Of a stretch of 64,000 nt of DNA, positions 1 to 64,000 are shown in pieces; positions within the stretch are counted from its first letter, which is position 1; each line of letters opens with the position of its first letter. The stretch is from Xylona heveae TC161. Lineage: Eukaryota; Ascomycota; Xylonomycetes; Xylonales; Xylonaceae. The notes beneath the pieces were generated by a model that worked only from the letters and a program-made list of their open reading frames with translations, did no database searches and had not been told where the DNA came from. The position numbers and the translations under genes are program-made. The stretch is from NCBI RefSeq assembly GCF_001619985.1, contig NW_017264204.1, positions 623,983 to 687,982 on the forward strand. The letters are read 5' to 3'.

Positions 1-1109
1 TTGGAGAGGTGGAGAGAAGAGAATGGTTCGAAATTGGGAATATCGGCGGGGGAGGTAGAAGGGGTCTCTTCTTCCTTGGGATTGTTAGGGTCTACTCGGT
101 GGACGGGAGGTTGTAGAGCGGAAGAAGATGATGGTGTTTGAGAAAATGGCGCAGCCCGTGAAGGTGTTGCACTCTGGGAGGCCTTTGGCTTGGGGACATC
201 TCTGCTTCCGGCCTGTAAGGCTGAGCCCGGACGCGCTCTTCGAGAAAGTCCCTCGGTCGATTCTCTCAAGGCACGTAAAACTTCGTCTCGAGAGAACTCT
301 TGCTGGTTGGAATTGTGACCGGTTTCTCCGGCTGGACCTGCTAGAGACTCAAAGTCCTGCGTGTTGTTTTTGAAGCTTTCAACTTCCTTCTCGTCTAGCC
401 CGAACCCTTTGCTTCGAGCTTTACGGATACGCTCATCTCGCTCTCTCTGCGCTTTCTCGGCCGTTCGACTCTGTGCGATTCTTTCACTGAAGCTTTTAGG
501 CCTCTCTTCCTGGGAGAAAGATGGGGGCTGTAGAAACCGGGGCGTCCTAGATTCTGACGATGCTTGTCCATCCCGAACACTGGGTGCCCGTCGTAAAGAG
601 ACATCACGACCCGTCAGGCCTTTATCAATTCCTAACAAGACCCGTCTCGGCGATTTGGCTTCTTCCTGCTTCTGCCTTTTCGGCGGCGGGGATAACGGTA
701 TCTGCACCTCACGCTGGGTATCTGTGCCTCTTGTTCTACCTGCCCTTGAGCTTGGGGGCGCTCTTTTTGTTACTCCCCCCCGGTCTTCTTGGCTTCCAGT
801 CAAAATTGTCTGAGTCGGTTCCTCCGCATCTTCACTATTGGTTTCCTGTGCCGCCTTGATCTTTGCCTGGCGCAACCGTCTAAGCTTTAGTCGGGCTTCA
901 ATCGCCTGGAGTTGTAATTGCAAGGTTTCCTCATCTTCCTCGTCTTCATTTTCGCCGTTGATAGCGCTAGACAAGGAAACTCCTTGCTTTTGTGTACTCC
1001 GCAGAGATGACGGGGACAGTAATGTCCTTCTAGAAGGAGAAGCCGTGGGCGAAGTGTGGTCCTGTTCCTGCTGCGCGCGAAACTTTCGTCGGCCACTCGG
1101 TGAGCTCAT
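1..1109 (-). CDS. mcm10: DNA replication factor Mcm10, N-terminal part (gene runs off the left edge)
   Basis: The minus-strand frame starts at 1109 (first residues MSSPSGRRKFRAQQ) and stays open for 369 codons to the window edge. The N-terminal region has an acidic stretch, then a Leu/Arg/Lys-rich predicted helix (about residues 55-80), then Ser/Pro/basic disordered sequence. It carries the short blocks SPRRVLLGIDKGL and RPKSFSERIAQSR, which I recognise from fungal Mcm10/Cdc23 homologues. Mcm10 activates the CMG helicase and tethers polymerase alpha at replication forks in the nucleus. The OB-fold and zinc finger that would settle the call lie beyond the window, so it rests on the N-terminal blocks. 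The start was chosen as the first Met of the open frame. It lies head to head with the RNase H2 subunit gene, sharing a promoter with MCB-like boxes. Confidence 0.8.
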   Translation of the reverse strand, partial: MSSPSGRRKFRAQQEQDHTSPTASPSRRTLLSPSSLRSTQKQGVSLSSAINGENEDEEDEETLQLQLQAIEARLKLRRLRQAKIKAAQETNSEDAEEPTQTILTGSQEDRGGVTKRAPPSSRAGRTRGTDTQREVQIPLSPPPKRQKQEEAKSPRRVLLGIDKGLTGRDVSLRRAPSVRDGQASSESRTPRFLQPPSFSQEERPKSFSERIAQSRTAEKAQRERDERIRKARSKGFGLDEKEVESFKNNTQDFESLAGPAGETGHNSNQQEFSRDEVLRALRESTEGLSRRARPGSALQAGSRDVPKPKASQSATPSRAAPFSQTPSSSSALQPPVHRVDPNNPKEEETPSTSPADIPNFEPFSSLHLS

Positions 1110-1759
1110 CAGAGCTTCGTAAGGCGAGCGTGGCGGCCATTGTTGTTCATTCAAGTCTGTCAGAAGTAAGCGCAAGAATATAATATTGTCCTCTCCTCTT
1201 CAATTTATTCACCATGTGACATCGTTTTCTGCAGGTAAACAAAAGAGTCGGCAGTATGTGCCCCAGGGCCCAGCTAATCAAGTGGTCGTGTAGAGCCACT
1301 TTTTACGGGAACTCAAAATGCCATGCAATTAGTTCCAATGCTCAAGATATCTCCAGAATTTTGGCAAAGAAAGGTCCAGGTATCCAGTAAATGTGCCGAA
1401 ACAAGAAATCGATCGTAGACTATAGACATGAAACATAAAGCAACTCTGATCAGGCGGTAATTGGGGGTTTCATGGCGACCGAAGGCGGTGAGTGAAATAT
1501 GCATTGTAATTGGACGGCGCCAAAGTCGAACGCGTCGGTTACGCGACTCGTGTCCAACTTCATTCGACAGCTTTTAGGGGACAGCAACCACAAGACAGGA
1601 TTCATGGATCTTTTTTTGCCAGAAGTTGTTGCTTTATTTCCAAACTTATCTGCTGTGATTTGACTCTGAGCTGGTTCTACTTGGTTCTCAAGATTCCATA
1701 TCTATTCGAAAGTCAACAACCTTCTATCTTGGGCAGAGCGTACCTCTGCTGCTTACAAG
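1110..1759. promoter_or_regulatory. Divergent promoter between mcm10 and the RNase H2B gene
   Basis: This 650 bp spacer between two divergent starts holds no convincing gene; its small open frames are unsupported. Near the plus-strand gene it contains an ACGCGT hexamer (1530-1535) and, 11 bp on, ACGCGA (1541-1546). These match the MluI cell-cycle box bound by MBF-type factors in fungi. Both flanking genes act in DNA replication or ribonucleotide repair, so a shared G1/S control is a reasonable inference. A CT-rich stretch near 1190-1220 may belong to the mcm10 side. Confidence 0.5.
1530..1546. promoter_or_regulatory. Paired MCB-like boxes (ACGCGT, ACGCGA)
   Basis: ACGCGT at 1530-1535 is the canonical MluI cell-cycle box core. 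ACGCGA at 1541-1546 is a one-base variant on the same helical face. They lie about 215-230 bp upstream of the RNase H2B start and about 420 bp upstream of the mcm10 start. Function is inferred from motif and neighbours only. Confidence 0.45.
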
Positions 1760-3346
1760 ATGAGAACGCGCTCCAGTGCAACCCAGGAACCATCCACAGA
1801 ATCCAAAACAACAAAGGTGACCAGAGCTATGGAGAGGAGCGATGATCCGCATCCGCCAAAGATGTTCATCCTCCCAAAAGGAGGATCCAATGATGCGCGG
1901 GTCGTAACATTGGCAAATCCGCGAACTTCTCTTCCCAATCGGTATTATTTTTGCCCGGAAAAGGGCGTGTACGAATTTACCAAAATAGCTGCCCCCCGAA
2001 GCACGCCCAGAAGTATATTATTAGCTCCAAAACACCACAAAGTCGAAAAGCCGCAGGATAAGGAGTCTTCGATCAGCCCGAGCAAAGAGGAACAAGAGAG
2101 CACCACGGAAGGCCCAATTGCGACACACGTATCTCACAAAAACGGAGATCCAGTCACGTCCAATGGCTACGTCACAAAAGATGCCGACGTCTTCGTGGCA
2201 ACTCCGCTGGATCCTCTCTTCTTGATATTGCCGGCATTATGTCCAAGTCAAACCAAGGACCGCTCGGACCCTCCAAAACAAATGTTCCTCTCAGCGGACG
2301 ACTACATTGAGACGCTGGCGGATAAGTCCAAACATTTCGCGCAGATCACAAAAGCTCCATTTTTTCGACAGATACTAGAGTCCAGAATGGCAGCCGCCTG
2401 CGATACCGTCGACGCTGGAGACGAGAAAATGTACCGCCTCAATAACGACAAACTACTCCAAGAATTGCTCGTGAAAGCACATTCCATGGTGCAGCGGGGT
2501 CTTCCGTCCAGCATGGAAGATAAATTTGTGACTCGCGCGCTTGAAGCTCCAGTGATGAGCATCAAACGCGAAGATACGACCGTATCAGTTGCTACGTCCA
2601 CTTCGAACGATCCCAAGGCCTTGGGATCGGCCCCAGGCGGACGGTCAGAGGAATCGGCATCGGTATCGGTATCAACAACAATGCCAGAGCTCGCCTCCCC
2701 TTCCTCCTCCTTCCCATCCGGTACACAGACGCCTGCAGATTCTGCTGAAGAATCTCAAGTCAGCTCAGCTACCAGCCTATCGGTTGAAACGGAATCACCA
2801 AGTTCAACCTCGACGGGACCAGACCCGCATATCCTCCATCTTCTCCGCCTTCGCATCTCTCTGGACTTCCTCCTCGCAAGCTACGTTCCAGCGCACATTG
2901 TTTCGCGTCTCAACTCTCTACTTTCCGCCGACGATCCTATAACTCTTTCAGCCACGACGTCTCCTTATTTTGCTCCAACAGAGAATAATGGCGTCGCTTC
3001 GGGCGGCTCTCCGGAAAAAGCCACCACTACTACTATTTCCTTTGCCCCACTGACTGCACATCTCGCGCACCTTGCGGCCCTTCGCCAGCAGGCACAAGCG
3101 TCCCGCTCTCTTGGCGATTTCAGCCGGAAACGTACCTTCAATGGCGGTGGCGGTGAAGACGACGAGTCAGCGGAAATCAGGGCCGAAAAGAAGCGGAAAA
3201 AGGATGAAGAAGAGAAGAAACGCAGAGCAGGCGAGTCAAGAGCATTGCGTGATTTAAAGAAAGTAGATACCTCAGGTATGAAGAAACTGAGCGATTTCTT
3301 TGTTAAGAAGCAGCCTGCGGGCGGGACAAAGGGAAAGACAAAGTAA
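1760..3346 (+). CDS. rnh202: Ribonuclease H2 subunit B (Rnh202 / Ydr279 family)
   Basis: A single 528-codon exon. RNase H2 is a three-subunit nuclear enzyme that cuts RNA in RNA:DNA hybrids and removes single ribonucleotides from DNA; the B subunit is structural and couples it to PCNA. The N-terminal block PNRYYFCPEKGVYEFTKI followed by APRSTPRS (about residues 59-87) is characteristic of the family. A helical segment with DDYIETLADKSKHF and FFRQILESRM lies near residues 180-210. The middle is Ser/Thr/Pro-rich and disordered, and the C-terminus is Lys/Arg-rich. MKKLSDFF near residues 507-514 looks like a PCNA-interacting peptide (hydrophobic-x-x-aromatic pair) without its leading Gln. The Met at 1760 was taken as start because the first domain follows at the expected distance. 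Confidence 0.9.
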   Translation: MRTRSSATQEPSTESKTTKVTRAMERSDDPHPPKMFILPKGGSNDARVVTLANPRTSLPNRYYFCPEKGVYEFTKIAAPRSTPRSILLAPKHHKVEKPQDKESSISPSKEEQESTTEGPIATHVSHKNGDPVTSNGYVTKDADVFVATPLDPLFLILPALCPSQTKDRSDPPKQMFLSADDYIETLADKSKHFAQITKAPFFRQILESRMAAACDTVDAGDEKMYRLNNDKLLQELLVKAHSMVQRGLPSSMEDKFVTRALEAPVMSIKREDTTVSVATSTSNDPKALGSAPGGRSEESASVSVSTTMPELASPSSSFPSGTQTPADSAEESQVSSATSLSVETESPSSTSTGPDPHILHLLRLRISLDFLLASYVPAHIVSRLNSLLSADDPITLSATTSPYFAPTENNGVASGGSPEKATTTTISFAPLTAHLAHLAALRQQAQASRSLGDFSRKRTFNGGGGEDDESAEIRAEKKRKKDEEEKKRRAGESRALRDLKKVDTSGMKKLSDFFVKKQPAGGTKGKTK

Positions 3347-4452
3347 AGGTAAATGACTTGACACAGGGTCATAATTACGGGGCGTTGTTCGGTGTTTCGG
3401 TCTACAGGCACAGGAGAAGACGGCACTATCTATGTTGATTAAATTGGGAAGACATATATACGCATATATCATAACTTAGAAATTACCAAAGGGTACTTAC
3501 ACTCCATAGTCCTCACTGCATCCAATAAAATGGCAAAGATATATTTCTTTTTTATCGGATTTTGTATTTTTTTGTAGGCTTTATTTTATTATTTGAGCTA
3601 TCGAATTGTAGCAATGTCATCATTGCTCATAGACAACAAGGATGATAAAGGCCACAGAAGCTAAGCTAAGCAAAAAAGGTTGGAGATGGGGATGTGTGTG
3701 AGAGCAAAGAGCAACAATTTACATGCTATGGATTGATTGAATCATGAGCAACCGAACCTGACCCGACCGAAACCCGCTAAAAATCCCATTTGAAAAACAG
3801 ACCCAGGTATCCTACCCTATCCTGCCCTACCTACATGTCCACTCGCTCATCCCTAACCAGAGGGTCGACATGCGTTCATGTAGGCAAGGAGGAAAAAAAG
3901 AAGATAAAAAACCAGATGCGCCGTAACCTGACCCGTGAAGACCCGAATAGAATGTAGCACTTGAAGCAATAATGCCGATGCATGGTTGCAGTTTCGAAAG
4001 AAGAATGCAGTATGCACTGGTCGTAGATGAGGATGAATGCAGAAAAACGCCGAATAACCACAGCTATTGGTATCTCTTTCTTTTCTTCTTTTGGCTCTTG
4101 TTTCTATGCCGTCTCTTGAGGAAAAGGCAGGCAGGCAATGAGTAAACAGAGAGTGAAAAAGAGCTTGTCGAAATCATTGAATTATTGAATCTTTCGATCT
4201 GACATGAGTCGCAGAGCGCCAGTCTCCTTGAAAACGCCGAATCGAAAGAATTGTAATCGTTACCGGATTGCTTCAGAGCACAAACTCGTGAAAATGCCAT
4301 GGTGTAACAACAAATCGGAACAGTCATGAGAAAAAAGAACAACATGCAGGCAAAGAACAGAAGTCGCAAGAGGCGCGCGAGAGCATAAAACTTTCATGAC
4401 TGGTCGTCTCTCGTCTCCAGCCGGACTTCGAGGTCGTAGCCGATTAGAATAT
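3347..4452. other. Convergent 3' spacer, no gene seen
   Basis: About 1.1 kb between two converging genes. It is AT-rich, with T-runs around 3545-3600 and several potential poly(A) signals on both strands (for example aataaa near 3525). Short open frames on the minus strand have no recognisable content. I take it as the 3' untranslated regions of both genes. Confidence 0.6.
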
Positions 4453-5892
4453 TTAAACGGCACCGCTTCTGGTACGCTTGCTCACGGAACGTGTAGGCCT
4501 CATGTTGGGGCTACCCTGTCGCTTCTTGCCGCGTGGGCTGCCACCACGTCTGGGCTTGGACCGACGCCAGATGTCAAAGGGGCTCGTCTTCATGGCATCG
4601 GCAGAAGAACCTGGAGTGGTTGGAACCACATCAGAGACTGAAGGCGTCTGCTCGGCAGTAGGCTTTCGGGTAGCTGAGCGGGTGACGCGAGTGGTAGCTG
4701 GCGAAGTGGCAGGAGAAGTGGCCGCCGCAACCATTGGCTCAGGAGGAGAATCGGAAACCTCTTGATCGGTCGTACTTTTTGAAGCGGAAGCGCCATCTTC
4801 GGCATCACTAGTAGTCGTTTCCTTGTCGTCGGTCTTACGCTTGCTTCTTTCCTCGCGTTCGCGGAGCTGCTCTTCAGAGGGGAACAAAAGGCGTGGCTTA
4901 AGGGAGGAGCGGGTGAAAGCTCGACCAGAGGAAGAGGAGCCGCGTCGAGCATCCAGGTCGTTGAAGCCATCAGAGTCTTGACCCTCATCAGAAGAGCTGT
5001 CCATGTCCTCGAATTTGCGGAAGATTTTCTTGCCACGACTGATAGAGAGACGATATTAATAAGCAGGAAGAGTAGGTCATTAGATGATAGATTGAACTTA
5101 CAAAACATAGACGATGCCGTCATCTCTTCTAGGAGTGCGAGTCTCCGTGCTCCGCGCTGCTTTGGCCTTTCCGGCAGATTTCTGCTTGCTCAGATCTGCA
5201 GAGCCAGACTCGTTGCTCACGTAGAAAGGATTGTCTTCAGAAGGGTCGAGCTCCGGAACTCTGTCCTTTGAATCGGTGTAAATCTGAATCTTTGCTCCTC
5301 CATTATTATCGTCGTCTTCGTTCGCAAGACCTCCAAGGGAAAAGCCGTTTGCTTTGCGTCCTTTACGACCCTTCTTGGGCATAGGCATCGCTTCTTCCAC
5401 GTTATTAGGAAGGGTTGGAAACAAGACACGCGCAGTGGCACCCATGCCTTTTGGCTGGGGCTGACGCTTCCGCGGCGTTTTGGCCGGAGTGGGCAGCAAC
5501 TCATGGGTCAAAAGACCAGGGCGGCCATTGGCCATGTTCATCGCTCCTCCCATCGCTCCTTCCTCATCCGCCGCAGTCAGGAACACATCTTCAAGACTGG
5601 AACCATCGACAAACTTCTTCCGCGACATGGGTTGGTTTGAAGGGGGAGGCGACAAAGTATGCGAAACAGAGTGTGACGCTCGACTGGACGACGGATAAGA
5701 CGCTGCTGGAACAGGTTCAGGAGCACCACGTCCTGGGGATGGGGTACGATTGGAGCGATTTGCCTGTTTCTTGGACAAACGAGTAGACTTTCTGATTTCG
5801 TATGGCTCGTAGTCGTCATATTTGGGCCCATAAAGAGGCGCTGGCGGAGTGCGAGCCCACTCCCGAGGAGGAGTCGTTGTCATAGCCGGCAA
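4453..5892 (-). CDS. Conserved-looking basic nuclear protein of unknown function (458 aa, 2 exons)
   Basis: Exons 5892-5102 and 5038-4453 flank a 63 bp GT-AG intron (5039-5101; donor GTAAGT, acceptor TATCAG). Joining them creates the block GIVYVFRGKKIFRKFED across the junction, which supports the splice. The N-terminus is Pro/Arg-rich (REWARTPPAPLYGP, then RKSTRLSKKQ). The middle has basic patches such as MPKKGRKGRKANG. The C-terminus is Arg/Ser/Lys-rich and ends SVSKRTRSGAV, with several nuclear-localisation-like clusters and no membrane segment. Most of it looks disordered. I do not recognise a characterised family and assign no function; a chromatin or nuclear scaffold role is only suggested by composition. 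A second Met four codons in (MTTTPPREW) could be the true start. Confidence 0.75.
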
Positions 5893-6710
5893 GACAATCC
5901 AACGGCTTTATTGCTATTGATAGATGAATGTCTGATTGATGCACCGGAGATTGCCGTAGCCTGGATGGCCGAAGCGAGTTAATGTGACTTGCTTGACCTG
6001 ACCAAGTTTGTTTTACAATCAACGGTGATCTTGAAGCAACAGATGAACGCAGATCTTCCGCGAACCAACCGATGCGGCAAGCGCAAGACTGTCGGCGAAA
6101 GAGCTTGAGAATATTGAACGAATGCAAAGGAGAGGGATATTGAAGATGAATTGAGTGGGAAATGAATGGCGATAGCTGGAAAGGTGGAGGAGAGAAAGAG
6201 GACGAGGATATGAGGGGCGGATTGATCGGAAGAGTGAGGATTTACCAAAGGGAGGCAGAGGAGCCAGAAGATGGTTGGACAAAATGACAAGTGAAGGACT
6301 CTCGCCGTCCAAGAGGTGGCTGGTGATATATTGCCTGATTGGGTTAGAGTCTCTCGCTTACGAGAACCCAGTACTTACTGATGTATGAGAACTGCCATTA
6401 GACTGCAGGTACCGATACCTAAGTCGCGTCTAGGACAGGGCCCGAGGCAATCAACAACACGTCAACCTGGAGAAGCCTCACTTGGATCGGAGAGAAAGCG
6501 ACTCTTGACTCCTCAGGCCCCAGATTCAGTGTGAGACAAGACTCATCACTCCAACAAGAACCCTCTCGGCATTACGAAGAGCCCTACCTCCGACGACTCA
6601 GTACTAGAGAGGCTTCAAATCTTTGGCCTTCGAATTTACAAAAATTATTGCATAATTGCACACCTTTAATCTCTTTAAGAAGCGTTTATATCCTCCCTCA
6701 CTTCTGAATT
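5893..6710. promoter_or_regulatory. Divergent promoter region upstream of DUO1
   Basis: About 820 bp between the minus-strand basic protein and the plus-strand DUO1 gene. The part near the minus gene is purine-rich on the plus strand (6120-6290), so CT-rich on that gene's sense strand, as is common in fungal 5' regions. One TCGCGT (6424-6429), the reverse of an MCB-like ACGCGA, lies 280 bp upstream of DUO1. No coding content is supported. Confidence 0.4.
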
Positions 6711-7564
6711 ATGGAATCACACGACGACTTTGAAATCGATCTCGATCTCGACCTCGACCTCGAAGCAACTCCTAAAATGGCAGATCTGGACCTGTCAGAT
6801 AGAGACCACGAGGAACTTTTGGCGTCACCGTCCAAACCCGATACACAAGCACGCGGCACAAATACGACCACGATCCCTCTAAGTGATAAGGAATCTACCA
6901 TAAGACAGAGATCACGTCAAGCCGAACGCGAGCCTCGCTTTGATACGGAAGAGGAGCATGAAGCCAGCTTGCGATCAGAACTACAGAGTGTACGAAATAT
7001 AAATCATGTGATTGAAGGTGTGGTAGACAGCTTAGAACGAGCCAAGGGGAATATGGAGGTATGCTTTTCAAATCTGGCAGAAAACTGCATTGGTCCTTAC
7101 TCATTATTTCTCTGCAGACCGTGGCTCGAACTGTCACTTCGGCCTCAGCATTACTCAACACTTGGGTTCGCATCTTGTCCCAGACAGAACACAATCAGCG
7201 ATTGATTCTCAATCCGTCGTGGCATGGAGCTACTCAGGACGTCGCCGACATGGAAAAAGAAGCGATCCTCAAGCGCCAAGCTGCCGAGAGAAAGGAGCAA
7301 GAAGAAAGGCAAAAGCGAGAAGCGGCCATACGTGCAGCTGAAGAAGCGGAGAGGCGTAAAGCGGAAACTGCTTCACGAGGAGCAACCCGAGGCACAAGAT
7401 CAAGAGGGCGGGTCCTCGGCCGAGGAGCGAGCATGCGGCCTTCTGCCGTGCCCGCGCCGACCAGAGTCCCCAGCCGGACTAACACCACCGCGGCGTCGCG
7501 GGCAGGAAGCAATATTGGCCGAGGGATTGGCAGCACGAGAGGCCGAGTGCGCAGTGTACGTTAA
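6711..7564 (+). CDS. duo1: DASH complex subunit Duo1
   Basis: Two exons (6711-7058, 7118-7564) with a 59 bp intron (donor GTATGC, acceptor CTGCAG) give a 264-residue protein. Splicing joins the block NINHVIEGVVDSLERAKGNM to ETVARTVTSASALLNTW and ILSQTEHNQRLIL. This helical pattern is the Duo1 signature domain (about residues 80-165). Duo1 is part of the fungus-specific DASH/Dam1 ring, which couples kinetochores to spindle microtubules. N-terminal to the domain is an acidic Asp/Leu repeat (DLDLDLDLE). After it come a charged coiled coil (KRQAAERKEQEERQKREAA) and a Gly/Arg-rich tail with RGR and TRG motifs, the usual fungal layout. The gene reads toward DPM1. Confidence 0.93.
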
Positions 7565-9286
<1,722 letters not shown>

Positions 9287-10475
9287 AGTTATCTCCATGT
9301 TCTTCTACTTTCATCTGGGTTTGATTGGCGTCCCTTATGTTCTCCACCTGCATGTTTCACATTCTCTAAATATATCCCATATTTCTTCTTAACCTTTCCC
9401 ATGTTATCTTTTTCTAAATCAAGTTCAATGTAGATAGCTGAATGAGAGATGCTATCCTACAGCTTCATTCCTTTTTGGTGCGTGATCTTGGGATTCGCCA
9501 ATGGTCTTTCGGTTGCTAGAATCTACAGATCAGAGTCCTAGTTTCACACCCTTCGCGTACGGAGTAAGGCGTGTCTAAACTATCCATCCCCGTCACCGGC
9601 AGCGATGTTTCATAGCATAACTACTAAACATAGGTAAAAGGCGATGAAACAAAGGTCGCTACTGTAGTGCACAGAGCTGATGACGCATCATCGTCAGCCT
9701 CCGTTGGCCACGCGTCGAAGAGTACATTTCGTCTTCCGCAGGCCGGTTGTTATTGCAATTACTGTGGTGAGAAAATTTGCAAGGCGTGTTCCTGCTTTGG
9801 CGCAGGGTCTTGTTTCCGTCGCAGATCATTGCAGATCTAGTCTTATGGAGTAGTATAGTATGACGGAACCCCATATCAAAGTGACGACGACGGGGAGGAT
9901 TTTGGTCCTGTTTCCATGGTAGAGCGTACAAGTCAACGGCGGCAGAATCCACGACTTCGCTTGGTCCCTTGACCGCTCGCCCGGGAACCAACCACCGCCT
10001 TTCAGGTCCACCAATGACAGGCCAGGAAAGTCCCCGACCTGCGCGGCAGATCAACGGCGTCGTCAACAACAAAGCCTCAGATCAGCCGTCCCCAGCCTCC
10101 TCTGATTGCGCACTGGCAACTAATCCCCACAGAATCTCGTACACCAGTTCGAAAGAATTTCCAGCCATCTAATATTTGCGCTTACGACGCCCACCATGGC
10201 CTTTGGACATTTAATGCCCTCGTTCTTGGTGTCTGGGCAGCATACAATCTTCACACCATCCTTTCCATACTACCAAGCCACTTGAAATATATTAAACCTT
10301 CTCCTCTGTTTTACTCTACCAGATTCGCATTCTTCGTTTTACTTTGCTCCCCACGAAAAACTCTTTTCCGAGACAACCTTATACATTTCTCGTCCAATTG
10401 CGCTTTGGGCCATCAGACCTTCGCCATCAAAGACTTGCTCATTCCGATCATTTTCGCACTCATAGAGATTCAACA
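9287..10475. other. Spacer between DPM1 and the RR-repeat secreted protein
   Basis: About 1.2 kb. It contains a TACGGAGTA word (9558-9566). A TATA-like AATATATTAAA (10287-10297) lies about 180 bp before the next start codon. One upstream ATG (10195) could form a short uORF. A 137-codon minus-strand frame here has no recognisable content. I see the 3' end of DPM1 and the next gene's promoter and leader, nothing else. Confidence 0.5.
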
Positions 10476-11618
10476 ATGCATTTCTTCTCCTCATCTACAC
10501 TCGCTGCACTCTCTTCATTCTCAGCCCTCGCCGCAGCTTTGCCTCTGGCTTCTCAGAATGGATCGGCTCCGGCTGCGCTAGACCGACGATCAGCGTCCTA
10601 TTCTGTCGTTCAAGTGGATGGCGGAACAACATCCTCCACGCCTAGCACAAAGACGGAATTGCGCACCATCACTCACAGCGCGAGCGCCTCCAGCGTGACA
10701 GAGGTGGTGACCTTGACCGAGCAGGCCACTCCGCTGCCCCCAACCACGCAGACCGTTGTTTCAACTATACTATCTACGCAGTCCGGCGCACCTACCACCA
10801 TTCTAGTCACCACGACCATCACAGGATCATCCACTGCGACGCCTTCGTCTTCCTCGGCTGTCACTGGATCATCTTCCTTGCCTTCTGAATCTCCAGCTAT
10901 CATCTCCACGTTGGCACCTGTCCCGGACTTTACGCAAACCTCATCCCCTGCATGGCCCACCAGCTGGAACACCTCTTCGCCTGTAGCCACGCCATCTTGC
11001 AACGAAACGCTACCAACGGCCACACTCGCACAACGGGCTGCGCTTGATACTGCGCCAACAGATCTTCCGAAACTCCCTTCAGTCACTCCAAAGGCCGGAT
11101 CTTTCAACGCTACTAGAGTGCCCGGAGCAGTCGGTGTCCGAGACCTCCCATCTGGAGCCAACCCTGCCGCTGCATTCCCTACTGGATTCTACAGACGTCA
11201 GGTTGCCGCGCCCACTGGCGTCGCTGACTCCTGGAATCAGACCGAGGATGGAGTCCACGTGCGGACCTTGGCTTCAGAAACTGCTCCTGCAGCTCCGTCT
11301 GGCTTCGTGACCCGTCGCGCTGTTGCAGCTGCCACTGGTACCGCGCCAGTATGGAACTCCACTGTTGAGGAGCGCGCTGTCCCATTCGAAGCTCCTGTCG
11401 CTGCCTCAGCCTCCGGTCATGCCCCTGAACGTCGAGCAGTCATTCAGTCTACTGGTGTTTCGTCCGCTTGGAATGCGACTTCTGCTTCTCTAGAGGGAAG
11501 AGCACTCCCGTCTGAGCGTGCTGCTGCTCCGTTTGCCACTGGTTTCCTCTCACGCCGCATCGTCGCTGCACCCACTGGAGCCGTTGGCGCCTGGAACGCC
11601 AGCTCTACCTCGGCCTAA
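10476..11618 (+). CDS. Secreted Ser/Thr-rich protein with RR-bounded tandem repeats (candidate Kex2-processed repeat precursor)
   Basis: Single exon, 380 residues from the ATG at 10476. That Met was chosen because it is followed at once by a signal peptide (MHFFSSSTLAALSSF, hydrophobic core to about residue 22); the frame extends 44 codons further upstream without such a feature. Next comes a dibasic LDRR, then a long Ser/Thr/Pro region likely to be O-glycosylated. The C-terminal third is repetitive. Arg-Arg pairs at 11193, 11313, 11430 and 11553 (steps of 40, 39 and 41 codons) each begin a unit of the form RR-xVAAxTGxxxxWNxT, followed by Arg-Ala-Leu-Pro-like and AATGF-like parts. A degenerate unit precedes the first (FNATRV to FPTGFYRR). 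Each unit carries an N-glycosylation sequon in its Trp-Asn motif. Regularly spaced Kex2-type sites in a secreted protein suggest release of peptides in the Golgi. This is inference; a structural wall protein is the alternative. Confidence 0.75.
   Translation: MHFFSSSTLAALSSFSALAAALPLASQNGSAPAALDRRSASYSVVQVDGGTTSSTPSTKTELRTITHSASASSVTEVVTLTEQATPLPPTTQTVVSTILSTQSGAPTTILVTTTITGSSTATPSSSSAVTGSSSLPSESPAIISTLAPVPDFTQTSSPAWPTSWNTSSPVATPSCNETLPTATLAQRAALDTAPTDLPKLPSVTPKAGSFNATRVPGAVGVRDLPSGANPAAAFPTGFYRRQVAAPTGVADSWNQTEDGVHVRTLASETAPAAPSGFVTRRAVAAATGTAPVWNSTVEERAVPFEAPVAASASGHAPERRAVIQSTGVSSAWNATSASLEGRALPSERAAAPFATGFLSRRIVAAPTGAVGAWNASSTSA
11193..11618 (+). repeat. Four in-frame ~120 bp protein repeats, each starting at an Arg-Arg pair
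   Basis: Units begin at 11193, 11313, 11430 and 11553; the last is cut short by the stop codon. Conserved positions are RR at the start, Val-Ala-Ala, Thr-Gly, then Trp-Asn-x-Thr/Ser, and a closing Thr/Ser-Gly-Phe before the next RR. Codon choice differs between units (cgt cgc, cgt cga, cgc cgc), so selection has kept the amino acids while the DNA has drifted. That argues for an old, functional repeat. Confidence 0.8.
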
Positions 11619-12719
11619 GTCTGTCGTCAGGCAGCCAGGCATTGAGAGACTTGAACAAGAAAGGAGATGAAACAAGACCAATTATGATGCGATTCAAAAC
11701 GAACCCAATAAAACGAAGACCTTATGTTACGATCATTGCTATAATTTCACATCAAGCAACATTGGATGCCGGAAAGCAGAAGAAGACCAGACGAGCTGAA
11801 CGAAGAATGATTTCACACGAATAATTTTCACAGAAATGAACGGATGGTGCATTGGAAATGGCGTTACTGGTTGGGAATAGAACAGGTCTCTTTCACTTCA
11901 TCTTTTTTCACTATATTCGCCTGTAACCCTTTAGAATATCGCATATAGATAGTGTATTGCAATTACACTCTAATACTACCATGTATCATAAAATAGACAA
12001 ATATTGCTTAAATCTTTAACTGTAACTTAGTGAGCATCATTCATGCTTCTGCTCTAGAGAGATGGCAGGCTACCACCTGTGTCAAACCTTAGCATGAATT
12101 TTTGGTTTTTTTGTTAGAGGGAAGGGATGTTGCTACAGCGGACTGTTCATGACACAATGCATGCATTCAATACCTGGTCACCTTGTAGCAAAACCCTTTA
12201 CATGGAAGCAGTGATGCCTTGCAGAGAGGCATAACCAAACAATCAGGCAATGGTCCACCTCTAGCATGGTTCACTGTATTTTTAATTATTGTTAATGAGA
12301 AGATTCAAATATTACAATGGATTTCCAAGCACTCAAAACCACAATTACTAAAGTTTAGCTAAGAGCGGGAGCCCCCGGGGTTGCTTACGGGTGCTTACCC
12401 TTAATCCGGATAGTGTAAGCCGCTGCTCTCGGCACAACCTTCGTTCCGAAGGCATGGACCCCCCTACGTCGTACGTCAAGATGTCAGCCAATGACAGCAC
12501 ATTGTCTTTCCTGTTTGGAGTGAATGAATGCTGTAGTCCATTAGAATGTAAATGAATAGACTTGGATAAACATGTCGCCCAAGGCGTATATTTAAACCTT
12601 TTGCATCCGCATCTTCAATCAAGTGGACTATGTTAATTCAAATTTACCACCACGGGCCTGTAATGAGTCTTAAAAACAACGACACTGCACAATAAAGTCA
12701 CCCAATCACAGAAAACAAA
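11619..12719. other. AT-rich spacer with an embedded GC-rich block
   Basis: About 1.1 kb, strongly AT-rich from 11640 to 12350 and again after 12540. From 12362 to 12480 a GC-rich block interrupts it. That block has an imperfect inverted repeat (agagcgg near 12363, ccgctgctct near 12420) and a second palindrome (ccttcgttccgaagg, 12438-12452). This may be a remnant of a small non-autonomous element, but I see no clear terminal repeats or target duplication. No gene is supported. Confidence 0.45.
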
Positions 12720-14169
12720 ATGCCAGGAGAGCTTGTGCTGGTACGTGAATTTTTTTTTACCCTGTTCAAATTTGGATCTTGTTTGATAAGTCGTTTTTCT
12801 TTCTGCTTTGCCACTGGTGTATTTGATGGTGGCATTTTATATTCCCTGAAACGCGTATTTTGGAGTAGAATGTTGGGCCATACATGGTGATTGAGCACTG
12901 TGGGGTACATTTTACTGTACTTGTTGATCCATGCTTTTGAAACATTTGGTGGATTAATCTGCCGCTACATCTTCTTTGCAAACATTGCAATAGAGAAATT
13001 GGAATATGTATATTCACACTTTTTGCAAACGAGAAGAATCTGACATATACAGGTTACTGGCGCGTCTAGCTCTGTCGGCGGAGCCATCTTGCGTGCAATC
13101 CTAGAAGCCGGCTATCGTGTGCGCGGCACCGGCAGGCGCATCGATCAGCTCGAGGAGCTTCGAAGTGTTCCTAGCCTTCAAATGCATGAGCAAAACCTCG
13201 AATTGGTTCAAGTCCCTGACATGGCTGCTCCTGACGCCTTCAAAGATCTGCTCCAAGGTGTTACATATGTAGTGCATACAGCCTCGCCAATGCCAACCAC
13301 AGGAGTTCCTTCCAATGGAGAGACTTATGATAGTCTTTACGTGCAGCCAGCGGTCAAAGGTGCATTGTCTCTGCTCGAGACGGCCAGAAGGTATCCAAGT
13401 GTGAAGAGGATTATTATCACCTCATCCATGTCAATTTATTTGTCAGAGGGAGGCGAGAATGATGCAGAGAAAGAGAAAATGCTACGTGGTAAGCGGCTGG
13501 AACAATTTTCCATGTATAAGAACTTGTGAAGCGGAATGCTAAATAATTTCAATGCGTATATTTACAGATGACGACATTCAACCTGTTTCAACAAGCCCAA
13601 TCAATGATCCATTGTGGGCGTATCGTGCTTCGAAACTTGCTGCGTATCACGCCGCAGTCGACTTCGTCAAGAGCGAGAAACCACAGTACGAGATTGTACA
13701 CATTATCCCGAGCTTTGTTGTAGGGAGAAATGAAAAAGTACATGTTTCATCCGCGTCCTCATCTGCTGCGTCGGATGTCATGTCTGGTAGCAATGGTATC
13801 ATCCTTTGCCCGTTGTTCGGCATCAAAAGTCCACAGGGTGTACATGGAGCCACTGTGCACGTGGATGATGTCGCAAAAGCCCATACAGAGGCTTTAACAA
13901 AGGCAGATGCTGGCGGTCAGAATTATATCCTGAATTCGCCGGATTGGAACGCAGGCGCCACATACGATGACGCGTTGGACATTGTCAAGAGACGGTTTCC
14001 AGACGAAGTGGCCTCCGGGGTGATACCCATGGGTGGAACGCTCCCGACAATCCCAGTAAAGATTGATTCTAGCAAAGCGGAGAGAGCTTTTGGGAAATTT
14101 AAAGGCTTTGAGGAACAGGTCGTTGATGCGGTAGGACAATATGTGGAGATGAGAAAGGCTGGAAAATAA
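12720..14169 (+). CDS. NAD(P)-dependent extended short-chain reductase (Gre2/dihydroflavonol-reductase-like)
   Basis: Exons 12720-12740, 13053-13488 and 13568-14169 give 352 residues. The first exon encodes only MPGELVL; the second opens with the cofactor motif VTGASSSVGGAI. The next blocks are GVTYVVHTASPMP, KRIIITSSMS and YRASKLAAYHAA (catalytic Tyr-x-x-x-Lys), followed by IIPSFVVGR. These fit the extended SDR fold of fungal aldehyde/ketone reductases; the substrate cannot be read from sequence. The cofactor loop has Ser13 where the family usually has the middle Gly (TGxxGxxG). Intron 1 is 312 bp, against about 50-100 bp for most introns here, and its minus strand carries coding-like sequence. 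Intron 2 is 79 bp (GTAAGC...TTACAG). It converges on the four-TM gene 250 bp away. Confidence 0.85.
12741..13052. other. Over-long first intron of the reductase gene, possible inserted fragment
   Basis: The intron runs from GTACGT to ATACAG, 312 bp and AT-rich. On its minus strand one frame reads on past the intron into exon 1 without a stop (start about 12910). Another frame contains stretches such as NPPNVSKAWINKY directly before it. The content looks protein-like (Trp, Pro and Tyr in a DNA-binding-like arrangement) but I cannot name a family. A degraded transposon fragment is possible. Confidence 0.35.
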
Positions 14170-14419
14170 CAGCCCGCAACTGCCCAATCTCTAGATGCAC
14201 AACTTGCTCGAGTTCCTCCTATTACCTCTATGGCCGAAAGTATCAGAGACTATAGATTTCACGTTTCTTGCGCAATGAAATTCTCTATTCTTTGATCTCA
14301 ATTGATGTCCGTGGCACTTCAAAAATCCCAAAGATTGGCAAGTCAAGCAATGACAATCACCCGGGCCCGGATCTCCGGGTATATATACACCCAGTCTGGG
14401 GGGGAAAAAAAGGAATAAG

Positions 14420-14966
14420 CTAGAGCGTGGCCAAGAATGCACGCAAAAAGCAAATTGCCGCTGGAAGATCCGCCACGATAGTTCGGAGCGTATGTATTTT
14501 GAGCCAGGTCCTGACTTCATTCTTGGAATTCTCTGGTGGTCCATATACCGTCCGCTTGATCACCTGTGCGACCTAACAAAGAAAAAGTCACATGTTAATC
14601 AACGATTCAAGTTTTCAACATTTACACAATCTTCGAATGAAACCAGAATGAACTTACAAAGGGAGCAAATATAAAATGGGCAGCAGCAAAGATTGCTCCC
14701 CATTTATACAACGACTGTGCTTCTCCAGCTGTGTGCCGCATGCTCAAGATCCCAGCGCCCACAGACGTCCATCCAATCGCCAAAACCCCCGCCGTTCCCG
14801 GCCACAATGCTTGATTCCACCATATCCCTGGAGCTTCCTTGGGAATGTCCCGGTGGAGAAAAGGTACCAGAACCCAGTATTCACTGGCGGCATATGACAG
14901 GGCTGCAGTAGCCGTTAGGCCGGGCAAGAGGCGATATATGGGAAGAAGATTCGAAGAGGAAGTCAT
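14420..14966 (-). CDS. Small four-helix integral membrane protein
   Basis: Exons 14966-14658 and 14572-14420 with an 85 bp intron (GTAAGT...TTGTTAG) give 153 residues. Four hydrophobic segments are visible, roughly residues 10-35 (LLPGLTATAALSYAASEYW), 52-75 (ALWPGTAGVLAIGW), 88-108 (AIFAAAHFIFAPF, completed across the splice) and 134-153 (ADLPAAICFLRAFLATL). A conserved-looking R-T-I-V-A-D-L-P stretch begins the last helix. This shape resembles small fungal integral membrane proteins found near secondary-metabolism genes, including the anthrone-oxygenase-like DUF1772 group, but I cannot assign a family. No catalytic motif is obvious. It converges with the reductase gene. Confidence 0.75.
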
Positions 14967-15713
14967 TATTTAGGGGCTTCGGGGTGGCTGACTTGATTGC
15001 GCTTTTGCAAATGAATTAATTGTATAAACTTGAATTGATTTCTTTTATTAAAAATAAATAAAAAGAAGGATTAATATGGCTTCATTTTGGTAATGGGTGA
15101 GACGCAAATAATAAGTTACAAAGCATGCTCGTATTCTCTTGTCGGATGCGGAGTTTTGGGTCTCCCCGTCGGGGAATCGGTGCAATTTGGAGCTTCAACT
15201 GTGGGGAACTCTGAAATGGCGTGTTTTCTCTTCAACAACAGCTACAACAACAAACCCAACAACCCCATACTCTCTTCAGTCTCAGCCACGAGCACTTTTC
15301 TTTGGAGCTGGAAGAAGCTTTGAGATGCGAATGATGATCCAAAATATGGAACTCCGAATCGAACTCGCGGGATCACGTAGGACAGATGCGGCCAAACTAG
15401 TCACGTTCTTCGAGGTCGTAAATCATCTTCCCTCAGACAAAGAAGTCCCAGTAATCACGACTATATGAAACAAAGAAAACTACAGCGACGTACAATATGC
15501 AGTATATATATCTGTTAGGTCAGCTGCTTTGGCCTACAACTCCAATCGTTGAATGTCCAGCTTCCGGAGGCTTCTTTTGGATGCTCAAATGTGAAAGCGT
15601 CTTACAACACAACCAACCCGGCAAACGACTGGTTACATTTCCATCTGATAAAGCCAGTCAGGTAAATTTCGATTTGCAACCAGGAGCCTGAGGCCAAGAA
15701 GTGCACACTGAAG
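14967..15713. other. Divergent spacer, no supported gene
   Basis: About 750 bp between the four-TM gene and the kinase-like gene. The part next to the minus-strand start is AT-rich (15000-15080). A 109-codon plus-strand frame (15139-15468) has no recognisable motif and weak composition, so I leave it unannotated. Confidence 0.5.
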
Positions 15714-17310
15714 ATGTCCACAAGGCCGAAAAAGTCGTGGGCTACTATCAATATCGACGTGCTTTGCGATTTGGCAAGTAATTTGCGTCAAGGGCTGCCT
15801 TGCACTTGTGAGATGCCGCGGAATCCGTCAGGTGGGAGCTTCAACTGGGTGATCTTCTTGCGTTTTGAAGACGGTGTTGAATGGGTGTTGCGATCTCCAC
15901 ATGGCATCTTTCAAGAGCCGGATATGGACTCGAAACTCATCGAAAGCGAAGTTGCAACTTTGCGGCATGTGAGAAGAAAGACGACCATTCCAGTGCCAGA
16001 AGTCTTCCGTTGCAGGTACGTCGCGCCTCATTTTGAATCTACATGCTTTCTGACCCTTTAAAAGCTCTTCCAAGAAAAATCCCCTTGGGATTCCCTACAT
16101 TTTAATGAGCAAGGCTAGCGGTTCCTCTCCGGAGAATTGGGATGAGCTACCGGAAAAGATCAAAAGAAAGATTCTGTTCCAACTAGGAGGAGTAACCCAG
16201 CAACTATCGCAGCTTCGTTTTGATAAGATTGGATCTTTGATTGAGACTCTGAGAGGTCTCGAGGTCGGCGAGTGTTTAGATTATGGCTTGGTACATTGTG
16301 AAAGTGACGGTGCCGAAATCGACCGGGGGCCTTTTCAGTCCGAGGAAGAATAATATCGTGCTTTGATCTCAGAGTTCCAGTCCCGGGCCAAATACGGAGT
16401 GGTCCAGGACTGCTTTATCGCACCTATGCCGATGCCAGCAGAATACCAAAACAATACTGACTTTACGGAAGTAAGAGGACTTTGGAGTGCATTCATCCAT
16501 GTGGGACTCAAAGGTGACAACTCGTACAACAGGACCGATTTAGTCGTGGCCGGCGACCTGATGCTGGAATGTATCGGGGAGTTGACTAAATGTTCGCCTC
16601 GCGTGACAGATGGCCAAGGTCGATTTCCTATATACCACCCTGATCTGTCGGCCAATAATTTCTTTGTTGATGATCAGTACAACATCACCTGCGTTCTCGA
16701 CTGGTCGTTTGCTTCCACGGCGCCGATGTCTGTGCTTGTCAATGCTCTTGAAGTGCCAGCATCTCGATCTATCATAGATGAGTCACTGATCACCTCCTTT
16801 GCTGAAGGTCTTGGCCACGGGTCAGACGAAACGTCCATTCCCGTCTATCCAACGAGGGGCATTTGGCTGCTCATGCGGCTCCTGAAATGGTGGCTTCTCT
16901 ACTCTGGCAACAGTTGTGCCGAGATTTGGGCGCAGGTCAGACCAACGCCTGAAGATTTTCAAACTGCCTTGTCATCAAAACAAGCCTTAAAGGAATACCA
17001 AACCCTCCGCAACGAGCTGGCTCTCGACGATCCGACAGCTGAGGAAATCTACCCTTACGAGAGCTACTATTACAAGCCGAGCCATCCTGCAGCAATGGAT
17101 AACAAGGTGATTCTGACGATAGTGAGGCATTTGGAAATGGTCTCGGAGTGGAATTCTCGATATAGCAGTACACCTGCACGCTACAGTCTCCGCAAGAACA
17201 GTCCACTGTTCAAGGCAGATGCAAAGCTGTGGAAATGGATACTCGGATGCATTGCGGACAAAATAGAGCCGGCAAGAAAAGCTGCAATGGTTTCATCACG
17301 GAGGGAGTAG
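15714..17310 (+). pseudogene. APH-family kinase-like gene with an in-frame stop
   Basis: Two exons, 15714-16015 and 16065-17310, with a 49 bp intron (GTACGT...AAAAG), give a family-typical aminoglycoside-phosphotransferase-like protein. Visible blocks are GGSFNWVIFLRFEDG (ATP-loop region), IPVPEVF, GIPYILMSKASG, the catalytic loop HPDLSANNFFVDD and the metal-binding VLDWSF. Fungi carry many such genes; their substrates are mostly unknown. The frame is continuous except for one TAA at 16351-16353, between QSEEE and YRALISEF. At that place family members usually have a Tyr-Tyr pair, so a TAT/TAC to TAA change explains it. There are no frameshifts. Without the stop the protein would be 515 residues. 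Either the gene died recently, or the base is an assembly error or read-through site; the intact motifs after the stop favour a recent or false loss. Confidence 0.7.
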
Positions 17311-17919
17311 AGATTCGTTGCAATTTAATTCTATTCTCCAACTGTAGCTGAACTCAAAGATGACTGTAATCAAGCTAACGAGTGTACCCGTTCCAAGAAA
17401 GAACGATGATTTCTCGCTGATCAAAATACCAATGAGTATACGGAGCCCGAACAACATCCATGTGTTCTCCCGTACGTGACCACGAGTCGCTTCAATCGCA
17501 TGCTCGTCGTTGGCGAATATATTCGACATGAGCTTGGTATATACATCCGGTGGAATCTTCAGTGATCTATCAAATGTTGCTCGTTAGACACTGCAAGGAG
17601 AAAGAGGAAAACGTACGGAGGTAACCTGACAGGGAAAACTCACCAAATAATTTCTAGCGTCTTGGGAAATATCGGTCACGTAGCCGCGCCTCCACTCTGG
17701 ATATTGATCTGATGATGTTGTTAGTCGTGGGTTTTTCTCTTTGCAGAACCAGGGAATTCTCGCTGCACACGTACCGTCGAATGAAAAAAAGAATACTTGA
17801 TCGTAGATTGGATAATAGTCTTTCTTTATAGAATAGCACGGTGGATAAGGAAACCGGCTTGGTGATGGAGGCTGTCCTTGCCAGAAATTATGTCTTTGCC
17901 AGAAATTATGTCTTTGCAT
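17296..17919 (-). CDS. Putative small membrane protein (156 aa, 3 exons)
   Basis: A model of exons 17919-17775, 17708-17644 and 17556-17296 with introns of 66 and 87 bp keeps the frame open. It gives 156 residues that include QYPEWRRGYVTDISQDARNYL and IPPDVYTKLMSNIF. One or two hydrophobic segments follow (MLFGLRILIGILI and LGTGTLVSLITVIF), ending in SYSWRIELN. The N-terminus has a doubled QRHNFW from an 18 bp tandem repeat (near 17883-17918), so the true start may be downstream. I recognise no family. The 3' end overlaps the kinase-like gene by 15 bp. The splice choices are the only ones I found that keep one long frame, so treat the model as provisional. Confidence 0.4.
17883..17918. repeat. 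18 bp tandem duplication
   Basis: The unit ttgccagaaattatgtct occurs twice in direct succession and is read as Gln-Arg-His-Asn-Phe-Trp twice by the minus-strand model. Confidence 0.75.
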
Positions 17920-18954
17920 TTTGCTTTGCTTCAGTAGGTGAGCTGACGATGTGATGGATTGTCTTAATCGGCTAGAAGCGTATATATATCAAGTAAAGCC
18001 GTTTGAATGCCTATAACTGATGATGGTTACCCTTTAAGATGACGAGGACAAGGCACAATATAAATACACGAGAGTGATAGTATTATATTTCAACGCAGAA
18101 GACGACAGATTTTCTAGAAAGATCATGGACGGGTAGCGGCAGACAGTGCAACAGGGTAGATGATTAATCCGTAAAGTCTTTTTGACGGTTTCTCATCAGA
18201 ATGAGATGCCAGTCACGGTGTTCTCATGCATTCTTTCTTTGGTCTATGTGTTAGTGCCCAGGCAAGGCTGAGAAGACTTCTGCGTGGTCCCAGGTTTCAG
18301 TCTCAAACTGTAGTCACCATGCAAATAAAAATCTCTTTGTGGGTTTTCTATGAAATCCATCGGGACTTTGCAAAATATGATTCAACCTGTCCATTATGTG
18401 AAGTGTATATCAAAAGAATGTTGAAATGATAATGTCGATACAATGCTGTTTCTTCTGGAAGAGCCGAGGCTAATCAGTAGATAGCTAAGACAGTCACATC
18501 AAGTGACGGGGAACCTACACTAAACAAGCTTCCCGCACCCCATCCACAATTCAGCCACTCCACTATCCACCCCTCCCCCAGTCGTTCCAATCCAATAACT
18601 AATAATGACGCCTACACCGATCTGTCAGTCTTTTCCGAACGAATCTGGTCACGGACCGGATAACAGACGACACACAAAACATGGGCGGTGTCGTTCGTCG
18701 CAGGACCCGCACTGTGTATCAGGGTATGCAGCAGCAACAACAAAATAAGCTACCGTCGACCACATGATCATGCCGACATCTTCCATCTTTCATAAGAGCA
18801 AGCTGAACCAACTCTTCTTGTTTTAAAACATACTCTGTGGTGCCTTTTAGATCCTCCGCACCCAACGAGGTTCTGGTGCTTTTTCTTTCTGCTTGCTGTT
18901 TGGTTCCATGTAAATATCTTCTCAGTCAAGACATCTTTTTTTGTCAGTCTAAGC
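17920..18954. other. Spacer without a supported gene
   Basis: About 1 kb upstream of the hydrolase gene, with AT-rich parts (17970-18110). Open frames at 18226-18429 and 18768-19298 (minus) show no recognisable content; the second lies largely antisense to the hydrolase. I take this as promoter sequence for both flanking genes. Confidence 0.45.
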
Positions 18955-21416
18955 ATGGACGGCTCAAGTCCTCTTTCGGTCCTAAGGACGATTCTGCCCA
19001 AGGTACCATTCATGATCAAGACCATCATCTGGCATATCCTGGGCCTGTCATCGACGTCACGGGAATGGGATCTGCGCACTGCAGTTACAGTCCTTTTGAT
19101 CCGGGCCTTGATCTGCGACTCGAAACCCTCAAGCGTCTCAGAGCAACAGCAGCGTTCGATTCGAGCACCGCCAGTGCGTGGACCCATGTGGATCAGCCGG
19201 GTGACATTGTCCCCGCCGCCAGAGGAGAATGATGTTAAGCGGCTTTTGTTTACCGCCATTGACCAACTGAATGAAAGTGATAATGCCAATGACAACAAGA
19301 CGGGAGAAACCGCATATGAGAAACCTGAACTCGTACCGGTAGAGGCAGAATGGACGGGCTACCGTGCAGCCGCTTGGCGCACTACGCCGGAGCCCTCGGT
19401 ATTATCAGAAGAGGAAAAATATCACAGGTTGATGAAGGAAGTAACCAGCGATATCACCATTTTATATGTTCACGGGGGAGCACTGTAGTATGTGTCTTTT
19501 TCATCCCCTTTTCTTTATTTTATCCCTAACCTATCCGAGCCTTCCCTCATTCTTGCAATCCTCAGGACTTTGGAACCTGTAACTTACATTGCAATAGCCT
19601 CATGGACCCAGCAACGCACCGGCCCGCAACAGCACGCCATGCCCGGCTCACCGGCGGCCGCGTACTTTCCGTGCGGTACCGGTTGGCGCCCAAGTACCCG
19701 TTCCCTGCGGCTCTATTGGACGTCTTTGTGGCGTATCTCTCTCTTCTTTCTCCGGGCGCTGATGCACTGCACCCTGCCGTGCCGCCCTCAAAGATTGTCT
19801 TTGCGGGAGATAGCGCCGGGGGGACGCTGATTTTCGCTCTTGTTCAATTACTCCTCCATCTTCGCCGCACTCTCCCTCCCGCAGTCCGGGTTCTACAAGA
19901 CAGCGAGCCAAGCCAGATAGACCAGACAAGCCAGACCTCGAGCCCGACAGTCCAATTCAACGGCCGCTCTGTCCCGCTCGACCTCCCCGCCGGCATCGTC
20001 GGACATAGTCCCTGGCTCGACCTTACCCAGAGCATGCCGTCTGGCACGATCAATGCGAAATGGGACTACCTGCCTCCGCCGAAACCCCATGGGTCTCATG
20101 GCGCAGACACTTTCCCGCCGTGTTCCCTGTGGCCGACGACCCCGCCGCGCTCTGATCTCTATGCGCCGGCCCCGTTGCTTGTGCATCCGCTCGCGAGTCC
20201 GCTTGCCGCGCCGCCGTCCGCATGGCAGGGTGCGCCACCTGTGTGGATTGGTATCGGGCAGGAAATGCTCGCTGATGAAGCAGCTTGTCTGGCTGGATGG
20301 ATGGCTGATACGAGTCCAGATCGTGATTCTCATTCTTATCCTTCTCATGATTCTGATTCTTCGCATTCTCATGATTTTCACGACGATTCGCATCATTCTC
20401 ATCAAGAACAAGATCAACACCAACACCACCATGAGCGTCAGCAGCAACAACAGACTCCATCTCCGATCGTGCATCTCAACCAGTACGCCCACATGCCACA
20501 TGCCTTTGGGCTCCTGCTTGACCACACTGCCCAATCGAAGCATTATATGCGGTCCTGCGCAGACTTTATTACCGCTTGTGTTAATCTCTCCTCTTCCTCT
20601 TTTCCTTCCTCTTCCTCGTCTTCCTCTGATCCCTCACACTCCCCCCACTCAATCGCCTCCTCTTCGCCTCCCTCTCCCGCGTTGTCGTCGTCGCCATACG
20701 ACCTATGTAACTCTGATTCAAGCCTTTTGCCTCCTTCTTCCCCTTCCCCTCTTTTATCCTCTCCTCCTCCATCTTCTTCTCCTGCTGCTGCTGCTGCTCC
20801 TGCTCCCTCTTCTCTTCCATCCTCTACTTCTGCTGCTGCTGCTGCTCCGACGACGACGACAACGACGGCAACAGCCCCGCCGCTCCTATCCTCCAAAGCG
20901 ACCTTCTTCGACCGGCATGTCCACGCGACTGTCGAATTGCAAAACACCTTTGACATTTTCGCCTCCAACTCTAATTCCTCCTCCTCTTCCATCTCCAGTC
21001 CCAGTCCCAGTTCCAAGTCCAACTCCAGGACCAGGACCAGGACCAGCAAGAAAACGGACAAAAAGTCCAAAGACGGCATCTTCTTCTCACAAGTCGATAA
21101 CAGTCATCATCACCATCACCATCACCGCCGTACAAAAGACTACTATACGTACGAGGCGGTATACAAGACAATGTGCGAAGCGGCGCGGACGCGGGCAGAG
21201 TTGTTGAGCAAGGCGCTGAGCTCTGAGGGTGGGAGAAGAGGTGTAGAGACTGTGACTGTAGATGGGCTAGCAAACAACGAAGCAGACGACGACGAAGATG
21301 AAGATGAAGAAGAGGACAAGGTAGACAAAGTAGAAAAATACAAGATAAAAAATCAAGCCAGAGGAGATGAAGAAGTCCATGGAGAGGGAGCAGCGATAGG
21401 GATGCCGCGATTCTGA
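18955..21416 (+). CDS. Alpha/beta hydrolase (hormone-sensitive-lipase type) with large low-complexity insertions
   Basis: Exons 18955-19487 and 19598-21416 (intron 110 bp, GTATGT...AATAG) give 783 residues. The oxyanion motif HGGALY (173-178) is completed across the splice. The nucleophile elbow is GDSAGG with Ser250 (248-253), preceded by VLSVRYRLAPKYPFPAA. Later come PPVWIGIGQEMLADEAA (likely acid region) and QYAHMPHAFGLLLD (likely catalytic His), so the triad seems complete. Such enzymes hydrolyse short acyl esters; the substrate is unknown. Between the acid and His regions lies an Asp/Ser/His-rich insert ending in poly-Gln. After the His come poly-Ser, poly-Ala and poly-Thr runs, then a HHHHHHH run and an Asp/Glu-rich tail. 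This makes it about twice the usual size of the family. The start was chosen for the typical SVLRTILPKVPF opening. Confidence 0.85.
20320..20460 (+). repeat. Low-complexity Asp/Ser/His then Gln codons inside the hydrolase
   Basis: Repeated gattct, cattct and cac/cag codons encode an Asp-Ser-His-rich stretch ending in five Gln. It lies between the acid region and the catalytic His region of the enzyme fold, where a surface loop would be expected. Confidence 0.75.
20590..21140 (+). repeat. Ser/Ala/Thr/His homopolymer tract in the hydrolase C-terminus
   Basis: Trinucleotide-type runs (tcc/tct, gct, acg, cat/cac) encode poly-Ser, poly-Ala, poly-Thr and a seven-residue His run. Several frames and the opposite strand also stay open here because of the simple composition; those shadows are not genes. 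Confidence 0.75.
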
Positions 21417-22145
21417 GGTCCTTAGAACAAAGAACATCTAGGTAGCTACACAATATATATCGCAATGGGAAATGAGAAATGAGAAACGGGAAATGCACAT
21501 CTCGTTTTCAATCATTACAGTAGACAAGTGAGCCAGAAATCTATATATTATCCTCACTAATCGCTAAGATGGCTTTCTGTATCTTGATTCCAATCCCAGT
21601 TCCAATTCCGCGGTTCCCCCCCCCGCTGACCGTAGATCCTACCCTAGTCTATCTATAAAAGCATTGATGCCGAGCAATGTCGGGCTAATAAAAGAGAAAA
21701 GCAGAAAGAAAAAAAAGGGAGTAATTAAGGGTGTAGTAAAAGAAGAGAATATGTTACAAGCGTGTCCATTCTTCTCGTTCTCGTTCCCATTACCGTGCAG
21801 TTAGAAATTAACATTGAAATTATTACATCCTCCACATGTCCGATTCTCCAGCGATCCCAAATATCGTCAAGTCAAGCCGAAAAACTTCAGACATGATGGC
21901 GTAATGGGAGACAAGGTGTCATTTTCCGGTCCAATAGCATCGTGGATCAAGGCCAAAAAAGAAAATGGTCGAGGGCCGTAATATTAATCAATCATTTTCC
22001 GCCGTAATCAAACATCACGTTAAAAAAAAAAAAAAGACGTGATGTCGAGTAAAAATCCGGGAGACGCCAAACCGCGAGGAATGCTCTCAGCAATGACGGT
22101 GCGATACCAACACCTCCGCTAAAATGCAAAAGCAATGTCAAGCGT
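21417..22145. other. Convergent 3' spacer
   Basis: About 730 bp between the hydrolase and HMG-CoA synthase 3' ends, AT-rich, with an A13 run at 22022-22034. No gene is seen. Confidence 0.6.
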
Positions 22146-23744
22146 TTAGGCCTTGATGGCATACTTGCGACGGAACATGTCGTCAACCTCGGTCAGGTAG
22201 TAGGTGTTCTTGACAATGTGCTCGGTGCTGCCCTGAGGAACGTAGTTCTTCTGCAAATGAGCCTTCTCACGGAGCGAGCACATCTAGAACAAAAGAAAAA
22301 AAAAAGTCAGTAATGGACATACAGAAAACTTGTATCATGAGATGACATACCTGATCGTAAACCTCAGGAGCGACGGTGCGGCGAGCGTCGAGGCGAGCGT
22401 GCAGGTCGAGCTTCTGCTGGAATGCCTCCGTGGAGCCAACCACACGCAGAGAGAAGAAGGAGCTGGCGAGACCACTTCCGTAGCTGAAGACACCAATACG
22501 GCGGCCCTGGATAGCGGCGCTGTCGACGTTGCTCAAAAGGGCACAGAGGGAGCCGTAAACACTGGCGCTGTACATGTTGCCGCACATGGTGGGCACCTGG
22601 ACACCAGGCTGGACACGCTCCTGGAAGCGCTTCTTGCTGAGCGCCAAAAAGGTCTTTTCAATGTTGCGGTCGGACAGCGATTTCTCGTAGTCGAGTTCGC
22701 GCAAGTCGGCGGGCACCGACTCGAAGGCGGGGTGGCTGGGGTTGGCCAAGAAGTCATTGTAGAGCAAACGAGCGTACGACTTGGACACAAGTTTGCAGGT
22801 GGGCGAGTGGAAGAGGACGTGGTCAAAGCGATCAAGCGGTGTCTTCTCGTTAGCGGCGTCACCGTTGACGACGCCATTAGTCTCACCCTTTTGCTGGAGA
22901 GCCTTCTCGCGGGCGTTGTAGGCCTTGTAGCAGTTGTCGACTGCCTCCGTGTAGCAGCGAATGGAGTAGTGGCCATCGACAATGGGGTACTCGCTGGTGA
23001 GATCGGCCTTGTAAAAGTCGTACGCGTGCTGCATATACGAGCCACGGAGACCGGGCTCAAAGATAACCGGGGCATCTGGGCCAATAACCAAGGCCACACA
23101 GCCGGCACCACCGGTAGGGCGGGCAGCGCCCTTCTTGTACAATGCGATATCTCCGGTGACGACGACAGCGTCCCGGCCATCCCATGCGGACGATTCGACC
23201 CAGTTGATGGAGTTGAAGATGGCGTTGGTGCCACCATAGCAGGCGTTGACGGTGTCAATGCCCTCAACGTTGGCGTTGCCAGACTCTTCAAAGAGCTGCA
23301 TCAAGACGGACTTGACCGACTTGGACTTGTCAAGCAGAGTCTCGGTGCCAACCTCAAGTCGTCCAACGTTCTTGGGGTCAATGTTGTACTTGCGGAAGAG
23401 AGACGAGAGCGTGGTCAGGGCAAGAGAGTAGATGTCTGTATGATTCTTAGCACACTGATGGACCAGACGGAGGAAAAGAAATGGTAGAGAAATGTGTATG
23501 GGATAGGCCTACCTTCACGATCATCACAGAAGCTCATCTTGGTCTGGCCAAGACCAATGGTATACTTGCCCTCACTGACGCCATCAAACTTTTCGAGTTC
23601 AGCCTGATCGACACACTGAGGAAATTATTGCCATTAGTCAAAAGGTCCCACAAGAGGAAGTGCAGACAAACGGGAGATAGGTACCTGGTTGGGGAAGTAG
23701 ATCTCAATGGCCTTAATGCCAACATTTCTGGGACGCGCAGACAT
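22146..23744 (-). CDS. erg13: Hydroxymethylglutaryl-CoA synthase
   Basis: Four exons (23744-23685, 23615-23513, 23435-22351, 22283-22146; introns 69, 77 and 67 bp) give 461 residues. The enzyme condenses acetyl-CoA with acetoacetyl-CoA to HMG-CoA in the cytosol, the step before HMG-CoA reductase in the mevalonate and ergosterol pathway. Catalytic residues are in place: Glu86 in [17 protein letters not shown], Cys120 in [10 protein letters not shown] and His264 in [11 protein letters not shown]. Their spacing (34 residues between Glu and Cys) equals that of the human enzyme. The C-terminal [14 protein letters not shown] and [11 protein letters not shown] blocks are typical. Intron phases 0, 1 and 0 keep the frame. 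The long plus-strand frame opposite it (22330-23487) is a shadow. Length is normal for fungal Erg13. Confidence 0.97.
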
Positions 23745-26700
23745 GGTGATAGTTGAAAGGAGGGTAAAATAAAAAGTCGGGCTAAGGAGTGGGAGCAGAG
23801 GGGAAAAAAAAAGGATTAGAAAATGGAGGAAAGGGAGTGAGAAGACGAAGGATGAAATAAACGTTCCGAGCGCGGAACAAGAGGAATTGGAGTTTCGAAG
23901 ATACAGTGGTTTTGAGGGGCAGAGAGAGAAAGAGAGAGAGTGAGAGAGTGTGAGAGGGTGTGAGCGACGGCGAGGTCGTCCAGGGGCGTTGAACAAAAAG
24001 GCGGTCGCCAGCCGTGGATGTTGAGTGAAAAGTACTGGTACTTGTAATTGCTCAAAACTACTTTATCTAACTCTGATATGGGAAAGAAGTTGTGGCAAAG
24101 ATCCGAGTAAAAGGGTACCTCAAAGTCGCTCAAAGTAGAGTACTGCAGGGTCTGGCGGGATGGCGTGGTTGTGTTTCCCCTGTGGGTTGTGTGGGGAATA
24201 AGGCAAGTAAATTGAAGAGCTGCGATAACTACAATAATTTTACTACTACGGTACACCGGGCATGGCCTCTGATTTGATAAAGAGATATCTACTCTTCTCT
24301 GAATGCCTGTCACCCCCTCACAAAGGTGATCAATTTTCGGCGACACTTCAGCGGCGAGATAAACCCCCATGGCGAAATCTTGTCTGTGTGTTCCCGGCAG
24401 AAAAAATCGGTCGCCTCGTGGCAGAACGACAGAAACGACGCGGCCGCCCATCTGCCGGTGTCCAATGCGTCGTAGGCAGTTCGGGTACCTGAGACGGGGG
24501 AGGCTTGATGGCGGTGGGAGATGTCTCTCTTTTCGCCTCATCTGTTATAGCATGACATGACACGGGGGCACGGTGTACAGAATGCCGTACCTAGTTACGG
24601 AGCGAGGAGTACTCGTCCTGACTGTTACGTACCCGAGCCCTTTTTCGGGCAGTAAACTTCGGCGTCCCACCGCTTCACGGTAGATAAAGACCAGTGGCCA
24701 ACACATTTATATATCTACATGCATGTGCACCATTGTTGCTGTTGATTCTACACTACATTCTGCAAGAGGGATCGATGGTACGATCGTTGCTTTTTACTTG
24801 ATTACTGTTGTCGTGCAGTAAGATTATTTCACCAATAATAAGGAGCAATCTGATCATCGATAGGCCCCACCTCTTACCCCTCTATTGCTTTCTGACAATT
24901 AGAGAGATATGATCCATCTGCAACTAGATAACTATCAAACTACCTCAATTCATTCCAAGACACCATCCCTGGTCCCAAGAACTTTCACCGAACATTCTCA
25001 AACAACGTGCTATGGTGCTCCTGACATCAAAAATGGGTTTGTATAATGTGAGCTCAAGTGACATTTTGAATATTGTGCAGGCCCAAGGAAACCACTATCA
25101 GCTATCCTCCTGTCACAAAATCATCCTGTATCTCAAACCAATATTGTTTGCAATCAAGGATTTGCAGTTCCATTGTCGCGAGTACTGCAGTTGCGTGCAC
25201 AATGAGATACATTTTATCCACCTTTATGCGTAAGTTATGCATAATCTTATTCATCTCATCATTCGATGCTGGGGTTATTAGTCAGCAATGACATCTGCTC
25301 ATGAGACTTTTCTGGCCAAGCGACCCACGATGGCCGCCCAGCGCCGAGGTCTTTGCCCTGCCACACCCCCCTATGATCTCACTCTACGCGTAGTATCGAT
25401 CACAGAATCACAACTTCAGCTGTCATTGGTCGGACAGCCTCGCCCGGGCATCCAAACTCTATACAATTGAATCGAATGAGAAGTGATGGACCTGTCTCCG
25501 CGGGCAGAGAACATCAATGAGCTACCTCTGGTGCTACCTCTGTTCGTGGAACTTTCTTAAGAAGCTACAATTAAAGTATGTTCCCGCTAGCCATGCTAGG
25601 CCTGGAAAATACCAAGGAAACCCAATTTAAAGAGAAAAAATTTCCACGCATCACGATTCTTTTTGTCCAGAGTAAGGCACCCTGGCCGAGTCCATGTGGA
25701 GACATGAGAGTAGCCATTCTCCTCAACCTATCGTCGTCGGAGGCGCTCTTGGTCGATGGAATCCACCGTAGCGCAGCATCCATGAAATCTAATGGCGCCA
25801 AGCTGAACCGACCCGGGACTAGTGTCGGGGGTTTTGACTGTTCGACCCTGCCATCGTCCAATCAACGGTCCGGAGTGACGGCGGAGATGATCCTTTTTTG
25901 CTTCTCACTCTTTTCAGGAACCAAAGCTCGCCCAGTCCATTCTTTCGGGAAGACGTTGCAGTAGTAGTCTCGTGCCTTGTCGAGTGACAATGATAATTAT
26001 CATCAGCCTCGTCGCTTTTGATGAAAGTCCGGAACCACTTCAACGCAAGACATGATGATTCAGTAAATTCGGGGTCTCGTAATTCAGCTTTTACCTTGCG
26101 TATCTCGGCCGGACTCACATTCTCATGTGGGATTTAGGGATACTTTTCTGGAGGTAGCTCCGTCTTGGATCACAGTTACCACTACGGAGTAATTGATCAA
26201 CTGAGAGACGAGTACCTAGCGGGAGGTACCTTTGCCTTCCTACCAGGTACTTGCACTGCCCACTGGTATTCGGTATCCGATAAGTTTGATGTTGCCAATC
26301 GATAATGCTGCAGCAAGCCACCTTGAATGCGGTAAATATATACCATCATAATCCTCATCGCCGACGAAGATATTCTACAGTTACTGCCTACCTAACCTGA
26401 CTTCACAAGGTATACTGAAGATAAAGTACTCGTATCGCTCAAAGTCATGTCCCTGTTTGACTGTTTTTGCTCGTGTCCAAATTAGCGATTCACCGGCGGC
26501 ACGGTCTAGGGGAGAAAAGTCTCGCCTGGACTGTTGTTGGTGTCGCTTCGGTCGTCTTTGCCTTGTTGCTTTGATGGAATCTGATTCGATTGTCATCCTG
26601 TCCCCCCTTCTCCATCGTCTCCTTCGTCTCCTTCGCCCCTCTCCCCCCTTCCTGTCGAATTGAATTGCCTTTCTCGCCTTTTGGGGGGGGGAAGACCTCT

Positions 26701-27219
26701 CGTTTGCCCCCTCCATCTCCCGAAAAAGCCAAAATCCGAGACGTGACGGCCTGACTACGGGCCCATCATCGCTCTACCCCCATACCGCTACTGCGCTACT
26801 ACTGCTTGTACCTTCTCACAAGTCTCATCCCATCCCATCCCGTCCCGGGTTCTTGTCCCCCCATCCTGTCCGTCCCCGTACCCGTCGTCCACTTACCACT
26901 CTCGATTCTTCCATTCCAACCTCGACATCAACCCTTTCAATCTCCATCCCTCTCCTCGCACTCTCCTCATCCATCCATTCATTCTTTCTTCAACCAACGA
27001 CAATTATTCCCAAGTCCGACTCGACACATCTCGGCACCATTCGCGAATTGGAAATCCTTCGATCCGCGACTTATCCGATCGATTAAATCATAAGATTGAG
27101 AAGTTGAATCGGAAAGAAAAAAAAATAACAGTAAAAGGAGACGGATAGAGAGAAAGAGTGAAGGATTAACGAATTCGGATTTCGCCTTTAGGAGGCTTGA
27201 GGACGCCTCTCATATCATC
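23745..27219. promoter_or_regulatory. 3.5 kb divergent spacer upstream of HMG-CoA synthase and the DUF7820-like gene
   Basis: The longest gene-free stretch in the window. Near the synthase the sense strand is CT-rich (23760-23960), a likely 5' leader. A TCACCCCCTCAC stretch (24310-24321), about 570 bp upstream of the start, resembles a sterol-regulatory element with one mismatch. A TACGGAGTA word is at 26183-26191. From 26580 to 27000 the plus strand is CT-rich, the leader of the DUF7820-like gene. Between 25570 and 26120 several frames of both strands stay open for about 290 bp, which could hide an unrecognised or decayed small gene, but no motif supports one. Confidence 0.45.
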
Positions 27220-29716
27220 ATGGCGGACCGACAACCCGAACGTCCTCCTTCAAGCGCCTCCAGGCCAGCATCTCCCTCACACTTAGCCCCCGAAGCCTCG
27301 TCTTCAACATCGGCCTCATCCTCTTCTACACCTTCCTCAACTTCACCGACCGCCGCTGATGTGGTCCGATTGCCCTCCCAGACGTCTAACCCCAACGTCT
27401 TCGACGATGAATTTGCCATCGAATCTGCAGACGTCACGGATAACTCAGCACCAGTCACTCCGATTGCTGCCGAAGATCCTTCCTCCATTTCGCCCGTTGA
27501 AGCTGCTGCTATTGTTGATGGACCCATGAGACCACAGCGACCCGCAGAAGAGATAACTCCAATTGCATCGCCTCCTGTGTCCAAGGCACAGGAAGCCGCG
27601 CAAGAGACTGGCTTGGCTTCCGATGCAACAACACCGGCAGCAGCAGCAGCTTCTGCTAACGCACAAGGCCCCAAATCCCACTTCAACTTTCAAATGCCTC
27701 CACCAATGGGCCAAGGAAGACCCGCATCACCAGGCTTTAACCCTGATGGCACCCCTCGTCGCCCTGCCAGCATTGCCTCGTCTTTTCAGATGCCGCGTGC
27801 ACAGAGCCCTTACCAAGGAGCCACAGGCCCCAGTCATCCATACGACATGTACCCGCAAGGCATCGGCTTGCCTCGATCTCCTAGCCTTTCTAGTGCTTCC
27901 AATGTTCGCACATCGCGTGTGTACACTGGCCCCAACGGACCCACTCACCCTTATGGCATGTATCCCCAGAATACGATACCCGAAGGTACCGATGGTTTGA
28001 CATCGCACATTCCTGTCGGCTTCCCTGGAGTCGCACAGCAGACCTTTACCCGTCCACTTGGGCCCAGTGCTGAAGGCGCCGATGACATTGTTGGCCCGGA
28101 TGGCCACACCGAGCAGCTCCCTCCCTACACTAGATACCCCGATGGTCATCAACCATCTCCTGTTGTGAATACACATGGCTTAGACTCGGCGGCGGCGGCA
28201 GGGGCGGCAGGGGCGGCAGCAGGAACTGACGCAGCGGCCACACACGCCTTGCCTGGGGCTGATGCAGGCACTCCTGTGACTATGAGCCCTTCTCCGCAGG
28301 AACGGATACAACCCCAGACAAGCGAAACGCAGACGACGCTTGTTGAGCCCGATCATAGCGGTAGCTTCAAGGAGAAGCTGACTGAGAAGAGCAAACATCG
28401 GGTCTGCTGGGGCAAGGTGCCCATGTGGCTTTTTGCTGTCAGCATCGCCCTGATTGTCATCTTCGCGGCAATCTTGGGTGGTGTCGTCGGTGGCCTCGTG
28501 AGCAACGAGAACCGCCATAGTGCGCAACAAGCTTCTCAACAAGCTTCAGCGGCGGCAGCTAGGTAAGAATGATTATCATCTCAGTCTCATCATATTTTTG
28601 TTATTTTTTTTTTGTTCCAATTTTCTGACTGATCATGGTAATAGCGCTACACGATCGGTTGTAACGGTGACTGCCAGCTCCTCGTCTTGGAATGATTTTT
28701 CACCATTGTCATCGACTCCTACCAATCTCCCCACGCTTGCCTCTGGCACTTATGTCGTGCCCATGCCCACGGCTCAGGTGGATTCAAGTGCCTGTCTCAT
28801 TGACAATAATCAATCGAGCGCTTGGTCGTGCAATGTCGGCGGTGACCTCTTTGAATTGCTCTATATTGCTGGTGGCCCAGGAAAGTCGAATTTTGCCAAA
28901 TTTATCACCCCGGGTGATACCATACAATACGGAGCGCAACCGCCGTCGATTGGTCAACCACAAATGGTTAATCTTGTGACGGACAATGACGCTGCCAACC
29001 TCGGACCCGCATACTTTTTCCGCACGCAGGCATACGACAAGGTCGTGGTTGTTCCCGAAGAGCAGTTTCCTCAAGGCTCTTCTAGTAAACAAAGACGATC
29101 TGCATCACCCATTGTGCAACGAAGTTCTGCCAATTTCACACGATACACTGATATTGTCAGACCAAATGAAAAGCCATGGTTTTGTTTTTGGAATGGAACC
29201 ATGCTCGACGTCTTCATCTACCTTTATGAAAACTCGTCGGTAGCAGCCTGGGACAACGCGGCGGCGTCGGCAGCAGCCAAGAGCTCCGGACACTCATCGA
29301 CGACCACTATCACCACGACATATAATTCATACCCCAGCGGCATGGCTCCAACATCGACAACCTCCAGTCTAACAACCACCAGTGATACCGTTCCCTGGCC
29401 CAGCCAATTTAATGATTTCCCCAAACGTGTCAAAGCTATTGAGCGAAGGCAGGAGCATAATGCGATCCAGCCGTATTGCCAGCAGATGCAAATGTTGGAT
29501 GACTGGTCCATCCAACCGGCCCAAGAAAATGGCAGCCCAGTCACCTTCTTGCTCAATGAGACCGAGCCAGAACCGTCACCTACTACTGCCGCGTTCATCA
29601 CAAGCGTGACCGCGCGCCGTCGCCGGTGGGATGATGGACCTGAAGTCCGTGCCAAGCGGTCCGAAGGTGGCGCTACCTGGAAAGACGGCTGTTTCTGCGA
29701 GTGGCTAAGCTCATGA
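27220..29716 (+). CDS. Type II single-pass membrane protein with large ectodomain (DUF7820-like)
   Basis: Exons 27220-28562 and 28645-29716 (intron 82 bp, GTAAGA...AATAG) give 804 residues. The N-terminal ~400 residues are Pro/Ser/Ala-rich and disordered, with repeated ATGPSHPYDMYP / TGPNGPTHPYGMYP units. A basic-flanked membrane helix follows (HRVCWGKVPMWLFAV, then IALIVIFAAILGG, about residues 386-425). The C-terminal ~380 residues have N-glycosylation sites and Cys pairs (ACLIDNNQSSAWSCNVGG, KPWFCFWNGTMLDVF, DGCFCEWLS). I believe this is the fungal family labelled DUF7820; its function is unknown. The topology suggests a cell-surface protein with a cytosolic disordered tail. Dibasic sites (SSKQRRSAS, TARRRRW, RAKRSEG) could be cut by a Kex2-type protease. 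Start at 27220 is the first Met of the frame. Confidence 0.8.
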
Positions 29717-31113
29717 CATTAATTTTCGACGTTTTTAAAGATATCATTTTCTTTTCCCTCAAATTGGTCCTTCTACTACTTCCCTCGTGGAATCCTCGAG
29801 GCTTTTTCTCCTTCTTTCAACTCTTTCCTACGACTTCACCATATATATTTCTTTTTTTCTTTTTTTTTTGCCACTCTTCCTAATTTTTCTACCGGAGAAT
29901 ATGCGGGCGTTCTTTGACATATATATTCTTTATCATTTCTGGCGATTACGATTCTCGTCATCACCGTCATCATCTCATGAACCTCATTTTTGTCTTTATT
30001 ACACTGGTGTCTGTCTATCTAGCCACTCTTTTTCTTGTCCTTTGTCCTTTGTCCTTGCTTTTGGCCAGGGGAATTGGTCACCCTGTTCAACATTTTCATC
30101 TTTTGCATATTATGTTCTAAAGCCCTCTAAAGAATCTTGTAATTTTTCTCCTCAAGAGGGAAATATTATTTGATGTCTTCTCCTTTTGAACCTTTGCTTT
30201 GCTTTACTTTTGCTTTTGCTTTTAATTATTGGTCTTGCTCTTGATTTTATCTACAAACAGGACGGTGTAGTCAGGCCCCATAGGAATTGGACAGATAAAA
30301 TTCTTTTTTCCCGTTTCCGTTTCCGTCTCCTTTTTCTTGTTGTGTTTTTCTTTCATCCCTTTCTTCGTCCACTATTGGTCGTCTTCTTTTTTTTTTTTTT
30401 TTTTTTTGTTTTTTCTTTTGTCCACTTTTCTAAATTCCACATGTTGTGCGTATTGTGTATTGCGTACTGCGTATTGGATGGCTTGTTTGATAATTATATC
30501 CCTTTTCTTTTTCTTTTCTAAATCTTTTTTTCTTTTTCCTTTTTCCTTTTCCCTTTTTCTTCTTCTTTTCCTTTTCGTGCATTTTTATTATCAATATTTT
30601 TACTACTATTACTACATACATGACTACTACTATGTGTGGTCCCGCTGAGAGAGCTATATTAGACAAATAACAATCAAGGAGTTATAAGTAAAAGTTTCTT
30701 TTCAATTCAATTCATATCTGAATAAGTGAGCAACGGAATGAGTGAGTGAGTGAGTTCGAGATATCGTCGTAGACTTTCCTGCTTGCCGCCAAGTAATTTC
30801 GTGGATAATGGTTCATGGTTCGGGTCGTCAAAGGAATAAGTATGAAAGGAACATCCACATTTCATATTTTGGAGAATGGTTGGAATAGGAAGATCATTTG
30901 ATAAAGATTGCTCTAGAAATACGGGATATATTTGCAATTTGAATACTGGTTGAGAAGCGTATAGGTGGTTTGGTATTGGTATCGGTATTTGGTATATATC
31001 TTTCCGAAAGGAGGAAAGAGGGAAGAGAAAAAGAGGCAGGAAGCGAGACAGAAAAGGGCCGTGGCTGAGAAGATGGAAAATGGAAAGGGGCCCAAGGGTG
31101 AGAAAGGGGGGGA
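29717..31113. other. Convergent spacer with ~900 bp pyrimidine-rich strand
   Basis: After the DUF7820-like gene the plus strand is almost all T and C for long stretches (29740-29890, 30180-30600), including a run of about 20 T (30389-30408). Near 30438-30478 a loose repeat of gtgtattgcgtact type occurs. At the far end a purine-rich stretch (31010-31110) is CT-rich on the opposite strand. No gene is seen; the reading frames in it are products of composition. Confidence 0.55.
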
Positions 31114-33190
31114 TTATAATTTAAACGTCGCATTCTCCTTTTCCCATCTTACAGCCACAGGCCTTGATGGGAGGGGCTGGGATGTCCATGCTTGAGAGGT
31201 AAATTGGGACTCTTGCTGTGAGGAAGGCGATGATGATAATGGATTGATAGGTTCTGACTGCGCTGGTAATGATGATGCTGTTGTTGGTATTGGTGAGGCC
31301 CCTGACGGGGGATAGGCGGCTAGTTGTCCTGCCAAATCGAGTTTCAAAGAGCGACTGCGCTCGGTGCACAGTTCGTAGATGGTGCATAGATTGAATATAC
31401 TTGCTTGAGTCATTGGTGGCGTTACTGGCGTTGGCGTCGTGGCAGGATGAGATGGGGATTCAGGGTCTTTTGTCGGCGAAGGTGCTTGCGATTCAGCAGG
31501 AGCAGATGATGACGGCGGGATTAGAGATGAGAGTAGAGAGCGAGACTGTTATTCGTAAGAAGCCATCAGTTATTGAATTTGCTCATTGCAACAGATGTTC
31601 AGATTAAAACATACCTCTAACAACCGACCGGAATATAATAGACACACAGCGAGGTTTTGCGCAATGAGAGCGTGCAGGCCAGGGTCAAGGCGTGCCGAGC
31701 TACTGGGCGGGCCAGTGTTGTCCGGCGTTGTATCTTTCGCAGCTGCATCTGAAGCTGTTTCAACTTTGTGCGAAGTCATCTCGTTTTGAGACTGGGATCC
31801 TTCACCCTCTGCTGCTGAAGGTTCTTCTTTAGCGTTGGCAGAAGAATCTTTCTTGTCTAATAGAGCGCGCCACTGTGACACAGCCAGGTTAAAATCACCA
31901 TCCGCCATACTGCACAAAGCATCAACAACTCCCCCAGAGATCTCTTCTTTAGCTGCTTCTCCATTTTCATCAGATCGCGCTAGACATTGTCTCGCCGCTG
32001 TGACATTGCCGCCGCGAAGGTATATCAGAGCCAGCCTAGTATTCATCGCTTGAGCAGCGGGACCATGACAAGTAGGTCTCAACGAGCCAAGATGCCTCAC
32101 GGCCGTCTCCAGATCACCCATTTCAACGAGCGCATTTCCAACGCGGAGACCAAGATCCCAGAGGCGGTCTTGCCAGAGACGAATCTCTGCTTCGTCCGGG
32201 GTCGACTTTGATCTGGCTTTGGCAAGGCTGAAACGCGCGTCACGAGCTAATTCATAATATCCCATTACGCCTCGACGCCAATCGCCATAGCCAATTCCTT
32301 GAAGACGCACAGCTAGCACTCGGAGTTCCCACGGTACCAGGTGCGCTTCGGTAATGGGATCGCGGTAGAAGGTTGAATTGAGATCCTCCAGTGCCTTGAC
32401 CTCTTGAGCGGCAATCACCGTTTGGTTTATGAGTGTGAGACATGCTAGGCGAGTATATAAGAGCGAAAAGATTTCCGCATGAGCTGTTGGAGATACTTCG
32501 GTCGTCAGCGTCGAGGCAGCCCGGATGGCTGCGGCTCGAAAATGGCCTTGTGCGAGAAGCTCCGGGAGTGGTGCAACGGGTGAGGGCTGATAGGGAGATT
32601 CCCGGAAAGCTTGAGGAACGTCCTACGGGATATATTAGATATGGAAGAGCATTCAGGCTGAATTATACGAAAGTGAAATGTTCTTCTGTTGCGCCTGTGC
32701 AATGTGAGTCGAGTAAACGTACCAATTGGCTCAACGGATGATATATTTCGGGCCGTAAAAGATAGCCAAAATCCCTGAGCGGTCGGTCTATGCTTGCTAG
32801 AACAAGCTCAGGGTCTAGTGTGGGCGGATTGGATGGCGAAGGAGTCACAGCTCGTGGAGTGGGATCAGGGCTAGGGGAAAGCGAGAGAGCGGGCAATGAA
32901 ACCGACAATGGACTGAAAAGAGTCAATGAAACACATATCACAAAGACTAAGAGCCAAAATTTTCAACAACTAACTCATCTAATGGACCTTTGGTAGAGCT
33001 TCGCGGTCGCAGTACTTGAAATAATTAGTTCATTGATCTCAGAAGAGAAAGGCTGGGCCTGGTGGTGTGTTTATCGCGCCTTTTTGTTCTAGGGAAGATA
33101 TTAAGGTACTAGCATACCTCGACGTCGATCATCTGCTGAGAGATGCCTGTTATGCGCTTTAGGCGTAGATGTGCCAGATGACGAAGACAT
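31114..33190 (-). CDS. TRAPPC12-like TPR protein
   Basis: Five exons (33190-33118, 33014-32975, 32912-32723, 32622-31615, 31545-31114; introns 103, 62, 100 and 69 bp) give 580 residues. The N-terminus is Ser/Pro-rich and disordered. The core is helical, with TPR-like helices: VPWELRVLAVRLQGIGYGDW, then GYYELARDARF, LVEMGDLETAVRHLG and LALIYLRGGNVTAARQCL. After a disordered linker it has DPGLHALIAQNLAVCLLYSG. The last part, ASIFNLCTIYELCTERSRS, matches the end I know from TRAPP subunit 12 homologues. TRAPPC12-type proteins act in TRAPP-dependent ER-Golgi vesicle traffic. The first three small exons are supported by frame only. It shares a 356 bp promoter with the DUF1749 gene. Confidence 0.8.
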
Positions 33191-33546
33191 AATTTCAGCT
33201 AATTGTCGACACCAGGCCAAAGTCAACAAAGACGTTAACCTCTGGAGCAGCTGACGTCGGAAAGTGAGTGAGAGCTTAACGACGATGGCGGTGGACCGGA
33301 GCCAAGCATTCTGCCGGGCGGTGAAGCGGGACACCGAACTACCAGCGAGGGACCCTGACGCAGCCCCATGGCCCCACCACTGGATTACTCTCTGTATCCA
33401 CCAACCGTCATCCCACTCATCCTGTCCCCCTCCCAGAAGTCCTTTCCTCTATAACCCTCGAATTGAATTCATCTCTCTCTCTCTCTTTCCCTCCCTCTTA
33501 AAATCTGATCAGCTTCAGTCAATTGCCTAATTAAAATAAACAGAAA
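33191..33546. promoter_or_regulatory. Short bidirectional promoter
   Basis: 356 bp between two divergent starts, with a (TC)n tract (33472-33496) followed by a CT-rich leader next to the plus-strand gene. A 77-codon minus-strand frame overlapping the TRAPPC12-like first exon starts here; I prefer the later Met at 33190 because it opens directly into the Ser-rich exon. Confidence 0.5.
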
Positions 33547-34632
33547 ATGGGCTTCATTGCAGGACCTCATCCGGGCATCCTCCACCACTACGTAGGGAAA
33601 CCCCCTTTGAACAACCTTGTTTAATCAGTACCCCAGATATAAACCAAAAAAAGAATCCAGCATCATTAAATGCCTTTTCTCTTTCCAATTTATATCACTT
33701 GCGCTGTACTTAATCACGTAGCTGATCCCGCATAAACAATATAGTCTCCCCGCCTCGTAGCTTTCGAACATTCTCCTCCAGCGAGCCATGCCTCTGCACC
33801 GGAGTCCCAGCCTAAAAATACCATCATTTTCATCGCAGGATTAGGTGACGGTCTATTGACTGTGCCATATGCAACGAAGCTTTCTCAAGCTCTCCCGCCC
33901 AACTACCGCCTCGCCGAAATTCTCCTCTTTTCTTCCTATACTGGCTGGGGCATTTCATCATTGCAACGGGATGCTGCTCAGATATCAGAGTGCGTAGCGT
34001 ACTTCAAACGCGCTCGGCCAGGTGGTAAGATTATCCTGATGGGCCATTCCACTGGTTGTCAGGACACAATCGAGTACCTGGTCGGTAGAAATGCCGCTTC
34101 ATACACCCCTATTGATGGCGCAATCTTGCAAGCCTCCATTAGCGATCGAGAAGCAATTGAGGCGGAGCTCAAGCCGGCAACGCTGAAGAGGGGTATTGAA
34201 ATAGCCCAAAAATGGGTTGCTGAGGGCAAAGGTGACGATGTGCTGCCGGCCGAAGCGACAGATGGATCCTTTGGTTCGCCCTGTACCGCTCGACGATGGT
34301 TGAGCCTTACAAGCCCTGACCATGATGGCGACGATGATTATTTCAGTTCCGACCTCTCGGACGAGCAGCTCCGCCAGACTTTTGGGAAAATTCCAGCCTC
34401 CAGTCCCTTGTGTATTTTGTACTCGGGGTCGGATCAGTTTGTGCCTGATTTTGTAGACAAGGCTGCGTTGGTGAAGAAGTGGATCGGCTTCGTCAAAGAA
34501 GGAGGTGGAAAGGTGGACGAGGAACACTCTGGTCTAGTGAAAGACGCAAGCCATAACTTAATTGGCAATGATGAGCCGGTCGTTAAAGACTTGATTGAGC
34601 GAGTTCTGGGATTTGTGACGAAGATCGCCTGA
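33547..34632 (+). CDS. DUF1749 alpha/beta hydrolase
   Basis: Exons 33547-33591 and 33745-34632 (intron 153 bp, GTAGGG...TATAG) give 310 residues. The splice joins HPGILHHY to SPRLVAFEHSPPA, a typical opening of this family. Then come NTIIFIAGLGDGLLTVPYA and the nucleophile elbow ILMGHSTGCQD. LCILYSGSDQFVPDFV (acid region) and KDASHNLIG (catalytic His region) follow, so the triad looks complete. DUF1749 includes the A. fumigatus SidJ siderophore (fusarinine) hydrolase, and related proteins of unknown substrate. I would not claim the siderophore role here since no siderophore gene is near. The short first exon holds the only start consistent with the family. Confidence 0.87.
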
Positions 34633-35191
34633 AGCAATTTTGGACGCCTACGCTCCCTTCATTTTCGCGCAAAGTCCGAAACGCAGCAGCCCTCCTTCGA
34701 GAATCGTTAGCTCGATGCTCTCATTCGCCTTGAGAAGAGTTGGTTTGAGCAATAGAATAATGACTGTAAGAAGATAAGACGATAGATGATAGCCTATTGG
34801 TATATAGATTTTCGGTTACACAGAATTCTAAACAAAGACAAAGTATGAACCTGAATATCACATCTCTACCACATAAACAATACGGACGAAACCACTACCG
34901 GTCTTTTACATGTTGTTCGTCTATTGAAGGAGCGCTATAAAGGTGAATAGGGCTACTTTTCCCGACCGTCAAGAAGAAGGGAGGATATGAGAGAGACGCA
35001 AAGAGGAATCAAAATTGAAGATGACTTGTGGCTCGAGGTAACAGGAAGTCAATCTCTGCCGGAATGAGAACATAAGAGTAGCAATGTACAAGACGCCTGA
35101 CCATGACATCTAATGATTAAATAGACAATCATGGTAAAAACAACTTATCGAAAACTGTCGGAGCCCGTAAACATGGAAAGCATAGCAAGAA
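34633..35191. other. Convergent 3' spacer
   Basis: 560 bp between the DUF1749 gene and VPS35 3' ends, AT-rich, without recognisable coding content. Confidence 0.6.
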
Positions 35192-38100
35192 CTACTTGGG
35201 TTGCGTGACGACTCCTTCATACTCCCTCGATGCAATGTAATCCAGAGTTCGCTGAAAATGGCCCCGAGGGTTCTCGAGCGAGCCGCTTTCTTGGTTGGTC
35301 TGCAGGTTTGAATGGATTAATTCTATCAAACCATTGAGATACTTTGTCGTCACCTGTGAAAGTATTAGTTTCGAAAAGGATTAATCATCAGAAATCAAGC
35401 TATGCAGCATACCGCTTCGTTCTGTTGGTCAAAGTAATAGACGTATCGGTTCAAAATCTCAACAAAGAGCTCCACTGAAACCGCGGTATCCATGCAGGCA
35501 TCGGCGACCCGAAGTGCTCGCTGTAGACACTCGAGCACTCTCTTTCCATCGCGGTAAAGCTGATTGTTGTTTGTGAGAAAATTTTCTTTGGGACTACAAT
35601 TGCAACCACTTACGTTTTTGGAGTCATCTTCCCCTCTTGACGGAATGTCCATCGCCCACCACAAGTGGCTTGCTAGATACACAGCTCGGCACTGATCAGG
35701 CTTCTTGAGTAGTTTACTGCCGTGCAGAGCACATTTGGTGATTAAGGTATCATAGTTTTCTTTGCTGAATCCGCGGGTGCCGTGGAGTGCACCGGCGATG
35801 ACGCATACGGATTGAAACTGGGCACGGGAATCGCTGATCGCTTCTTCATAAACGGTGAATGCTTGAGCAAAAAACTCGTAGCTAACTTCCTCGAAGCCAT
35901 TTTGATCTGCAATCTGACCGCAAGAAACGAAGTGTCGAAGACTCAGCTCTGCAGCGCCAGTGACGCGAGTATAAAGAGCTGAGATGGCAGTGTGCATAAA
36001 CTTGTACAATGCGGCAGATTGTGATGACCAATTATCATCGTAATGCTCGCGAGCCTTATATCTCCGGGCGAGTTTAATAGAGGAGGTAAGAAGCGCAGGA
36101 GTGGTATATTTGATCCGCTCGTTTCCCTCGGCAAACGCTTTTCGCGTTGATTGCAGTAACTATAAATATAAAGAATCAGAAAAGAAAGCTTGCCATGATA
36201 TTCAAGATGCAAACATACTTTGAATTGCGTATCGTTGTCGGGGCTTTGGATCAGGTGGACTACTCTTGCCAACCAGCCTTGCTCTTCAATTGTCTCATCA
36301 GTCTCAGCCCCTCGTCTCTGCGACTGCAGAGCAGGGTACCCAGCGGGTTGTTGAAGGCCTTCCTTGATGAGCACTTTAAGGATCTCAAGCATCCCCTCTA
36401 AATTCTCCAATGTCGATACGGCAGTTTGGTTTCTGAGAACGCTCTTGGCTACCTCACCCGCAACAGCACGTCGAATGCCATATGTTTGAGCCTGGAGCAA
36501 GGAGATATAATTGGGAAGTGCCAGGGCTGTGAAGAGGGAGAAGTATGCCTTTATGGGTGCTAGAAGGAGATTCAAAATGTTCCCTTGCGAAGCAGGCGAG
36601 TGCAGATCCGGGCTATTTGCAAATTGAGTCACTTTTTCTCTGGCATAAGCCAAGATTTGATCGGCGTAATCTAGCTTCTCCGGATACACATTCCTAGATC
36701 AAGTCAACATTCAGCTCAACGATGTCATCGGTCCCAAGCGCACTCACAATGCCAGATTAGCAAGTGATACCAGCAAGGCAGTAATGTCTGCTATCGGAAG
36801 TCGTTGGACATTGACGAGATTGACAACCTGCTCATAAAATATCTCGTAAAGCTTGACGTCCTCTGGGATACTACGTGCTTTGTTGGCATTCTTTGTCTCT
36901 CCGTTCGCTGTAGCCTCCTCAGCTTCCTTGGGAGCCTCAGCTTCTTTTACCGTCGTATCCTGAGTAGGTGCTTCCTTAGTTGCGCCATTCTCTGCCGTCT
37001 CTCCATCCGGGCGGGCAGCACTGGTCGGCGGCTGATTCTCCTTGGAAATGCGTAGCTTTTGCAGCATCGCACTTGTTGCTTCCTCTTCCTTCTTCTCACG
37101 AACCTCGGGAGGCAACAATTCCGATTCACGTGCTGCATATGCTGATAATCTGTCCATAAGTCCGATAACTATCGCCTTGACGTTGACATTTGGATTAAGC
37201 CTAGCAGTCGCAGATAGGAATTGGTCCAGCGTGTGCAGATGGAACTCGTCAGGGAAAACCTGTGTGATAACTGTGGGCAAAGGGTTAGAGCGGGTAAAAA
37301 GCATCGTGATCAATATGTAACTTGCCCTCAAGAAGATACTCCTGTGCTAAGACATCCCTGCATTGAACGACCTGCTCAAGGAGAGGCTGAAGGATAACGG
37401 TCTTGTAGGTCTCGAGATCTACCAGTTGGCTCAGTCGGACCAAATTACTTCCGACCAAGAGTTGAAGTTCCCGTCTCTCCTTGGTTCTTAATTCCCTCTC
37501 TCGCGAGTGCCCTTGGTGCTGCCACCGCACCCACAGCTTATTCATCTCGACAAAATTAGTCAAGACAAAGCTGATCGAATCCTGCAAATTTCCTTCGGGG
37601 CCATCACCGCTGCCCGTTGGGAGATGATCTCGTGCTTGACCTGAAAGATAGTATCGCAAGAAAAGACCTCGTATCGGATGCTGAACTCCTCGACTCATTT
37701 CCATCATATCTTTCATAATCTCTTTGACCGGTGCATCCTCCACTGCCATGTACACTGTTCCAACGGTGATCATGAGATACAGGCGAGGAACAATGTTGCC
37801 AGCATACTGAACGAGCTCATACAAATCGGCTAGATGATTCACCGGATGACTCTCCCGTAAATAGACAGAAAGGTGTCGGAGAGCATCGAAGACGGCCATA
37901 TAAAGTTCATAATATTGCTTTGGACCGAGGCTGCTGGTTCGCAGTTCTGAAACGAGCGTCGAACTTGAGCAAAGCATCCAGTTAGCGAATTCAAGCTTAT
38001 AGTGAGACGTAGATAAGAATCCTCTGTTTCCAAAGCAAGACGGGAAAGTCTCAGCTCGGAACCTGGGAATCCAACAAGAGGATTTGGAAGCGCGAAGGCA

Positions 38101-38300
38101 ATTGTCATCTATGGCTAATGGGATAACCAGAAACAAGGCAAGCAAGCTACCTACCTGCATTTCAATGCATCCATCAATTTACCAGGCGTCTCAAGGCATT
38201 TGCGCATCAAGTGAGTTTGCTGACGGACCACACCTAATGCTTCCTCCAGCAGGCGAGCTTGGTCTTCGACGACATTGGTGACTGGTTGTAAGGTCGCCAT
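35192..38300 (-). CDS. vps35: Retromer cargo-recognition subunit Vps35
   Basis: Seven exons (38300-38155, 37963-37326, 37270-36748, 36693-36219, 36159-35614, 35559-35413, 35353-35192) give 878 residues, the usual size. Vps35 is the alpha-solenoid scaffold of retromer, which returns cargo from endosomes to the Golgi. The N-terminus reads [20 protein letters not shown]. The PRLYL motif that contacts Vps26 is at residues 108-112. A Glu/Ala/Lys-rich acidic linker (roughly residues 335-400) interrupts the solenoid, as in other filamentous fungi. The C-terminal half includes LHLLWWAMD-like, [14 protein letters not shown] and [15 protein letters not shown] helices. Intron 2 (55 bp, 37271-37325) begins GCAAGT, a GC-AG intron; introns 1, 3, 4, 5 and 6 are GT-AG (191, 54, 59, 54 and 59 bp). 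The next minus-strand gene upstream, SR140-like, reads toward it. Confidence 0.96.
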
Positions 38301-39012
38301 TTTGACGCTCGAAGCAAGTGCTTAACGGCGCTCAGTAGGCACAATGACCGGCAGTTTGGTACTTCGTTCCAGCGTTGACAATGGCAAGGCCAAGTTGAGC
38401 CGTTGAAGTCTATCGCCGTGCGGGACCTTGACGGCAGGAGTATTCGATTCTCGACCACACTGGAGCTTGGACACTTCGGTTGACGTGAGAGACCGATTCA
38501 GGACTAACGAAGGCACGCAATGATAAAAAGGATAGATAGCTCTACGGAAAAGTCGAGCTCCGGTAACGTTGGTTTGTTGAAGAATCACAATCACATTCCC
38601 ACTTCCTTGGAGCCTGATTGGGGACGAGCGTGGAGTTTAGGTAGGTAGGGTGCGTATGGTACGGAGCTACCTATCGGGGACCGGAGCATGCGCAATGCGC
38701 GGCGGTTATGTAGGGTAAGTACCTCCGTATTTGGTATACGACATGCCAAAGCTGTCCTCCCACGCGCGATACGGCAGCGCCTGTCACTTACGTAATCACG
38801 GTCTTCAGTGTCAACATCGGAGTAAACATACCCTGCGATGAGGGCAATGCAGAAATAGCTTCAAAGCAAAGATGATGAGCTTAAAATAATAATGACATTT
38901 AATTCGCAATTATGAAAATGCATATTCTCGAATAAATTGAGTGGTATCGGAGAGAATGTTGAAAAAAAAAAAAAAAAGAAGAAATTCAAAAGTATCAAAA
39001 GGAGTCTCCTAT
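38301..39012. other. VPS35 promoter and SR140-like 3' region
   Basis: About 710 bp. Upstream of VPS35 it holds TACGGAGCTA (38660-38669) and the reverse of TACGGAGGTA (38720-38729), the recurrent words of this window. A run of 15 A at 38963-38977 lies just downstream of the SR140-like stop. No gene is seen. Confidence 0.5.
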
Positions 39013-41523
39013 TTACTCTCCCTCATCCGAGTCTGCAAACATGTCTTCAGCCTTTGGTCGTCGACGTCGAGGAGGCGCTTCCTGCGTCGGAAGGGGCTGA
39101 GCTCCTTTGAAATCATTTGTAGTTATATTTGACGAATTTGTGGAGGAGCCTTCCTTCTTTGAAACGGAAGAATCACGGCCTGACTCCTGAGCATCCAGAT
39201 CCACACCCTGTGGCTCCAATTCAAGATCATTTTGCATGGGCATGCCATCCACATCCTCATCTTCCTCAGGCATTGGCACGCCATCAATATCTTCGTCCAT
39301 TGGAACACCATCAATGTCTTCGTCCTCCACCATCGGTTCACCGTCGAGACCGGCTTCTTCAGTAGGGGCCTCGGGCAAAGTTGAAGATGCTGCTGCTATA
39401 TCGGGCGTTTGCGGGGTTTCGGCGGGTGACGCATTGACGTCAACTGTTTTCCATTTGGATTTTGGCGCACTAGGTCGCGGCGCTGAAGCTGCCGCACTTT
39501 CCGCCGCGACTGCCGCCTCTTCAGCAGCAGTAAGCGGGGGGTTGGAGAAAACAGAGCTGAAGTGTTCTTGGGTCGCCTGAGGAAAGACGCACCAGCCCTC
39601 CCATAAGCTAAGCACGCTATTGACACTCCTCTTCCATTTGTCGGCGCGCAGTCGACCCCACTGCAAGTCTTTTTCAAGCCGACCCAGGCTCTCGAATAGC
39701 TTCCGCCGCTTCAAAGCGGCCTCAAAAAGTCCACGATATCGCCAAGCATGTCGGACCCCGCTTGTGGAAGATGAGGAGAGAATGTCAGATACTAGGTAAA
39801 GAGCAATTAGCTTTGCCGAGGATGTATCCTCTTTTCCGTCCTTCGATTTATCCTCCATATTATCTTCAGCAGCGTCATCGGCATCCGCTCGCGAATTTTT
39901 GCTCTCTGGATGCGCGGTCCGATATGCAAAAGGCTGTTCAATATTTGACACAATTATGTCGACAACCTCATCGCCCCCTCTGCCGGCATGTTCGATGGCG
40001 AATGCGGTCACACGAGCCACGTCACCGCGGCGTAGTCGCGCCGTAGTCCTTGGTAAACGCGCCAGGAGATGTGTGAATTTCGCCTTTTGTAGAGGATTCA
40101 AGAATGCCTTCTCCATGGACTCTTCTCCTGCAGAGTCTTCATCCTCCGAGGAGTCATAGTCGGGGTCAGAAACAAATTCGTCTAGTCTCGTGGTGTATTC
40201 AAAACGAAGGTTGTTTTCGGGTGAAACCCACGGAGCCGCCCCTTCGAATACCGTTTGTTTCAAATTATCATAATTCGAATGACTACGGCCTTTGCTGGCC
40301 GATGATCCCGTCAAGATCTCCCACAAGCGCCACCTGAACCAAACTCCGCCAACGCTGCGGGGATCCCAGAGCCATGCCCATTTCTCGTCACGTTGGACTT
40401 CTGGGCGGCTCATAAGTAGTGCCTCAAACTCAGGTCCATGTGTGAGCATCGCTTCGATAGTTTTATGTATCAATTTTAGTTTCTTGAGATTTGATGGCGG
40501 CCGCACTGACACCTGCAGGGGCAGCGTGCCCCTTCCGTAAAGCCCCGCGTCCGACGTGGCGAAGGACGAGGGAGGAGCAATACCGCCACGGTGTGGACCT
40601 GGAGGTGGGGCCCGGGCCAAAGAAAGTCCAGGCCCCTGTGTTGGGCGGGCTCCAAAGGGCAGAGAGGAGAGGGCGGAATTGAGCGATGCGGAGACAGAAG
40701 CACCCGTGCCGAGCGCAGCAGAGGAAAGATGGCGCGAAATTGATAGGTAGAAGCCGAAACCCAAATAACGGTGTTGAAGTGCATTGACAGCGGTGTCGAT
40801 ATCGCTTGCGGGGGTGTCTCTCGCAAGGGTTACAATGGCTGAGAGTGATTTTCGCTCGGTCGAGCCTGGGCCAGCTGGAGGAAGAATGCGAACGGCATCA
40901 ACATTCAATGACGCGGGAACCAGCGATTTAATGACGGCTTGAGAAGTTCCCGGCGGTAAGCAGGAAAGGTGGAGTGTGGGCTTTGGGACCGCACGTTCTC
41001 TCGCCCCAGGCCCAGTTTCGGCTTCATCCTCATCATCCGAAGTCTGAAAGGCAGCCGCTGGTGCTGCCAATGATTGGGTTAAGTCTCCCGCCTGGTTGAG
41101 CTCTCGCTGAAAGGCGGAGGTTCCATCGTGGGCTCTTTTTCGTGACAGCGATGGTGCCAAGGGACCTAGGCTTCCTGGGCCACTCCTTGCTCCGATTCCT
41201 AATTTCCCAGAGGCCGGCCCAGTTGACGCACCAGCGAAGTGTCGCTTCGGAGGACCACCGACACCAATATCACCAAAAGATGACCCAAGGAGCGTGCCTG
41301 GGCCAGATCGACGGTTTCCGGGACCCGATAATGACGGTTTCGGGGTTTCGTTATCCTCGAACGACTTGACGAAATCTTCGTAGACTGCTGCTGTCTCAGC
41401 TTCTTCGCGTAATCGTTTAGCTTCAGCTTCAGCCTTTTGTCTCTCATAAAGAGACTTTTTGCTCGGTGCAGTCAGCTTGGACGAGATGTCGGGAAACTCT
41501 TGAATCTTGGACTCATCGTCCAT
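39013..41523 (-). CDS. SR140-like U2 snRNP-associated splicing factor (RRM, SURP, CID)
   Basis: A single 836-codon exon. The N-terminus has a charged coiled coil (KKSLYERQKAEAEAKRLREE) that includes the FVKSFED type motif of this family. An RRM-like fold follows (KPTLHLSCLPPGTSQAVI to RYLGFGFYLSISRHL, about residues 180-265). A SURP-like helix pair comes next: LKKLKLIHKTIEAMLTHGPE, FEALLMSRPEVQ and EKWAWLWDP. A CID domain follows (FTHLLARLPRTTARLRRGDV to VNSVLSLWEGWCVF). The tail is acidic, with Asp-Gly-x-Pro-Met repeats (EDIDGVPMDEDIDGVPM), then a basic end. SR140 proteins act with the U2 snRNP in the nucleus. The exact pairing of domains is from sequence; the family name is moderate to strong. 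Confidence 0.85.
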   Translation of the reverse strand: MDDESKIQEFPDISSKLTAPSKKSLYERQKAEAEAKRLREEAETAAVYEDFVKSFEDNETPKPSLSGPGNRRSGPGTLLGSSFGDIGVGGPPKRHFAGASTGPASGKLGIGARSGPGSLGPLAPSLSRKRAHDGTSAFQRELNQAGDLTQSLAAPAAAFQTSDDEDEAETGPGARERAVPKPTLHLSCLPPGTSQAVIKSLVPASLNVDAVRILPPAGPGSTERKSLSAIVTLARDTPASDIDTAVNALQHRYLGFGFYLSISRHLSSAALGTGASVSASLNSALSSLPFGARPTQGPGLSLARAPPPGPHRGGIAPPSSFATSDAGLYGRGTLPLQVSVRPPSNLKKLKLIHKTIEAMLTHGPEFEALLMSRPEVQRDEKWAWLWDPRSVGGVWFRWRLWEILTGSSASKGRSHSNYDNLKQTVFEGAAPWVSPENNLRFEYTTRLDEFVSDPDYDSSEDEDSAGEESMEKAFLNPLQKAKFTHLLARLPRTTARLRRGDVARVTAFAIEHAGRGGDEVVDIIVSNIEQPFAYRTAHPESKNSRADADDAAEDNMEDKSKDGKEDTSSAKLIALYLVSDILSSSSTSGVRHAWRYRGLFEAALKRRKLFESLGRLEKDLQWGRLRADKWKRSVNSVLSLWEGWCVFPQATQEHFSSVFSNPPLTAAEEAAVAAESAAASAPRPSAPKSKWKTVDVNASPAETPQTPDIAAASSTLPEAPTEEAGLDGEPMVEDEDIDGVPMDEDIDGVPMPEEDEDVDGMPMQNDLELEPQGVDLDAQESGRDSSVSKKEGSSTNSSNITTNDFKGAQPLPTQEAPPRRRRPKAEDMFADSDEGE
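39200..39345 (-). repeat. Acidic Asp-Gly-x-Pro-Met short repeats in the SR140-like tail
   Basis: The encoded motif DIDGVPM / DVDGMPM recurs four times with Asp/Glu spacers. It makes alternative frames stay open on both strands, which should not be read as genes. Confidence 0.7.
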
Positions 41524-42959
41524 GGTAACTACTGATGGCCAGCGTAACGCCCCAAAGAGCCGATTAAGTCAATGTTCGTAATGACGTCAGGCGGATCATG
41601 CAAAGAAAAGCAACAGCATCTGAAGACGAGCCTCCTAATTGCTGGCTGTACAACAGTATCCCTTGTGAAGTCTTGAAAATAGGACGGCGCAGACAATGTT
41701 GAGTGATTAATTGTACCCATGAGATTGATTGGCGGTATTAGTGACCGAGACGGCAGGGCTGAGGCTTGTGTCTCGCTTGGCGATCACAGCCACAAACAGC
41801 AAATTGGGAGGGAGGATCAAGGATGTCAGTCGGTTCTAGCAGGGCACCTTCTTGAACAAGGGAATGACAGAATAAGAGCATCGGCTGCCATGGGAGAACC
41901 GTGTGTAAAGTTCTGTACTTCTAATTCTGCAGTGCTTACGATGCTGGAATACAATCGTGTACAGCTAGGTAGTCAAAACGTGTCTCTGGTCTCTCTAATT
42001 GGCGGTTCCGTGGAGCTCAGGAGCTACCTACTTGCGGCGAGCAACAGTTGCTTTCATTACCTAAGGTACCCTAACTTATGCCGCGACCGAATTGCGCCGC
42101 TGGGCCGCAATCCATGTTGTCCAGAGTTACTGACCCTCGCTAGGTGTCGCAGGTCCAATTAGCCTTATCAGCCTGTCAGGCTACAATTAAGGAGAGCGCC
42201 TTTGGGTCCCTTGGTTCTTGGCGCTTTCATCCCCCTATTTTGTCCTCGCAATTCGTTGATCAGAGTTACGGATAGACCCTGAAATGCATACCGCTGTCTC
42301 TACCAAGGCAAAGCGGATAGACAGCGATGCCTCAGACCAGGGCCACCAACCTCCTGTGTCAAAAAAAAAAAAAAGATGTTTATTCAATATGAATAATTTT
42401 CAAAACTACGGTCCGTATTTACCACGATATCGCGTGTTGTGTGGCAGAACAGCTTTCAGTAAGTGGGGTCTGCTTTTGATTGGTAACACCCACTGAAGAT
42501 GACAGCTACGGACGGGGTGTACACCAGTGATATCCATGCCAATCACTTGCGTCTGCTGGTTGGCCCCGCTCCCCTGCCTGCTAATTGAGATGATTTCGGG
42601 AAATGTTTGGGGGCCGAAACCCCACAAGAATCAGCATATGATTTTCCTCGAGGGCCCTTTTCTCACTTGCTGGGCCTGTAAGCCGCATTACAGTCCATGT
42701 CACGAGTTGGTGTAGAGCCTCCCTGCTTCAGAATACTCTGCAACACCAAAATTGAGGTTATTCACCTATATTTCGCGAATTTATTCAGTTTGCGAAACTT
42801 CGTCGATTTCAGCACTCGTGTGCAAGAGGAATTCAACAAATTCTGTTCTCGGTCGAATACATGTTCTACATTTAATACATTTACGGGATCGCGTTTCGGC
42901 TGAGGGCCGGAGCGATTGAGCAAATTCACGCATCGTGAAGAAGGAAAACTAGCTTGACT
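41524..42959. other. Divergent spacer between the SR140-like and receptor-L-domain genes
   Basis: About 1.4 kb. An A15 run (42361-42375) is followed by AT-rich sequence. The 147-codon frame at 41719-42162 has no recognisable content. I see promoter sequence only. Confidence 0.45.
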
Positions 42960-44497
42960 ATGAGACTTCTCGAGAGAATAGGATGGGGAGTTGCGGTGCT
43001 GGTTCTGCTAACTTGTCGAGCTCAAGGTGCGTGATTCATCCTAGATTAGCCACGAGAAGTGATCAACTAATTGAGAACGGCTTTCCAGCGGACGACGCAC
43101 ACTGCGACGACAGCATTATTACTATTCAAAATCAACGCGATGCCACTGCCATAGAGAACTGCACTACTATTAGCGGCCAGTTGGTCCTCGACTCTAGCAT
43201 TTCCGGCTCCATTGTTCTTTCCGGCGTAGAGAGAATCAATGGCCCTTTAACCAGTCAGGGAACGAAGCAATTGGTCTCCTTTTCCGCCCATGACCTACGT
43301 ACTGTGGGCGGCGAGCTGCAATTCGCCAACGCCACCATCTTAACAACACTTAACTTCCAGAATCTGCGAAGCGTTGAAAAACTTACGCTGTCAAATCTGC
43401 CTTCCCTTCAAAAATTAGACTTGGCTGCGCCATTGCAAAGTGCTTCCTCTGTCGCCTTATCCAACACCAACCTGTCAACCGTGACAAAGGGCCTAGGCGT
43501 GAGGACGGTGGACGTTTTGAACGTGACAAACAACCCAAATCTGGCAAACCTCTCCATGCCTTTATTCAACGTCACAGAAAGCATGCTCATCGCGGGGAAC
43601 AACAATAATATGATGAACCTTTCTCTGCCTAATCTTGAATGGGCCTTCGCAATGAACGTCACAAATTGCAGTGTCGTCAACATGCCCTCCCTCTCCACGG
43701 TGAACGAAACATTGTCTTGGGTTCACAACCCAATACCTCTGCTGTCATTCCCCAACCTGACTGCCGTCGCTGGAGTACTGGATATAGAAGGCAGCTATTG
43801 GCTGAATAGTTTATCCATGCCAAAGCTTACCATTATCGAGGAAGATTTTATAATAAAGGATAACCCAAACTTGCACAATATTTCTGGGCTCCAGTCCCTG
43901 AATTCAACTTCCTCGATTAATTTCGAGGGGAACTTTTCCTCGTAAGTGATACATTCAATCCAAGATATTTCCTACGGGTAGTCTTATGTATTGATTTCGC
44001 TGACGCGAATCTGTCTATCTAGCGTTGAGCTGCCTTCCCTTGCGACCGTGTATGAGTACTTAATTATTGAGTCAACATCGTCCGATCTGAACTGTACGTT
44101 CTTTCAACGGTTCAAAGATCAATCATTGACGAACTGGACTTGCACTGGCGATGTGAGCAACTCGACCATCGGTATGGGATCAGGAGATTCATCAGATTCT
44201 GGTTCACATTCCAGTGGACTCTCGTCTGGCGCCAAAGCTGGTATTGCGGTGGGAGTCGTTGTATTTGTCGCAATTCTGGCAGTCGGGATATTTTTCTTTG
44301 TCCGTCGCAAAACACGTTATTCGCCCGTCGCCCACGAGAAGGGCGACGACAAGGAGCATACTGAGGTACACGGTGGTCATCGAAGCTATGAACAATCCGT
44401 AGCTTTAGAACTTGATGGTCAAGACAAAGCTGACCAGAAACCGAAAAAACCCGTCGAGCTCACTGGATCAACTATGGCTCACGAGCTGGAAGCATGA
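42960..44497 (+). CDS. Cell-surface receptor-L-domain protein with a membrane helix (Ecm33/Sps2-like fold)
   Basis: Exons 42960-43026, 43089-43941 and 44023-44497 (introns 62 and 81 bp) give 464 residues. A signal peptide opens it (MRLLERIGWGVAVLVLLTC). The ectodomain is a long series of short leucine-rich turns typical of receptor-L repeats, for example SGSIVLSGVERINGPL, LTTLNFQNLRSVEKL, VLNVTNNPNLANLSMP and DNPNLHNISGLQSL, with many N-glycosylation sites. Fungal Ecm33/Sps2 wall proteins share this fold but end in a GPI signal. Here a Ser/Gly linker leads to a transmembrane helix (AKAGIAVGVVVFVAILAVGI, then FFFVRRKTRY) and a charged cytosolic tail of about 65 residues. It is thus a type I membrane protein and may sense the wall or a ligand. 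A second Cys pair near the membrane (DLNCTFF, NWTCTGD) closes the domain. Confidence 0.85.
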
Positions 44498-45697
44498 TGG
44501 GAGGGTTGCATCACAAACTACATCTTTGATGGTCATGCCCCAAGACCTTTTATGATCCGATCTGCTAAGGTGTCTTAGCTGGAGGAACAATCTGTTTTCC
44601 GGTAGAATCTGCGATACCCAGCATTAGCTTTTCTTTTCTTTATCTTCTCTTTATTTTTTATTTACTTTTGGTATATACCACCTGCCACGCCAGGAAAGTG
44701 AGTTCTTTGAACATGTTTAATGATAGACGTTAGTGAATTCGATGCCTATTTTTTTCTTCTTTTTTTTTAAAAAAGAAAATGTGAGCGATAAAAGAGTTTA
44801 GATGCCCCGTCTTCTCATTCGAAGAGCGGTTAAGGCATCCTACATCTCTACCCCTTTCCCCGGTGCGGCCTCATCTAGGGGCGCCCCTCAGGCAGTTGGA
44901 AATAAATCCTTCTGCGATTGTGGCTACACCCCGACTCGAACTCGCCCCGTGAAATTCCAGAACGTTGCCAGAGAGCTACTAACCGCTCTGGCATTGTCCC
45001 TTCTGGTTCAGAATGGTAGTGATTGACTTTGTATTTAATGTTTGGTTGACAGTGAATGAAAATGGCGGGGTGGCCGGGTGCATTCACATGATTCAAAGCT
45101 GCCCTGCATGTATCATAGACTCCCCTCATACGACTCATCTCATATCCACTACTGAATTCAATATATTTCTCCTTACTGAAAGTAATCCTCATTAGCAGCG
45201 ATTTGGACTGTTTACTGTTTGAGCATATCCTCTTGTAAATTCGATGAATTCTAGTTGGACCCTAGTCCGCCTTTGAGCACATTGCTGCGATACTTGGATG
45301 TGGTTGGAAAAAACTAGATATCCACACCGATTCAGCTGCCCATAAATAAAATTGCTCTCAACCCTACGTGACATTGATATACTGGGACGGCTTCTCGAAG
45401 TGGCAAAGGTATAATAATATAAGTTGATTATTATTTTTTTAAGACGACTTATCAACGAAAACAAGGCCAATTCCATCCGAAACCTGACGTTGGAACGGGT
45501 ATTAGCACCAATTGGCTCTAGGCTTAGATTCGATCTTATCAGATTAGATCAAAGGGGCTAGCATTAAAGCGCCCCGGCCGAGTATATTGGGACAGCACCT
45601 GAGTCCGATATTGGTTTCTCTCATCCTCGGCGTAGAACACCAGAAATTACAACTACTCACTGCGTATCTATTGGTTGGGTGCATTTCGACTGTGCAT
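44498..45697. other. Spacer with a SINE-like element
   Basis: 1.2 kb. The part 44756-45002 is described separately. The rest (45003-45697) is AT-rich, and short open frames have no recognisable content; just upstream of the SCI1-like gene it is likely promoter and leader. Confidence 0.5.
44756..45002 (-). mobile_element. Candidate tRNA-derived SINE
   Basis: Read on the minus strand the element opens with an RNA polymerase III A-box-like TGCCAGAGCGGTTA (44980-44993), then a B-box-like GAGTTCGAGTC (44932-44942). The spacing, about 38 bases, is that of a tRNA. The 5' hairpin GCCAGAG...CTCTGGC is perfect. A unique body of about 150 bp follows, with a GGGGCGCCCC palindrome. It ends in an A/G-rich tail, with runs of A near 44756-44775. 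The sequence does not fold as a complete tRNA because the T-stem does not pair, which fits a SINE rather than a tRNA gene. No target duplication could be found by eye. Only one copy is in the window. Confidence 0.5.
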
Positions 45698-47125
45698 ATG
45701 GACGATTACGAAAGTCGACGGCATCGACGCCGATCCGAGTCTCACTCGAAACATCCTCAACACCACAGTCTATATGCCGCTAGATCTGAAACCCGTTCAC
45801 GCTCACGCTCACCTCTGTCCTCCGGGCATCGGCACCATGAAAGCCGTAAATATAGACATGGCGACTTAAGGGAATCGAATCATCGTTCGGATTCACCAAG
45901 GGTCAGACGGCATGGTAGAGAGCGATCCGCGGGACGGGAAGAGAGAAGACATAGGAGGAAGGAAAAGGAAAGAAAACACTTGGGCGTCGCACCGGTAGCT
46001 GCTCTACCTTTTGAATCCCGACCGTTACACAAATCGGACTTTAAAGAATATAAACCACTTTTTGCGCTCTACTTGGATATTCAGAAGCAGTTGTTTCTGG
46101 ATGATTTAGCAGAAGACGAGGTAAAGGGCCGGTGGAAGAGCTTCGTGGGACGATGGTAGGTGTATTTGTCCATGAAATGTTACTTTGGCCTTTAGAATCT
46201 ACCTCAAATCAACTTTCGGCTTTACTTCGATTTTTTTTTGGTCCGGGAGAATCAATATCAAAGTAATCAATACTCTTCAAGTACTTTCGAGCTGACATTT
46301 CTGAGGAACCGCGGAGAACTAGCGGAGGGTTGGTATGATCCGGCAATGAAGAAAAAGGCATCGCAGCAGTCATATACAGAAGATGTTTCTGGCGCGCAAG
46401 AGTATTCCCGCGCAGCCAGGTCTAGGTATTCGCCGACGCGAGATCATCACGACGATTCACGCCAAGCCGGTGATGAAAGCGACGAGGACGAAGTTGGGCC
46501 TGACTTGCCATCACAACAGTACGGCACTGGTAGTGGTAGACGGCCAGGGCCAGCAATACCAAAAATGCAGGATCTCGAATTGCAGCGAGGTAGGGTTTCT
46601 CAGTACTTCTCTTGGAGGAGAAATGGCTGATGACAGGAACTATTCTACAGAATTGATCCAAGAAGATGAAGAAGCTCGCCGGGAAGATATGCGCCATGCG
46701 CGGAAGATGGACAGAAAGCAGCAAAAGGAACACTTAGAGGACTTGGTACCTCGCGCGGAGCCTGGGACACGAGAACGGCAACTGGAGAAGAAAAAGGAGC
46801 TCAATGAAAAGATGAAGGCATATCGCGACAAATCGCCCGTTGAAGAGGTCAACGAGCGTGATCTCATGGGCGACGATAGCCTTGAAGCATATAGGGCACA
46901 GAAAAAAGAGGTGGAGAAGAAAAAGAATGAGCGCGAGCTGCGACGTGAGGAAATGCTGCGGGTTGGTATTCCCCGCGGGGCGAACACTGTACGAGAAGAG
47001 ATGCGCTGACATGACCGATGCAGGCCCGGGCAGAGGAACGCGAGGAACGACTCCAAGAACATCGGGCAAAAGAAGATAAGACGATGGCGATGCTGAAGGC
47101 GCTGGCGAAACAAAATTTTGGGTAA
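45698..47125 (+). CDS. RS-rich nuclear protein, SCI1-like
   Basis: Four exons (45698-46155, 46306-46589, 46651-46961, 47024-47125; introns 150, 61 and 62 bp) give 384 residues. The N-terminal third is rich in Arg, Ser and His (RSRSRSPL, RRHRRKEKERKH). The conserved core joins LYLDIQKQLFLDDLAEDEVK and GRWKSFVGRW to NRGELAEGWYDPAM across the first splice. A charged helical part follows (QEDEEARREDMRHARKM, REELNEKM-like), ending ARAEEREERLQEHRAKED and MLKALAKQNFG. The core resembles style cell-cycle inhibitor 1 and its eukaryotic relatives, nuclear RS-type proteins thought to act in RNA processing. The family call rests on the WDIQKQ-to-EGWYDP block. Confidence 0.8.
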
Positions 47126-48028
47126 CCGTACTTGAGATGAGAATAGGTATGATTACATCTGCATGAGCTCTCTCTAGTGATATGGTTATCAGACCTCACT
47201 GGCTGGCTCGCCCATAATCGAAAACATGATACTTTAAAGCTCATATACTACCCCTCATCATCAAGGTGGCACGATTTTCATCCCCTGTCAACAAATTGAA
47301 TTTGAGAGCTCCCGTGGATCACTCTGCGCAAAACTACCGGGGAATATACTAATCCCAATCAAGCCGTCCGGAGAAAGTAAGGCCATAAATTTCAAAAAGC
47401 AATCAAAAAGCAAATTAATACCTCTACTGCAGCCATTGGGTTCGCGTCCTATCGATGTTTACGACCTTTTATGTTTTGTAGTGTATTCAGCCGCAAAGCT
47501 TGGTTAAGTGCCCGCCCGAAGGGTCCGCACAGTAGTTACAGTAGCTAGCGGAGCTTGGTATCACTAATCTAGCTAGCAACCTTAGCTGTAATTTAGCCGC
47601 GCTGTTATCCCCTTGATAGCCGTATGCGCATTAAGGCTCCCTTGTTCACCGTAGCACCCACGTCAATCGTCAACAGCTTCAAGGAAAGCTGAAGCTGCAG
47701 CCTTAAATCCGACACTCGTTGCTGGACTGTACAGAGCTCTCCACTTGACCAAATTCATTCGGGAAGCTCCTCTAACTTATCTGTTCCAACCATAATTGCA
47801 AATACAGCTCTGAAATCGTCCGACAACATTTGTTCCTCGTTCTTAATCAGAACCAGCTACCCTTCGCGCCCTCACACCGCTTTCTTTTCAGCCAAAGAGG
47901 CAGCAATTAGAGACGCTCTCAATTTTTGACAAATTTGCAGCTTCAACACTGTCACCGTCTACGCTAAGCAGGGGGGATATATACCATTTTTGAATCAATT
48001 GTCAATCTTCTCTCCTCAACTTCTCAGC
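47126..48028. other. Spacer and promoter of the DUF4870-like gene
   Basis: About 900 bp of mixed composition with no supported gene. The last 70 bp before the start are CT-rich with short TTTT runs. Confidence 0.5.
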
Positions 48029-49044
48029 ATGGACTTTGCGCCTTATCAAGACCAAGCGCCTGAAACGACGCGTACACGCTCTCCGTTACCCAACGGCGCT
48101 CGACGCTCTGGCTCGTTCTCTCCCGTGCCTCGACTGGGTCCGAACAATGCGAAACCTCCTCAGCGGCCCATAGTCGATCCTTGGGCTCCTTCTGCACGCC
48201 TGCCGTCGCCGACGCAGTTTGCCGATGAAGACAGCCAGTACACATACCAGAATCGCGACGCGGGACGGGGGTCAGACTGGGAGAGAGACTACGAGGCGGA
48301 TGTTGGAATAACGGCCAGCGGAAGCCCGACTGGTTTTGGCGGGGGACCGAGCAGCAGATCAAATGTCGATCTTTTTGAGACGAGCCTCCCGCTGCGCCTA
48401 GATTATGAAGCAATGTTGGCGTACCTTTTGTTGCCTCCTGCGGGCGGAGTGTTGTTGTTGCTGGTCGAGCATAAGAGCGATTATGTCCGGTTTCACGCAT
48501 GGCAGAGCGCATTATTGTTTACAGGGATTTTTGTAAGCCTTCTTGCCTCTCTATAATACCTGTTCCTCCTTTTCCGGGCCTCCCTTGAGGTGCAGCCCGT
48601 GTGCGCAGCACACTCTTACGGATACATTACAACAAAAAAAATATGTGCTGACAACAGGTTGTATTCGGGACATTTACAGATCCTCCATCTTCTTCTCTCC
48701 TGGTCCCGGTTTCTCTCTTGGCTTCTTTTTATCTGCGACTTGGCGCTCATCGGGTGGTTAACTCTGCGCGCCTATCGTGATGGTACGTTTCCCTCACTAT
48801 TCCCATCTTCCCACCTTTCCTCCCCCTTTTTTTCTTTTCTTTTCTTTCCTTCCCTTCCGTTCCGTTCCGTTTTGTATTTGTTTTGTCTGTTTTCGTCCCC
48901 TCTTCTCTTTCTTGTCTATTAGTCTCCCGTCCTAGACCACTCTTGTTACAATCCACTAACACGATACCGCCAGCCGACACGCTTGATCGATGCGAAGTCC
49001 CCTTCTTCGGCCGTCTTGCCAGCTCTTTTCTCGATGACGAATAA
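48029..49044 (+). CDS. Small multi-pass membrane protein, DUF4870/UPF0132-like
   Basis: Three exons (48029-48532, 48680-48782, 48974-49044; introns 147 and 191 bp) give 225 residues. The first half is Pro/Ser/Arg-rich and cytosolic-looking. Membrane segments are MLAYLLLPPAGGVLLLLVEH, ALLFTGIFILHLLLSW (joined across splice 1) and FLSWLLFICDLALIGWL. The motif YVRFHAWQSALLF between helices is the signature of the DUF4870/UPF0132 group. The end DADTLDRCEVPFFGRLASSF is completed across the second splice, and the protein stops at LDDE. Function is unknown. The intron 2 sequence and the 3' region are very CT-rich. Confidence 0.8.
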
Positions 49045-50121
49045 TGATAACCGCTCTTTTATATCCTTTTCCTGTTCCTTTCCCTTTTTTCTTTCCCTTT
49101 TGCCTTTTCAAAAGGCCTTTTCCCTTTCTCGTTCCTTTTTCCCGTTCCCACTCTCCTCTAATGACGGCATGAGATTTGTATATGTGATATATGCATTGGA
49201 TTATCATTACATTCTAGCGCTGAACTCTCTTTTTCTTTTTCTTTTTTTTTTTCTTATTTCCCTCTTCCGTCTTTTCTTTTCTTTTCTTTTCTTATTCCCC
49301 TCTTTCCGTCTCCCATCTCTTTTTAACCTCCATCGCCATTGCCACCATCATCTTCAACCTCTTCCTCTTCTTTTTCTTCTTCTTGTTCATCACCATCTTC
49401 ATCTCTTTCTGCGCATGCTTTCATTTCGTTCCACCGTTTCCACCCTCCACCCTTTTCTAGTAATCTGTAATTTGTAATTTGTATTCTCTTTAATACCACT
49501 CTATTCCGCAATTGCGCATTTCTTCTTTTTTTATCCCTTTTTCTTTATTTCTATACATTCTTTCCTGCTTGACCCCCTCCCTTCTTTTTATTTTATTTCC
49601 CCTGGTCTTCTTCACTATTTCTATTCTACTATACGTCAAATACCTGCAAATTGCAAATTGCAAATTGCAACTACGATATAACATTGCATTTCCATATTTC
49701 CTAGTGTCTTTTCTTTTCTCTATTGTTTCTAATACCGGTGTCATGTACATACGACACGCATTGCATTTTGCATTTTGCATTCTCGTCTCTGTTTATTCCA
49801 ACGTATGTGTATATATTTCTGCCTCATGATATCAATTCCTTTTCGAGAAGTTGTCAAGGTGGATTTGCAAATGCAATTGCAATTGTCATTAAAAACAATA
49901 TCACAAAGATGAATAAATAATTTAAAAAAAAAAAATACGAGGTGAGCAATTGTAGATGACTATGTGTTTGGATATCATGGTCGCATTAGATTATAAGATG
50001 AATCTAGAATACACGCTTTTGGAAAAGAACTAGCTGGTAGGTATTCGTTGAGAAGATGAAAAGAAATAAAGAGAAAGAGAAAAGAAGATGATATTGACAG
50101 ATTCACATCACCGCTGACAAC
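49045..50121. other. Pyrimidine-rich convergent spacer with heptamer repeats
   Basis: From 49060 to 49760 the plus strand is mostly T and C, with TTTTC-type microsatellite (49270-49300). Three short tandem arrays occur: gtaattt (49467-49485), tgcaaat (49645-49670) and attttgc (49760-49781). No gene is seen; open frames come from composition. Confidence 0.55.
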
Positions 50122-51316
50122 TTAATGAGTCACACCAAGTTGCTTCTCGAGCTCGAGCAGATTCTTGACCGTGTCGACGATAGTGTCCTTGAGGCTGCGG
50201 AAATGGATATCCAAGTCGCGCTCCGCCTTGGAGTGGTCGACCTTGAACATGTCCGGCAGAGGGGCGTTCGGGGTGCCCTCTGGCACACGGTTGCGCAGCT
50301 CGGGGAAGTTCTCGCGAATAATGTCGCAGACCTGCTGGTAGGTAAAGGTCGAGGAGGCGAGGAAGTAGCGCTGGTTGCCGGCAACCTCGGACTCGTAAGC
50401 GCGGAGATGGGCGAGGGCGACGTCACGCACGTCAACAAAAGCAGGGAAGGAAGTGTCTGGGACGCTCTTTTCTGAGCCGTTGATGAGGCGGTAGATGTCG
50501 GCCGACGAGGTGTTGAGCTTCTTGATGTCCGTGACGGTGTGCAGGTTTGGTCCGTAGATCATGGGGGGACACAGGGTGGTGACGCAGAGCTTGGGCTGGG
50601 CGGCCTCGACAAACTCGTAGGCGGCGCGCTCAGCGAACGTCTTGCTCGCGCAATATGCGACCGCGCCGTTCTCGGTGCTGCGCGCCTCGTCCTTTTCCAC
50701 AGGGTTCCAGTCGTCTTCGGTGTAGGTGTGATCGGGGCGGAGTCCCTTGGGGATATCAATCATGGCAGCAAAAGAGGAAGTCAGGACGAGTCGCTTCACG
50801 CGGGTGTTCTTCTCATGGAGCGATTTCAAAATGTTGGTTGTGCCCTTGACGGCGGGGGCCAAGAGATCCTGGTTGTTGTCCTTGACCTCCATGACGAATG
50901 GCGAAGCAGTGTGTACGACCTATTTACAACAAGTGTTAGTTGTGTGATTTGAAAGGGGGAGAATATTCAGAAAAAGGAAGAGTACACAGGAAATGGGGGG
51001 AGACACATACTCCATCGACATTCTTGACGGCCTCATCAAAGGCACCCTGCGCGGTAATGTCGGGGACAATGGCAAACGAAAGCTGCTCGCCATACTGGGA
51101 GTGGCTCTTCTTGACAGCTTCGGCGGATTCCTCGGACCGCACGGTGCCACGGACCTTGTATCCGGCTTCGAGGAAGACGTGGAGGACGTGAGCAGCAACG
51201 AAGCCAGAGGCACCGGTAATCAGGATAGTCTTATCCTTGCCCTTTCCCGTAGCAGCGTTGACGAGAGATTTGGCAACGACCTTGATGGATCCTCTTCGAC
51301 CTTCAGTGGCAGACAT
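50122..51316 (-). CDS. NAD(P)-dependent extended short-chain reductase (Gre2-like)
   Basis: Exons 51316-51011 and 50919-50122 (intron 91 bp, GTATGT...AAATAG) give 367 residues. The cofactor motif ILITGASGFVAAH is at about residues 31-43. Then comes VVHTASPFVMEVKDNNQD across the splice and RLVLTSSFAAM; YCASKTFAERAAYEF is the catalytic Tyr-Lys pair. CVTTLCPPMIYGP follows, then AFVDVRDVALAHLRAYE. This is the same superfamily as the reductase at 12720-14169 and looks like fungal aldehyde/ketone reductases of the Gre2 type; the substrate is unknown. About 20 extra N-terminal residues precede the Rossmann strand (MSATEGRRGSIKVV...). The last Gly of TGxxGxxG is Ala. Confidence 0.88.
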
Positions 51317-53270
51317 GATGGGCGAGTCTTGTCAAAAATGGAATTATAATTAGAGCTAAGGAAGATGAGAAAGCTTGAGGGTCTCGAGGCAGCAGACAAT
51401 CAAAAGTCAAGCAGATAAAAAAAAGAATTGGGGTATATGGTATGTTCAACGTAAAGGATCTTGTGTCAAAGGGAAAAAGACAATTGTAGAGGAAAGGGGG
51501 GTGACGGGCGTTATAAAACAGCTATGGAGGGGCAGAACACACAAACAGTCTTTTTTTTTGGTGTGCCCAGAGGACTATGATCTCATTCCTCCTTCATCAT
51601 CACGGTGGCGGTGGTGGTGGTGTCAACCGTAGTCGGGCCACACTCCGGCTGACTACTGAGGGTCCAGGTGGATTGCGCTACTAAATCTTAACTAATCAGT
51701 GGACAATAATCAGGCTAGCATTAACGGAAAGATATTTAAGAAACAAAGAAGCGTGGGGCTGGCAATCCCTGTGTCTCGCATGCAAATAATCATTGGTGCT
51801 GCCGACATTTAGGCAGATTTCATCATCATCATCGTCTTCATCATGCACTTTGGGTGTTGAACAGTGTGGTTCGACACCACCCACGGGTGCCTTTGTTCCT
51901 CTCATGCACCATCATGCAGGAACCAGCATCTTCAAGGACATGCAGTTTTCTAATCTCGTCGATCGGACGTCTTCATGCACCGAGTAAAATTCCACGCCCG
52001 GGTTTAAGCATACTCCTTGCAACAAACGTTCCAATCAAAGACCGGAGGTGGCTCGGAGATAAAGATGGAAGATGTGAAACATTCAATGGTCGGACTTAAC
52101 CTCGGCCGCACTTTGAAGATCCGACTGAACTGTACTCATAGGCTGAATGATGTGGCTGATCGGAGGTAACAATACTCGTATGAAAGAGTGAGACATCCTG
52201 ACATGAAGCACACGCATGCAAGGTTCCTCTTGCTGCTCCGGCTCCTTCGGCACGATAAAACGTTGCATGCGAGATCGGCATGAGCCGGGGCGAGAAGAAA
52301 AACTGTGTGCATAATCCCAGTACAAAACATGCATAAACAGTTGGCTTCATCTGCCAAGACAAAGAAAAAGGATCTGTTGATCAGTCTGGAGAGTCCCTGG
52401 AACGCTCAACTTCGGTCGTTTTCGATGGAAGAGCTATGCGCATTCATTACGTCATGGCGCGTTTCGTTATCCGTGGGGCTTTACTGCGATTAGCTTATCG
52501 GTTGTCGATGACGGTCAAGCTTTTCAGTTGAGTAATCCATAGCGCCGGCAACTCTATTGCGTACTCTGGTAACGGATTCATCGCTCTTCTCCCCTGCAAT
52601 GGTCAAAGCCACCATGTGTCCGCCAAAAGCAGGCAGCAACCAAATGGCACAAGGATCGATCATGTTTCACACAAAATAAATGCTATAATAGTCTTGAATT
52701 AAAATTCTCGTTCATATATCGTAACAAACAGTATCAAGATCCCAACCTATACTCCACGACTTTTTTTTTTCTGGCAATTCGCATATGACCAGCCTAGCCT
52801 ATATGGTACACCATAAAAATCCCATGCTCCCCGATCAAACGTCTAGCCTCGCTGCACGACCCACGCAGAACAAGTAAGACGCCATATTAAAGAGGTAGAG
52901 AGAGAAGTCAAGTAAAAATAAGAAATGCAAGACGAAATGGCAAGGTAAAAAATGAACGGAAGATGATCAAAATGAAATAGACAATGCTTAAACCCGATCA
53001 GATAATGTTGAAACCGTACAAGCTCTCCTGCAAACATGCCACTGGTGAGTCGCCCAATGATGATGACGGTTGTAAAAGAGATATAAGACACGTGACAAGG
53101 TAGTAGAGGCTTTTGTGGCGACGTGGTTCGAAACGTAGGAAAGACTAAGAGTCCTCGTGCTTGTTTTTACAAGTGAAGCAGAATGCTGCAGTAAACTCGG
53201 CCCATTTGCGCAGATCATGTAGTTGCGATGGACCCATGGCGGCCGCCAGGGTTGCCGGATGATTGTTCCG
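51317..53270. other. 1.95 kb spacer, no supported gene
   Basis: The half nearest the reductase is its upstream region; the half nearest NOT1 is the NOT1 3' flank (T-run near 52760). Several short frames between 51696 and 52493 and at 52843-53368 were examined on both strands and show no family motif. A cat/tca trinucleotide tract occurs at 51821-51843. Confidence 0.45.
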
Positions 53271-56200
53271 TTAAGCCAACGCCCGGGGGCTTTGGTTGAT
53301 ATGTTGGAAGAGGGCACCAAAGAGACGTTCAATCTGCACCAGCCAAGAAAAAAAAAAATTCCCTCCATCAGCCATGTCTTCCGAGATCCACCTAGAGACG
53401 AAGCAACATGCTTACCTCAGGCGCTGCCTTGACAAACGGCAAATCCCAAAACATGTAGCTTGGGTTCTTCAATAGTTCCAACAAGGTAATGATAAGACCC
53501 CACGGGTGAGGTCGATGCACAATCAGACGCTCCAGCAATACCCTCGTCACCTGCTGTCGCACGTCCGACTGCGATTGGTCCGTTTGGTCCGTGCCGAAGA
53601 GGTGGAGGAGCGCATAACTAAAGTAATGCGTGTGGCTATTGGGATACCGAAGTTGGTTGGCGATGGCACTCAAAAGGTAGTAGCGCGCTTCGGGCCGGAG
53701 TTGCTTGCACAGTTGTTCTAGTAGCGCCGAATGGGCAGAGTTGCTACTGAACGTAGGTCCGCCCTTCTGACCGGCATTGGCAATTGCATTCATACCCGTG
53801 TAGAGAACAATCGAGTTGAGGAGAACAATGTCGGCTTGGATTGGCTCAAACGCGACACCACTCGCGTCGCTCGACGGGGTGGAAATGGCCTCCAAGATTG
53901 CCGAAATTTGCTCCTTTTCAATCACGTTGTTCTGGAAAATCTGGTCGATGACATCCTTGATTCTTGCGCTTTGAAGCGGCTCTTCCACGTCACCAGCGAC
54001 GACAGGAGATTTGCGAATCTCTTCGAGCCGGTCCACCTTCAGTCCCGCCGTAAACGGGTCTGGGAGCTCAGGGAAAGAAGACGGGTATGCGCTCAAGATC
54101 AAGTTGCGCAGCTGAGGGGAATGAGCAGGCACGACATTGCAGAGGCGATAGTGGTTGTCAGCCAAAAACTCCGGAAAGTCGTGATGCAAAACGAGCAAAA
54201 TACGGAGGACACCACGGTAGATATCCTTGGCAACGGGGGAAATCTCTAATGGTTTCAGCAGCTCTCCCACATATTTGAGCATGGTCACCATGATTTGCGC
54301 AAAAATCTCCCAGCCCTAGAAATAAGAACAAAAAGTCAGCTATCCTGAAGGAACAAAACACATTTAGATTCTCAGGGAAAATATAACATACTGCTTCATC
54401 GGCCATCTTCAGCAAACCAGGCATGAAGATTCGGTGCGAGATCAACGTCAGCCACCCAAAAGCAAAAGCAGGGAAATACAGCGGTTGCAGGGCCAGCCAT
54501 TTATCGGCGAACACCAGCATAACTTCCTTGTCTTGCTCAGGGCTTTGTCGAGCATTGGTATGATATTCGCATAGGATGCTTGAGAAGAGACGGAAGAAAA
54601 CACGCTGGTTGAAGAGTTCGCCACGCATAGTGTGGTGATGGCAGAGAACGAGCACAATGAGCGAAAGAATCGAATCCAGATATTGAGCTTTGCTGGACTT
54701 GACAACTCCGTCTGATTCCCCTTGATACTTCACGAGTAGGACGACGAGTTTGGCCAAAGCATCCACGCAAAGAAAGGCGTCGTTGAGGCTACCCGCTGGA
54801 TTGCGCTCCTCCCGTTCAAAAGCCTCGACGGATGCGTCGATACAGACACGGAAGAAAACAGCAGAGGCCTCGCGATCGTGCATCACCTTCTTCTCATGTA
54901 GCTGCGCTATGAATGCTGCCAGCAGCTTCTCGGTTGAGCTTGGGTGATTGCAGACACCGACCCACTCCATAAATATGTACTCCATTTGGTCACGCTTTGC
55001 ACGTGCCTTTTGTTCTTCTGGGCCAGCAATCGTTTCAGGAATGCCAGCCTCCCGTAGACGTTGCAGCAGCTGCGAAGCAATTGTGAGATCCTTGTCTTCG
55101 GCGAGCCAATTAGCCATGGCCTCAAGGCTGCCTGCAAAGTCGGCGCGCAGTGCAGTCGGCTTGTCGCTGAAGAGAACTTCAGTGAGAAGATCAGAAAGGA
55201 ATTGAAGGCCTGCAATCTTTCGTGCCTGAATAGATCTTGTGATGATGAGATCAACGCGGTGCACCTCGATTAAACCAATGTCGAGCAAAGAAACCGTTAC
55301 GGGAACGTTTAGCACTCGCTCATCGTCAATGTTGGCGAGCCACAGGATGACCTCCCTTGCTGTAGCCGGCGAGAGTTGACAAAGCTTGTTCAGCAACTGT
55401 ACCAGCACTTCAATCTCTAATGGCTTTTCAGATTGCGTGTAGAGAGCAACGCAGATTTTTTGGGCAGCAGTAAGAGAGATTTCTTCCCGTTGAGCAGACG
55501 TGACGACTAGGCGAAGCGTCTGGTCCGAGATGTCTCGCACGGGGCTGTCCGGACTGAGCTCTGCGAACCGCTGCTCTTGAGCCCCTTTCATAGCTCGCTG
55601 CAAATCCAAGAGCAAATCCTGGACTCTGTCACGAAGAGTTGGAAGATCCATAAAACCATTTAACTGAGGCTGGGAAGATGGGATGGCCAGAGGAGCTGTC
55701 TGCAAAAGCTGCTTTTGTTGAGCGGCTTGATGTGGAACCACGGGAGGCTCTGCAGGTGTAGGAAGATGAGGAACAGAGGGGAATTGCTCCTGGAGAACAT
55801 CGGATACTTGACGTGAGGCATCCTGCGAAGCGACATTCAGGTGAGTGCTGGGTCCACGGGACTGACGTGCAAAATCCTCGTAAATTGCCAGCTGCTCTTT
55901 ATTAAGACCGTCGGTCGACTGCTTGTAGGGATCCGGCATAAAGAAAGCCCAGCGATTGATGACCGGGTCAATGAATGGCTCATTCGGGTGGGCGGCCCTG
56001 TGTTCCCGACGAGAAACCAAGAGATCATTGATGTGCGCCTCAATTTCGGGCATTGCTCGCTGTTCGGCAGCCTTTTCAACTGTGCTGCAAGCGAGATCAA
56101 GATTGTCGTTAACGCACATAAGGATCGCACCTTCTGCTAAAGGCTGATCAGGTAGCTCTGACTGCATAAGTCGAATATAATTTGTCATGCTCATCCGGAG

Positions 56201-59200
56201 AGGTTCCTTGCAGGTGACAAGAGCTAGGCTTCCAGCCAATGCTTTTGCCATTGTCAGTGCAGCCTGTCGAACCTTTTCTTCATCAGGTTCGGTCGCAAAA
56301 TCTTTACGGATCAACTGAGCAGTCGAAATGGTTGCAATCGTGACTGAGCGCTCAACAACGGGTGAGATGATCTCAATAATAGCGCGCTGGACAGCGGTTG
56401 ACACAATTTGTCTCAGACGAGCAGGGCTGATCATAGTACTCGAGGACGGTGGGTAGACAAGCAGAGTACTAAGGTCGGGCAAGGAAGGAAGAATCGCACC
56501 AGGGGAGAACCGACCATTTTGAGGGCGAGGGCGGTTCAGAGCGCTGAGTGACAATTCATCAAAACCCTCCAATCCATCGGGAATTGATTGTCCAGACACC
56601 TCCTCTTCGATCTGAGGCCGATCTCGAATACTGGTGGATGGTTCAACGGCCTTGTAGTCTAGATCCAAATCCTTGCAGAGCACCTCAATCTCGAACTTCA
56701 AATTGAGCTTCAATTCAGCGAAGTGGTAGAGCTCCAAGAGTAGGCGAATAATTTCCATAAGCCATGGATTGGGAGGCTTAAAAACCTTTGACTTCTTGGC
56801 TTGGATCAAAACTTTGCCGGCGAAAGGAATCACCACGAGGAGTCTTTGCGTGTCGTACCCTTCGATCAACAGATCCTTGAAAGAGATGTTTTTGTATTTG
56901 ATAGGTTTGTCCCTGGCAATTGTCAAAGACCCGAGCCAGGCCCCCAAATTCTTCAAGTGAGAACGTTCAGTTGACGAATTCATCGTAGAATCGGCATTCA
57001 GCATGCGCACTACGCTAGCATACGTCTCGCGGAGAACCTCTGCCCAGAGAATCTTGCTGTTAAAGGCCGTGAGCATGTCGAGGTAAAGCTGCTGGAAATT
57101 GGGTTGGAGCTTCGCCCGCTCCTCCACTAGATAGCCAGCAAACCACTGGTGGTGTTCGTCTTGTAGAGCATCCCGAAGGTCAGCAAGTTTCTCAGACAGA
57201 TTTCTTTCAGAGACATTGTTCAAAACAAAGAGAACCTTGTCTTGCACGTCTTCCTCCGGCTCGTGATAAATTTCTGGCCTAAGGGGAGGATCGACATGAA
57301 TCGAATGAAAGTTGAGCCTCGGAGAATGCGAGTTTTGTAAGAACATTTCGTCAACGCTGCCATTTGGCAGGCTCGATCCCTCGGCATGCAACCCATCCGG
57401 CTTACTGTCATCACTAGAGCGACCTGCCCGGTCCCTCAAAACCTCCTCGGCCTTGCTGTAAATTTCCGTTGTCTGAAGTGCTGGCACCTGGAGCAGGCGG
57501 CTACACAAGCCTGGCCACTCGTGCAACCGATTTGAAAAGTGAATCAAAGCCTGCAGACCGAATTTGTACATGGAACTCTCTGGCGCATAATCTCGCACAG
57601 CTTCGAACACCATTCCCAGACCCACTCGCAGAGGAATGCCATCAATCAAATGGAAATTAATGATTCCACCGAACAATACAGCTGTGGTGGCTAGAGCTTC
57701 CAAAGGATATTCATGGTAGCAGCTATACTCGTCGAACAGGCCGTGAATCATACATGCAAAGAGGTCTTGTTCAGCAGGATCCCGAGACGTCTTGTACTTT
57801 TGCAGGAGCTCAACCACTTCACGCACGTCAAATTCTCCGCTGTACATCCGTTTGTAGTGTTCTTGCATCTTTGCATCGGTGCCCTCGGATATGGCATTAC
57901 TTTCCTCGCCGCTCGCATCGATAATGTCATCAAAGCCTTCCCCGTAATTGACAAGGCGCGGGTAGGCCTGAATACATAATCTTTGAATCACAGTCAATTC
58001 TTCGCGGCGGTCTCCAAGATGCTCCTCTAGAATGTCAAGCATAGCATTTACGGTTTTGACCGCGAGGCTAATTGTCCTTTGACTTGGCTGCTCCTTTCGC
58101 ACCAGACGCAACTCATCCTCCGCCTTGATGGTCAGGAATCGAGACAAGGCGAAGATGAATTCCTGGGGGCCTCTCTGAGCATTACCCTGCGCCCATTGCT
58201 CAAGGTCCAGAGCACCGCGGCGATGTGCCAAAGCTGCAAGATCAACACCAAAGCCGTTGAAAATCATGAGTAGCTCGTCCAGCCAGCCATGTCGCTCCGC
58301 GTGTTCGAACAGCAGAGGCAGCTGCATAGGGTCCTGAGAATGTGTTTCAACAAGCCGAGTTGCCACCCACTGCTTGTCCTGCTTCCAGAGAGCATGAAGA
58401 ACGAAGCTGTAATTGGGATGCTGCTTTAGCAGGAATGGATAGAACAGCCGCAAGAGCACGCTCTGCTGCGTGTCGGTCCAGGGCCTGGGCACGCCAAAAG
58501 CGGAGCATAAGAAAATGTCCATGTCATGTTGGACTACCTCATGGAAAGCTCGTTGGCTTTCAGGCATCATCAAAGACTCATTGGACTGGAATGCAAGATC
58601 GAAAAGGGCAGTGATGGCGTCGAGCGAATTGAGAGGATGATTGATAGCTCGCTGTGCATATTCCTTCACATCGTCCGGGGCGTCATCGGCAATGTCAGCC
58701 GTAAAACTCCGTCTCAATCGTGGAATTGCTAACAAGTCAAGGGCATCGCGAGGTTGGGAGGCAAAAGCAGTGACAAAGGCAAGCTGAGTGGCCGGAAATT
58801 GCCACCTCCCACCCCAGAGGGACTGAATATCGCATGCCGGATAGGCTTTCGCCAGTGGTAACAGGGCCTTGTAGAGGGCAAGGAACTGATCTTTATCAAC
58901 TCGGAAGCCCTGGCGGTCGAATTCGCGGAAGAACTCCTGCCAGTCAGGTTCATGCCCGTCCCAGTGCTCTCGAACGACGGCAATAAACGTTGCAGGATTG
59001 TATTGTCCGCGACTTTGGCTTATAATCATGACTAGTAATGCCGTCGCTACTTGCGCAGCACCAAAATCAACTGACTCTGCAGATGATAAGGCTTCCCGGC
59101 AACTTTCCGCACTGCTTGTCATCTTTGGACCAATGCGCTGCACGAGGCGAGGAAGCGTATAAGCCGGTCCGAGTATATCTACCAGCAGCAAAGCAGAGCA

Positions 59201-60655
59201 CACTTCAGAAGGGATAGTGGAGCCCTGTGTAGAGTACCGAAGGCTTATCGCGTAGTCAAGTTGCATCTTGCCCTCATCATTCAAATTACGGGGAGGATAT
59301 TGCGCAAGGCGTTCGATGATGGATGCCAGAAATGATTGAGGGATCCGATCGTCCCGCTCCGAAGCCGACTGCACGAGAGCGTGGAGAAACGGCTGGAAAG
59401 TGTTCGAGAGGATAGCGTCCGCTGCCGGCCAGTTAGTGTTAATGCGTACTTCAATCGGATTTTTCTTGTTTTCGATTCTTCTCTGGGTAATACAAACCTT
59501 TGGCTCGAAGATCAGCCCTTGATACGGTCTTGAAAGCTAATGCGAGGACGAATTTGGCCACTGGGTCAAGCTTAAAATGTTCCAGGAATGTAGACAAGTC
59601 AAAGTCCCGGAAGATGTCGCCTTCCGAAGTATCAATTGTCTCCGCGATTTTCTGTGCCTGATCAAAATCTTGACCTGCCTTCTGCATCTCATTCACCAGA
59701 AGGGGATAATTTCCGGCATTTTCGACAGGTCGATTAATCCCAGGAAAAATCTGCGGCGAATTGCCTACAACGAGGCGGCGGAAATACTTTGAAAACACCT
59801 CCATTCCGTTGGACTCGATAAGCTGAGGCAAAGGGTTAGAGAGTTAGGGCAGTAAGTGGCCTCGAAGCAAAGTCATTTGCAGGAGAAAGGTTGATGGGCG
59901 GGTTACTGTTTTGGACGTACCTTGCGTATCTGGTCCGCCTGCGACTCCCACTTGGTTTTGTCTTTGTCTTCCTTGATAGTGCTCAAAAGAAGGAAAACCT
60001 GAGCGATGACAATCTTAGAGAGCTGTCCTGCTTGGCTGTTCGTGCTCGGTGAGGGCGCCGTGGTCGCGACGTTATTGAGAGACTGGTGAGTGGGGGAGCT
60101 GATATTCGACTGAGAAAGAATTTGGGGGTATGCGGCGTTTCGAGACGCTCCTCCGCCGCCACTGCTGCCACCTCCTCCTCCTTGAGATGCGGTGGTCGAT
60201 GCCGCGGCGGAGGACGCCAGATGAGGGTTCGAGGAGGACGGAATGGTTCGCGACCTTGGGGATGACAGCAGCTGAGTCGAATGAAGCTGCTGTGATCCAG
60301 ATTGAAACGGAGAGAAGGGAGAGGCGGTCGACGAAGCGCCCGAGTTGTGACGGCTGCCTGGGCGTCGCACCGACGGATTAAGGGCCGCCGAATACGTTGA
60401 AGCAAACGGTGAGGAAGTGGCCTTTCTTGACGGGCTGCTTTGTGAGGTACCCCGGCGGGAAGGCGACGAGAGCGAGGGAATCGAAGGAGCAATCGACGTA
60501 GAGATAGGAGCGAGAATCCGGCGGTTTGTAGCAGTGTGATCTGCGGCAGGCACCGAGGGTGGCCGATTGGGCGCTGATGATCTTGTGCCCGAAGGGATTT
60601 CCTTGCCTGTGACGGTGGATTCCTGCGAAAATTGATGGGAGGGAGGAAAGGTCAT
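53271..60655 (-). CDS. not1: CCR4-NOT complex scaffold subunit Not1
   Basis: Five exons (60655-59921, 59822-59498, 59421-54392, 54315-53416, 53333-53271; introns 98, 76, 76 and 82 bp) give 2350 residues. Not1 is the scaffold of the cytoplasmic deadenylase complex that drives mRNA decay and repression. The first ~200 residues are Ser/Pro-rich and disordered. The N-terminal HEAT region follows (IVIAQVFLLLSTIKED onward). A MIF4G-like domain that binds Caf1 spans about 1078-1310 (VQDKVLFVLNNVSERN to KLNLKFEIEVLCKDL). The DUF3819 (CAF40-binding) region is near 1340-1480 (RLRQIVSTAVQRAI to MSMTNYIRLM). The Not1 C-terminal domain is about 1840-2340 (GWEIFAQIMVTMLKYV to VKAAPE). Exon 3 is 5030 bp without a stop. 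The last exon adds IERLFGALFQHINQSP. Confidence 0.96.
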
Positions 60656-62382
60656 CTAGGAAGCACAACCATTAGAATCGGGCCCACGGGGCATCAAGTG
60701 TCTTTTTCTCTGTTCTATAAGGTTGGCTTGATGGGATGTTCTTTCTTGCGAGTGTGCTTTTTTTTCCCGTACGTAGGTGAACTTGAGAAACAGAATTAGA
60801 GACTTGTTCTAGCTTCAAGCGAAGTGAACAAATGATCAATCCTCCTGCAAAGTCCCCACGGCGTGAAAAGAGAGGTTTGGATGATAGGATGCGGGGGAGG
60901 AGAGCGTTACAGAGGGAGGAATGGGAGGTGGTGGAGGTAGATTGAGGATACTGTCGTAGGAAGAGGTCGAGTTGGTGATGATGGACGTCTCTCGTCTATC
61001 GTCTCTGCTCTCTCTCTCTCTCTCTTCGCAGCACACACGATTGCTGCTTGCCTACCGTGTAAGTTACAGCACCCAACCGAAAGAGGCTCTCGGCCTAGGA
61101 TTCGCTTGCGATCCTTCGCCCTAAAATTGCGTCCTGGCGTAATCTGGCGTCCTCCAGTCACCTTCGACCCATATCAGTTTGATTCTAGGTATATCCACAT
61201 TTCTTCCTTCAAGAGCCATTCAATCGGGATCATTTCATAATTTGAAGTGTCAATTGCCTGCCATGTCTAATCTAACAAAGGTAAAGGTACCTAGGCACGG
61301 TATCTTAGGTACCTGTATACGGGGATGTGCAAAATGAGATTAGGTACTTATCGGTACTTCTCCTAACTCAGAATGATAGACGCCAATCGTGTTTCTCAAA
61401 AGTAGCGGCCAACCTCAACATCGAAAGCAGAGTGGGCTAGCGCAATTTACCTACCTACTTCTGCCCTTGTACTGATGTGGGCATAAGGGATCGGAACACT
61501 TGAAATGCTCAGTGGCCACCAGCCTCAAGTCAACGATATTCATCACGTCGATCATGGACACAGAAACTTGATCGAATGGTCCATGATCGTTTCAATGACT
61601 CGGGGCTTATTTGAAAGCTGCGCCTTTTTTCTGTCTTCATTATCGTTCTTTTCCCCAAATAAAATCCGAAGGAGCAAATAAATCACTACTACATGTACAA
61701 TATCCATGCTGCAGGTTCACCTATCCAGCGTGGAAGGAGTTTATTGGTGGTTGGGACCTTTGTTGCTCTCGTATACTCCGTACATGACTATGAAATTTCT
61801 TATTCATCTTGCGTCGGTCTTTTCTACAATTTATTGGGTATCCTTTGCCGGGGTTCTTCTTCAAATGCTGTGCGAAGCTCGTGCGTGCCGCCAGGCCTCG
61901 ATTATCAAGGTACCTCCGCACTCTCTTTTTCAACGAGAAGGAACAACGCGGAATCTTTTCTGCAGTCAAGTGCATTCAATCAAGCAAATTATAGCTATGA
62001 GAGGCTGGATACAATAGTGCAAAGGATGAGTTGGCCGGCGCCAAGTAGCAGAGGTGTTGCGGACCAACTAGCTGCTTCGTCGCGCCGTGGTGGATGTGAG
62101 CAAGATGGTTGCTCGGCAACGGACTCCCCAGGCGGCAGAGTAAACATTCGTTCGCCTCAGCGCGGGGTGAGAACCAGCTCAACCCGGTTTCGCGACCAAC
62201 TTTCAGATTTATTGAAACAAATTGGAGCAATCCTCTTTTGAATAACTTCTATCATCTAACTCTAACTTTGATCGTTTCCTTGGGAAATTTTTGGCGGGCT
62301 CCTAATTCATCTGATTATAACCCACATCAGTCCTTTGAATTGACTATCCTGACTGGAATTATTGACCACGCGACCAGGCAAG
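60656..62382. promoter_or_regulatory. 1.7 kb divergent region between NOT1 and the F-BAR gene
   Basis: Near NOT1 a (TC)n tract (61003-61024) and CT-rich leader are seen on the sense side. A TACTCCGTA word is at 61774-61782. A 182-codon plus-strand frame (61693-62241) starts with MYNIHAAGSPIQRG and is Ser-rich, with no family motif. It could be a uORF or a chance frame in the F-BAR 5' leader. No gene is claimed. Confidence 0.45.
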
Positions 62383-64000
62383 ATGCCCGGTACCGTGGTC
62401 TCCGAAACACCTTCCGTTTCTCTCTCTTGTAAGCTAGATATCCAAGAGTATTCACTCAGATGAACTGACAATTGCCCAGTTGCCAATAATTTTTGGGGTA
62501 AAGATGACGCCGGAGTGCAGCCGCTTATCGAGCGAATGCATAATGCCAAAGTCACCTGCGACGAAATCAAGGCATTTTACAGTGGTATGTCTCTGTCAGG
62601 AAGCTCTGCTAGAGTATGCTGACTTTTCTTTCAATAATAGCTCGTGCAGCGATCGAAGACGAGTATGCTCGCAAGTTGCTATCACTCTCTCACAAACCTC
62701 TCGGCTCGAGCGAAGCGGGAACATTAAAAATGTCTCTGGACGTCACCAGAAGCGAACTTGAGTCGATCGCCAAAAGCCATCAGAATATTGCTGCGCAGAT
62801 GAAGAGCGAACTTGAAGAGCCTTTGTCGGCTTTTGCCGGAGGACTGAAAGAGAGACGGAAGATTGTCCAATCCTGCATTGAAAAGTTGTTGAGAGTCAAA
62901 ATACAACAGACAAATACTGTCACCAAGGTAGACGATGCCTTTCTGTATCTTCAGGGCAATGATACTAATATACCGATTCCTATTTAGACGAGGGATCGTT
63001 ACGAACAGGATTGCCTCAAAATTAAAGGATATCTGGCGCAGGGCCATATGGTTATGGGCCACGAGGAGCGCAAAAACAAGGCCAAGTTAGAGAAGACCCA
63101 GATTCAATTAGCGACGTCAAGTAAAGAATACGAATCGGCTGTCAAAATCCTCGAAGAGACGACCGGCAGATGGAACCGTGAGTGGAAAGCGGCATGTGAC
63201 GTAAGCTGTACTTGAATTTACTTGCCAAAACTTGCGCTGACCTTGGCCCACAGAAATTTCAAGACCTCGAAGAAGAGAGACTGGATTTTATGAAGAGCAG
63301 CCTTTGGAGTTTTGCAAACATTGCTTCCACGGTCTGTGTCAGCGATGATGCCGTAAGTAAGCTGCTCTTAGTTCTCAGCATATCATCTAATTAGTCGCCA
63401 GTCGTGTGAGAAAATTCGGCTTTCGCTCGAAGGTTGCGAGGTTGAAAAGGATATAAACAATTTTATAAGGGAAAAAGGTACTGGACAGGAGATTCCAGAT
63501 CCGCCAAAGTACATCAATTTCTGCAGAGGAGACATCAACGACAGTGCATCCGAGGCATCCGAGGACGACTATACCGTAGCTCAATTTCAACGAACCATTA
63601 ATCCTGCTTTCCGAACATCCTCTCCGCAGCCATCTACGTATGAGTCTCACCACGACGCTCACGGAATACATGAAAACGCGGACCAGGAAGCCAAAAATCT
63701 GGAAGAACCGGAGCAACGTCAACCTGCTCCAGCACCGGTTCCTGCGCCTGCTCAGGGTGCTTCGACTAGACCTACGGCTGTGGATTATCAGAGATCAATC
63801 CCCAACTATACTGATTATGACCAGCCCCGCCCAGTCAATGCAAATACACGCGAACAACCAATGGCGGCAACGCACCCCAATCAGATGCCTACAAGGCCCA
63901 TGCAGCTGGACTACCGTCGCGCAATCCCTGCTCCAGCAGATCTGGCGAAGCACGAAGCTCTTGCCACCGTGCCACATAATGAGTACCCGCCTGATGGGAT
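62383..64000 (+). CDS. F-BAR cytokinesis protein (Cdc15/Imp2/Hof1 type), 5' part
   Basis: Exons 62383-62428, 62480-62584, 62641-62927, 62988-63200, 63254-63352 and 63402 to beyond the window (introns 51, 56, 60, 53 and 49 bp). The start MPGTVVSETPSVSLS leads straight into FANNFWGKDDAGVQPLIER, the FCH start. Then KAFYSARAAIEDEYARKLL and LKERRKIVQSCIEKLL form the F-BAR coiled coil, with KTRDRYEQDCLKIKGYL after it. At KYINFCRG it passes into a disordered Pro/Ser/Gln-rich linker. Such proteins bend membrane and recruit formin and other factors to the contractile ring; a C-terminal SH3 is expected outside the window. Cdc15 and Imp2 paralogues cannot be told apart here. Confidence 0.88.

What the first reader, a model, noticed from the sequence alone, without database searches (positions are those of the whole stretch)
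10476..11618. Candidate Kex2-processed repeat precursor with Trp-Asn-x-Thr units
A signal peptide, a dibasic site after the N-terminal part, and four Arg-Arg pairs spaced 39-41 codons apart are seen directly. Each starts a unit with Val-Ala-Ala-x-Thr-Gly and Trp-Asn-x-Thr/Ser. Codons differ while the amino acids stay alike, which suggests constraint. Secreted proteins with repeats between dibasic sites are known in fungi as Kex2-processed repeat proteins, and some (for example the precursors of dikaritin-type peptides) yield small bioactive peptides. I recognise no described family with this Thr-Gly...Trp-Asn core.
Basis: partly seen in the sequence, partly recalled or inferred. Interest (0 to 1): 0.75.

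Follow-up and report, generated by a model that had tools for sequence, protein, structure and literature searches.

The report
Fungal secreted repeat peptide precursor
A fungal gene encodes a secreted protein that looks built to be cut by the processing enzyme Kex2 into several similar small, probably sugar-bearing peptides; such precursors are common in fungi, and this one looks like an old, diverged example with an unfamiliar core sequence.

Summary
An uninterrupted 380-residue ORF (10476-11618, +) carries a signal-like N-terminus, Arg-Arg at residues 37-38, a Ser/Thr-rich stretch, then four C-terminal units (40, 39, 41, 19 aa), each directly after Arg-Arg. The units are far more alike than shuffles; synonymous sites look saturated while V, T, G, W, N and both Arg stay fixed. 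One detail is wrong: unit 3 reads VIQSTG, not VAAxTG.

(1) Each spacer begins after a conserved single Arg with V or L at P4 (VGVR, VHVR, VEER, LEGR; four Arg codons), resembling the extended Kex2 motif. Cutting there too gives alternating WN cores (22/19/22/19 aa) and spacers (19/18/20/19 aa), the last core ending at the stop codon. (2) WNxT/S is an N-glycosylation sequon; 8 of 9 Asn lie in sequons.

Best reading: a diverged Kex2-processed repeat protein releasing linear, probably glycosylated peptides. A dikaritin is disfavoured: no Tyr in the cores, no DUF3328 hit in six frames of bases 1-23801. Cleavage is not shown, and no fungal collection was available to test orthologues.

The parts
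10476..11618 (+). uninterrupted ORF of the precursor, 380 aa plus stop
10476..10535 (+). probable signal peptide (aa 1-20; cleavage site inferred)
   Evidence: hydropathy profile; SignalP not run
10536..10589 (+). probable pro-segment ending in LDRR (aa 21-38); Asp at P3, called unfavourable in PMC8528282
10590..10955 (+). Ser/Thr-rich (45%) mucin-like stretch, aa 39-160
10965..10976 (+). isolated fifth WNTS sequon (aa 164-167), not next to RR; not recognised by the unit profile
11094..11195 (+). degenerate unit 0 (aa 207-240): FNAT in place of WNxT, no RR before it
   Evidence: 17.1 bits to the unit HMM in the segment 141-241 (14.2 in the whole protein); best of 1000 shuffles of that segment 8.3
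11142..11198 (+). spacer 1 (aa 223-241), after VGVR222, ends RR
11199..11264 (+). core 1 (aa 242-263), QVAAPTGVADSWNQT to VHVR
11265..11318 (+). spacer 2 (aa 264-281), ends RR
11319..11375 (+). core 2 (aa 282-300), AVAAATGTAPVWNSTVEER
11376..11435 (+). spacer 3 (aa 301-320), ends RR
11436..11501 (+). core 3 (aa 321-342), AVIQSTGVSSAWNAT to LEGR
11502..11558 (+). spacer 4 (aa 343-361), ends RR
11559..11615 (+). core 4 (aa 362-380), IVAAPTGAVGAWNASSTSA, ends at the stop codon

Best explanation
A secreted, diverged Kex2-processed repeat protein of a fungus. After signal-peptide removal the chain is N-glycosylated, and probably O-glycosylated in its Ser/Thr-rich part; the Golgi protease Kex2 cuts after the Arg-Arg pairs, which alone would give peptides of 40, 39, 41 and 19 aa, and probably less efficiently after the conserved [V/L]xxR sites. 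With both cuts and Kex1-type trimming of C-terminal Arg, the products are linear cores of 21, 18, 21 and 19 aa with the motif V-x3-T-G-x4-W-N-x-T/S, alternating with spacers of 16-18 aa, and the Ser/Thr-rich segment is freed. The most likely role is at the hyphal surface or in the extracellular matrix (as for Rep1 among KEPs), rather than as mating pheromone or cyclised toxin. Shown by sequence: ORF, sites, repeats, constraint. Inferred: every cleavage, glycosylation, trimming and the role. The confidence given is for processing at RR; I put cutting at the single-Arg sites too at about 0.35.
For: Four units in register with RR; summed pairwise score 315 against 128 +/- 11, 0 of 2000 shuffles. 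Units 42-46% identical to unit 1. Over 17 codons (RR plus 15) pS is 0.71, about that of resampled synonymous codons (0.74 +/- 0.06), with pN 0.33: the copies look old and not homogenised, yet V, T, G, W, N and both Arg are invariant, the 8 Arg using four codons. The single Arg at 222, 263, 300 and 342 has four different codons and V/V/V/L at P4; PMC8528282 gives Arg at P1, tolerant P2 and Leu or another aliphatic at P4. [LVI]xxR in residues 186-380: 6 (two of them RR sites) against 2.1, 160 of 20000 shuffles. The last unit stops where a core would end. 8 of 9 Asn in sequons. No Pfam family at E up to 0.01; no long hydrophobic stretch after the leader and no hydrophobic C-terminal tail.
Against: No cleavage, expression or mass-spectrometry evidence. 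No orthologue could be sought in fungi. The dibasic pairs are RR in 5 of 5, none the preferred KR. The dibasic count in residues 186-380 is reached by 748 of 20000 shuffles. Constraint could preserve a glycosylated wall segment rather than peptides. The copies are more diverged than the 'identical or nearly identical' motifs by which KEPs are described. Strict LxxR is met by 1 of 4 single-Arg sites; P2 there is V, V, E, G, of which only E is among the alternatives listed in PMC8528282. Spacer similarity without its RR is weaker (141 against 101 +/- 10, 2 of 3000 shuffles reach it). The single-Arg pattern was tested after it was seen. Alignment by amino acid biases pN downwards.
Confidence: 0.6

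Rival explanations
1. An intact, secreted mucin-like wall or matrix glycoprotein. The C-terminal units are disordered glycosylated repeats and the RR pairs are incidental or inaccessible.
For: Ala/Ser/Thr/Pro make up 50-62% of each of the five segments examined; 8 of 9 Asn in sequons; old, diverged repeats; dibasic count only moderately above chance in residues 186-380 (748 of 20000).
Against: Both Arg are retained in 4 of 4 units with four codons in use while the two residues before them vary (FY, VT, PE, LS). No GPI-like hydrophobic C-terminus.
Confidence: 0.25
2. A protein with a Kex2-removed N-terminal pro-domain only (cut at LDRR38), the rest acting as one mature protein.
For: RR at 37-38 after a short segment, as in the pro-domain class of PMC8528282.
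Against: Asp at P3 is called unfavourable there; the four in-register C-terminal RR pairs are left unexplained.
Confidence: 0.1
3. A dikaritin-type cyclic RiPP precursor.
For: Signal-like leader and repeats between dibasic sites.
Against: No Tyr in any of the 4 cores; no DUF3328 hit in six frames of 1-23801; 6 recalled-motif hits in the whole window, each with a stop codon within the 35 residues printed. Limits: Umemura counted neighbours within 15 genes, more than was scanned fully here, and a gene broken up by introns could be missed.
Confidence: 0.03
4. An alpha-type mating pheromone precursor.
For: Layout of pro-region, repeats, and a last copy ending at the stop.
Against: No two-Cys or PYGxPxG core as described for Dothideomycetes (PMC6339444); the residues after the four array RR are QV, AV, AV, IV, not the XA/XP Ste13 signature; copies diverged.
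Confidence: 0.02

Closest known systems
Kex2-processed repeat proteins (KEPs): Le Marquer 2019 (PMC6339444), Umemura 2020 (PMC7329392)
   Same: Signal-like leader, at least three similar fragments between RR sites, repeats clustered at one end and over 15% of the protein
   Different: Repeats only 42-46% identical to unit 1; best ungapped 40-mer self-identity 0.40 where Umemura used a 0.6 score; a sequon in every core; a second conserved single-Arg site at each spacer. Whether other KEPs share the last two was not examined.
Rep1 (repellent) of Ustilago maydis
   Same: Kex2 repeat precursor giving peptides of similar length (37 aa, PMC6339444) if only RR is cut; no Ste13 signature
   Different: No sequence comparison was made; Rep1 peptides form amyloid-like fibrils on hyphae (PMC8528282), unknown here
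Alpha-factor type pheromone precursors
   Same: Pro-region, tandem copies, last copy ends at the stop
   Different: No Ste13 signature and no pheromone core
Dikaritin precursors (ustiloxin, phomopsin)
   Same: Signal-like leader and repeats between dibasic sites
   Different: No Tyr in the cores, no DUF3328 hit in the part scanned, copies not near-identical

Membership tests
KEP | N-terminal signal peptide, no membrane domain | tested here: inconclusive
   Hydrophobic leader and no later long hydrophobic stretch; SignalP/TMHMM not available
KEP (Le Marquer pipeline) | At least 4 fragments after cutting at KR/RR | tested here: met
   5 RR pairs
KEP (Le Marquer pipeline) | At least 3 fragments matching one motif by FIMO (default settings; p < 1e-4 is the default as I recall it) | tested here: inconclusive
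   FIMO-like re-implementation with recalled background frequencies: u2 to u1 1e-8; u1 to u3 8e-9; u2 to u3 1.3e-4 (RR kept) or 8.5e-5 (RR removed). The Ser/Thr-rich middle also matches u1 at 6.7e-5 or 4.1e-5, so low complexity can pass such a cut-off
KEP (Le Marquer pipeline) | Repeats cover at least 15% of the protein | tested here: met
   3 x 39 of 380 = 31% (lengths)
KEP (Umemura pipeline) | At least 3 tandem repeats above the 0.6 identity score between dibasic sites | tested here: inconclusive
   Own stand-in only: best ungapped 40-mer self-identity 0.40, so probably missed; the published algorithm was not reproduced
KEP | Peptides actually released by Kex2 | not testable with these tools
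   needs secretome mass spectrometry
Dikaritin RiPP | DUF3328/UstYa gene near the precursor | tested here: not met
   no hit at E up to 0.1 in six frames of 1-23801; beyond that only 10 selected ORFs and a recalled motif
Dikaritin RiPP | Tyr-containing core (recalled for known members) | tested here: not met
   2 Tyr in the protein, none in a core
Alpha pheromone precursor | Ste13 signature XA/XP after the Kex2 site | tested here: not met
   QV, AV, AV, IV follow the four array RR
Alpha pheromone precursor | Two-Cys or PYGxPxG core | tested here: not met
   one Cys in the protein, outside the units; no PYG in the sequence
K2PP pro-domain protein | Kex2 motif after a disordered N-terminal pro-domain | tested here: inconclusive
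   LDRR at 35-38, with Asp at P3; disorder not computed

The most novel reading that the evidence does not exclude
A KEP read by two grades of Kex2 site: strong RR and weaker [V/L]xxR alternate, so that one precursor yields two peptide kinds in equal number (N-glycosylated WNxT/S cores and spacers without a sequon), possibly in forms set by Kex2 activity. The repeats have been held by selection long enough for synonymous sites to saturate, a class that identity-based KEP surveys would tend to miss.
Probability: 0.3. Interest if true: 0.55.

Novelty: new member of a known kind. Interest (0 to 1): 0.35.

Why it matters
KEPs are widespread (7878 in 1345 of 1461 strains, PMC7329392 abstract) and their functions largely unknown (PMC9769878 abstract). 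If this one is processed as proposed, it suggests that old, diverged KEPs exist below the identity cut-offs of surveys and that KEP products can be N-glycosylated, which would let them escape peptide searches that assume unmodified masses (inference).

Tried and rejected
Relatives: whole protein against viral contigs (10 stretches matched a pattern, none confirmed) and prokaryote genomes (248, none); units 1-2 against viral contigs (60, none) and units 2-4 against prokaryote genomes (389, none). These collections are not of fungi, so this says nothing on novelty. PDB by sequence: one match at E 0.39, taken as chance. Pfam on the protein: none. Rfam on the window: none at gathering scores. Paralogue in the window: tblastn with the low-complexity filter and composition correction off gave weak matches (best three outside the gene E 2.9e-4, 5.1e-4, 0.002), which I take for shared composition; of 6 WNx[ST] sites printed outside the gene (sites with a stop nearby were not printed) none has TG four residues before it. 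Intron inside the ORF: no donor-like site of the patterns searched. Chance ORF: rejected. Dikaritin and pheromone: rejected on tested features. Structure prediction was not run; a single-sequence model of such a low-complexity chain would say little.

Literature: seven searches. Seen: PMC6339444 abstract, Results, pipeline section and passages; PMC7329392 abstract, sections 6 and 13, passages; PMC8528282 first of three parts; PMC9769878 abstract and passages; PMC8329847 two passages, not relevant; other papers as search listings only.

Full report
What is there. The ORF at 10476-11618 on the + strand encodes 380 residues without interruption. The start has the context CAACAATGC with no ATG before it in the 195-base leader examined, and no donor-like site of the patterns searched lies in the CDS. 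Codon use is above a synonymous-random null and inside the range of 7 reference ORFs of the window (the comparison had one reference out of frame and is superseded). Domains found in the window include RNase H2 Ydr279, DASH subunit Duo1, a family-2 glycosyltransferase, NAD-dependent epimerase, HMG-CoA synthase, Vps35 and Not1. I take the window for fungal on that gene set (Duo1 as a fungal protein is recalled); no genome is held for it, and species and class were not determined.

Anatomy. Residues 1-20 are a hydrophobic leader. RR lies at 37-38. Residues 39-160 are 45% Ser/Thr. The C-terminal array has four RR-led units, 242-281, 282-320, 321-361 and 362-380. V, T, G, W and N are invariant in 4 of 4 units, and RR stands in front of each. 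A profile of the four units also finds a degenerate copy at 207-240 (17.1 bits in the segment 141-241, 14.2 in the whole protein; best of 1000 shuffles of that segment 8.3), with FNAT in place of WNxT and no RR before it. The WNTS at 164-167 scores below zero in that profile, so its kinship to the units is not shown.

Is it more than chance? Dibasic pairs alone are moderately enriched in residues 21-380 (63 of 20000 shuffles) and weakly in 186-380 (748 of 20000), but TGx4WN and WNx[ST] never reach the observed count in 20000 shuffles. The units' summed alignment score is 315 against 128 +/- 11 (0 of 2000). Both halves repeat: cores 256 against 106 +/- 10 (0 of 3000); spacers 159 against 101 +/- 10 (0 of 3000), but 141 (2 of 3000) when RR is left out, so the spacer similarity is weaker.

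Constraint. Over RR plus 15 core residues pS averages 0.71 and pN 0.33; resampling synonymous codons from the gene itself gives pS 0.74 +/- 0.06, so synonymous sites look saturated. Codon-position identities are 0.63, 0.69 and 0.36. The Arg codons of the four array pairs are AGA CGT, CGT CGC, CGT CGA, CGC CGC. Because units were aligned by amino acid, pN is biased downwards; the saturation of pS does not depend on that.

A second site. Each spacer starts after a single Arg: VGVR222, VHVR263, VEER300, LEGR342, with codons CGA, CGG, CGC, AGA. PMC8528282 (first part read) gives the Kex2 preference as Arg at P1, a tolerant P2, Leu or another aliphatic at P4, and an expanded motif LxxR. Four of four sites have an aliphatic P4, though strict LxxR is met by one, and P2 (V, V, E, G) is on the listed alternatives only for E. 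[LVI]xxR occurs 6 times in residues 186-380 against 2.1 expected (160 of 20000 shuffles); two of the six are RR sites, and the test was chosen after seeing the pattern. Cutting at both kinds of site gives spacers of 19, 18, 20, 19 aa and cores of 22, 19, 22, 19 aa, the last ending at the stop codon. That coincidence is the best argument that the core, not the 40-residue unit, is the product; it remains an inference.

Glycosylation. WNx[T/S] is the N-glycosylation sequon (established knowledge). 8 of 9 Asn are in sequons, and 5 of 6 Trp directly precede such an Asn. So selection on WN may be selection on a glycosylation site with an aromatic residue before it, and not on a new peptide pharmacophore.

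Comparison. KEPs are defined by a signal peptide and repeats between dibasic sites. This protein meets the fragment and coverage rules of Le Marquer, is at the edge of its motif rule in my re-implementation (u2 to u3 1.3e-4 or 8.5e-5; the Ser/Thr-rich middle also reached 6.7e-5 or 4.1e-5 with u1), and by my stand-in measure falls below the identity used by Umemura. It lacks dikaritin features (no core Tyr; no DUF3328 hit in bases 1-23801) and alpha-pheromone features. Umemura reports DUF3328 neighbours for 22% of KEPs, so their absence is the common case and does not speak against a KEP. In Coprinopsis, KEP-derived linear peptides were detected by mass spectrometry while kep knockouts showed no phenotype (PMC9769878).

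Verdict. Most likely a diverged KEP releasing linear glycopeptides (0.6), with an intact mucin-like glycoprotein as main rival (0.25). It is an ordinary kind of thing with two less ordinary traits, and can be tested directly in laboratory yeast.

Noticed in passing
10676-11188, - strand: A 171-codon stop-free frame lies antisense within the precursor gene; probably a shadow of the coding strand.
   Followed up: no
42953-43942, + strand: ORF with a Receptor L domain match (PF01030, E 9.3e-8); perhaps an Ecm33-like wall protein (recalled, not tested).
   Followed up: no
13044-14166, + strand and 50125-50919, - strand: Two NAD-dependent epimerase/dehydratase-type genes in one window, the first about 1.4 kb downstream of the precursor gene.
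   Followed up: no
16354-17307, + strand: ORF without a Pfam family at E 0.01; a phosphotransferase (APH) match there stays below its cut-off (15.5 against 23.2 bits).
   Followed up: no
10965-11036, + strand (aa 164-187): WNTS, then CNET, then LAQR (P4 Leu) has the order sequon then LxxR of the later units, but the unit profile does not recognise it.
   Followed up: partly
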